Made by a program: the position numbers and the translations under genes. Shown here piece by piece: positions 1-64,000 of a stretch of DNA of 64,000 bases (its first letter is position 1; each line of letters opens with the position of its first letter). Source of the DNA: Tubulanus polymorphus (Eukaryota > Nemertea > Palaeonemertea > Tubulaniformes > Tubulanidae); contig NC_134026.1 of assembly GCF_964204645.1 (NCBI RefSeq), positions 31,357,150 through 31,421,149 on the forward strand, written 5' to 3'. The notes under the pieces are model-generated. The model did no database searches. It was not told the DNA's origin and worked only from the letters and a program-made list of their open reading frames with translations.

Positions 1-1692
1 GTCCGTAAAATGACTCTCAATTCAGAAACATCATTCCGGCATCGATTACACCGAAACCCGATGCCTTTACCCATAATGCACAGGCGGCGGATGTAATAGC
101 ACTTCCTTTACGCGGAACTTCCGCTAAAACCTAAACCAGCAACGAGAAATAACTTTGCGAATTGCGTGGATAACAATAATAGCGACAAGGCTCGAGTCAG
201 AGCTTCCGCGATCCGTGGAACTGGAAAATATCGGCGGCGGTTTTACCCTGAAGGTATCACAGTTACTCGACCGATAAAATCGTCATTCAATTTATTCCTA
301 TTCATTTGCTTTGAAGATCCCGTTTATCGGTAGGACTGATACCCCCAATCACGACCGAACGGTCGCCGGCCAATTCATCCGCGTTCGGATTTTTAATAGA
401 TTTTTGTGATTGTTCATTCAAGCGCGATTAGGACGAAAGATGCAGAAAACCGGTAGGGGTGAGTCAGATAGAGGCGGCGGCGCGGGGTAAAGTTTCCAAT
501 CACGCTGAGCTTAGTACTGCTACTGCGACAGATATCCCGTGGTATTCAGCAACAATTTGCTTCACCTAATGAAGCGGAATAAATCCAGGTCTCGCTGTAT
601 CGCTATAGATAGCGAGACCGACTAAACCCGCACACCCTCATCAATTTACAGAAAAATACTGAATCCGTGTGTTCAGCTCCGTCGAGAAACCTTGAGTTCA
701 CAGAACAGAAACTCTAATTAGCGGAGTTGTGATTTAAAGTTTACAAGTGGTCTTAAATCTTAAAAATCGTCTAAAGTTTCGCGAAAAGATACTAAATCTG
801 AATTCATCCCCGTTGTGAAACATTGGCCTCAGTTTTTCATAACGCTCTTATTATGTCCCGTTGTTGCTAGGGATTCACGCTGTTGGAATGTTGCCAAAGT
901 TGTCAAAAAACATTTAAGGACCGATGAAATAATGTCAAACTCGCATCGCAAATAAATATCAGAAAAGAGAAAAAAATGACCCAATAAAACAGGATAAATT
1001 AATGTACCCAAACAAAATTGCGGTTCGTAAACTGTGAATGGTTTGTCTAATGGCACTCATTAAAGGAAAATTAATTAAGCATTTTCAACAATGATGGGTT
1101 GTAAAAATCACGAAGAATGTAATTAAATGAAGAGTAAGTTTATAAGACCCTGTTCACTCTTTAGACGATTGAAATGAAAAGCATTTACACCCACAATGAG
1201 TCGTAAATACAATTAAAAAAACAAAACAGTGCCATCAAAATGAAAGAACGCTTCAGAAAACATGTCGAATATGGTGACTTACTTACCCGAGATTGGCTGA
1301 TAAGTTGTCGATGTATGTTATTGTGTATAACTGACTAACGTTCACACACATACAGCTGAAACAATGCATCTCATAGCCGGCTACATTTCATCGACTCATT
1401 AACACAATTTTCACCAATCTATCATTTATCACCATTTAACGTAAGCTTATACCTATTTACACTGTTATCAAAATCATAATTCATTGGCGTGATGTGTTTT
1501 ATACATCACAGGGTGTCATTATACAAAGTGAAACGTTTTGTTGTTGCCATTCTGCGGTTTTGACTGCGCTGGAAGCTTGTGAAATAGCTTACTGATCTTT
1601 TAGCTATAAAGCTGGAAGCTTGTGAAATAGCTTCGATCTTTTGTGTGGACTCCGCTTACCTCGGATTACAACAGGCCCCGGACTCTGTTTGC

Positions 1693-1776
1693 CGAGGAGT
1701 CGATTGCCTCGAAACAGTGGTCGAGTGCGTAGCGCACCTGACTTCAACGCCATAGGTATCGGGTTCGAAACCTTCC
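1693..1776 (+). mobile_element. tRNA-derived SINE-like head
   Basis: The stretch contains an A-box-like sequence (TGGTCGAGTGC, about 1721) followed at tRNA-like distance by a B-box-like sequence (GGGTTCGAAACC, about 1761). It does not fold as a complete tRNA. The upstream segment around 1670 (CCCCGGACTCTGTTTGCC) recurs in similar form near 27.93 kb, as expected for a dispersed element. A tRNA-derived SINE fragment fits best; a decayed tRNA gene is the alternative. Confidence 0.45.
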
Positions 1777-3747
1777 CAAAAACAAGGTTCATTTCTTATT
1801 GGAAAATCCCTTTTTTCAAACCCCTACTTAACGCTGTGGACCTAACCAACCTTACCATACAGCGAATTTACGTTTTCAAAATTCAGATATTGTCTAAATA
1901 TTTGACACAATTTTTGTAAAGCTTTTGTAAAATGGAATGCTCATTATTTCATGCAACAAGTCTATTATCTGGATTACAAAAACTACAGCGTTTATCGTCG
2001 CCAGAGCGATGATAGTAGTTACAGACAAAATGAGGAAACTGTTTGAAAATAAACAACTGTTCATAAAATTGTGCAGTTTCATTTCATTTAAAAAACATCA
2101 GTTAAGAGTCAATGTTTACTGCAAACATCTCTTTTGTCTCTGGATCTCACGAATATATTTCCAATTACTCCCAGATAAATATCAACCGACAAATCTGATA
2201 TCTATCTGATATCTCTGATATCTATCTGATATCTATCCCGCTAAACGCGAGTCAATATTCATTTCACTTTATCATGATATATATTTGACTAAAAGTGGCA
2301 TTGGATGATACAAGCGTCGTAAGGGAATAAAATTGATTGAATTCAATTCGCTCCGGTGCAGAATGGATGACCTTCAACGCTACTGTGGCAATCGAGGATT
2401 CCACTTATGGCAAGCGATGGTCCACCGCGGGGTGTCGCTAGTAGCAACTCGGTCTTCTAGATTACAATCACGGACTCGACATTCTAATGAAATTAAGGCG
2501 GATTTTCCAAATTTCGGCACCGAATTTCTCAGTGGTCTTTTTTGAAAAAGGCACTTAACCAAAAAAGAGCGGATTCGAACCAACGGAACCCACCCCATCC
2601 CCTGTATCCGCCCGTTTAATGATTTAGAACCAGTATTTCATGGACTCGCTGCGAATCGGGTGAGAATGGTGATCATTTATCAGTGTCAGTAACACGTGAC
2701 ACGATCTACTGACAAATGGCAGTTAAATCATGTGTGAGATACAGAAACTGAATGTGAAAAATTGAAACCAGGCAATTATAGGTTGGTTGATTGAATAGAA
2801 GTGCTACAGTTAATTAGATCTGATGCCCCTATGTGTCTAGTGAAGCCACCCCGATGACTCTCTACACAGCGAGTATAGACGGCTCTCATTCCTATACTAT
2901 CCATCAAAACACTTGATGGATAGTAGGTCTAATTGAAAAGTACGGTATCCAATTTACAACTCAGTAACAAACATGGCTTTAATACTGTCTGTTTAAAGGG
3001 AACTAACTCATTGTGACGTAGAGTTTTTGATACGGTATCATTTTTGTTTAGCCTAATTTCATATCATCAAATTCAGGTTCAAAACCCGATTTGATAAACC
3101 TGTCCAAATTTATCGAAATTCTGATTTTTTTTTTCATTTAGGAAATACAAAAATATAAACTCTCAACAAAAAAAAAGATTTTATTTGATCGTTTTGAAGC
3201 GGAGGCTTTTGACGACGGAGATGTGTCGCGGTATAGTAGTAATGAACGTTATCTATAAGAAACAGGTCTCGCCTCGTGTGAGATGTCTGACACAGTCAGT
3301 CCATGTTACCACTCTCTTCAGTCGAGTCTCACGATGACTTATGGTAATTATTCTAGCTGTAAGATTGTGTGTACGATCATTAGTTAGATCCGTCGGAAAC
3401 TCGAGGATCAGTCTCTAAGGATCGTCAGTTATCAGCAACTTCACAGTGTCCTAAACATTCCCTGGTTACCGGGCCGTATAACGGCGTAATAACAGTTTAT
3501 TATCACCGTGTAAAAACCTGACAGATCTGAAAATCCGTTAATCGTTTAAGTAGGAAATATTTGTATTCAGTTTTAGATAGATTCGTCTGCATTTGATCAC
3601 CGCAATTCAGGAGTTTATTGCCAAAACCGACAGTGCCTTCAAACTGCGCGTGAAGTTAAAAGTTTAAAAAAAACTCGAAGCAGTCACTTTCACCGTAGGT
3701 CACACAGAGTATCAAATTTGGTAACTACACCGTTCGTGTTCCCGGGG

Positions 3748-3968
3748 ATGGCTGATAAAGTCGAAACGTTGAATAAACTACTCGGGACGGATCCAACTGG
3801 GCCAATTTTGAATGACTTGTCAAATCCCCAAAGGGCACTGTCTGTGATGTCTGAAAAGGCAATATTAGGCGTATATTACTACCGAACTGATATGCACCGA
3901 TATTTTATTCGTCGACAATCTGATGGACCTGTACAAGTCTGATAAACGCCCCCAGATCCACCCGATAC
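3748..3968. mobile_element. Short non-autonomous element, GGATCC-type ends
   Basis: The segment begins with GATAAAGTCGAAACGTTGAA, shared with the 69-bp satellite at 23.2-24.4 kb, and continues with a block starting GGGCCAATTTTGAA that recurs around 28.04 kb in diverged form. The outer sequences (GGGACGGATCCAACTGG and, inverted, CCCCCAGATCCACCCG) resemble weak terminal inverted repeats. I read it as a decayed non-autonomous DNA transposon or composite. The 74-aa open frame across it is not a gene. Confidence 0.4.
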
Positions 3969-5586
3969 GCAACTAGCTCTGGGAGACTTCGTACTCGTTT
4001 TGGTATCGGCAAATTGGCCGTCAAGCGAACAAGTCACGGCCAATTTGACGCTCTATGACGTCCATTCATACGTTTATGAGTATGTTTTATTGAGTGAGTA
4101 TTCACTGTAGCTATCTCTGATTACAGTCGGATAGTCAGTGGAAACGTGTGTGTACACAGCTCCACACAGCCTTGGGAATTTCCTTTCTCATTAACAGATC
4201 GGGGTCCCTCACTCTCTCTCACTCTCACTCACTGAATACGGGAACGAATATGAATACATGATTTAATGAATAGGATGATTATTGATAGAGACTGCGCCCA
4301 CTCGACGAGAGGTTCTTCATTTATTGATTAACTATCGCCGCCGTATAAAAGAGAATCTATAACTATTTCAAATTCATCACAAATATTAGCGTTGATCTAC
4401 AAGTGGCTGATTCATGGCTGGTATAGAACCCCCAGCCGGTTATACCCGACCCGACCGAACGACCGGGCTGAGACTGACTCATCCTCCAGATACTCGCATG
4501 ATCAATTTCATTAAGTTCTCCGGTTATCCAGTCAGCGAGTGTAAGCAAACTTTAATTGTCAACTAGTAGCATCGCTTTCATCGCGAGGGGAGCGAAAAAT
4601 TGTCATAACAAACTTCTATTCGGCGCAGGGTTGGGTTTGAACTGATCAGAGAGAGACTGCGCGATATCGATCAGAGGCAGATCAGAGGCAGGAACTTCTA
4701 TCGGGTTCAATAATGTTCTTACGAAACGAAGTTTCCAGAACTGGTTGACTACAATTCTTACTAATTATAGAAACCTTTATAACAGGAAATTAGAATAAGG
4801 GCAGCAAAACCCTGTATGTTTACATGCATGGGCGTGCGCCACGGGTTTGGGTCCTCAAAAAGGATTTGCATCATAAAGCACAAAGAGTCATGTTAAAACA
4901 AAATGTGACCAGAAATTATTTATTTCGGCAAAAATACCCCCCCCCCATACCTTAAATTCGCCCCTGTAGAATACGCATATTTGTAGCACATTTGAAGCTA
5001 AAGTAGAGTCGTGCTAATTACAGACATGAACAGTATTACATCAGCATCGAGCGGGATGTATATAGAGATGGAGTTAATTAGCGACTGTAGCCACAGGAGG
5101 CTGAGAAACAGACCATCGACATCACACGTATTTTTATCAAAGGAATTCTATTTGTACGTTAAGAGAAAGGGGAAATAGACGCGCGGAAGAATATGTGATC
5201 TGATAATATATAATGATTATACCAACAGAGGGAGATGCGCTTTATGGATTGTCATGGAAACGGAAGAACCTGCTGAAATACTACCCCGATACCTAAAAAC
5301 GTTCATTTCATCAACCCTTCGCGGGGGGCAAACGTTGAAATTAAATTAATGCCGAGCGAGCATATCATATGTGCAGATATGATGACGTCACTGGAGGTTA
5401 TTAATTTAGTGTTTATTATCAGTGAAGGCGACAAGTGTCTCCACGTCTCTCCGCGGTTCGTGTACTGATTATCAATTTACCTGTCACCGAACTGAAAACC
5501 ATTATTCGGAAATTAATCTCTTGTGAATCGCTGAAAATTCGAATGTTTTATTCTTATCTTTCAAAGACTTTCCTATAGAATAATAT

Positions 5587-5686
5587 ATCCCTCTCCCTCT
5601 CCCTCTCCCTCTCCCTCTCCCTCTCCCTCTCCCTCTCCCTCTCCCTCTCCCTCTCCCTCTCCCTCTCCCCCTCTCCCTCTCCCTCA
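5587..5686. repeat. (CCCTCT)n simple repeat
   Basis: About 16 copies of the hexamer CCCTCT lie on the plus strand with one short interruption near 5668. The strand is a strong purine/pyrimidine tract, which can adopt triplex structure. An arginine-glycine open frame on the minus strand is only the repeat read as codons. Confidence 0.95.
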
Positions 5687-8109
5687 GCAAAAAGGTGGTA
5701 TCGTATGGCTTAGATCACGGACATTTTGGATTTATAGACACTTAAGACCAATCCAAACTCATTTTGGTTATATAGCCAATCAAAAAAAAGTTTACAGAAA
5801 ACGATACGTGCCCATAGGTTCACTAAGAACCTTCATGTCTATTATATTACCACAGGTGGTTTAGCGAACACGTGACCGGTTTCTAGGACTAGGTGCGGAA
5901 CCCAAACTTCTTATTTACAATCAAGTTCATTAAATCTAGTTTTTGTAAAATCTGCTTGACGAGAATTAGAATCACGGCAGCTGCTGCTGAGTGCAGCTGC
6001 AGCTAAGAGTGCAGCTTACGAGGCGCCAAAAATATTCAAATTCAATCGGCTTAAAATTCCTGATCGTGAGAGACTTAGAGAGTGTGAGACTCAGAGAGAT
6101 CGAGCGAGGCGTAAAAACCAACTCACAAAAAAATAACAGAGATACATCACCGAAATACGACGGCTTAAATATCTCTCGATCTCTGAAACGATTCTGAGTT
6201 TTATAGAAACAGTTTCTGCGAATTGCGTAAAAACACATTCCTTACTGGAAGACAAACAAATAAAATGATGAAGATGTGAGATCTGTTAGTGTCGACGCCA
6301 TGTCTGTTTTACTAAATATCATATTGTCACTTTTCAATAATCTGCTCACGTAGCACTTGTGAATATTCTCAACATTATTTTTTTACTGTTGTTTTTGTTG
6401 CTTTAAACAGAAATATTAGTGATTAAATCAGAGCCAGGCCCCGATAGAGTAGAATCATGATCGCGGTTTATAGCGTGAATTCTACGGGGTACATGAATAA
6501 TAAATACCCGCGTTACTTAACTAAAGTTGACACGTCGATAGCGCGAGAGCCGTGTGTACGGGGGTAATTTAAATAATTGCAGCGGTTTAGGAGGCACCAA
6601 TCAAATACTGACACAATCGATTCCGCGAAACGAACAAACTTTTTATGTTCGGTATTAAGCTCATTATCTAAGTCGTATGAAACACTTGTTGGCGATGGTC
6701 CCCAGACGACTTATGACTCATCAATCGTTAACGCCGACAACCTGTGGCGTATTTCACGAGCTGAATTTCAATTTCAAGTGACAAATACGGTCGAATTGGT
6801 TTCGATTTTCCCACTACACGATTTAGTAGAAGAAGTATGGAAGGCTCGGGCGCTGATGGGTTTAATTTATCGGTGTGAGTTCAATGATTGAATGAATTGT
6901 AACCGTTTCAATCAGCGGGGGCCGAGCAGTTCCTACTTCAATGCATGCCGCCACCACGCCTGATCAAATCTTTTTCTAAAAAGCCGCATCATCAGCGCTA
7001 GTGGGATTAACTTATTTAAATGTTAATTAATCAAACGACATCGGAATCAAACTTGCAAAACGGGTGATTAGTATCTGTTGCTATTTGATTCACGATAGAC
7101 CGCGCCGCGATCTGAAAGGATCTTTTCTTTCCAAAAGAATTCATTCATTTTATTCCATAATAGGATTAAAACCGCTTGATAGAAATTTAAAAAGATTAAA
7201 AACTAAATCTATTCATCAAGAATTAAATACAAAAATTAAAAGGCGCCTGGTACTCTCCTTAGAGACCACGTGAGCAGGGCCTAGTGTCTGTTTCAACTTG
7301 ACTTGAGAGCACATCGGATTGGCTTAAGCTCAGTCAGTGTTTTAATAGTATCTGATATAGGTCTTAATAAGACCAGCACTGATGGGCAGCTGAAATAAAA
7401 ACATCATTTAATCCATTCTACACTGAATTGAAGGATTGCCAAAAAGTTTTAGTTCAGCCATGCTGCTCCTATCTGTGCTCGACTTTTTATCACCTATTAG
7501 GTACTACAAAAACAAAGTCACGTGACATGTCCGCTCAAGCAAAGTTGAAATAGCTATTACAGAGAGATTTAATTTCTAATTTCAAGATTTTATATCATAT
7601 TCATAGACCTTGTTTCTATCGTGCTCGCTATCCAAATACGCTGGCATTTGATTTCAAAATTTCTGTGAAGTTTTGAGCTAAAAGTTTCGAGATTTTGTCA
7701 ATCGAGGTTTACTGAGACGCAGAACCTGTTGATGCTGTCCTTAGTCAGTGTGTAACGCTGATGAATTAGGATTTTGATGCATGAATGTTATTATTATTGA
7801 AAGATAAATGATTCATAACCGTTTCACGTCCGGTCGCCGCCATTGCTCGTTATTCGTTCAATCTAAATCTGTTCAAGCTGCCGGATTTAATTCATTATTG
7901 GTGATCACGGTTTAAATTCTGTGATGGTTTTCAATTATCTCTCAATGATTGCATATTCTCTATAACTATCTATTTCCTTTTCATCTTGTGTTTATCGATG
8001 CATAAAATGTCATAAACTGAGGTTTAGTGGTTATTGAGTGAGGAGGCAATGATCAGTGTCAGTCGTCTGGTCTGTCGGACGTAGCAAAGACAACTGTGAA
8101 ACTAAGGTC

Positions 8110-9308
8110 TGAACTGTGGAACTAAGTACTGAAGTGTGGAACTGAGTCCTGGTGTGGAACTGGTCCTGAACTGTGGAAGTGAGATCCTGAACTGTGGAAC
8201 TGAGTCCTGAACTGTGGAACTGAGTCCTGAACTGTGGAACTGAGTCCTGAACTGTGGAACTGAGTCCTGAAGTGTGGAACTGAGTCCTGAAGTGTGGAAC
8301 TGAGTCCTGAACTGTGGAACTGAGTCCTGAACTGTGGAACTGAGTCCTGAACTGTGGAACTGAGTCCTGAAGTGTGGAACTGAGTCCTGAAGTGTGGAAC
8401 TGAGTCCTGAACTGTGGAACTGAGTCCTGAACTGTGGAACTGAGTCCTGAACTGTGGAACTGAGTCCTGAACTGTGGAACTGAGTCCTGAAGTGTGGAAC
8501 TGAGTCCTGAAGTGTGGAACTGAGTCCTGAACTGTGGAACTGAGTCCTGAACTGTGGAACTGAGTCCTGAACTGTGGAACTGAGTCCTGAAGTGTGGAAC
8601 TGAGTCCTGAAGTGTGGAACTGAGTCCTGAACTGTGGAACTGAGTCCTGAACTGTGGAACTGAGTCCTGAACTGTGGAACTGAGTCCTGAACTGTAGAAC
8701 TGGGTCCTGAAGTGTGGAACTGAGTCCTGAACTGTGGAACTGAGTCCTGAACTGTGGAACTGAGTCCTGAACTGTGGAACTGAGTCCTGAACTGTGGAAC
8801 TGAGTCCTGAAGTGTGGAACTGAGTCCTGAAGTGTGGAACTGAGTCCTGAACTGTGGAACTGAGTCCTGAACTGTGGAACTGAGTCCTGAACTGTGGAAC
8901 TGAGTCCTGAAGTGTGGAACTGAGTCCTGAAGTGTGGAACTGAGTCCTGAACTGTGGAACTGAGTCCTGAACTGTAGAACTGGGTCCTGAAGTGTGGAAC
9001 TGAGTCCTGAAGTGTGGAACTGAGTCCTGAACTGTGGAACTGAGTCCTGAACTGTGGAACTGAGTCCTGAACTGTGGAACTGAGTCCTGAAGTGTGGAAC
9101 TGAGTCCTGAAGTGTGGAACTGAGTCCTGAACTGTGGAACTGAGTCCTGAACTGTGGAACTGAGTCCTGAACTGTGGAACTGAGTCCTGAAGTGTGGAAC
9201 TGAGTCCTGAAGTGTGGAACTGAGTCCTGAACTGTGGAACTGAGTCCTGAACTGTGGAACTGAGTCCTGAACTGTGGAACTGGGTCCTGAACTGTGGAAC
9301 TGGGTCAT
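8110..9308. repeat. 20-bp minisatellite, about 60 copies
   Basis: A 20-bp unit (TGAGTCCTGAACTGTGGAAC with an A/G/C variant at one position) repeats about 60 times, so that 60-base blocks align exactly over more than 1 kb. Variant copies (GAAGTG against GAACTG) recur in a patterned order, suggesting expansion by multi-unit blocks of 5 to 8 units. Because 20 is not a multiple of three, one frame reads all three phases in turn, and no phase holds a stop on the minus strand, giving open frames of up to 427 codons. There is no coding context, and I treat these as artefacts of the repeat. Confidence 0.97.
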
Positions 9309-9309
9309 G

Positions 9310-11240
9310 TTCATGCATAATAAGTTACTGATAAACAGAAGGTTTTTTCTGCATTCACCTCGAGTTATAACGAGTTTAAACAGAGAATAATAGAAATATA
9401 ATCAAATTATATCGAATTCAAATGTTGTCAATAAATTTCAACGAGCACCAGTAATATTCTGATAGAAATGAAATCAATTTTGTTGATTGATATTTGCTGG
9501 AATAACCCGGGGATATATTGGATTTCTTTTTATCACTGGTCCATAGAGATCATCTTAGGAAAAATCATTTTCAATTATTGAATCATTTTTAGCTCGGTTT
9601 CGTGTATTTTTCTGCGATGCCCGTAAGCCTACACTCAAATATAGAATATAGATCAATCAAAAATCAAGATCCACTGATACAGATTTTAAATGTTCTACCG
9701 CATCTTGAGAGTACCTACACTCCAAACGTCAAAAATGATACATGACATTAGCTAAGAGGTTCCATTCATTGATACTTATTTTACTAGAGATTTGTTACTT
9801 TTTAACATCTTATTTACTAATGAATGTATGTTGGACTTGACTTAAATTCTGAAGCGATTTGCAAAATCAGACAAGGGCTCGCATCATCTTTAAGATACAT
9901 AGAGCCATCAGATGCCGTCTACTGGTTGATGTCTTCAGACAATGGAATTTCTTTTTAAAAATCCTCTTAGACTCATCATCAAAATGATATAATTATCAGT
10001 AATAACTATTTTTGGTGAAATAGGATTATTGATTTTCATTTAGAAATATGATCAGAAATATCAGACGATCGCGGTTTGAGTTGTTGATCGATGATCGCTC
10101 GGTTTTTCCGTAGCAGTTTCGCGTATTCAAAGTTTATCCGACTACAATCTCGAGCACAGAACTGCAAGAAATATTAGATTTCTTTATCAATGCAACAATG
10201 ATTCAGAATAGAAAGAAATCTACATGACAATGTCGCCGCGGTGAAACCCCGACGGGAATTATACACAGATCATCCGGTGGCATTTCTTCACGCGTTTACT
10301 GATTAAATTTCCATGTCCGTAAAAGAATGTTATAATATAAAAATTCCACGCATCACTGCCAGCCGCCAGTGTCTTCAATAATTAATTTTTCATCTTCCTC
10401 GCATCATATCAATAAATCAACCTAGCAATCATAGAAAGACTAAGAGCGAGCGCCGTTTTATGAGACGCGCCGCTTCTTAAATTAAATTCAATGACTCTTA
10501 ATGCAACACAAAAATGTTTTCTTTCTCGACTCGTGATAAAATGATATTCATTTTAATTATCAGCGGCATTGATACGAATCAATTATACGCAAATTGTCTG
10601 ACTAAAATATCGCAGCTTGAAATCCAGCTCGACTCAAGAATTAACTTCAAAATTGAACTGTTTTCAACTCATAGTTAACTTTGACCTTGATGTAAAGAAA
10701 CTCATAACACCCTGGAACCGGATTTAGAGTCAGTGAATTATAGACTCACGATAAGACGTTCTGAATTCAAATTTGAGAATCCCCCAAAAAGTGGAACTGG
10801 GTTTTGATCATTGTACGTTCCCCGTAAGCACCTCTTCGATAAGGGGGTCTCGCTGCTAAGAATGAAACCCAGAGAACTGTGTCAAAGCTATACCGGGTAT
10901 CGGGTAGAGAGGTGATGCTTGTTGAAAGAATAAACACAGCTCTGATTTGTGATGATAAATGTAGGGAATTTATCATTATCTGTATGACATATATATATAT
11001 AAAACCTTCAGATAGAATGAAATATGAACCGTAACAGAAACGACTGCAAAAATGACCGATATGAAATATCACCAAATAATCGGCTTTTCGCCAATGTCAC
11101 ACGTTTTTGTTCACACGCATCAAATTGGCCGTCAATTGGCCGTCAGTTCGGCGTCTTCAGAGCTGCTCTGGACAGAGTTCCAAAGCTGTTCCGCAGTTCC
11201 GCAGATTTGAGTCAGAGTTAAAACATTGCACTCACTCAAA
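9310..11240. other. Intergenic, nothing recognised
   Basis: AT-rich sequence without a supportable exon, RNA gene or strong repeat. Short open frames around 10.77-11.22 kb have no domain and no splice support. Confidence 0.55.
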
Positions 11241-11246
11241 GTTAAC

Positions 11247-11440
11247 TCACAACTATGGAACTGGATCCTGAGTTCAGAGTTAACTCGGACTCACAACTAT
11301 GGAACTGGATCCTGAGTTCAGAGTTAACTCGGACTCACAACTATGGAACTGGATCCTGAGTTCAGAGTTAACTCGGACTCACAACTATGGAACTGGATCC
11401 TGAGTTCAGAGTTAACTCGGACTCACAACTATGGAACTAT
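11247..11440. repeat. 46-bp minisatellite with GGAACTGGATCC core
   Basis: Four to five copies of a unit containing CTATGGAACTGGATCCTGAG and GAGTTAACTCGGACTC repeat in tandem. The core belongs to the same family as the 20-bp array at 8.1 kb and further arrays at 14.3, 30.7, 48.7 and 54.9 kb. Confidence 0.92.
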
Positions 11441-14285
11441 GATCAAATGTTTCCACAAAAAGGAAACATTTCAGGAGGCTCCAAAATATGTGTCTATGAG
11501 TCTCCTCCTAGTTAAGGTGTTTCGGTGATAATCCGCTTATAGAATTTATCAGAGCCACTCAACCGTGGCTTACAAAGGCGTCGATAATGACATGGCCTTC
11601 TCGACTGAATTCGCATTCACCCGGAAAATTCAATTCTTATACATCAAAGTAAAGAATATAATCATTATCATCTTCATAGAACAGACTATAGCGCCGCGCG
11701 GTCGATGTTCAAAAAGTTTCGTTTCAGCGACGTTGATTGATGAAAAAAGGGCCAGAAGTTTGTGAACAGTTTGCCATCGAATATAATGAAGATTTATTCG
11801 CCGATACGATCCCCCGTGTTAAAACGTTCACAACAACCAATGACATCAGACGGATTCGATAGAGCCAACAAATTGTTGCTAATGGATACAAATCCGTGCG
11901 CATCCCGACACAGCTGCGTCGCGCTATTCCGTTAAACCAGACCTATTGAACGGCAGCCAATCATCTCTCTAACTCAACAGACGGGTCTTACCGTAAAAAT
12001 ACCCCTTATAGAACTAGCGACAATTACAGGCCTATTTTACCGCAATCAGTCAACACATTCACGCGGCTGATGCAACAGTGTGGAAGCTGGCGATGATTTC
12101 TTCCCGCGGGAGGGAGGAGGGAAATTTGACCTTTTCGACCGATGAAATTTCGTCACCATATGAGATCAGGAGCTCGTTTTAACTTCAAGCAGGTGTTGAC
12201 TTTATTTACAGACTAAATAATTCAGTTGACCCCCGGGTTGGTCAATTAAATTAAATAGTTTTGCAAAAAGCGTCGTAAATTCTAAATCCTGAGAGCTATT
12301 TATTTCTAAATCATCACGAATCGCTCTTCTAACATCAGCGGCACCAGAATCAGCAGCAATAGCAGCAGTAGCAGCAGCTAGTTCTCAATCCATATTCTCG
12401 TTATGGCAATTTTTTCAAGAATGAATGAAACTCCTCGTTACAACAACTAGTAACATAGTCAGTGCGTGCGCATGCGTAGATTAAACAGTGGCAGGAAAAA
12501 TCACCTTTACAGAGGAAACGATTTGCAGCCCATTGCGCGCGCCTTCGCTTACAAATTAAATTTCCTAAATAGCAGAATTAACAAGTGGAGTCGCAATTAA
12601 TCTGACAGTTCGGGTAAACGAGATTTCAGTATTCAGTACATGTACTGCTAAGAGGTGTTTAAGGAATTTATCACAGCAGCAACAGGCTACAGTCGTTACT
12701 ACTGATTAGCTTTAAGGTAGCGCACTAAATTTGATAAATGAATCTGGGACTCAAGCGTCAACGTCGGAGTGTGGACTCGAATTACAATCGGAATGTTGAG
12801 AGAATCCTGCTTCAAAGAATCCGCCTTAACTTGTATGATCATTAGAGGACTAAAGACCCATCGATATGACCGATTCGTTCTTTAGTTAATCTATCAACTT
12901 GTTAAGACCAGTCCAACGATTTGAGATCATATGGACCTCAGTCCGGGCTGTGAAACCGGCCCAGGGTACAATTCGATAAAAATAAGTTACAGTTTAAAAC
13001 GGTTAAGTTTGAATGGTTTTCGTCATTGAAACATGAATTTGAAAATATGAGATTCATGGTACTGTAGCAAGAATTCAAAAGTTTGAGATTTCAAGTACTG
13101 TTAGATTTGAGAATCTGGCCCCTGGACTCATTTCCATAGTTTGTAGTGAAATACCAACCCACAACTGTACAACATGGCCCGAAACGTTGAAATAAACTAC
13201 CCCGAACTCAAGGGAACATTTACGATTCACTTTTTTTGTATTGTGGGTTTTCACCAGCCGTATCAACGCGGAGTATTTCATAAAACTGATGTTTCTGCAT
13301 CAGTTGCTTGAAATATAGAATACAATATTATCAATATTCTATATCATGTAAAAGATGAATCGTTTTGTTACCAGTGGAGAAATGTATTGATTAAAGAGAG
13401 AGGGAGAGAGAGAGAGAGAAGAGAGAGGGAGAGTAGCCGCAGCTTGTCACAGATCAGACGCTATCAAATAATCGAATATATCAGAGATATGCTCTGATGA
13501 TTCAGCGATTTTTAATTCTTATAGTTACAGAAGTCAAACATCGTCCAATATCGTGAAACGCGACGTAAATATGAATAGAAACTGTCAATCAAACTGCGGA
13601 CAATGAGCATGTTGGAAATGTCATCGATTCGATGGAAAATTTCATCAAAAGAAGAAAGTTTTAAGATCGGGCGCTAACAGCATAAAATGAATTCGACCTC
13701 TTCAGATGATAGTTATCAGAATGAGAGTGGCGAGTAATTGTACCGGTTCGCTATCGATACAAAGTTCACAATAACGTTCTCCATGACAATAACTCTGTTG
13801 AAATTACCCGGCAAACTTCAACTGAAAACAATTAATTTCTTTCGCGAGCGAAGAGAAAATGAAATGAAACTTAAGAAAATCCTTTGCGCGATATGAAGGG
13901 ACAAGATTTTAATCGGGCACTTCGAGTCTGAGTCACACGCGCCAATCTATATCCGGGTAACTGATGGTGGGTATTTTCTCATTAAATTGCAGCCTTGATA
14001 AAAGGAATTCGGAAAATAACTGACAAGAGAGACAATAACACTCACAGAGAGGTTTATCTGAAACCCTAAAAGATAGAGTGGTTTGAAATGTGGGATACAA
14101 TGTCGAATAATGATTCATTCACTCATCCAGTTTAAACACTGTAGTGATTTTGGAATTTCTGAAAGTTCGAAATCTCATTCAGATCCTTGTTTAGGCGTTT
14201 GAGTGGTGAGGTTTGAGTGGTGAGGTTTGAGTTTAGTTTAGCAAAGAGTTGAATAGTTAAGATGTGACTCGGGCTGAAAATGGAC
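11441..14285. other. Intergenic, nothing recognised
   Basis: No supportable gene. A short AGC-rich tract lies at 12.34-12.38 kb and a GA-rich tract at 13.39-13.44 kb. A GAAACGTTGAAATAAACTAC fragment near 13.18 kb belongs to the dispersed family that also forms the 23.2 kb satellite. Confidence 0.55.
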
Positions 14286-14287
14286 TG

Positions 14288-14422
14288 ATTTTAACTCTAA
14301 CTCACGACTGTGGAACTGGATCTTGAGTTCAGAGTTAACTCTAACTCACAACTGTGGAACTGGATGCTGAGTTCAGAGTTAACTCTAACTCACAACTGTG
14401 GAACTGGATGCTGAGTTTAGAA
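14288..14422. repeat. About 46-bp minisatellite, three copies
   Basis: Three copies of a unit with CACAACTGTGGAACTGGAT, then GAGTTCAGAGTTAACTCTAA. It is clearly the same family as the array at 11.25 kb. Confidence 0.88.
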
Positions 14423-14424
14423 TT

Positions 14425-16110
14425 AACTGGATCGAAAGGTCACAGAATGTGACTCCAGGACTCCTGTACCACATTTCTGAGTTGAAAACGACTCTAAAGA
14501 GTTGAAACATTGAACTGATTTTAACTGAGATGAGTTTATACTACAACTCACAACTACTCAGATTTTCAATATTGTAAAATTGGGGGAATAAAATGCACGA
14601 CGGTGAAGTTGATGATTTTGAACCCAATAAATCTATAACTGAACGATGCTTCGCGAGGTATAGGGTGGGGGATGGTGCAGTATTCGAGTGCGGGTTTATA
14701 TTGATTTCGGGGCCTGATTTTCTTCGCTACTGATTTTCAAGGATGACTCAGAAGAATCACGCCGATGAAAATATTGCAAAAATTAACAGATGTATGCTCC
14801 ATAATTGCATCATCCAAACTGGATTTCTAAATAAAATGGTCCGTCAATGATTCTACTCTTTACAGATCACGCCAGCATGAAATCAAATTCAGGATCCAGT
14901 TCCATAGCTGCTGAGTTTTGGTGCAGTGCTTCGAGAAGTGAACTGATCTCAACTCTGAAAAGTCCGACTCCGACTAAACCGAGAATGTTTGTGGAACTGG
15001 ATCCAATTATGGAAATAATACATATAGACCTCATTCCGTCTATCGTAGAAAGTTTATAGAAAGATAAATATGTTACATTTTATGTCAGTTAGTTAAGTTA
15101 TGCCCTTAATGTTGTAGTTCTGTAAGACGCTATAATATAAACCTGGCCCCAGTTGCTGAGTCGTGACTTAAATCCAAAAGTGTTCTTAAATCTTAAGATT
15201 GGTATTAAGTTTTTAGATTTGGATATAGTCGAGTCATAAATCTAATGACTGCGCAACTGAGCCGTGAGGATTCTGCGAACAGGCCGCAAATTGTGAGAAA
15301 GATAATGCAAAGGAATGTGACTTACCCTCTGTACGACTTGTCAGAGAAAACTTGATGAATGACATTCACATTATCTGCTCTTGTCCACGAGCAACATCGG
15401 AGCTGCGATCTCCAGCACAGATGTCTTGGCATCTGAATCATTCAATCAATACCCCTTACACGAAATTAATTTGTTTTCTTTGCAACCAATTGCGCATCGG
15501 AAGAGTTCGTTACAGTATCATGAAATATGATTCATTTAGGGTTGACTCTTTTGAAAGTTTTTGAGTGGTTCATTATTGAATTAGATGCCGACGGTTTGAC
15601 GACTGCTGCGTCAGTCCGAGTCGGCTGTATCGATGACTAGTGATCTCTGAACATCAAGCAATGATAAAAGTGAATTCCGATAGATATAGCAATAGACAAC
15701 CCATCCTAGTTCTAGACACCTCGACCTCAAATGTTGAAAAGAACGAGGCCATGGCGGACCACGGATGAATGGAAGATGAATGACAATGAAATTCGATATT
15801 GTTTATGAGAGATGGAATTCAGATAAATCCCGGAACTGTCTGATAATGATATACCATTTATCATCATTTTATCATCATGGCCTGGTTTCCATTTGGCTTT
15901 GGGGTCCACTTCAGTAGGGTCACTGGGCCTGGTAGAAATCATGCTAAGCTTAGAACTAATACTTTCATGTAAAATTAAGTAACAAATTTTAAAAAGTAGC
16001 TGATATAAATAATATTTTCTATTAACCCATTAATAAAAAGAAGAAAGTCAAATCTTCACCCTCATATGTCTTAATTCCTCCTAGGAAAAGAAATAAAACC
16101 AACCGTTCGT
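14425..16110. other. Intergenic with a dispersed-repeat fragment
   Basis: No gene recognised. Positions 15,140-15,270 (from GGCCCCAGTTGCTGAGTCGTG, with TTAAATCTTAAGATTGG inside) match a diverged copy at about 53.04-53.17 kb, so a dispersed non-autonomous repeat is present. The remainder is unremarkable until the RPS12 promoter. Confidence 0.5.
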
Positions 16111-16114
16111 CGCA

Positions 16115-16224
16115 ACTGAAGTGGCAGCACCGTCCGGTTACAATAATCCGATACTGGCGAACCAACTTTGGTAGGTGAGGTGGCAGCACCGTACGGTGTC
16201 GGCGAATAAATGTACTTCCTCTTT
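16115..16224 (+). promoter_or_regulatory. RPS12: RPS12 promoter with duplicated 18-bp element and TOP start
   Basis: Two near-identical copies of GTGGCAGCACCGTMCGGT lie at 16,121-16,138 and 16,180-16,197, 59 bp apart, just upstream of the gene. A pyrimidine run CTTCCTCTTT at 16,215-16,224 looks like the 5' terminal oligopyrimidine (TOP) start typical of ribosomal protein mRNAs. A short leader exon then ends at 16,254 before GTGAGT. No TATA box is evident. The start site and the role of the duplicated element are inferred. Confidence 0.6.
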
Positions 16225-16400
16225 GCTTGAGAATATTTACGTGTGGAAATCATTGTGAGTGTCGGTGTTTAAAATCGCTCTAAATCCTTAAATATCCTCC
16301 CTCAAATTATAAATCATTGTCGTATAATAAAAGAAATATATTTAACTAATAATTTCATGTATTTATTTTTCCAGAAGGACGTCCGCCCAGTAAAATAATC

Positions 16401-18226
16401 ATGTCTGATGCGGAAGGGTAAGTTTTTCGAGCATACGTTCTGTTTGTCCGATTATCTGTTATTCCATACATCAATATCAACATCCTAGGGATTTTTCACC
16501 TCGAAAATGAAAGCCGAGACTCTATATATTTAAAGGATTCGGCAATTTTCTTGTGACCCTCAAACAAAAGTCTGATTCTTCGATGTCAAGTTTAGCTATC
16601 CCCCAATTATTGTAATGTAAATGTTTTGATTGTAGAGATGATATTCCAGTTGGAGTAGCTGGTGCTATGGATGTGCACACTGCTCTTCAAGAAGTATTAA
16701 AGAACGCTTTGATCTATAACGGTCTGGCTCGAGGACTTCATGAATGCGCTAAAGCTTTAGACAAGTAATTATTAGTCGTCCCTCACTCTCTATTCAGTGA
16801 GACTTGTGTTAATTATTCAGCTCTGATAATTGTCGCGGTTGTTGTTTTTTAGACGTCAGGCTCATTTGTGCGTTCTTGCCAATAACTGTAACGAACAAGC
16901 GTACGTGAAACTAGTAGAAGCTCTTTGTGCCGAACATGGAATCAATCTGTTGAAGGTAAGACCTCATCTGGACTAATCCACGTCACAGTGTTCCAAATCC
17001 AACTCCGCAACTTCCACAGTCCCGAATCCAACTCCGCAACTTCCACAGTCCTGAATCCAACTCCGCAACTTCCACAGTCCTGAATCCAACTCCGCAACTT
17101 CCACAGTCCTGAATCCAACTCCGCATCTTCCACAGTTCAAAATCCAACTTCCACAGTCCTGAATCCAACTCCGCAACTTCCACAGTCCTGAATCCAACTC
17201 CGCATCTTCCACAGTTCAAAATCCAACTTCCACAGTCCGGAATCCAACTCCGCAACTTCCACAGTCCTGAATCCAACTCCGCAACTTCCACAGTTCAAAA
17301 TCCAATTCAACAATTCAGAATCCCGATAGAAGTTCTGCATTTAGATCCTCAGCTGATAGTTAAAATTTGGCTTCAAGTTTTAAAGATATAATACCTTGTT
17401 TCTGGTAATCATCCAGATCACTGTTACTGAATTCTATGATGAGCTCGAATGTTAAATTATTTATTTCAGGTTGATGATAATAAGAAGCTCGGTGAATGGG
17501 CCGGTTTGTGTAAGATTGATAAAGAAGGAAAGGCTAGGAAAGTTGTTGGATGTAGCTGTGTGGTTGTTAAGGTAAAATATCAACTCTCAATTCATCTTAG
17601 TTTGTTTGTGTATAAGTGATGACAGCTATGCTCCCTCTTCCTAAACTCTGTTGAAGGATTAGCACATGTCTGATATATCTAGTTATTTCGATATTGCTAT
17701 TTCAAACAGATTGCTTAATTTTGGGATTGATGATATTTTGTGTTTAAATGATGACAGCTATGCTCCCTCTTCCTAAACTCTGTTGAAGGATTAGCACATG
17801 TCTGATATATCTAGTTATTTCGATATTGCTATTTCAAACAGATTGCTTAATTTTGGGATTGACGATATTTTGTGTTTAAATGATGACAGCTATGCTCCCT
17901 CTTCCTAAACTCTGTTGAAGGATTAGCACATGTCTGATATATCTAGTTATTTCGATATTGCTATTTTAAACAGATTGCTTAATTTTGGGATTGATGACAT
18001 TTTGTTTTTAAATGATGACAGCTATGCTCCCTCTTCCTAAACTCTGTTGAAGGATTAGCACATGTCTGATGAAATTGATTTTACTGTGAGGAGATACATG
18101 TGATCCGATCTGTTCTGTTCTACCGCTGTCTGATGATTATATCAATGTTTTCTATATTTATAGGATTATGGAAAAGATAGTCAAGCTACTGATGTCCTGA
18201 GTGAATACTTCAAGTCAAAACGATAA
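16401..18226 (+). CDS. RPS12: 40S ribosomal protein S12 (eS12)
   Basis: This gene encodes eS12, a component of the head of the small cytosolic ribosomal subunit and a member of the L7Ae/L30e/S12e family. Coding exons are 16,401-16,417, 16,636-16,764, 16,853-16,955, 17,470-17,571 and 18,164-18,226, giving 137 residues (vertebrate eS12 has 132). A 5' leader exon probably ends at 16,254 and splices to 16,375. Recognisable blocks include [17 protein letters not shown], the [11 protein letters not shown] segment, [29 protein letters not shown] and the C-terminal FKSKR. All joins keep phase. The intron after 16,955 holds a 29-bp minisatellite; the intron after 17,571 holds four snoRNA-like units. 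A possible ATTAAA polyadenylation signal lies at 18,259. The gene converges tail to tail with the guanylate cyclase. Confidence 0.98.
16990..17312. repeat. 29-bp minisatellite in RPS12 intron
   Basis: About ten copies of a unit built on CTGAATCCAACTCCGCAACTT with CCACAGT repeat in tandem, with a shorter variant ending GTTCAAAATCCAACTT. Minus-strand open frames across it are repeat artefacts. It lies between the coding exons ending at 16,955 and starting at 17,470. Confidence 0.93.
17611..17680 (+). ncRNA. C/D-box snoRNA-like gene, copy 1
   Basis: A C box GTGATGA sits at 17,616-17,622 and a D box CTGA at 17,670-17,673. TATA just outside each box can pair as a short terminal stem. It lies inside an RPS12 intron, the normal host position for an intron-processed snoRNA; vertebrate RPS12 introns also host snoRNAs. 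A C'-like TGTTGAAGG is visible internally. The nucleotides before the D box (GATTAGCACATG) would be the guide; I could not assign an rRNA target. C/D methylation guide is the best call; identity with a named snoRNA is not claimed. Confidence 0.7.
17743..17812 (+). ncRNA. C/D-box snoRNA-like gene, copy 2
   Basis: Exact 132-bp tandem repeat of copy 1. The C box ATGATGA is at 17,748-17,754 and the D box CTGA at 17,802-17,805. The sequence between the boxes is unchanged from copy 1. The flanking spacer is also duplicated, so the copies arose by tandem duplication and not by retroposition. Confidence 0.66.
17875..17944 (+). ncRNA. C/D-box snoRNA-like gene, copy 3
   Basis: The C box ATGATGA is at 17,880-17,886 and the D box CTGA at 17,934-17,937, again at 132-bp spacing. 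The interval between boxes is identical to copies 1 and 2, while a few bases differ in the spacers. Confidence 0.66.
18007..18074 (+). ncRNA. C/D-box snoRNA-like gene, copy 4
   Basis: The C box ATGATGA is at 18,012-18,018 and the D box CTGA at 18,066-18,069. Similarity to the array stops right after the D box, so this is the downstream end of the array, about 90 nt before the 3' splice site at 18,163. Its outer stem differs from copies 1-3 and may be weaker. Confidence 0.6.
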
Positions 18227-18658
18227 ATGACAAAGTTTAATTTGTAAAATCTCTGCTAATTAAAAAGAAACATCAGATACGAAAATATTTTTGCTTATAA
18301 TTATTTGAGTTAAGCTGATTCTGGTTCATTGTGGATTCTCTATCAAAAACTAGAGTCGAATTTTCGAAAACGTACTCAGTTCTGAGGACCTAAACTTTGC
18401 ATTTATCAAAGCATGTACTCGTACCCAGTAATGGCGGCAGTTTGAATCGAGGATTTGTAAATACAGAATGAGAAATGAAACCATTTCACATAAATAACAT
18501 TTATTATTATTGGATAAGAATTCATAACAAATAACGTGATCATCATAATTCACTGCAACCAATAGTGATTTAACACCCCCTCCCCTTCCCCACAGACTGC
18601 CTAGACTGACCCCTCAGGCTCCCTCCAGACTGCCTGGACCTGTTGTATTTAGATGTGT

Positions 18659-31655
<12,997 letters not shown>

Positions 31656-32043
31656 CTAGAAATTTGGATATCATGTCAGTTTAGAAAATACAGACTTTGA
31701 AATATATATATAGATTTTTCTTGTTTTGACAACATTGAATTGTCTTTGATGTAAAGAGGCGGATCCAGGATCCAGAACTTATGCATCAGAAGAATTTGCG
31801 ACTTCAATCAATTCCAAATAACCAATCACTGATAATAATCCATATTTCCAATTAACTATGTAAAAAAGATGTCATTCGGATTATAAGTCGACAGATTACT
31901 GAAGTCATCTCTATTTTTGAGTTGCAATTTGTATTTTTAATTAAATTGACCAAGTGTAAGTCGTCAATTTAATGACCGTCCCGCCATCGAGACAACGTCT
32001 TATGTCAGTCGAAGATTGAATATTATTTTTCTTCAATTCTTAC

Positions 32044-32170
32044 CAGAAACAGGATTAATCCTGATGAGATTAGAATGTGCTGATTATAGAACATGTTGTA
32101 ATCCTGCTTGTAATCCTGCACGCATGAAGAGTAATAAAACTGGACGTTTACAAACCCCGCAACAGCGTCA
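32044..32170 (-). CDS. Candidate additional ectodomain exon of the guanylate cyclase
   Basis: On the minus strand a good donor GTAAGA follows position 32,044, and an acceptor ending CAG precedes 32,170. The 127-nt interval is open in the frame that joins in phase 0 to the exon at 31,655, giving a segment with FVNVQFYY, a cysteine and ISSGLILFL before ATLTRSW. It would extend the receptor by 42 residues. The opposing strand also has a good acceptor at 32,046 and a longer open frame with several cysteines, so strand assignment is uncertain. A signal peptide exon would still be missing. Confidence 0.35.
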
Positions 32171-33900
32171 CTGTCATCAGCAGCAGCAACAACGCAACAA
32201 TAACATCATCATCATCATCGATACGCCGTTACTCTCAGTATCAGCTCTATCGATGGAGTTCGGAACTGACACAGTTATCTTTCAGTGTAGTACAAAATGT
32301 ACTCAAGGAAACAATTGCGAAAAGACAAATTTATTATTCTATTCATGGAAGAATCTGTGTCCAAAATGCAGGTTGATAGCTGTGTAAATAGTCAAATAAA
32401 TGAAAGTCTCCGAGTACTTAGAGTAATCAGACAAGATCGGTCTGATAACTCCAAGCCGAGAGAAAGGTGTCGTTCTGTTTCCTGGACCCCAGACATTCAA
32501 TCTGAAAGGGATGCGTGGAGGGTTCAAGCTGTGTTTGAAGAGTGAACGCTTCAGATTATGTAGACGGTGACAAGTCTTAACGAGTGTCTGAAGGGTATGG
32601 GTGGGCACTATCCTCAGGGTAGTGCCAAGCTGCTGCAGATTGATACATGCATTAATATAATTTAGGAGTAATCAGATTGATAACTGTATCTCTACCGCAG
32701 TGAGAATGGTTTGAAGTCATTTTCCTTAGTTAAATACAAATCTTATGGTTGAAAGTGAAATTGTCGTATTATCAAAATATGGATCGATGTAAATTAGCCG
32801 GGACCTGCTGGAAATCTGATCGTAATAAACGGTTTACGTCCTAAACACAATCATATTAATGAGGTTCAACTGTCGTCTCGTTTCATTTAATTCACTTCCA
32901 GAGAAAAAAGAATCCATGTACAATAGACTTGAAACTCGAATCAATTAAGACAAGGTGATAATTGTCACCTGCAGATAAAAGAATTTCAATGAAATAGTTC
33001 AATGTGTTTGGTCCGAGTTGATGTAAGCTTGGAGAATCATTACTCCAAGATAAAAGTAACAAGACTTGAAATGATTCTAGTTAAGAGAGTCCACTGTACA
33101 TTTAAAGAAAAAATAACACATACAATTTGTAGCGAACAACTGACCACTAGTGATACTGATGTTACAACAACTCGTGGTTAGTAGTTCAATATGTATTGAT
33201 AAACAATAGTTCAACCAATAATCAAACACCATAAAATCAATGTATTCATCGATATCGCAATCAAACAAGTCAAGAGCAAACCGAGTATCTAGAGTTCAGA
33301 GTTTAACATCGTCAGAATGAGATGCAACACGAAAACTATCATTTTAAAGATATGAATGTATTTACAGAAACAACTGAATTCGCCACTTGTAGACTGGTTG
33401 CCGATCTCTAATGAAAGATGACGTCACGATATTCCTAGTGTGGCATGCGGGTGATAAGTTAGTTCACATATTCGCCGTCTACAATATCCTTAGAGGCAGC
33501 ACTTGACGGTTACGTACAATATCCTGATTTTAACTCGCTAGATTTGTAAATGTTATCTCAAATAGATTACGTACATGTATACGATTGAAAACTATATTAA
33601 GTATATCAAAAAATCCAAAGCTAGCTAAATTTAAATGTTCCCTTTTTCATATGATTTGTGTTTATCAGAATTAAGTTTACTGGGTGATATTTTCCTTTGA
33701 ATATTATGCGAACCCTCGTAGAATCTCAAGGCATAAATTAATAATTTCTCATCCCTGGTTCTTTTTGCTGATGTAAAAAAAATATAACAAAACAAAAACA
33801 CTATGGAATTCATGAAAATGTTTTATTGTACAATATATACAATTGTAACATGGCTGTTGACTAGATATATTTACAGTAATAATCATATAAATAATAAATC
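32171..33900. other. Region between cyclase and COMMD4, no clear gene
   Basis: The 5' end of the cyclase should lie here or further upstream, but no exon with a convincing signal peptide, donor and matching phase was found. A minus-strand frame at 33,813-33,631 begins with a hydrophobic stretch (MNSIVFLFCYIFFTSA), but the only usable donor after it gives the wrong phase. Confidence 0.4.
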
Positions 33901-33917
33901 AAGAAAGCTGATGAACT

Positions 33918-34812
33918 GGAGAGTCTTCAGTCCCCAGAGCTGATGAGCTGGAGTCTTCAGGTCCTCAGAGCTGATAAGCCGGAGTCTTCAGGTCCCAGAG
34001 CTGATAAGCTGGAGTCTTCAGTCCCCAGAGCTGATGAGCTGGAGTCTTCAGTCCTCAGAGCTGATAAGCTGGAGTCTTCAGGCCCTCAGAGCTGATAAGC
34101 CGGAGTCTTCAGGTCCCAGAGCTGATAAGCTGGAGTCTTCAGTCCCCAGAGCTGATGAGCTGGAGTCTTCAGTCCTCAGAGCTGATAAGCTGGAGTCTTC
34201 AGGCCCTCAGAGCTGATAAGCTGGAGTCTTCAGGTCTTCAGAGCTGTTGAGCTGGAGTCTTCAAGTCCCAGAGCTGATAAGCTGGAGTCTTCAGTCCCCG
34301 GAGCTGATAAGCTGGAGTCTTCAGTCCCCGGAGCTGATGAGCTGGAGTCTTCAGGTCCCAGAGCTGATAAGCTGGAGTCTTCAGGTCCTCAGAGCTGATG
34401 AGCTTGAGTCTTCAGGTCCTCAGAGCTGATAAGCCGGAGTCTTCAGGTCCCAGAGCTGATGAGCTGGAGTCTTCAGGTCCTCAGAGCTGTTGAGCTGGAG
34501 TCTTCAGGTCCCAGAGCTGATAAGCTGGAGTCTTCAGTCCCCAGAGCTGATAAGCTGGAGTCTTCAGTCCCCAGAGCTGATAAGCTGGAGTCTTCAGTTC
34601 CCAGAGCTGATAAGCTGGAGTCTTCAGTTCCCAGAGCTGATGAGCTGGAGTCTTCAGTCCCCAGAGCTGATAAGCTGGAGTCTTCAGTCCCCAGAGCTGA
34701 TAAGCTGGAGTCTTCAGTTCCCAGAGCTGATAAGCTGGAGTCTTCAGTTCCCAGAGCTGATGAGCTGGAGTCTTCAGGTCCCCGGAGCTGATAAGCCGGA
34801 GACTTCAGGTCC
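33918..34812. repeat. 30-bp minisatellite downstream of COMMD4
   Basis: About 29 copies of AGAGCTGATAAGCTGGAGTC plus TTCAGTCCCC (30 bp, with 31-bp variants TCAGGTCCTC). Several long open frames on both strands are repeat artefacts. The array starts within about 25 bp of the COMMD4 stop codon and so probably occupies its 3' UTR. Confidence 0.95.
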
Positions 34813-34836
34813 CCAGAGTTTCCACCTAGTGTTAAT

Positions 34837-36914
34837 TCAATCAGTTCCTCCACTCACATTCTCCATTATACTCAATGCTTGCTTCATATCTACCAAAAAG
34901 ATAAATGAACATTGATGATAAATGATGGAAATCTGTGTTGAAAATATTTTGACTTAATCCTAATAGTCATCTAAGGAATAAAACTAGTATTTGTACCCGC
35001 AGTATAAACTATAATACTAGTCCTGAAGATGACTAATAGGATAAAGTCTAAACTTTGAATAAACTACACTGATATAGAGGTAAGATATAATGAGGTTGCT
35101 GAGATATTTACCATTAAGTAAAAGCCTGAATTTATCATCTGAGGCTGTGAATGATACTGCAGTTTGATTTCCATCAATATCTTTAGTTGTAAGTTGTAAT
35201 TGTACACAAGGTTTATTTACATCCTACAACATACAACATTACAATCAATCAATATTACAACAATGATAACCGGTAAATGATATTGAAATATTTGTACCTG
35301 TAACTCACTGGAACTGATTACGTAATCAACTCTCCAATCAATAGACTCTAAACTACTCACTACAAATACAAAATACAGATATATGTTTGAGAGGGTACCA
35401 AGGGAGAGAGGGGTGTCTAGGACAGGGGGAGGGGGTGTCCAGTATAGGGGAGGGGATTTCCATAGTACCGGGGGAGAGGGGAGTCCAGTACAGGGAGAGA
35501 GGGCATCCAGTACAGGGGAGAAGGTGTCCAGCAGGGATGGGTGTCCAGTACCGGGGGAGAGGGGAATCCAGTACAGGGAGAGAGGATGTCCAGTACAGGG
35601 AGAGAGGGATGTCCAGTACAGGGGGAGAGGGGATGTCCAGTACAGGGGAGGTGTCCAGCAGGGATGGGTGTCCAGTATAGGGGAGGGGATGTCCAGTACA
35701 GGGGGAGAGGATGTCCAGTACAGGGGGAGAGGGGATTCCAGTACAGGGGGAGAGGATGTCCAGTACAGGGGGAGAGGGATGTCCAGTACAGGGGGAGAGG
35801 ATGTCCAGTACAGGGGGAGATGATGTCCAGTACAGGGGAAGGGGGAATCTGAGAACTTACATCGCAAACTTTGAGCCTTGAATTTAGTGTGTAATTTACT
35901 GTGGTTATCGCTGTAAGTTTTACACAGTGAAACACTGTGTTCTGAAACAAAACAAACAAACTCTCACAATGTGACGATATAGCGGCTGAGAATATCGAAT
36001 TAGAGGGGGGTACGTTAACTCTCACAATCTGACGATATAGCGGCTGAGAATATCGTTTTAGAGGGGGTTGATATACGTTACCTTTAGGCAAACCGAGCTG
36101 TTGTAATTCATTTGATAGCGTCTCTCCATCCACGCTGTATTTGGTAGCGTTTGATAGTATTAATTCTAAACAGGCTATACTTGCTTTTATATCGCTATTA
36201 TCTAGAAATATAAACATATCATTAAATAATTACCTCTGCAGCTGCTGCTGCTGCTGCTGCTGGTGCAGGGGCTTGTCACATTTAACAGTGAATGAAGGAA
36301 GCCATGATAGTATCTGAGTGCCAGTCTATTCAGGATTATAGGGGGTTAGTCATTGATGTGACCAGCACCTGCTGCTGCTGCAGACAAGTTATCAATTTCT
36401 ATAATTACCAAATTTCGCATCTGCAGTCAGCTTCTGTACTTTAGCATACTGAAAATGAAATGATTTCGTCTAACAAGGTGAAGAACGACAGTATCACAAT
36501 GATGAGATCAAATTAATTTTTAGTTTGTCAACAAAGATCAAGTCAAGAAAGAATAAGTCAAAAGGATGAATATAATTACATCAATATTGCTGTGATCTGC
36601 CAACATACTCTTCACCACTTGAATACATAGTAATTTCATTTTCACAGACGTCTGAAAATTAGATATAAAGAAATTGTAATTGTGACAACTGTTAAAGAAA
36701 CTGAAATAGTACAGCAGGGTCAGGGAGGAGGTTAGTTTTACTAGAATTATTACCATTTTAGCGAGAGTACTGATCTCAGCGAGAACCCAGTCAGGGCAAT
36801 CTAAGTCACCACAAAATCGAAATTTCTGAAATATCATAAATAATTCGTTTTTTATAAACATTTAATGCTTGAATTATAATTGTTGAACACTTAGGAAGTT
36901 ATTCCACCCACCAT
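34837..36914 (-). CDS. COMMD4: COMM domain-containing protein 4
   Basis: COMMD proteins form the Commander complex with the CCDC22/CCDC93 and Retriever subunits, acting in endosomal recycling; COMMD family members also influence NF-kB and cullin-RING ligases. Nine minus-strand exons join in phase: 36,914-36,912 (start codon alone), 36,825-36,754, 36,651-36,580, 36,448-36,409, 36,201-36,082, 35,941-35,861, 35,359-35,298, 35,223-35,112 and 34,889-34,837, giving 204 residues (human COMMD4 has 199). The N-terminal helical domain opens with [18 protein letters not shown], followed by [28 protein letters not shown], and the C-terminal COMM domain with the signature [10 protein letters not shown]. 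The start is chosen because ATG is followed at once by GTGGGT and exon 2 begins with the conserved second residue. The intron after 35,861 carries a minisatellite. Confidence 0.96.
35388..35846. repeat. GGATGTCCAGTACAGGGGGA minisatellite in COMMD4 intron
   Basis: About 20 degenerate units of 20-24 bp, purine-rich on the plus strand, fill the intron between COMMD4 exons 35,941-35,861 and 35,359-35,298. Proline-rich open frames on the minus strand arise from the repeat. Confidence 0.93.
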
Positions 36915-37122
36915 CTTGACATTAGCGGTAGCAATATAGTTTATTTTATTGAATTCGATACTGCGCGCGCCATCTATGAAAAGATTCGGTTACAGAAGTA
37001 TGGAAGTACCCGGTATTTCAAGGACGAAGAGCAATAATTTTGAGTGAGAAATATTTCTTACTTTTTTGGATGCTGCAGGCCCACAAGCCCATGTAAAGGG
37101 TTGTATTTAGTATTTCAGAATC
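36915..37122. promoter_or_regulatory. Shared COMMD4/MRPL9 bidirectional promoter
   Basis: Only 208 bp separate the divergent start codons of COMMD4 (minus) and MRPL9 (plus). The interval has a GCGCGCGCCATCT block at about 36,964, which on the minus strand reads as a YY1-like ATGGCGC motif. No TATA box is placed usefully for either gene. A shared housekeeping-type promoter is inferred from the geometry. Confidence 0.65.
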
Positions 37123-38590
37123 ATGTATCGAAGTTTATCTCAATGTGGTCAAATGTTACTGAAGGGTTTCACTACAAATCTTCAACAAACCCGAGTAAGT
37201 AGTGAAAACTCACTTGCCACAGGTGACACTGACATAACTAACTATTGATTCTAATTCTTGATTTGTTTATTTTTCAATATAGAATACAGTAATAATGAAA
37301 CGTAAATTTCCTCCACCGTTGTCCAAACTGAATTCTCGCCCTCGGAAACTACGAGCACGGCACAATATTTATGAAATTGTAGAGGTTGCTCATATGAAAA
37401 AAACTCCTAAACTCGAAGTGATTTTAACCGATTACGTGGAAGGACACGGTATCCGTGGAGATCGAATACTCGTCGATAGAGTCGTCGCTAGGAGACAGCT
37501 CCTTCCAACAGGTCAGGCGGTTTACGCTTCACCGGAGAATATAGCAGAATTTGAACGGGAGTTACGTGTAAGTATTTCAGAACAGTCTATATATTTGATC
37601 GAATTCGAAATGGAAACTGATTCGATTGTTGTTGTTTATGAATGAATTGTAGGATCGCGGACCCGATGAGAAATCAGCTAAACTCACTGCTTACTGCATG
37701 AAGGTAAGATAACTCCCTCTAGTGGCAGATTTAGGTAAATTGGAAGGTGGGTCCCGAAGTTTAGAGAGGAAATTCTTTTGATTAAGCAGCCACACCTGGT
37801 ACATGCAAGGTAATGTCCTGGCACTTACTGGAAAGGCAGGGGTCCGGACCCCCAAAAGTTTCCCCTAGATCTATATTTAGTCTACGTTCGACTTGTATCT
37901 CCGCAGAACGTCCGCTGTACTATAGCGCCACCTATAGTTTGAGTGGTCAAAGTCAATACTTGACCAAATCTATACAGTGATGGAAAGCCTGTATAATTAT
38001 CTTCAAAATAACCAATAGTTGTAATGCATGATTTTCAGTAGTTTTCACACTGTATCTGTACTTAATGTTTATATGCAAATTCAATTGGTTAATTAAGCGG
38101 TTGTTATTCTGGAACATAAATATGAAGTCACGGTGTCTAGTGGGTTAATCTATCAAACAGACTCTTCTCGGTATTTACTATGGATTCATGTATTTATAGA
38201 CTATAAGAGAATTACAGACTTTGAAGTTGTTTGTTCCGATGAATAGAAATACAGAATGGACCCTGAGTAAAAAACATATACGAATAGCGTTTCGATATAC
38301 GGTAAATATATCAATTATTGATACATGAATCGAGAGTATCGACTGTCAGTCTATAACGGATGATATAATGTTTATTTCAGGGTGTTATTGTACCGGAAGA
38401 GGCTATCACTTTACCAGAAGATGAAATAACTCATCGATCAGCTGAATTACCGTTTAAAATAGCCGTATCGGTGAATGAATTAGATCCATTTGAAATAGAT
38501 ACAGAAATATTTCTGATAGATAATGACGATATCGAATCTACGGGAAAACATGTTCCAACTGAAATATTCACCGAATCTAGTAATGATTAG
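37123..38590 (+). CDS. MRPL9: Mitochondrial ribosomal protein L9 (bL9m)
   Basis: Component of the large subunit of the mitochondrial ribosome. Exons 37,123-37,194, 37,283-37,567, 37,653-37,703, 38,218-38,301 and 38,381-38,590 join in phase to 233 residues. The first exon has the features of a mitochondrial targeting peptide (Arg/Lys/Ser-rich, no acidic residues in its 24 residues). The bL9 core is recognisable from LEVILTDYVEGHGIRGDRILV and RRQLLPTGQAVYASPEN, and the C-terminal part matches animal L9m from TEWTLSK onward, with VIVPEEAITLPEDEIT. A possible ATTAAA signal lies at 38,623. Compared with human MRPL9 (267 residues) the protein is shorter, mainly at the termini. It is divergently transcribed from COMMD4. 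Confidence 0.95.
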
Positions 38591-38667
38591 ACAACAATGA
38601 AATCATAGTTCAACGTTTTACAATTAAATATGTGTGTATTTGAAAATTTTGTTGCGTAGAATTTCTG

Positions 38668-38925
38668 CCGATAATCTCAGAGATATCGGGAATATATCTC
38701 AGAGATATCGGGAATATATCTCAGAGATATCAGGAATATATCTCAGAGATATCGGGAATATATCTCAGAGATATCAGGAATATATCTCAGAGATATGAGG
38801 AATATATCTCAGAGATATGAGGAATATATCTCAGAGATATCAGGAATATATCTAAGAGATATCAGGAATATATCTCAGAGATATCAGGAATATATCTCAG
38901 AGATATCAGGAATATATCTCAGTGA
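38668..38925. repeat. 22-bp minisatellite after MRPL9
   Basis: About twelve copies of a 22-bp unit TATATCTCAGAGATATCGGG with two further bases; the AGAGATATC/GATATCTC halves make each unit near-palindromic. It starts about 40 bp past the presumed polyadenylation signal of MRPL9. Confidence 0.93.
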
Positions 38926-38929
38926 TACG

Positions 38930-39835
38930 AACAGATTTTCTGGTCTCCTGATGTTCGTTTTAACGAGGTTCCACTGTATATAAAACTATCAGTTAAAACA
39001 GATTTTCCGTTGCCCTGATGGTTCTTTAGTATAAGACTCAGATCTATGGTTTAAGCGAGGTTCTGCTGTATACAGATTAGAACCATCAACTACCGGTAAC
39101 AGATTTTCTAGTCCCTCAAAGGTTATCGTACCAAATCACCAAAGTCTATAAGTTGGTATAAGACTGAACCGGCTCAAGATGTCCAAAAAGAGATTGACCC
39201 CTAATGGTTGAGGTAGCTGACCCAAAACCATGTGGAGACGAACTGTCTTCAGCTGGGAGCTTATCCGGGACCAGGCTCAACACACAGCTAAGGACCAGTC
39301 CATGTGGAAGAAGTTCGTCATGGCCTTGAAGGGATGAAGAGGACTAAGTAAGTGAAGTGAAAGCTCATCGTGATAAGGTTCTGCTGTAGTGAGAGTCAAC
39401 AGCATAAGGAACTAAACTCAAGCATAAATTTATTAATTTGATTTTATTCATAATTATAATCATTCAACCACATTGAATTACCAAAATCTCTTAACCCAAA
39501 ATCCTTTAAAGAAAACTTATTATTACATGATATAAGTAAACAGAACTATGGCCCCTCGTCAGTGAATAAATGCCACCACTATCTATATCAAATATGTCAC
39601 TATTGTGTACTTGATTTTAATCTATATCAACAGAGATTATTGTAACTACTCTGAGTGAACTTTAAAACTATTAAAGTAATCTTGAAAACAAATGAACCAA
39701 GATAGCACAGTCTTACAACATTTAAATACCTACTAAAAGTACATTTAAAATATCCTCCAAAAACTGAGGAAGTTTTAATTTTTCAAATTTCATGCATATC
39801 ACAGTTTATTATTTACAGTCTACGTCTGCTAAACG
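38930..39835. other. Spacer between MRPL9 and RFK, nothing recognised
   Basis: The spacer lies between the convergent 3' ends of MRPL9 and RFK. It is AT-rich after 39.4 kb, which may be RFK 3' UTR. No RNA gene or exon is evident. Confidence 0.55.
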
Positions 39836-39841
39836 TCGGGG

Positions 39842-41207
39842 TCACCTGCGACCTTGAACATCGAAGAATGCATCTTCTTTATAAACTTGGTTGTGAGGTA
39901 GATCTAACTGCCTCTCAGCTTCTGATATATCATTGTGAATTTCTGAGATTAAACTTCCTGAAATGATATTTCAATACATGCAATAATCATCATCAGCTTC
40001 CCGGTAATGTGGGAATGAATATAGATTGAATTCTTACCTAATGAGTCAAAGCTTTTCTCTGGTCTGATGTAACCGAGCATTACTATTTTCAACGTACATC
40101 CATAAAAATCACCATCAAACTTATTAATGATATGAGTTTCCTGAAAAATAGAATTATTGTTTTTTTAATAATTAAACCAGATAACTAATATCACAGCTTG
40201 TCACATGAAGCAAGGGTTCAAAATCAAAAACCTAAAACCCATATTTTCAATTTTGGGGATTACAAACTCTCGTGTCTACCGGTCGCTTCTATCAGGTTTA
40301 TGGACAGTCTAAGAGCGTATTCTGCAGACGCGGATCTAGGGGGCAGCACATGCTGCACGTGCCACCCTCTAGATTTTCCCCCGAAAATTATTACTATGTT
40401 TTTTTTGGTGGAAAGAATCGCAAGTGCTTGGGAATTGCATCTGAAGGGGATAATGCCCTTTTAAAATATTGCCTGCCCTTCTGATTTTGTGCTACCCCTA
40501 AAATTTTGTCCCGGATCCGCGCCTGTTCTGGTTACAACAGCACCAGAAGAGGATTTCGGAATCGGTAGAGACCAATTGAAACCTCAATACAGTCACCTAG
40601 ATCCTAGGTTTACGTGGTAAATCTTAGATTTTGGACCCCCAGGTTTATGTGACATGAAATATCAGTAAAACTAACCATTGATCTTTTCTCATTTTTATAA
40701 AATGGATTCCACCCGATACTCATCACCATTTTATAGATCGGTCCATCGTCGACAGTCGCCCAGCCGTGATATATTCCACTCTCGATATCATCGGGTAAAT
40801 TATCAACGACATCTTCCGGGAAATTCGCTACAACAAAAACCAGAATCATGAATTTACATAAATCAATCTATATTTATATAACAGATCTGAGATTGGAATA
40901 ACTAATAAATAAGATGAAATGTTGATTCAGTGATTGTGATTCAGCTGTCAGTGAATGGATGATGAGTCTGTCTACAGTTTCTCTTCCTCTTGCTCTGTCT
41001 GAGACTGAATCTGCTGCTGCTCTGTTGGAATAAAGCTAGAATCCAAACGAATAAAGGACACGTCACTCCTAAATATGAAATTATACAATTCTTAGCTGTC
41101 TTACCTGTTGGTATTCCTAATTCTTTGCTTCCCCTTCCAAACCCTTTTACTACCCGTCCCTGGGCAAAATGAGGCAAAGACTGTTGTCTTGAACTGGTAG
41201 GAGACAT
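39842..41207 (-). CDS. RFK: Riboflavin kinase
   Basis: Cytosolic enzyme that phosphorylates riboflavin with ATP to give FMN, the first step of flavin cofactor synthesis. Minus-strand exons 41,207-41,105, 40,827-40,676, 40,140-40,038 and 39,957-39,842 join in phase to 157 residues (human RFK 155). Visible signatures: GFGRGSKELGIPTANFPED (the GRGS loop and the PTAN motif that binds metal and ATP), SGIYHGWA, SIGWNPFYKNEK, and ETHIINKF with the catalytic-site Glu in the beta-barrel, then GYIRPEKSFDSL. It is the monofunctional eukaryotic form with no FAD synthetase part. The first ATG at 41,207 puts PHFAQGRVV at the family position. The gene lies head to head with the first NFI exon; the intron after 40,676 carries a MITE. 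Confidence 0.97.
40325..40525. mobile_element. About 200-bp MITE in RFK intron
   Basis: The left end CAGACGCGGATCTAGGG and the reverse complement of the right end, CAGGCGCGGATCCGGGA, are imperfect inverted repeats. TTCTG flanks both sides (40,320-40,324 and 40,526-40,530) and may be a target-site duplication. There is no coding capacity. The CAGGxGCGGATCC end recalls hAT-type non-autonomous elements, which is a family guess. Confidence 0.65.
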
Positions 41208-41725
41208 CCTTCCGACACCGGGTGCTCCCTGTAAGTAGAAATCCTCTAATGACGTAACGCCGTCCAGCTGATAATTCGGGTGTTTCCGGATTAGCTTCCG
41301 GAATCACCCGAATGCTTGCGCCTTGGTGTCCGTAAATTAAGATTATTCGGGTTATCTATTTTGTATTTTAAACACGGGGAAATGATGACACAAGCGAGTC
41401 AGGATATGAGTGATACGGGTTGATGAGGATGAGGGGGTGATGAAGATGAATCAGCTGCTCCGGTCAGGGTCAGGTGCTAGCGATAGTTTCAACCAATCAG
41501 AGAGTTCGTTACAAACAGCAATCGACGAGAAGGCGTTTAGCGTTCTACGCCATAAAAACCAAAACATTACTAAATCCAGGTCAAATACTCGGCAATTTGG
41601 CAAAGTTTCCTAAAAATCCACGCGTCTTAGAAAAAAGTCTCGAAAGAAAATCAAGTTTTTAAGAAGTTAACATCGCTGAAATAGTGTCGCCTGGCGGATT
41701 TATGGGGGAAACTGGACGATGAAAG
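41208..41725. promoter_or_regulatory. RFK / NFI divergent promoter region
   Basis: RFK starts at 41,207 on the minus strand, and a first NFI exon appears to end at 41,734 on the plus strand, so both genes are driven from this interval. It has no repeat array, in contrast to its surroundings. TSS positions cannot be fixed; the short plus-strand open frames at 41.4-41.66 kb probably belong to the 5' UTR. Confidence 0.45.
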
Positions 41726-44700
41726 ATGACTATGGTAAGTCAGTGTGTTTACTCTCTGTCGCTCGTTCAGTGGTCGAGGCCCGTGTGCGCGCTACCTCTC
41801 TCTATCTCACACTGAATGTCTGTGGTCTATTGAAGTGTTGAATATTTGAGTTGATTGCCTGGCACAGCCTAATTGATCACTAATCAGTGACCCGTGACCA
41901 CACACTAACCAGCCTGCCAGCCAGGAGTGTGCCTACCTTACAAGTTACACTACACAATAGAGCAGCAATTAGCTACCTCACTGTCACAGTTAGGTGGATA
42001 GATGATTCTCCACAGCTAGGTGGATAGATGATTGTCCACAGCTAGGTGGATAGATGATTCTCCACAGCTAGGTGGATAGATGATTCTCCACAGCTAGGTG
42101 GATAGATGATTCTCCACAGCTAGGTGGATAGATGATTCTCCACAGCTAGGTGGATAGATGATTCTCCACAGCTAGGTGGATAGATGATTCTCCACAGCTA
42201 GGTGGATAGATGATTCTCCACAGCTAGGTGGATAGATGATTCTCCACAGTTCGGTGGATAGATGATTCTCCACAGCTAGGTGGATAGATGATTCTCCACA
42301 GCTAGGTGGATAGATGATTCTCCACAGCTAGGTGGATAGATGATTGTCCACAGCTAGGTGGATAGATGATTCTGCACAGCTAGGTGGATAGATGATTCTC
42401 CACAGCTAGGTGGATAGATGATTCTGCACAGCTAGGTGGATAGATGATTCTCCACAGCTAGGTGGATAGATGATTCTCCACAGCTAGGTGGATAGATGAT
42501 TCTCCACAGCTAGGTGGATAGACGATTCTCCACAGCTAGGTGGATAGATGATTCTCCACAGTTCGGTGGATAGATGATTCTCCACAGCTAGGTGGATAGA
42601 TGATTCTCCACAGTTCGGTGGATAGATGATTCTCCACAGCTAGGTGGATAGATGATTCTCCACAAGGTTTCTCTCCTTATAGTTTCAGGAAGTCTGTTCT
42701 GTTTACAGACATCGAATGTTATAGTAAAACAAGCAGCTTTGTTTACTGCTGTTGACAAACATCCCAGCCCCCACTCCTTGAACTTAAATACAATATCAGA
42801 GTTCACCTACACCCCCTCCCCCAGTTCACCTACACCCCCCTACACTAAAATATCTAACAACTACAAAACACAACAGAAGAAGTGTTTCCTGCCTGCTGAT
42901 CATCATAGATGAATCACCTAAATGTCATGCAAGGGCAGATCCAGGATTCATTGAATGGGGAGGACCTGAAATTTATTTGAAAAGGGCAGATTTGGCAACA
43001 CACGTTTGCTTTAAGAGAAACATAAGACTGAAGGGTTCTGGTGGCACTCCTACTGAAAATTAAGGACAAAATGAACCTTACTGGCTCTTATCAGGCCCAT
43101 TCGGATTCATTGTTCCTTTTTTTTAAATTTCCTTTGCAACTATATAAATATTCCAGACTGTAAGGAGGGCGCGTTTGAACTTTGAAGGGGCTGGACTAGT
43201 CCATCCTCCCTAGTCATGATTTGATAGGCCCTTTTTCATCAGTTAAAGTTTCTTCAAATCTATTTCAACTCACACTATTCATGGTACCACTAGATGGTAC
43301 TGGTACCACTAGAGATATGGTATTCATGGTACCACTAGAGATATGGTATTCATGGTACCACTAGAGATATGGTATTCATGGTACCACTGGAGATATGGTA
43401 TTCAGGGTACCACTAGAGATATGGTATTCATGGTACCACTAGAGATATGGTATTCATGGTACCACTAGATGGTATTGGTACCACTAGAGATATGGTATTC
43501 ATGGTACCACTAGATGCTAGATGGTACCACTAGAGATATGGTATTCATGGTACCACTAGAGATATGGTATTCATGGTACCACTGGAGATATGGTATTCAT
43601 GGTACCACTAGAGATATGGTATTCATGGTACCACTAGAGATATGGTATTCATGGTACCACTAGATGCTAGATGGTACCACTAGAGATATGGTATTCATGG
43701 TACCACTAGATGCTAGATGGTACCACTAGAGATATGGTATTCATGGTACCACTAGAGATATGGTATTCATGGTACCACTAGAGATATGGTATTCATGGTA
43801 CCACTAGAGATATGGTATTCATGGTACCACTAGATGCTAGATGGTACCACTAGAGATATGGTATTCATGGTACCACTAGAGATATGGTATTCATGGTACC
43901 ACTAGATGCTAGATGGTACCACTAGAGATATGGTATTCATGGTACCACTGGAGATATGGTATTCATGGTACCACTAGAGATATGGTATTCATGGTACCAT
44001 TAATTCTATTTCTGATTCAGTTTTTATGTTGAGGTCTCTATGATTCTGACTGATTCATCAGTTTATGTTTAGGTCCCTGGATTGAAACTATTTTTCTAAA
44101 TTTCTAGTAACTTCTCAATTATGAAATCAATAAATCAGTAGTGTGTGACACCCCCTCAAACTGCTGCTGGTAGCAGTGATGTTCGTATTGTCCTCTCAAT
44201 TGTCACTTGTTTATGAATGAACAGAATGACGTAATGTATACAGCGTCAACATCAGTTTTAATGTGGGTTGTTTGTTATATCAGTTAACTCATACAGACAC
44301 AGATACAGTTATTTATAAAACTCTCTCGTCTAGAGAGAGAGAGAGAGAGAGGGAATATCACTGAGCTTACCGCTGAGTGAGGTCATTTAACGGTCATAGT
44401 TAAACCACTGGTCAGTGGTATATAAACCGGTCAGTCAGTATATATATATATATAAAGCAATGATGCAACCAAATTTCTGGCATCATCAATCGGCTCCGGC
44501 TCCGGCTTCTGCTTCTTGTTCTATGGATTACTTTCAGAATGTGGTTCGTATTCTGCTGAATGTCGTATTCATTGTTGTTTAGTTAACGTGTAACTGTGTT
44601 AAAAAAATTACGGATATTCTGGCAGATTTTTTAATAGCTCCCTATTCAGGTCATTTATATTTGATTCAATTATGGATTCTTTATCTTTGTTTACTTTGTT

Positions 44701-47700
44701 GAATTTCGGGTTTTAAAAAGAAATCATATTTCTGGATAGAACTGGAGTAGGTCAACTTAAATACGTAAATCGGCCCCTATCATCCAATACCCTAAGTTTT
44801 CCATGTAAATTTTCAACCCCTGATTAGAAGATGTTTGATCATTGTATTGATTAAGATAGTGTTCTGTTATTCATTAGCCCTGATTTAATCTGCCTGTGAG
44901 ACAATATCAAGATCTCATTAAGCATTTGATGAAAAATCAAATGAAATTTTTTATGATGAAATTTATTAAATGTTGAGACTAACATCAGGTGATAGACCAG
45001 AAATAGAACAACAGCGTTTAAACTCATCATTGTACGCCTATATATGTCAGTGTCTATTGTATTGTTGGTCTAGTCTAGTCACTGGTGCTAGTTGGTCATC
45101 TAGTCTAGTTACTGGTGCTAGTTGGTCATCTAGTCTAGTCTCTGGTGCTAGTTGGTCATCTAGTCTAGTCTCTGGTGCTAGTTGGTCATCTAGTCTAGTC
45201 TCTGGTGCTAGTTGGTCATCTAGTTCATCTAGTCTAGTCTCTGGTGCTAGTTGGTAATCTATTCTAGTTACTGGTGCTAGTTGGTCATCTAGTCTAGTTA
45301 CTGGTGCTAGTTGGTCATCTAGTCTAGTTACTAGTGCTAGTAAGTCGTTTAGTCTCTGTAGTTGTCTCTAGTCTCTTGTCCAGTCTCTAGTCTAGTCTGT
45401 ATTGTTGATGTTAGTGTTTATTGTTGTTATTTTCAGGATGAATTTCATCCCTTCATTGAGGCGTTATTACCTCACGTGAAGGCGTTCTCGTATACCTGGT
45501 TTAACTTACAAGCCGCTAAACGTAAATACTTCAAGAAACATGAAAAACGTATGTCAATGGAAGAGGAGAGACATGTCAAAGAGGAATTGTTGGTAAGTAC
45601 TTATACTTCCCTCTAGTGACTGACTGCTTATACTCCCCTTTAGTGACTGAATCCAGTGGGTTCTATCAATACTCTCCTCTGAATCCAGTGGGTTCTATCA
45701 TTACTCTCCTCTGAATCCAGTGGGTTCTATCATTACTCTCCTCTGAATCCAGTGGGTTCTAACATTACTCTCTGAATCCAGTGGGTTCTAACATTACTCT
45801 CTGAATCCAGTGGGTTCTATCATTACTCTCCTCTGAATCCAGTGGGTTCTATCATTACTCTCCTCTGAATCCAGTGGGTTCTAACATTACTCTCTGAATC
45901 CAGTGGGTTCTATCATTACTCTCCTCTGAATCCAGTGGGTTCTAACATTACTCTCCTCTGAATCCAGTGGGTTCTATCACTACTCTCCTCTGAATCCAGT
46001 GGGTTCTATCACTACTCTCCTCTCATTTCTCCTTTTTCACTAGATATGAAATATTGATAACAATTCCTAGAAATCTACAATGTTTGACCTTACATTGACC
46101 TTTACTAATTAAATCTACACTGTCTCGTTATACATCAATATTTATGATAGTAGTTCTAGGAATTCTGAGACGTGAGACAGAGACGTGAGATCTATTCTCA
46201 ATAACACATCCAATTTCAACATTCTCAACAGCAGCATTCATATAAACACAAAGACAAATAGTGACTGCTTAAGAGAGTTGAGACTTTTCAACTCAATTCT
46301 AAGAGAGTTATGACTTTTCAACTCAATTCTAAGAGAGTTTGTGACTTCTAAACTAAACTGTTCCAATAGGTTCTCATATCTTGATAAATGGCAATTTTAC
46401 TGAGTTTGGCTCCAATTGAACTGTTTTTGGCATCACTAAACTTTTGAATCATTGAACTTAAACTTTTCCATCATGAGATTTTAATAGAAAATTTATAATG
46501 TATAGAAATTCAAAATTAAATGCGGACATTGTCTGGAAATATGAGATGAAACTGATGTATGTAGGGAGTATGTGGGGTGTATGTAGGGAGTATGTAGGTG
46601 TTTCTGAATCGTTTATATATAGATATTTATTTTCTTGCCTACAGATATTTATTTAATAGTTTAAAGGAGTTATGTTGTATTGATTTAAAGATGTCAGTTT
46701 TCACTGAAATCGATATGAAACCCGTCTGCTTGCAGACCTCGAGACTAAACCCTCCGGCTAAATCATCAACCTTTATAGATATATTTAAATATGATTTCAC
46801 GTCACTTTGAAACTTGATAAAAAGATTTGAAGGGACAGTAAATTCAGGGCCTTGAAGGTTCAATTCTTCCTATCACAGTTCATTCTGCCATCTTGAATAA
46901 ATACATGGTTACAGTAAATCTTGCCTTACTCAGATGCGGCCGAAAAATACTAAATCATTTTTGTTAATTCCTAACAAATTTTTCTATCCTTTACTTGGAC
47001 TTCGCTGACCTCCGACCAATTTTACTGGACAACTTAGTTCGAGTTAGGCGAGGTTTAGGCCTATACTAGCGAAGTAAGGCGCCTCTAGATCGGTTGTCAA
47101 TCGTTCTAAATTACACCAAAACGAGAATTGTTTAAAACCGAGTGTTTACCCCTCAGTGCGACGTATGATTTACCCACCTCAACCTCCACACTGTGTTTAC
47201 CCCTCAATGCGATGTATGATTAACCCACCTCAACCTCAACACTGTGTTTACCCCTCAGTGCGACGTATGATTAACCCACCTCAACCTCAACACTGTGTTT
47301 ACCCCTCAGTGCAAGGTATGATTAACCCACCTCAACCTCCACACTGTGTTTACCCCTCAGTGCAACGTATGATTAACCCACCTCAACCTCCACACTGTGT
47401 TTACCCCTCAGTGCAACGTATGGTTAACCCACCTCAACCTTCACACTGTGTTTACCCCCCAGTGCAACGTATGGTTAACCCACCTCAACCTCAACACTGT
47501 GTTTACCCCTCAGTGCGACGTATGGTTAACCCACCTCAACCTTCACACTGTGTTTACCCCCCAGTGCAACGTATGGTTAACCCACCTCAACCTCAACACT
47601 GTGTTTACCCCTCAGTGCAACGTATGGTTAACCCACCTCAACCTTCACACTGTGTTTACCCCCCAGTGCAACGTATGGTTAACCCACCTCAACCTCAACA

Positions 47701-50618
47701 CTGTGTTTACCCCTCAGTGCGACGTATGATTAACCCACCTCAACCTCAACACTGTGTTTACCCCTCAGTGCAAGGTATGATTAACCCACCTCAACCTCCA
47801 CACTGTGTTTACCCCTCAGTGCAACGTATGATTAACCCACCTCAACCTCCACACTGTGTTTACCCCCCAGTGCAACGTATGGTTAACCCACCCCAACCTC
47901 CACACTGTGTTTACCCCTCAATGCGATGTATGATTAACCCACCTCAACCTCAACACTGTGTTTATCCCTCAGTGCAACGTATGATTAACCCACCTCAACC
48001 TCCACACTGTGTTTACCCCCCAGTGCAACGTATGGTTAACCCACCCCAACCTCCACACTGTGTTTACCCCTCAGTGCGACGTATGATTAACCCACCTCAA
48101 CCTCAACACTGTGTTTACCCCTCAGTGCAACCTCAGTCTCTTTCACTCTAACTATAGTTAAATCGTATTTACTTATATTTTTCAGAATGAAAAACTCGAG
48201 ATAAAACAGAAATGGGCTTCGAGATTATTAGCGAAACTACGTAAAGATATCTGTCAGGAATATCGAGAGGATTTCGTAATGAGTTTAACCGGTAAACGCG
48301 CTCCAGTTTGTGTATTGAGTAATCCGGATCAGAAAGGAAAAATGAGACGTATCGATTGTTTAAGACAGGCTGATAAAGTGTGGAGATTAGATTTAGTGAT
48401 GGTGATATTGTTTAAAGCGATCCCTCTCGAGAGTACGGACGGTGAACGTTTAGAGAAATCATCGCATTGTTTAAACCCTGCGTTATGCGTTAATCCTCAT
48501 CATATAAGCGTATCGGTCAGAGAATTAGATTTGTATTTAGCTAATTTTATTCATACTTATGGTAAGTTTTATTTTTCATTCTGCTGAATCCAATCCCACA
48601 GATTTCGTAAAGATTATTTCACTCATTGTAAATGAACTGATTTTAACTCTGATTCATAATTGTGGAACTGATTCCTGAGTTCTGAGTTGTTAACTCATAC
48701 TCATAACTGTGGAACTGATTCCTGAGTTCAGAGTTGTTAACTCATACTCATAACTGTGGAACTGAGTCCTGAGTTCAGAGTTGTTAACTCATACTCATAA
48801 CTGTGGAACTGAGTCCTGAGTTCAGAGTTGTTAACTCATACTCATAACTGTGGAACTGAGTCCTGAGTTCAGAGTTGTTAACTCATACTCATAACTGTGG
48901 AACTGATTCCTGAGTTCACAGTTAACTCATACTCATAACTGTGGAACTGATTCCTGAGTTCAGAGTTGTTAACTCATACTCATAACTGTGGAACTGAGTC
49001 CTGAGTTCAGAGTTGTTAACTCATACTCATAACTGTGGAACTGATTCCTGAGTTCAGAGTTGTTAACTCATACTCATAACTGTGGAACTGAGTCCTGAGT
49101 TCAGAGTTGTTAACTCATACTCATAACTGTGGAACTGAGTCCTGAGTTCAGAGTTGTTAACTCATACTCATAACTGTGGAACTGATTCCTGAGTTCACAG
49201 TTAACTCATACTCATAACTGTGGAACTGAGTCCTGAGTTCAGAGTTGTTAATTATAGATTTTGATTGTTATTTTTAGTACCTAGAGATTTCACATGCAAT
49301 GAGTTGCCAAATACAACAACAGTAGAAGAAGAAGGTAAGACCTGACTATTGGATGGTGTGGGGATTGTTCGGAATCCCGCCTCGGGGTCAGATTGGGGAT
49401 CTCGAGGTCTGGATAGAACCCTGCTTCGGGGTCAGATTGGGGATCTGGAGGTCTGGATAGACCCAAACCCTACCTCGGGGGTCAGATTGGGGATCTCGAG
49501 GTCTGGATAGAACCCTGCCTCGGGGGTCAGATTGGGGATCTCGAGGTCTGGATAGAACCCTGCTTCGGGGTCAGATTGGGGATCTGGAGGTCTGGATAGA
49601 CCCAAACCCTACCTCGGGGGTCAGATTGGGGATCTCGAGGTCTGGATAGAACCCTGCCTCGGGGGTCAGATTGGGGATCTCGAGGTCTGGATAGACCCAA
49701 ACCCTACCTCGGGGGGAGGGGGGCTCTCCTCCATCCGTATATATTGATACATTTCGGGTTGAAAATCAAATATACTTTATAAATAAGGTTAATGTAGTAA
49801 TAACGCGGACACGCGTAGATTGTTTCCTACATTGAATACCTACTAATAGATTACTGAATGAATGAATGAATGAATGAATGAATAAATGAATGAATGAATG
49901 AATGAATGAATGAATGAATGAATGAATGAATGAATTTCCCTTTAGTTCATATTCATTCATATTCCACGTGTAATAAATTATAATCAGTCAAATCTTCTAT
50001 GGTTTGAACTATCTATAACCTTCCTGTCAGTCACACCTCCCCCTCCTGTCACACCTCCCCCTCCCCTCCTGTCACACCTCCCCTCCCCTCCTGTCATACC
50101 TCCCCCTCCTGTCATACCTCCCCCTCCTGTCATACCTCCCCCTCCCCTCCTGTCACACCTCCCCCTCCCCTCCTGTCACACCTCTCCCCTCCTGTCATAC
50201 CTCCCCTCCTGTCACACCTCCCCCTCCCCTCCTGTCTTCAGAATTCAAGTATTTGCTGTTTCTGTTGCAGATTCGAGATTCGAAGTGACCTTCGAGTCAG
50301 TGAAGGTCACATCGATGACAAAAATGACGAGAAAATGTCAAATGTAATAAATTGATTTTATCAGCCCTCGAGCACTCGCATTCTCAACATTGTTTTTCCT
50401 GTTGTTGAGGAGGAAATTTTTGAATGAATAATTTTTGTGTAGTTGTGTAGTTGTTGGGTAAACATTGATTAGCGATCAGGTTCCACCCACTCCCTGTAGG
50501 CGGCTCTGAATGTCATGTCGTATTGATTTCTCATATTTGAATGGTACTTCAAATAAATATTTATCCGATTTCAATGATATTATTATACAGAGTACAGTTG
50601 AGAAACTAGAGTCTAAAC

Positions 50619-50678
<60 letters not shown>

Positions 50679-53600
50679 TTATATTTACATATTCGAAGAG
50701 TCTATTATTGATTTTGACTGACTGTAACAAATAATGCTGTTTCATCCTCAAACTAAATAGTCACTCCCCTCTCTTACTTTCCTCCCTCCCTATCCCTCTC
50801 CTGCCTCCATCCTCCTAATTTCTCTACTCTCTCCCCCTCCCCTGCTACTTTCCTGCTCCCCTTCCCTGGCTACGTCCCCCCTCCCTACATGCCCCCACTC
50901 TAGCCTCCTCTATGCTGTATTGTCACGGTTTGATATATTTTTAGGTATAGTTGGCAGGGAAAATGTTGCAGCTACTGGTGTTTTTTCGGCTAAAGAACTT
51001 CTAAGCGTGACTCAAAGTAAATGAAATATAATATATTCAATGATTTAATAACATTCTATCTGTGATCACGATGATTTAAAATCCTATCTTTCTGTGATCA
51101 CGATGATTTAACATCCTATCTATCTGTGATCACGATGGGTTAACATCCTGTCTGTGATCACGATGGGTTAACAACCTGTCTGTGATCACGATGATTTAAC
51201 ATCCTATCTATCTGTGATCACGATGGGTTAACATCCTGTCTGTGATCACGATGGTTTAACATCCTGTCTGAGATCACGATGGTTTAACAACCTGTCTGTG
51301 ATCACGATGGGTTAACATCCTGTCTGAGATCACGATGATTTAACATCCTATCTGTGATCACGATGGGTTAACATCCTGTCTGAGATCACGATGGTTTAAC
51401 AACCTGTCTGTGATCACGATGGGTTAACATCCTGTCTGAGATCACGATGGTTTAACATCCTATCTGTGATCATGATGGTTTAACATTCTATCTGTGATCA
51501 CGATGGTTTAAAATCCTATCTTTCTGTGATCACGATGATTTAACATCCTATCTGTGATCACGATGGGTTAACATCCTGTCTGAGATCACGATGGTTTAAC
51601 AACCTGTCTGTGATCACGATGGGTTAACATCCTGTCTGAGATCACGATGATTTAACATCCTATCTGTGATCACGATGGGTTAACATCCTGTCTGAGATCA
51701 CGATGGTTTAACAACCTGTCTGTGATCACGATGGGTTAACATCCTGTCTGAGATCACGATGGTTTAACATCCTATCTGTGATCATGATGGTTTAACATTC
51801 TATCTGTGATCACGATGGTTTAAAATCCTATCTTTCTGTGATCACGATGATTTAACATCCTATCTGTGATCACGATGGGTTAACATCCTGTCTGAGATCA
51901 CGATGGTTTAACAACCTGTCTGTGATCACGATGGGTTAACATCCTGTCTGAGATCACGATGATTTAACATCCTATCTGTGATCACGATGGGTTAACATCC
52001 TGTCTGAGATCACGATGGTTTAACAACCTGTCTGTGATCACGATGGGTTAACATTCTATCTGTGATCACGATGATTTAACATCCTATCTGTGATCACGAT
52101 GATTTAACATCCTGTCTGAGATCACGATGGTTTAACATCCTATCTGTGATCATGATGGTTTAACATTCTATCTGTGATCACGATGGTTTAAAATCCTATC
52201 TTTCTGTGATCACGATGATTTAACATCCTATCTGTGATCACGATGGGTTAACATCCTGTCTGAGATCACGATGGTTTAACAACCTGTCTGTGATCACGAT
52301 GGGTTAACATCCTGTCTGAGATCACGATGGTTTAACATCCTATCTGTGATCACGATGGTTTAACATCCTATCTGTGATCACGATGGTTTAACATTCTATC
52401 TGTGATCACGATGGGTTAACATCCTATCTATCTGTGATCACGATGGTTTAACAACCTATCTGTGATCACGATGGTTTAACATCCTATCTGTGATCACGAT
52501 GATTTAACATCCTATCTGTGATCACGATGGGTTAACATCCTATCTATCTGTGATCACGATGGTTTAACATCCTATCTATCTGTGATCACGATGATTATTC
52601 TAATTTCAGCGTCACTGATCGCACCACAGAATGGAAACTCATTATGCACGTCTTTCATTAAAGTAGAAGGTCCTAGTTACTACGACAACTACGGGAGTGG
52701 CGATCAGAGTATCGTTGGTAACCGTGTCGACCAACAACAATCGTCTCAAACGATACAATCTGCTGCTACGGTAACCAGCCCGAAATCAACCAATCGACAC
52801 AAACGATTCAAACGCACTCATTTAGCTTCAGGTTCTTCAGTTGATGAAGAGATAGATGGCGTTGGAGTAGACGAGCAGCAGCAGCAGACGGGTTATTACT
52901 CCACTAAATCATCTCAGTCTTCCTCTACACAGTGGCCTCAAGAACCAAACTTAGATCATACAGGTATAGTGAATATAGAGGGCGCTTTTATCTGCTGTAT
53001 TATACAGGGATCTGGGGCTGGTTTTATAGACTGGTTATATCTGGGGCCAGTTCCACAGTCGAGACTTAAGTCCAAAAGTGAGCTTTAGTCTTAAGATTGG
53101 CATTAAGTTGTTAGATTGGCTATATAACTAACATGGTCTTAGACTGGGCTTAAGTCTAAGCCATGACTATGGGGCTAACTCCATTTTGATTGAGTTAGCC
53201 CCGGGTTTAAGACAATACCTGTCTCTAAAATTGGCCCCAGTATTATAGAGGGCTGTGTTTAATCTGCTATGTATCGTAGATGGCTGTGTTTAATCTGTTT
53301 GAAGAGGGCTGTGTTTAATCTGTTTTAATCGTAAGATGGCTGTGTTTAATCTGTTTGAAGAGGGCAGTGTATAGAGTTGTATATTTAATGTTATTTATAG
53401 GTGGTATGTCACATAGTCCAGCTATGCATTCTCCACACTTGATTCATACAGCTACAGGAACCGGAACAGGAGCTATAACGGCTTCTATTGTTGTAAAACA
53501 GGATCCGTCTGTTGTAGGATTCAGTTCGGTACAACGTCCAACGCACGTACCGACACCTCCGCAAAATCTGACTGTTATACAACAAACTAGTTTACCTCCG

Positions 53601-56600
53601 AGACCTAGTTCACAGACTTCTCCTAATATAGGTACGTCCCTTTCCTCTTCTCCTAATATAGGTATGTCCCTTTCCTCTTCTCCTAATATAGGTACGTCCC
53701 TTTCCTCTTCTCCTAATATAGGTACGTCCCTTTCCTCTTCTCCTAATATAGGTACGTCCCTTTCCTCTTCTCCTAATATAGGTACGTCCCTTTCCTCTTC
53801 TCCTAATATAGGTACGTCCCTTTCCTTTACGAGAAAATCTGGAAGTTTATCACTGTGACCCTCTCTCAATCTGACCCCTCTGACTGTGACCTCTCCCTCT
53901 CCCAATCTGACTCCTACCCCTCTCTCAATCTAACCCTCTCTCTCACTATGGCCCCCTCCCCCTCTCAATATGACCCCCCTCTTCCAATCTGACCCCTCTC
54001 AATCTGACTCCTACCCCTCTCCTATTCTGACCCCTCTCAATCTGACCCCTCCCCCTCTCAATTTGACCTCTCTCAATCTGAACATCTCTCTTGCTATGAC
54101 CTCCTCCCCTCGCAATCTAACCCACTCTCAATCTGACTCCTCGCCCAATCTGACCCATCCCTCTCTCAATCTGACCCATCCCTCTCAATCTGTCCCATCC
54201 CTCTCAATCTGACCCATCCCTCTCTCAATCTGACCCATCCCTCTCAATCTGTCCCATCCCTCTCAATCTGACCCATCCCTCTCTCAATCTTACTCCTCCC
54301 ACTCTCAATCTGACCCCTTTCTCACAGTGACCCCCTCTCCCTCTATATATAACATTATATATTAAGAGAGTGATAATATCTCGTAAGCTTTATATCAATT
54401 TGACCTTTTGAATAAAACAACTGATTCTCAACTAGACAGTGAGATATCATTTCAATTTTCGATATTTTCAGGTCCGTCTGCTTCTAGTTCTCAACTATCG
54501 ATCAATCAACAAGCTACCCCTGGTGGCGGCGAGCTATTGAAAAGTCCGTTGAAGTATCAGCAACAGCCGGGTGGAGATACTTTATCAGATTTTGTGACGT
54601 TAGTTTGTCGCGAGGCTCAGATCGCTCAAAACCAAAACAACAGTGAAAACAATGTGAGTAAAATACATTAACATCAGAGGGAGCCACCTGTGTCAATTTT
54701 ACATCCATCCCACTGAATGTCAGCCTCCTTCGTTCAAATATCTGCTGCTGCCTCTGAGTTTGAGTTACACTAAAATGAAGCGTAAAACTTATTACTTTTC
54801 ATCGTTTGATAATTATTTGATTTTTGTAATGTGTCACTCAACTCGGGATCCAGTTCCACGGTTTTGAGTTAGAGTTAACTGTGAACTCAGGATCCAGTTC
54901 CACGGTTTTGAGCTAGAGTTAACTGTGAACTGTGGATCCAGTTCCACAGTTGTGATTTAGAGTTAACTGTGAACTCAAGATCCAGTTCCACAGTAGAAAG
55001 TTAAGGACTCAGGACCCTGTAAAACATTGATGTTGTGCTGTTAGTTTGAGATTATAATTGTAAGTTATTTATTTATTTGTGTTCACAGTCGTCGTTTCTG
55101 CCAGTGAAGAAATATTGGTCGTCCGTAAGTTCAGAAATTTTCTAATGATAATAATTGATTAAGCCTGAAATCTGTATTGTGCTAACACAAACGAGTTAAA
55201 TTAACGTGCTTACGATATTTAAAAAAAAGTAGGCCTACAGGAAATTAATTAGACCTTGTGAAACTAGAAGCAGCTATTGTGTTCTTCAAACTCTGACGGA
55301 TCTCAACTAATTCTTAAACAGATTGAAGATAAGCTGAATAACTTGAAAGAAAATACATTATTTTTAAATGTTAAACGTGAAACAGGACCGAAATCGGTAT
55401 AAGATTAATGATTATTTTGTAGAGTGGTCAGACTTCCGGCCCGTCGACACCGACGTTGAAAAGTCCTACGAAACTACCTCAGTTTTTTATCCCGGGAATG
55501 TTACCGCCTCCACCGCCCCCTCCGTCTGTCGCCCGTCCTGTCGCTGTGTTAAAAACATCTAACGGTGACGTTGTTTTAGGCGGTAATAGTTCTCCTCCTG
55601 TTTCTATATCAACCGCTACATCCAGTAAGTATTCATAAAATAACGAGTTTAATTATTGCATCTCAGGGGGCGCTGCAGTTGCTCAAACATTGGTTACAGT
55701 TAACTAGTGGATAGTTGTTACTATGGTATTTATCCGCCTGTTATTATAAACCAACCTTTTAGCAACTGCAGCCCTAGTAGCTCGTTAATGAATTAATTGA
55801 TAAATAACCTCGTTACAGGTGGAGCATCTGCGGCAAGCGGGGGAGGTCTAGCTACAAATAGTCCGACAAACCGTGGAATTATGTCCAGTCCGTTCTCCTT
55901 ACTTCAAGGTCGTCCGGAGCACGCGTTTCATCATATACATCCGCAACCACCACAGGTATACTCCACCAGGGGGCAGCACACACTATTACACCCACTACGG
56001 GGCAGAAGTATGTCTATTTCATCCAGTAGGGGGCAGCACTATATAGTATTTCTCTTTCTATTCTAGATATTTACATACCCCAGTATTAGCCCTGTGAACG
56101 CTATCAGTGGAGTAATTAACTCCACCAGGGGGCAGCACACACTATTACACCCACTACGGGGCAGTAGTATGTCTATTTCATCCAGTAGGGGGCAGCACTA
56201 TATAGTATTTCTCTTTGTATTCTAGATGTTTACGTACCCCAGTATTAGCCCTGTGAACGCTATCAGCGGAGTAATTAACTCCACCAGGGGGCAGCACACA
56301 CTATTACACCCACTACGGGGCAGTAGTATGTCTATTTCATCCAGTAGAGGGCAGCACTATATAGTATTTCTCTTTGTATTCTAGATGTTTACGTATCCCA
56401 GTATTAGCCCTGTGAACGCTATCAGCGGAGTAATTAACTCCACCAGGGGGCAGCACACACTATTACACCCACTACGGGGCAGTAGTATGTCTATTTCATC
56501 CAGTAGGGGGCAGCACTATATAGTATTTCTCTTTGTATTCTAGATGTTTACGTACCCCAGTATTAGCCCTGTGAACGCTATCAGCGGAGTAATTAACTCC

Positions 56601-57822
56601 ACCAGGGGGCAGCACACACTATTACACCCACTACGGGGCAGTAGTATGTCTATTTCATCCAGTAGAGGGCAGCACTATATAGTATTTCTCTTTGTATTCT
56701 AGATGTTTACATACCCCAGTATTAGCCCTGTGAACGCTATCAGTGGAGTAATTAACTCCACCAGGGGGCAGCGCACACTATTACACCCACTACGGGGCAG
56801 TAGTATTTCATCCAGTAGAGGGCAGCACTATATAGTATTTCTCTTTGTATTCTAGATGTTTACGTACCCCAGTATTAGCCCTGTGAACGCTATCAGTGGA
56901 GTAATTAGTCCAACAACTATCACACTACTAGCATCTCCAGTGGCTACACCTCGGAGCACTCCCAGATCAACTCCTATTCCGCGATGGACGACTCCACTAG
57001 TACTCGACGACGGAAGTTTAGATTATAACATGATGGCGAGTTTAATACCGACTCAGATGTTGGGCGATGATCACGAAGCTTTATCTGAAGGTCGAATGCT
57101 CGGGACGTTCTTAGGTAAAGTATAAATAAATAATAAGATAAAAACCCACTATTTACAGATAAAAAGAATTTAAAAACAAGAATTTATTTATTCAATTTAA
57201 AATATATATGAGACACGACGTTTCGATCTCACCCTAGAGATCATCGTCAGGTGTCTTTTATATATTTTAGATTGAATGAATAAATTCTTTCTATCTGTAA
57301 ATAGTGGGTTTTTATCTTATTATCCGTTCATTGCACGTTTGAGTGCGGTTATCATTCTATAAATAAATGAATTGATGCTGTGAATGCAGTCATACTCTCA
57401 TTGAATTGTTATATAGACAATTAGGACTCAATTAGAAAGACGAATTCAGTTATGTAACTGTTCTAACGCAACTGTGCAACTGGATCCATGTGACTGTCAC
57501 ATGGACCCAGTTGCACAATTGCGAGTTACAGTTAACTCTCAGTGGAATTCTAACTCACAACTGTGGAACTGAGTTTGTATTTCTAATAATGAGGTATTGA
57601 ACGCCATCTAGTGTGTGAGAGCGGTACCGCAGTAATTGAGGTGATGTGATTTGTTTTTATTTTTCAGAGAGATTTTTAAACCCGATGGGAAATCAGGATT
57701 CAGTTGATACCGGAGGAGGAGGAGGTCATCATCACTTCTCGATATCAACATCGAGACCTTTATCACAAAACCTGACGACTTCTACAAATACAGACTCATC
57801 ACCCGAACATAAACCATCTTGA
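41726..57822 (+). CDS. NFI: Nuclear Factor I transcription factor
   Basis: Sequence-specific DNA-binding factor (TTGGCN5GCCAA sites), orthologous to the single invertebrate gene related to vertebrate NFIA/B/C/X. Exons: 41,726-41,734 (M-T-M, proposed start), 45,437-45,592, 48,186-48,561, 49,278-49,334, 50,945-51,016, 52,610-52,963, 53,401-53,631 (or later donors), 54,472-54,653, 55,089-55,124, 55,423-55,624, 55,819-55,955, 56,856-57,114, 57,668-57,822. From the second exon on all joins keep phase; with the first donor of exon 53,401 the protein is 741 residues. The DNA-binding/dimerisation domain (about 4-180) is strongly conserved: [66 protein letters not shown]. Later blocks include [24 protein letters not shown] and a MLPPPPPPP proline-rich segment. 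The start is the weakest part; an alternative 5' exon at 44,460 is listed separately. Confidence 0.96.
41990..42664. repeat. 26-bp minisatellite (CTAGGTGGATAGATGATTCTC)
   Basis: About 26 copies of a 26-bp unit (CACAGCTAGGTGGATAGATG plus ATTCTC). Variants (GTTCGG, ATTGTC, ATTCTGC) recur, showing block copying. It lies in the long first intron of NFI. Confidence 0.96.
42932..43225. mobile_element. Dispersed element, GGATC-type end, copy B
   Basis: It starts AAGGGCAGATCCAGGATTC and matches the copy at 21.55-21.79 kb through blocks including GAAAATTAAGGACAAAA and TATCAGGCCC. It lies in the first intron of NFI. The two copies are too diverged to be recent. Confidence 0.5.
43274..43998. repeat. 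26-bp minisatellite (ATGGTACCACTAGAGATATGG)
   Basis: About 28 units of 26 bp, with shorter variants TAGATGCTAGATGGTACC that recur at patterned intervals. It lies in the first intron of NFI, 0.6 kb from another 26-bp array of unrelated sequence. Confidence 0.96.
44419..44540 (+). other. Possible alternative NFI promoter and 5' exon
   Basis: TATATAAA at 44,419 and a second TA-rich run to 44,457 precede ATGATG at 44,460. The frame reads [19 protein letters not shown] and then MDYFQN, protein-like and free of repeats, and ends in phase 0 if spliced after 44,540, which would join to DEFHPF. The donor there (AAT/GTGGTT) is poor, so this is only a candidate for an alternative N-terminus. Confidence 0.3.
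45066..45345. repeat. 30-bp minisatellite (GGTGCTAGTTGGTCATCTAG)
   Basis: Nine copies of a 30-bp unit with TCTAGTCTAGT lie in the NFI first intron, ending about 90 bases before the exon at 45,437. The open frame across it is a repeat artefact. Confidence 0.94.
45612..46024. repeat. 32-bp minisatellite (GAATCCAGTGGGTTCTATCA)
   Basis: About 13 units of 32 bp (27-bp variants lacking CTCCT) begin right after the donor at 45,593. They lie in the intron that divides the NFI DNA-binding domain. Confidence 0.94.
46025..47145. other. NFI intron, unique sequence
   Basis: AT-rich intron sequence without a supportable exon or RNA gene. Confidence 0.55.
47146..48132. repeat. 51-bp minisatellite, open in frame for 330 codons
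   Basis: About 19 copies of a 51-bp unit, reading as a 17-residue repeat of the type [17 protein letters not shown] on the plus strand. Because 51 is a multiple of three, one stop-free copy yields a long open frame. It lies in an NFI intron and stops about 50 bases before the 3' splice site at 48,185, with a TAA in between. Not called as a gene. Confidence 0.95.
48655..49250. repeat. 47-bp minisatellite with AACTGTGGAACTGA core
   Basis: Twelve or thirteen copies of a unit with ACTGTGGAACTGAGTCCTGA, GTTCAGAGTTGTTAACTC and ATACTCATA. It is the same dispersed core as at 8.1, 11.3 and 14.3 kb. It ends 27 bases before the NFI exon at 49,278. Confidence 0.95.
49365..49712. repeat. About 45-bp minisatellite (CAGATTGGGGATCTCGAGG)
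   Basis: Seven or eight G-rich units containing TCTGGATAGACCC alternate with TCTGGATAGAACCCTGCC, in an NFI intron. Confidence 0.92.
49854..49935. repeat. (GAAT)n microsatellite
   Basis: About 20 copies of GAAT with one AAAT interruption. Confidence 0.96.
50026..50236. repeat. Pyrimidine-rich minisatellite (CTCCTGTCACACCTCCCC)
   Basis: About ten degenerate units, C/T-rich on the plus strand, lie 35 to 240 bases upstream of the acceptor at 50,270. Together with that acceptor this is an unusually long pyrimidine-rich approach. Confidence 0.9.
50271..50351 (+). other. Candidate alternative terminal exon of NFI
   Basis: A good acceptor (TTGCTGTTTCTGTTGCAG) precedes 50,271. In phase with the exon ending at 49,334 it reads 25 codons (beginning [12 protein letters not shown]) to a TAA at 50,345-50,347 that overlaps AATAAA at 50,346-50,351. 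Its end does not fit the next coding exon, which instead joins directly from 49,334. A short NFI isoform with DNA-binding domain only would result. This is unproven. Confidence 0.4.
50621..50676. repeat. (CTG)n triplet repeat
   Basis: About 18 CTG/TGC triplets with one TAC interruption in an NFI intron. Expandable CTG tracts in introns are known to form hairpins; instability here is inferred only. Confidence 0.96.
51045..52592. repeat. 28-bp satellite with GTGATCAC palindrome
   Basis: About 55 units of 28 bp (CTGTGATCACGATGGTTTAA plus CATCCTAT) occupy nearly the whole intron between NFI exons ending at 51,016 and starting at 52,610. GTGATCAC is a perfect palindrome in most copies. A block with CATGATGG and TTTAAAATCC recurs near 51.47, 51.78 and 52.15 kb, showing higher-order structure of roughly 310-370 bp. 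The array ends about 20 bases before the splice acceptor. Confidence 0.96.
53038..53245. mobile_element. Dispersed GGGGCCAGTT element
   Basis: It begins CTGGGGCCAGTTCCACAGTC and contains GACTTAAGTCC and CTTAAGATTGGCATTAAG, matching a copy at 15.14-15.27 kb. The right part, GGGGCTAACTCC...GAGTTAGCCCCGGG, is inverted, and ends in an inverted GGCCCC. It lies in the NFI intron before exon 53,401. Confidence 0.5.
53627..53826 (+). repeat. 30-bp coding repeat with seven tandem splice donors
   Basis: Seven copies of TTTCCTCTTCTCCTAATATA plus GGTACGTCCC. Each ends AATATAG/GTACGT (second copy GTATGT), with donors at 53,632, 53,662, 53,692, 53,722, 53,752, 53,782 and 53,812. The unit is 30 bp, so each further donor adds ten residues ([10 protein letters not shown]) to NFI exon 53,401 without changing phase into the exon at 54,472. 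Reading past the last donor meets a stop at 53,856. Confidence 0.88.
54050..54300. repeat. TCTGACCCATCCCTCTCAA minisatellite
   Basis: Degenerate pyrimidine-rich units of about 20 bp in the NFI intron after exon 53,401. The preceding 53.86-54.05 kb is a looser version of the same. Confidence 0.88.
54838..55000. repeat. About 46-bp minisatellite, reverse GGATCCAGTTCCAC core
   Basis: Four copies of CAGGATCCAGTTCCACGG with GAGTTAGAGTTAACTGTGAA, the reverse orientation of the core found at 11.3, 14.3 and 48.7 kb. It lies in an NFI intron. Confidence 0.9.
55956..56855 (+). repeat. 159-bp tandem repeat duplicating the NFI exon-13 splice acceptor
   Basis: The unit contains a pyrimidine tract and acceptor (CTCTTTGTATTCTAG), the first 45 coding bases of the following exon ([15 protein letters not shown]), then intron-like sequence with two CTCF-like motifs. 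Acceptors precede 56,067, 56,226, 56,385, 56,544, 56,703 and 56,856, spaced 159 bp (the last 153). Only after the sixth does the conserved NFI exon continue ([15 protein letters not shown]). Each decoy's frame stays open until the TAG of the next acceptor. After the 45 bases comes GGA/GTAATT, a usable donor, so each could act as a phase-0 microexon. Confidence 0.93.
55961..56830 (+). promoter_or_regulatory. Cluster of about 12 CTCF-like motifs
   Basis: Each unit of the 159-bp array carries CCACCAGGGGGCAGCAC and CCAGTAGGGGGCAGCAC (or the AGAGGG variant), both fitting the core CCASYAGRKGGCRS recognised by the CTCF zinc fingers. Six copies of each are present, all in the same orientation. CTCF is conserved in bilaterians including molluscs. 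Occupancy is inferred only. Confidence 0.5.
57130..57323. mobile_element. 194-bp MITE in last NFI intron
   Basis: Inverted ends start ATAATAAGATAAAAACCCAC at the left and read its exact reverse complement at the right; they continue with few mismatches through CTATTTACAGATA for over 35 bp. The core has AATATATATGAGACACGACG and the mirrored CGTCAGGTGTCTTTTATATATT. It has no coding capacity. It begins 15 bases after the donor at 57,115. Confidence 0.88.
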
Positions 57823-58189
57823 GTAGTATCAGCGCCGCCTAGTGGTCAGTGTGTGAGGTAACTGTGATTTATCGAGCGCCAGTCAGTTCTCCATTATCAC
57901 CGTTGTCTTTCCTTTTCGAGCGATTTTGTAAATAAACGTTGAGGTATATCGTTATTACTACAATCATCACCATGGTTACACACAGCGGTGGATCGCGTGT
58001 ATATTGTAGATGATTGTTTGAATATAGATGGAGTTAGTGTCCGATCTAGCGAGACCGGAGTGAAATTGTTTTAATTGTTAGGTTGTTAGCGAGGAGAGCG
58101 AGAGAGTCGGGTCCCTTTGACTCTAGATTTTTATTACCGATTTATTGAAAACTATGCAAAAAGAATTCTGCTGTTTCATACTGGGTCCA

Positions 58190-58722
58190 CGTACATACAC
58201 ATACACATTGACATACATATACACAAAGACATACACATTGACATACACAGACATACACACCTAGACATACATATTGACATACACACCTGGACATACATAT
58301 TGACATACACACCTAGACATACATATTGACATACACACCTAGACATACACATTGACATACACACCTAGACATACATATTGACATACACACCTAGACATAC
58401 ATATTGACATACACACCTAGACATACACATTGACATACACACCTAGACATACATATTGACATACACACCTAGACATACATATTGACATACACCTAGACAA
58501 ACACATTGACATACATATACACAAAGACATACACATTGACATACACAGACATACACACCTAGACATACATATTGACATACACACCTAGACATACATATTG
58601 ACATACACACCTAGACATACATATTGACATACACACCTAGACATACATATTGACATACACACCTAGACATACATATTGACATACACACCTAGACATACAT
58701 ATTGACATACACACTTAGACAA
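58190..58722. repeat. 24-bp minisatellite (ACACCTAGACATACATATTG)
   Basis: About 22 units of 24 bp (with ACAT). A 100-bp block with ATATACACAAAGACATACAC occurs at both 58,210 and 58,515. Confidence 0.95.
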
Positions 58723-59572
58723 ATGTACACAAACTTCAGAAAGAGATGCATAGATTCATGAAATAGCCACTGGCAAGTGAGTGAGCGATGTGATGTAATA
58801 TATGTAGTTGTTGTTGCTAGGATTAAGAGACTGTGATATGTATATGATGTATTTGTACAACGGTTTAATGTAATTAACATATTTTTGAATTGTATTTATT
58901 TCGATGGAATAATTCTATACATTCAGTTTATTGAGGAGGTATAGAGAGAGGTAGAGGAGGGAGAGGAGGTAGAGGAGGGAGGTCTGATGGAGGTTTGGGT
59001 CGAATCATCCCATGGTTTTTCGGAATAAGATAGAAAGCCATAATGAGGCAAATAAGAAGGGTAATGTTAGATGATAAAGAGTGGTATAGGGAGGTTTAAT
59101 AGAGAGGTATAAGAAGTTAAGAGATGGTTACATTGATTTCTATAAACCCTGTATATACGTGTAATGCTATAGTTTTCAATACTCTTGCATTTTGTGTAAA
59201 AACTAGTTTTTTATACAGAAAATATCTCGATAACTGGATATTTATCTCGATAACTGGATATTTTTGTATAATAATGATGATATCAAACGTCGCTGCAAAT
59301 AGAGGGAGCTGTCTGAATTGTTCGGCTTGCGTATTCCTGGAGAATGAAATAACGATTATAAATTTGTTGTTAATTCGTGTATATTTGTTAATACTTGCAT
59401 TTTAGTTAAGAATGAAACGATGTATCCTTATATGGTAGATTGTAATATCATTTATTATATAATTATTATTATAATGATTATTATTATTATTATTATTATT
59501 AAACTATAATGATTTGTGACTCCCCACTGTTTACAGATATTTTACTACCTTTTATACTGAATTTGTTAGATT

Positions 59573-60278
59573 ATCTGGTGTACCCCAGGGATGACTAGTA
59601 AACCCTGCTCTGGTGTACCCCAGGGATGACTAGTAAACCCTGCTCTGGTGTACCCCAGGGATGACTAGTAAACCCTGCTCTGGTGTATCACAGGGATGAC
59701 TAGTAAACCCTGCTCTGGTGTACCCCAGGGATGACTAGTAAGCCCTGCTCTGGTGTATCACAGGGATGACTAGTAAACCCTGCTCTGGTGTATCACAGGG
59801 ATGACTAGTAAACCCTGCTCTGGTGTATCACAGGGATGACTAGTAAACCCTGCTCTGGTGTATCACAGGGATGACTAGTAAACCCTGCTCCGGTGTACCC
59901 CAGGGATGACTAGTAAACCCTGCTCTGGTGTATCACAGGGATGACTAGTAAACCCTGCTCTGGTGTACCCCAGGGATGACTAGTAAACCCTGCTCTGGTG
60001 TATCACAGGGATGACTAGTAAACCCTGCTCCGGTGTACCCCAGGGATGACTAGTAAACCCTGCTCTGGTGTATCACAGGGATGACTAGTAAACCCTGCTC
60101 TGGTGTACCCCAGGGATGACTAGTAAGCCCTGCTTTGGTGTATCACAGGGATGACTAGTAAACCCTGCTCTGGTGTATCACAGGGATGACTAGTAAACCC
60201 TGCTCTGGTGTATCACAGGGATGACTAGTAAGCCCTGCTCTGGTGTATCACAGGGATGACTAGTAAACCCTGCTCTAT
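59573..60278. repeat. 35-bp minisatellite (GATGACTAGTAAACCCTGCT)
   Basis: About 20 units of 35 bp (with CTGGTGTACCCCAGG or CTGGTGTATCACAGG). The two variants alternate in repeated blocks. Confidence 0.96.
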
Positions 60279-60978
60279 TAGCAGCAGTCCACCTATATAT
60301 AAGTACATGTAAATATGCTGTTTAATCACCAAAACAATTTCAATGGTCGTAAATAATCTATAATAATTAGGGATTACTGTACAACCCTTTTAGATCAGCT
60401 CCTGAGTTGTTCTCTCATATGGGAGCTCAGTAATGTATGCCTTGAGCTCAATTCTGTAGTATGGCTCCTGAGCTCAGCTATGGATGCCCGGAGCTCAGCG
60501 ATTGACTTGTACATATGTCGTCTGCTCGACTATGGATGCCCGGAGCTCAGTGATAGACGCCCCGAGCTCGTAAGTTTATTCCCTGATGATAGAGAGTGAA
60601 GAACTGATAGCATCCTATCCTCGCTCTCCTCTCATAATGACTAACTGGTCAGAAAGAGAGAGACTGAGAGACTGAATACACCCCCCCCACCCCACCCCAG
60701 GTATTAGATTAACACCTATAATGAATGATTGAGTGTTTTCTTTATTCTGTATATTGCTATGTTATAATGATTGAATTAGTTGCTATAGTTATAATGTGTA
60801 AAACCGATCAGTTGGTTGTTATGGTAATATGTAAATGATTTTGTCGTCGCTATGACGATGTAACACGATTGGGTGGTGCTTGTTGAATAATGTAAAACAC
60901 AGAAATGATACTTTTAATAATCGGTTAAAATAAAACGAAATAGTTTCTCAAAATTCATCTGTTTGTTGTTTGGTAGAC

Positions 60979-61400
60979 AGTGTCCCGGGTTCGAACCTAG
61001 TAGATACTGATGCTGCATGGTCCTGATGCTGAATAGAGGATGTACAGGGGTGTCCCGGGTTCGAACCTAGTAGATACTGATGCTGCATGGTCCTGATGCT
61101 GAATAGAGGATGTACAGGGGTGTCCCGGGTTCGAACCTAGTAGATACTGATGCAGCATGGTCCTGATGCTGAATAGAGGATGTACAGGGGTGTCCCGAGT
61201 TCGAACCTAGTAGATACTGATGCTGAATAGAGGATGTACAGGGGTGTCCCGGTTTCGAACCTAGTAGATACTGATGCTGCATGGTCCTGATGCTGAAAAG
61301 AGAATGTACAGGGGTGTCCCCGGTTCGAACCCGATAATTACTGACACTGATTCAGAGTGTCCTGCTGAATAGAGGATGTACAGGGGTGTCCCGGGTTCAA
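60979..61400. repeat. 70-bp minisatellite with B-box-like motif
   Basis: Six units of 70 bp (shorter or divergent at the right end) each contain GGGTTCGAACCTAGTAG, a match to the tRNA B box, plus GAATAGAGGATGTACAGGGG. Expansion from a tRNA-derived SINE piece is likely. Confidence 0.9.
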
Positions 61401-61764
61401 ACCCAGTAATTTACTGATACTGATCCAGAGTATGCACTGAATAAGAATTGAATAGAATCGTAATTAAGAGAGCGATCACAGGGTTCACTCACTCACTCAC
61501 CGATCACAATTTGGGACTGCTGTTATTGACGTTTCAAATTATACCCTCTGAAATTACATCCATCATCTGCAACAGTAAGGCCAAAATTCCTGTTTTAAAC
61601 ATGGGTCAGTGGTGCTGTAATCTTTTTTCCTAAATTCATGATCCATTAAATTATTTCATCTTCAAATCAATATCACCGAGTAGGCCACCCCTCATCACAA
61701 TCTGAAATGTAAAAAAAAGAAAAAGAGTTGGGGCAAATTACCAAGTCCCGTGAAATAAAAAAGC

Positions 61765-61845
61765 GAAGTTCGAACCGGCAGGACTCGAAACTGCGGTCTC
61801 CGGGTTACCAGGCGGGAATACTAACCACTAGACCATAGATCTGTG
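61765..61845 (-). mobile_element. tRNA pseudogene or SINE head
   Basis: On the minus strand an A box GGTCTAGTGGTTAG and a T-arm-like GCAGTTTCGAGTCCTGC occur at tRNA spacing, with a middle part like tRNA-Asp/Glu (CCCGCCTGG). The anticodon stem (CCCGC against CCCGG) and acceptor stem do not pair, so it is not a functional tRNA. Confidence 0.5.
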
Positions 61846-62110
61846 GTAATCACTCGGGTGTGTAAGTTTGTCTCGTATGTCATTTCGTATGTGTTCAGTT
61901 TGCTTAAAATCGATTTTCAGAATGTATCTTAAACAGTTTGTCAAACGGATTAAGTTAAACAGATAACTGGGGTAAACTGAGGACACATCAGTGTGAATAT
62001 TAATTGAATTTGCGTGGATTTGAACCAAATGGAATTTTTGTGGCGTTGATCAGGTTCGAATCCCATCAGAAAATTATTTTCTAGACTTGGCGGTAATATT
62101 GGTACTTTTC

Positions 62111-62193
62111 ATTGGTCAGGATCAGTGACGTCACACTGTCAGTATAAAAACTCAGGTCAGCTGATCCCTCCTTCCAGTTCGGCCATTTTTCAG
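62111..62193 (+). promoter_or_regulatory. CCAAT / CRE / TATA promoter with leader exon
   Basis: ATTGG (inverted CCAAT) at 62,111, a perfect CRE TGACGTCA at 62,126 and TATAAAA at 62,143 are in textbook order. Transcription should start near 62,172, and a short leader ends at 62,193 before a strong donor GTAAGC. CRE-TATA promoters are typical of cAMP- or calcium-responsive genes. Confidence 0.72.
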
Positions 62194-62943
62194 GTAAGCA
62201 AACGTCGTCCATTTTATTTAATTCTTTCGATAAAATTTATTTATCAATCTTACTTGTAAATTTTATACATATAGACCTTAGGTTTCGCATACGGCTTTAT
62301 GTAAGACAATTTCAAGAGTTCCGAAAGTTCGGATTATATCATATAGGTGTTTAATTATGACATTTCCATTTTGACGTTCCTTTTGGCTTTGCTCTAAATT
62401 GTCCAAATGGTGTTTTTAACATTTAGAAGTAAATTTCAACGTTTGATTTGCAATTTCGCTCTCGTAATAATGAAGACGTTATTGTGATTTTATTGAGGAA
62501 ATTTATTAAACTTATTTATGAAATTTTCGGAAGCAGTTTTTCTGGTGTTCAAATCTAGCGCTAAAGCGGCTAGTTGACATGCCTAGGTGTAATACACAGA
62601 CAGCTCAGTCTATTGAACCATGACTCGAATCCATAGAAACCTTTCATTCGAAGCGTCGTTCAACTTAATCCTGCTGGCTTCTATATCTATTATTAAGAAA
62701 ATAATGATAAAATAATTTAATGTTAATTATTATTATTACTTAATAGAAACTCGATTTAGCTATTTCTTAGAGTCAATAATTTTCGATTTTCTTGATTTTT
62801 ATAAGATTGTTTTTACATTGCAGTAGCAGCAGCAGCATCAACAGCAGCAGTTAAAAAAGCAACAGTTAAGCAACAGCAGCAGTACAACGACAACTACAAC
62901 AATTACAACTTCAACAATTAAAACTTGAACTTCAACTTTGAAT

Positions 62944-63043
62944 ATGTCTACAAAATATGACCTTTTTTCGGGACTGTTGAAGCTGGTTCGCGCCGAGGTG
63001 CTGACGCTCGACCCTGTAACCCTCGGCGCGTTTTTTGATTTGA
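62944..63043 (+). CDS. Unrecognised gene, first coding exon (partial)
   Basis: A second exon starts at 62,824 after a ...TTTTTACATTGCAG acceptor. Its 5' UTR part is CAG/CAA-rich. The ATG at 62,944 opens a 33-codon frame (MSTKYDLFSGLLKLVRAEVL, then ending GAFFDL) up to a strong donor GTAAGT after 63,043, phase 1. I do not recognise the protein. The frame covers a perfect 10-bp inverted repeat, CGCGCCGAGG (62,989) with CCTCGGCGCG (63,021), followed by six T. Support for a real gene comes from the promoter and the two good splice sites; the next exon is not found before the window ends. Confidence 0.55.
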
Positions 63044-64000
63044 GTAAGTACAAAGTCTACTTCATCAATCTCAATCTAGGGTATCTCAAATTCTCGATTA
63101 TTTTTCATGAACATCTCAAATTATTTGATTTCCAACATCCGAAATTATTTGATCTCAAATTCACAATCACAATTATTTTATCTCAAATCTCCGCATTATT
63201 TGATTTCCTAAATCTCAAATTGTCTAAATCTCAATTATTTCGAATATCATCAATTAAAAAATCTAATATCATCTAATGTCAATTTCTTTCAATTCTCTTT
63301 TTAAGTTTGGAAAACTCTCAAACTTAATTGAATTTGCTATCGAATCTATGGTGAATTAAGTTTGAATTGAATTGAATTGAATAGTGAGTAGAGGCTCTGG
63401 TGGATGAGAATTAACTCGAGGAAGTAACTTCATTTCCTGGTTTCGGTTCCAAATATTGTCCAAATTGTGAAATATTCATCATGTTATTCATATTCCAGTC
63501 AATAGAGATAAGTTACAACATAAATAATTTAAACTGTGTAGGCCTCCAGACCAATGCATTTCATAGAAAATCCTGATTTATGTTTAATAAATCAAGTAAC
63601 TGGACTGCGCGGTTCAGTCCATTTAGTCAGGAAGCAGACTGCAGTTTAGTCCTTATTTTAATCAGTAACTGGACTGCGGTGTAGTCCATATTTTAGTCAA
63701 TAACTGTACTACCGTTTAATCCATATTTTAGTCAATAACTGGACTGCGGTGTAGTCCATATTTTAGTGTACTATGGTTTAGTCCATATTTTAGTCAATAA
63801 CTGGACTGCGGTTTAGTTGATAGTTTAGTCAGGAACCGCACGGCTGTTTAGTTCATATCCAGATACCCGTCACATTATGGGACCAACTTTTTAGATACCG
63901 CTGAAAAGTAGCACTAGTACTTTACGGTACTTTCGTTTTTCTCTTTGACTCCAGGATCCGAAAACATGTGATTTTCTTTTTTTATTAATCATTCATCAAC
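63044..64000. other. Intron of the last gene, with a degenerate minisatellite
   Basis: AT-rich intron sequence. At 63.60-63.85 kb about seven loose units of ACTGGACTGCGGTTTAGTCC with ATATTTTAGTCAATA repeat. No further exon is recognised. Confidence 0.6.

Follow-up and report, generated by a model that had tools for sequence, protein, structure and literature searches.

Minisatellite-type arrays that repeat an exon-intron boundary have been described in amphioxus globin genes, where BflGb6 carries 150-160 bp units, in 6 and 3 copies, made up of the 3' end of an intron and the 5' part of the exon, and BflGb9 has the donor-side boundary repeated; these arrays were named mirages, RT-PCR suggests that they are spliced regularly, and they were put forward as a way in which introns could be gained (PMC3087553). 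Similar boundary arrays are present in amphioxus PGBD5, Adh and TnC (PMC3902484), and no mirage-named arrays outside amphioxus are described in the papers searched. Three further systems are related in part. Minisatellites at exon-intron boundaries within human segmental duplications have variable internal repeats that can form novel introns via cryptic splice sites (PMC2812944). The X-linked macrosatellite DXZ4 has reported CTCF binding (PMC3491370). The Rogers model, in the form in which it is cited in PMC3087553, holds that introns can be gained by tandem duplication of AG/GT sites.

An array of this known kind, in a new host group and with an unusual cargo of CTCF-type motifs, lies in the nuclear factor NFI gene of the genome analysed here. 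The window (the whole 64,000-nucleotide stretch of DNA that was analysed) covers C2:31357150-31421149 of a 267.8-Mb assembly, on a contig of 31.9 Mb whose end is approximately 0.5 Mb away. Like the amphioxus mirages (Adh3, TnC, BflGb6/BflGb9, PGBD5), the NFI array consists of tandem units that cross an exon-intron boundary and repeat splice signals, and a second NFI array provides a donor-side version comparable to BflGb9. Unlike them, the NFI array has a lophotrochozoan rather than a cephalochordate host, its units carry CTCF motifs, and acceptor and donor arrays share one gene. The lophotrochozoan host extends the host range of mirages and does not exclude membership. The human boundary minisatellites likewise place tandem repeats at an exon-intron boundary, but they belong to recent primate paralogues, whereas NFI is a single-copy transcription-factor gene known here from genome sequence. 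As in DXZ4, a CTCF motif is tandemly repeated; in contrast to DXZ4, CTCF binding to the NFI array is a prediction, and the array lies within a gene and has a 159-bp unit. The repeated acceptors and candidate donors also form the intermediate expected from the Rogers model as cited, although the weakness of the donors sets the array apart from a completed gain under that model.

The host gene was identified by the DNA-binding domain of NFI: in addition to the pre-N domain match (Table 1), a later exon matched MH1 in Pfam, and the solved structures closest to the protein were the vertebrate NFI A/B/C/X. One NFI gene was found in a genome search, and no Pfam domain was found in the C-terminal part of its product. 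With the last acceptor of the array (56856), exon phases match and the spliced NFI frame stays open between 52610 and its TGA stop codon (57820-57822). The Hox cluster of the same animal was intact and compact (~316 kb; G000, C6:5318228-5634756), with all matches on one strand. It includes homeodomains whose signatures we take to be Lox2-, Lox4- and Lox5-like; the animal is therefore a lophotrochozoan, and amphioxus was rejected as the host. Dense clusters of C2H2 zinc-finger matches were seen elsewhere, at G000:C8:11.30-11.62 Mb and C10:10.90-10.93 Mb.

Table 1. Positions within the window of the NFI exons, boundary arrays and CTCF-type motifs (a slash marks the splice point)
Feature	Coordinates	Strand	Evidence
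First DNA-binding exon of NFI, ending VKEELL	45437..45592	+	Pfam NfI_DNAbd_pre-N (PF10524), 1.9e-27
Mirror tandem-donor array in NFI, 7 x 30 bp, first donor after 53631	53616..53826	+	TRF, sequence, donor score, frame
Upstream NFI exon, ending HIHPQPPQ, donor CAG/GTATAC at 55956	55819..55955	+	Frame continuity, GT/AG ends
Tandem array of 159 bp x 6 across intron/exon boundary (mirage minisatellite)	55960..56907	+	TRF, exact unit starts, copy identity
CTCF-type motifs, 12 strong (19-mers at 55960, 56020 and repeats) and 6 weak (first 55989)	55960..56827	+	PWM scan
Decoy exon copy 1, acceptor TTCTAG, weak donor GTAATT at 56112	56067..56111	+	Donor scoring and unit comparison
Decoy exon copy 2	56226..56270	+	Unit comparison
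Decoy exon copy 3	56385..56429	+	Unit comparison
Decoy exon copy 4 (its unit identical to unit 2)	56544..56588	+	Unit comparison
Decoy exon copy 5	56703..56747	+	Unit comparison
Real next-to-last coding exon of NFI, opened by acceptor copy 6; donor TAG/GTAAAG, phase 1	56856..57114	+	Open spliced frame
Last NFI coding exon, ending HKPS*, acceptor TTTTTCAG	57668..57822	+	Phase fits
Sole further CTCF-type motif of comparable strength in window, just past NFI stop codon	57830..57848	-	Score 21.7

The sequence-only reading had proposed that a 159-bp unit duplicated the acceptor together with the first 45 coding bases of an exon, and this was borne out. Tandem Repeats Finder (TRF) called one array at 55960-56907, with a period of 159, 6.0 copies and 97% matches; the unit starts (55960, 56119, 56278, 56437, 56596 and 56755) advance in exact 159-bp steps; and TTCTAG/ATRTTTAC occurs six times in the array, once per unit. 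Each unit thereby includes a 3' splice acceptor together with the opening 45 bases of the next-to-last NFI coding exon. Pairwise identity among units was 96-100%, with units 2 and 4 identical and the remaining pairs differing at 2-7 sites. Six near-identical acceptors had been described, and six are indeed present, but only the last serves as the normal acceptor, the five before it being decoys. Similarly, the context upstream of the exon, said to be preserved in all copies, is nearly so, except that unit 6 has a 6-bp deletion within its intron part and unit 1 has an altered polypyrimidine tract. The copies do encode 15 residues, as had been stated, yet copy 1 begins IFTYP rather than the MFTYP given for the cassette. 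GTAATT directly follows every 45-nt copy, and in copy 6 it is coding sequence (V-I). A DNA search of the whole 267.8-Mb assembly found no second locus of the array. A transposon origin was considered and rejected, the array having been found once and the flanks of other sampled CTCF-core sites being unrelated except within arrays.

Splice-site strength was evaluated against 19 donors of the same genome, drawn from NFI, a guanylate cyclase gene, a riboflavin-kinase-like gene and CTCF and assigned by frame and homology. The decoy donor GGA/GTAATT scored 1.39, below all 19 true donors, whose leave-one-out minimum was 2.14, and 29% of all GTs within the window scored at least as high. Its -1 base is A and its +5 base is T, the latter present in none of the 19 true donors, so that a competent 5' splice site does not accompany the copies. 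The acceptors were alike, scoring 5.28, with copy 1 at 3.47. Thus, the decoys have usable acceptors and poor donors. The 45-nt copies are in phase 0, as had been reported, and, with the decoy donors in use, any number of microexons from 0 to 5 would keep the frame. The earlier statement that entry at any decoy without use of its donor runs into the TAG of the next acceptor also held: a decoy acceptor alone brings in a stop codon that precedes the last junction by 259-889 nt, and such transcripts would be predicted targets of nonsense-mediated decay (NMD) if the animal follows the junction rule. An intronic GT inside the unit, at 56008 (GAA/GTATGT), scored better than the decoy donor, but an exon ending there, checked by hand, would shift the frame. 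Folding provided no significant indication of RNA structure hiding the decoys (z-score -1.29).

The array is best explained as a tolerated mirage minisatellite with one productive acceptor, the last copy (56856), a reading to which we assign a probability of roughly 0.7; on this account the array is mostly tolerated rather than exploited. An older cluster of ~30-bp sub-repeats with CTCF-type cores probably lay just upstream of the acceptor, and this cluster, the acceptor and 45 coding bases may then have become one 159-bp unit that expanded to six copies via unequal exchange or slippage. Splicing would most likely join 55955 to 56856, because only copy 6 leads an exon that is normal in length and has a competent donor, as exon definition would favor. 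The other five acceptors would act as decoys whose own donors, judged by their scores, are probably too weak for microexons, and transcripts that enter at a decoy should be degraded by NMD because the stop, which is evident from the frame, falls upstream of the last junction. Two considerations run against a tolerated mirage: intron definition would favor the first acceptor (intron of ~111 nt), the six acceptors being nearly equal, and the confinement of exonic differences to third codon positions would fit translated copies.

The sequence-only reading had regarded each copy as a potential cassette, and optional 45-nt microexons would add 0-5 extra 15-residue repeats to the activation region of NFI. 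The decoy acceptors are close to the true one in strength and are followed by a phase-0 GT, every number of inserts is in frame, and the four exonic differences among copies are all in third codon positions, a pattern with a chance of ~0.012 by hand calculation or ~0.03 when CpG decay is allowed for. That pattern is suggestive only, since it fits translation of the copies but would also arise if they exchanged sequence with the real exon, which is under selection. With a donor that scores below every true donor and resembles random GTs, and with the equivalent amphioxus arrays reported to be spliced regularly, the cassette interpretation is poorly supported and we consider it unlikely. Appreciable use of the decoy acceptors without their donors, yielding a poison exon or a shorter NFI with an alternative tail of 50-52 residues, would allow copy number to tune the amount of full-length NFI. 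The short distance from the upstream donor to the first decoy (~111 nt) and the near-identical tail and stop to which each decoy leads are compatible with this outcome, but it requires an exon of ~412-1048 nt to outcompete one of 259 nt and seems rather unlikely. Finally, a collapsed or over-expanded repeat in the assembly could mimic such an array, as unit 4 repeats unit 2 exactly and the comparable BflGb6 array was mis-assembled in a draft assembly (PMC3087553). Simple assembly stutter is less likely because the units differ from one another, each with distinct variants and copy 6 with its own deletion, and the chromosome-sized contig (31.9 Mb) suggests long reads; we regard an artefact as very improbable.

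Each unit contains three CTCF-type motifs, two of them strong and one weak, that share one orientation, and the strong motifs scored 20.6-21.9 of 29.5 bits with a position weight matrix (PWM). Neither these motifs nor the mirror donor array had figured in the sequence-only reading. In an independent test across the genome, the core CCASYAGRKGGCRS had 1243 matches versus 16 for the reversed pattern, an approximately 80-fold enrichment. The host encodes a CTCF orthologue at C3:3.430-3.432 Mb whose fingers are conserved, two finger segments sharing 65% and 52% identity with human CTCF. The spacing of the three motifs in each unit (29 and 31 bp) suggests that an older sub-repeat may lie inside the 159-bp unit. 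Paired cores 30-60 bp apart numbered 72 versus 0 in the control, in many arrays with differing spacers, and the flanks of sampled single CTCF-core sites were unrelated. These observations raise the alternative that the array is chiefly a platform for predicted CTCF binding, serving as a boundary or slowing polymerase, with duplication of the splice site incidental. The array is by far the densest cluster of strong motifs in the window, its 12 strong sites of one orientation face a convergent site just beyond the stop codon, and a polymerase roadblock by CTCF can influence splicing (PMC8373115). However, that roadblock model applies to CTCF downstream of an exon, and many other arrays in the genome carry the motif with unrelated spacers, which fits chance capture; a primarily CTCF-related role would thus be possible but unlikely. 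The idea that CTCF sites seed minisatellites was likewise set aside, given that ~1000 sites and an array coverage of a few per cent in ordinary regions would lead one to expect a few dozen captured by chance. Other minisatellites with the CTCF core and unrelated spacers were noted at G000:C40:79458-81119, C10:11328641-11328828, C6:18507808-18508109, C4:11006856-11007166 and C1:31733250-31734900.

The mirror array in NFI is built from units that each carry the donor ATAG/GTACGT (GTATGT in copy 2). This donor scored 7.85 (5.56 leave-one-out), which is of normal strength. Each added 30-bp unit contributes 10 more residues and all seven donors are in frame, while use of none of the seven leads to a stop. 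A tentative extension, which we think improbable, is that changes in copy number of the CTCF-loaded mirage would shift the dose of decoy acceptors and the dose of CTCF at the end of NFI together, such that array length might couple chromatin boundary strength or polymerase pausing to the splicing of NFI, a developmental transcription factor, with the seven-donor array as a second length-variable isoform axis. The tolerated mirage remains our preferred reading, and as a lophotrochozoan case with acceptor- and donor-side arrays in one gene it suggests that mirages arise in any setting with a high density of minisatellites. Both spliceosome choice among near-identical sites and the model in which introns are gained by tandem duplication could be tested naturally on it, and the CTCF motifs in every unit are a new, testable extra.

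Tandem arrays (period of at least 9, at least 2.5 copies) made up 24.5% of the window, compared with mostly 0-10% in other 10-kb samples, a range for ordinary samples that leaves out two satellite-like ones. Given this density, arrays that touch splice sites are therefore unsurprising; 2 of the 17 NFI splice sites lie inside a tandem array. The two satellite-like samples consisted of 69% (L071, C3:14.0 Mb) and 100% (L073, C5:12.0 Mb) tandem repeat and are possibly centromeric satellites. In the guanylate cyclase gene (19570-19693, minus strand), a degenerate minisatellite begins at the donor ACGG/GTATGT and has units containing CGG/GTATC, possibly representing a third boundary array.
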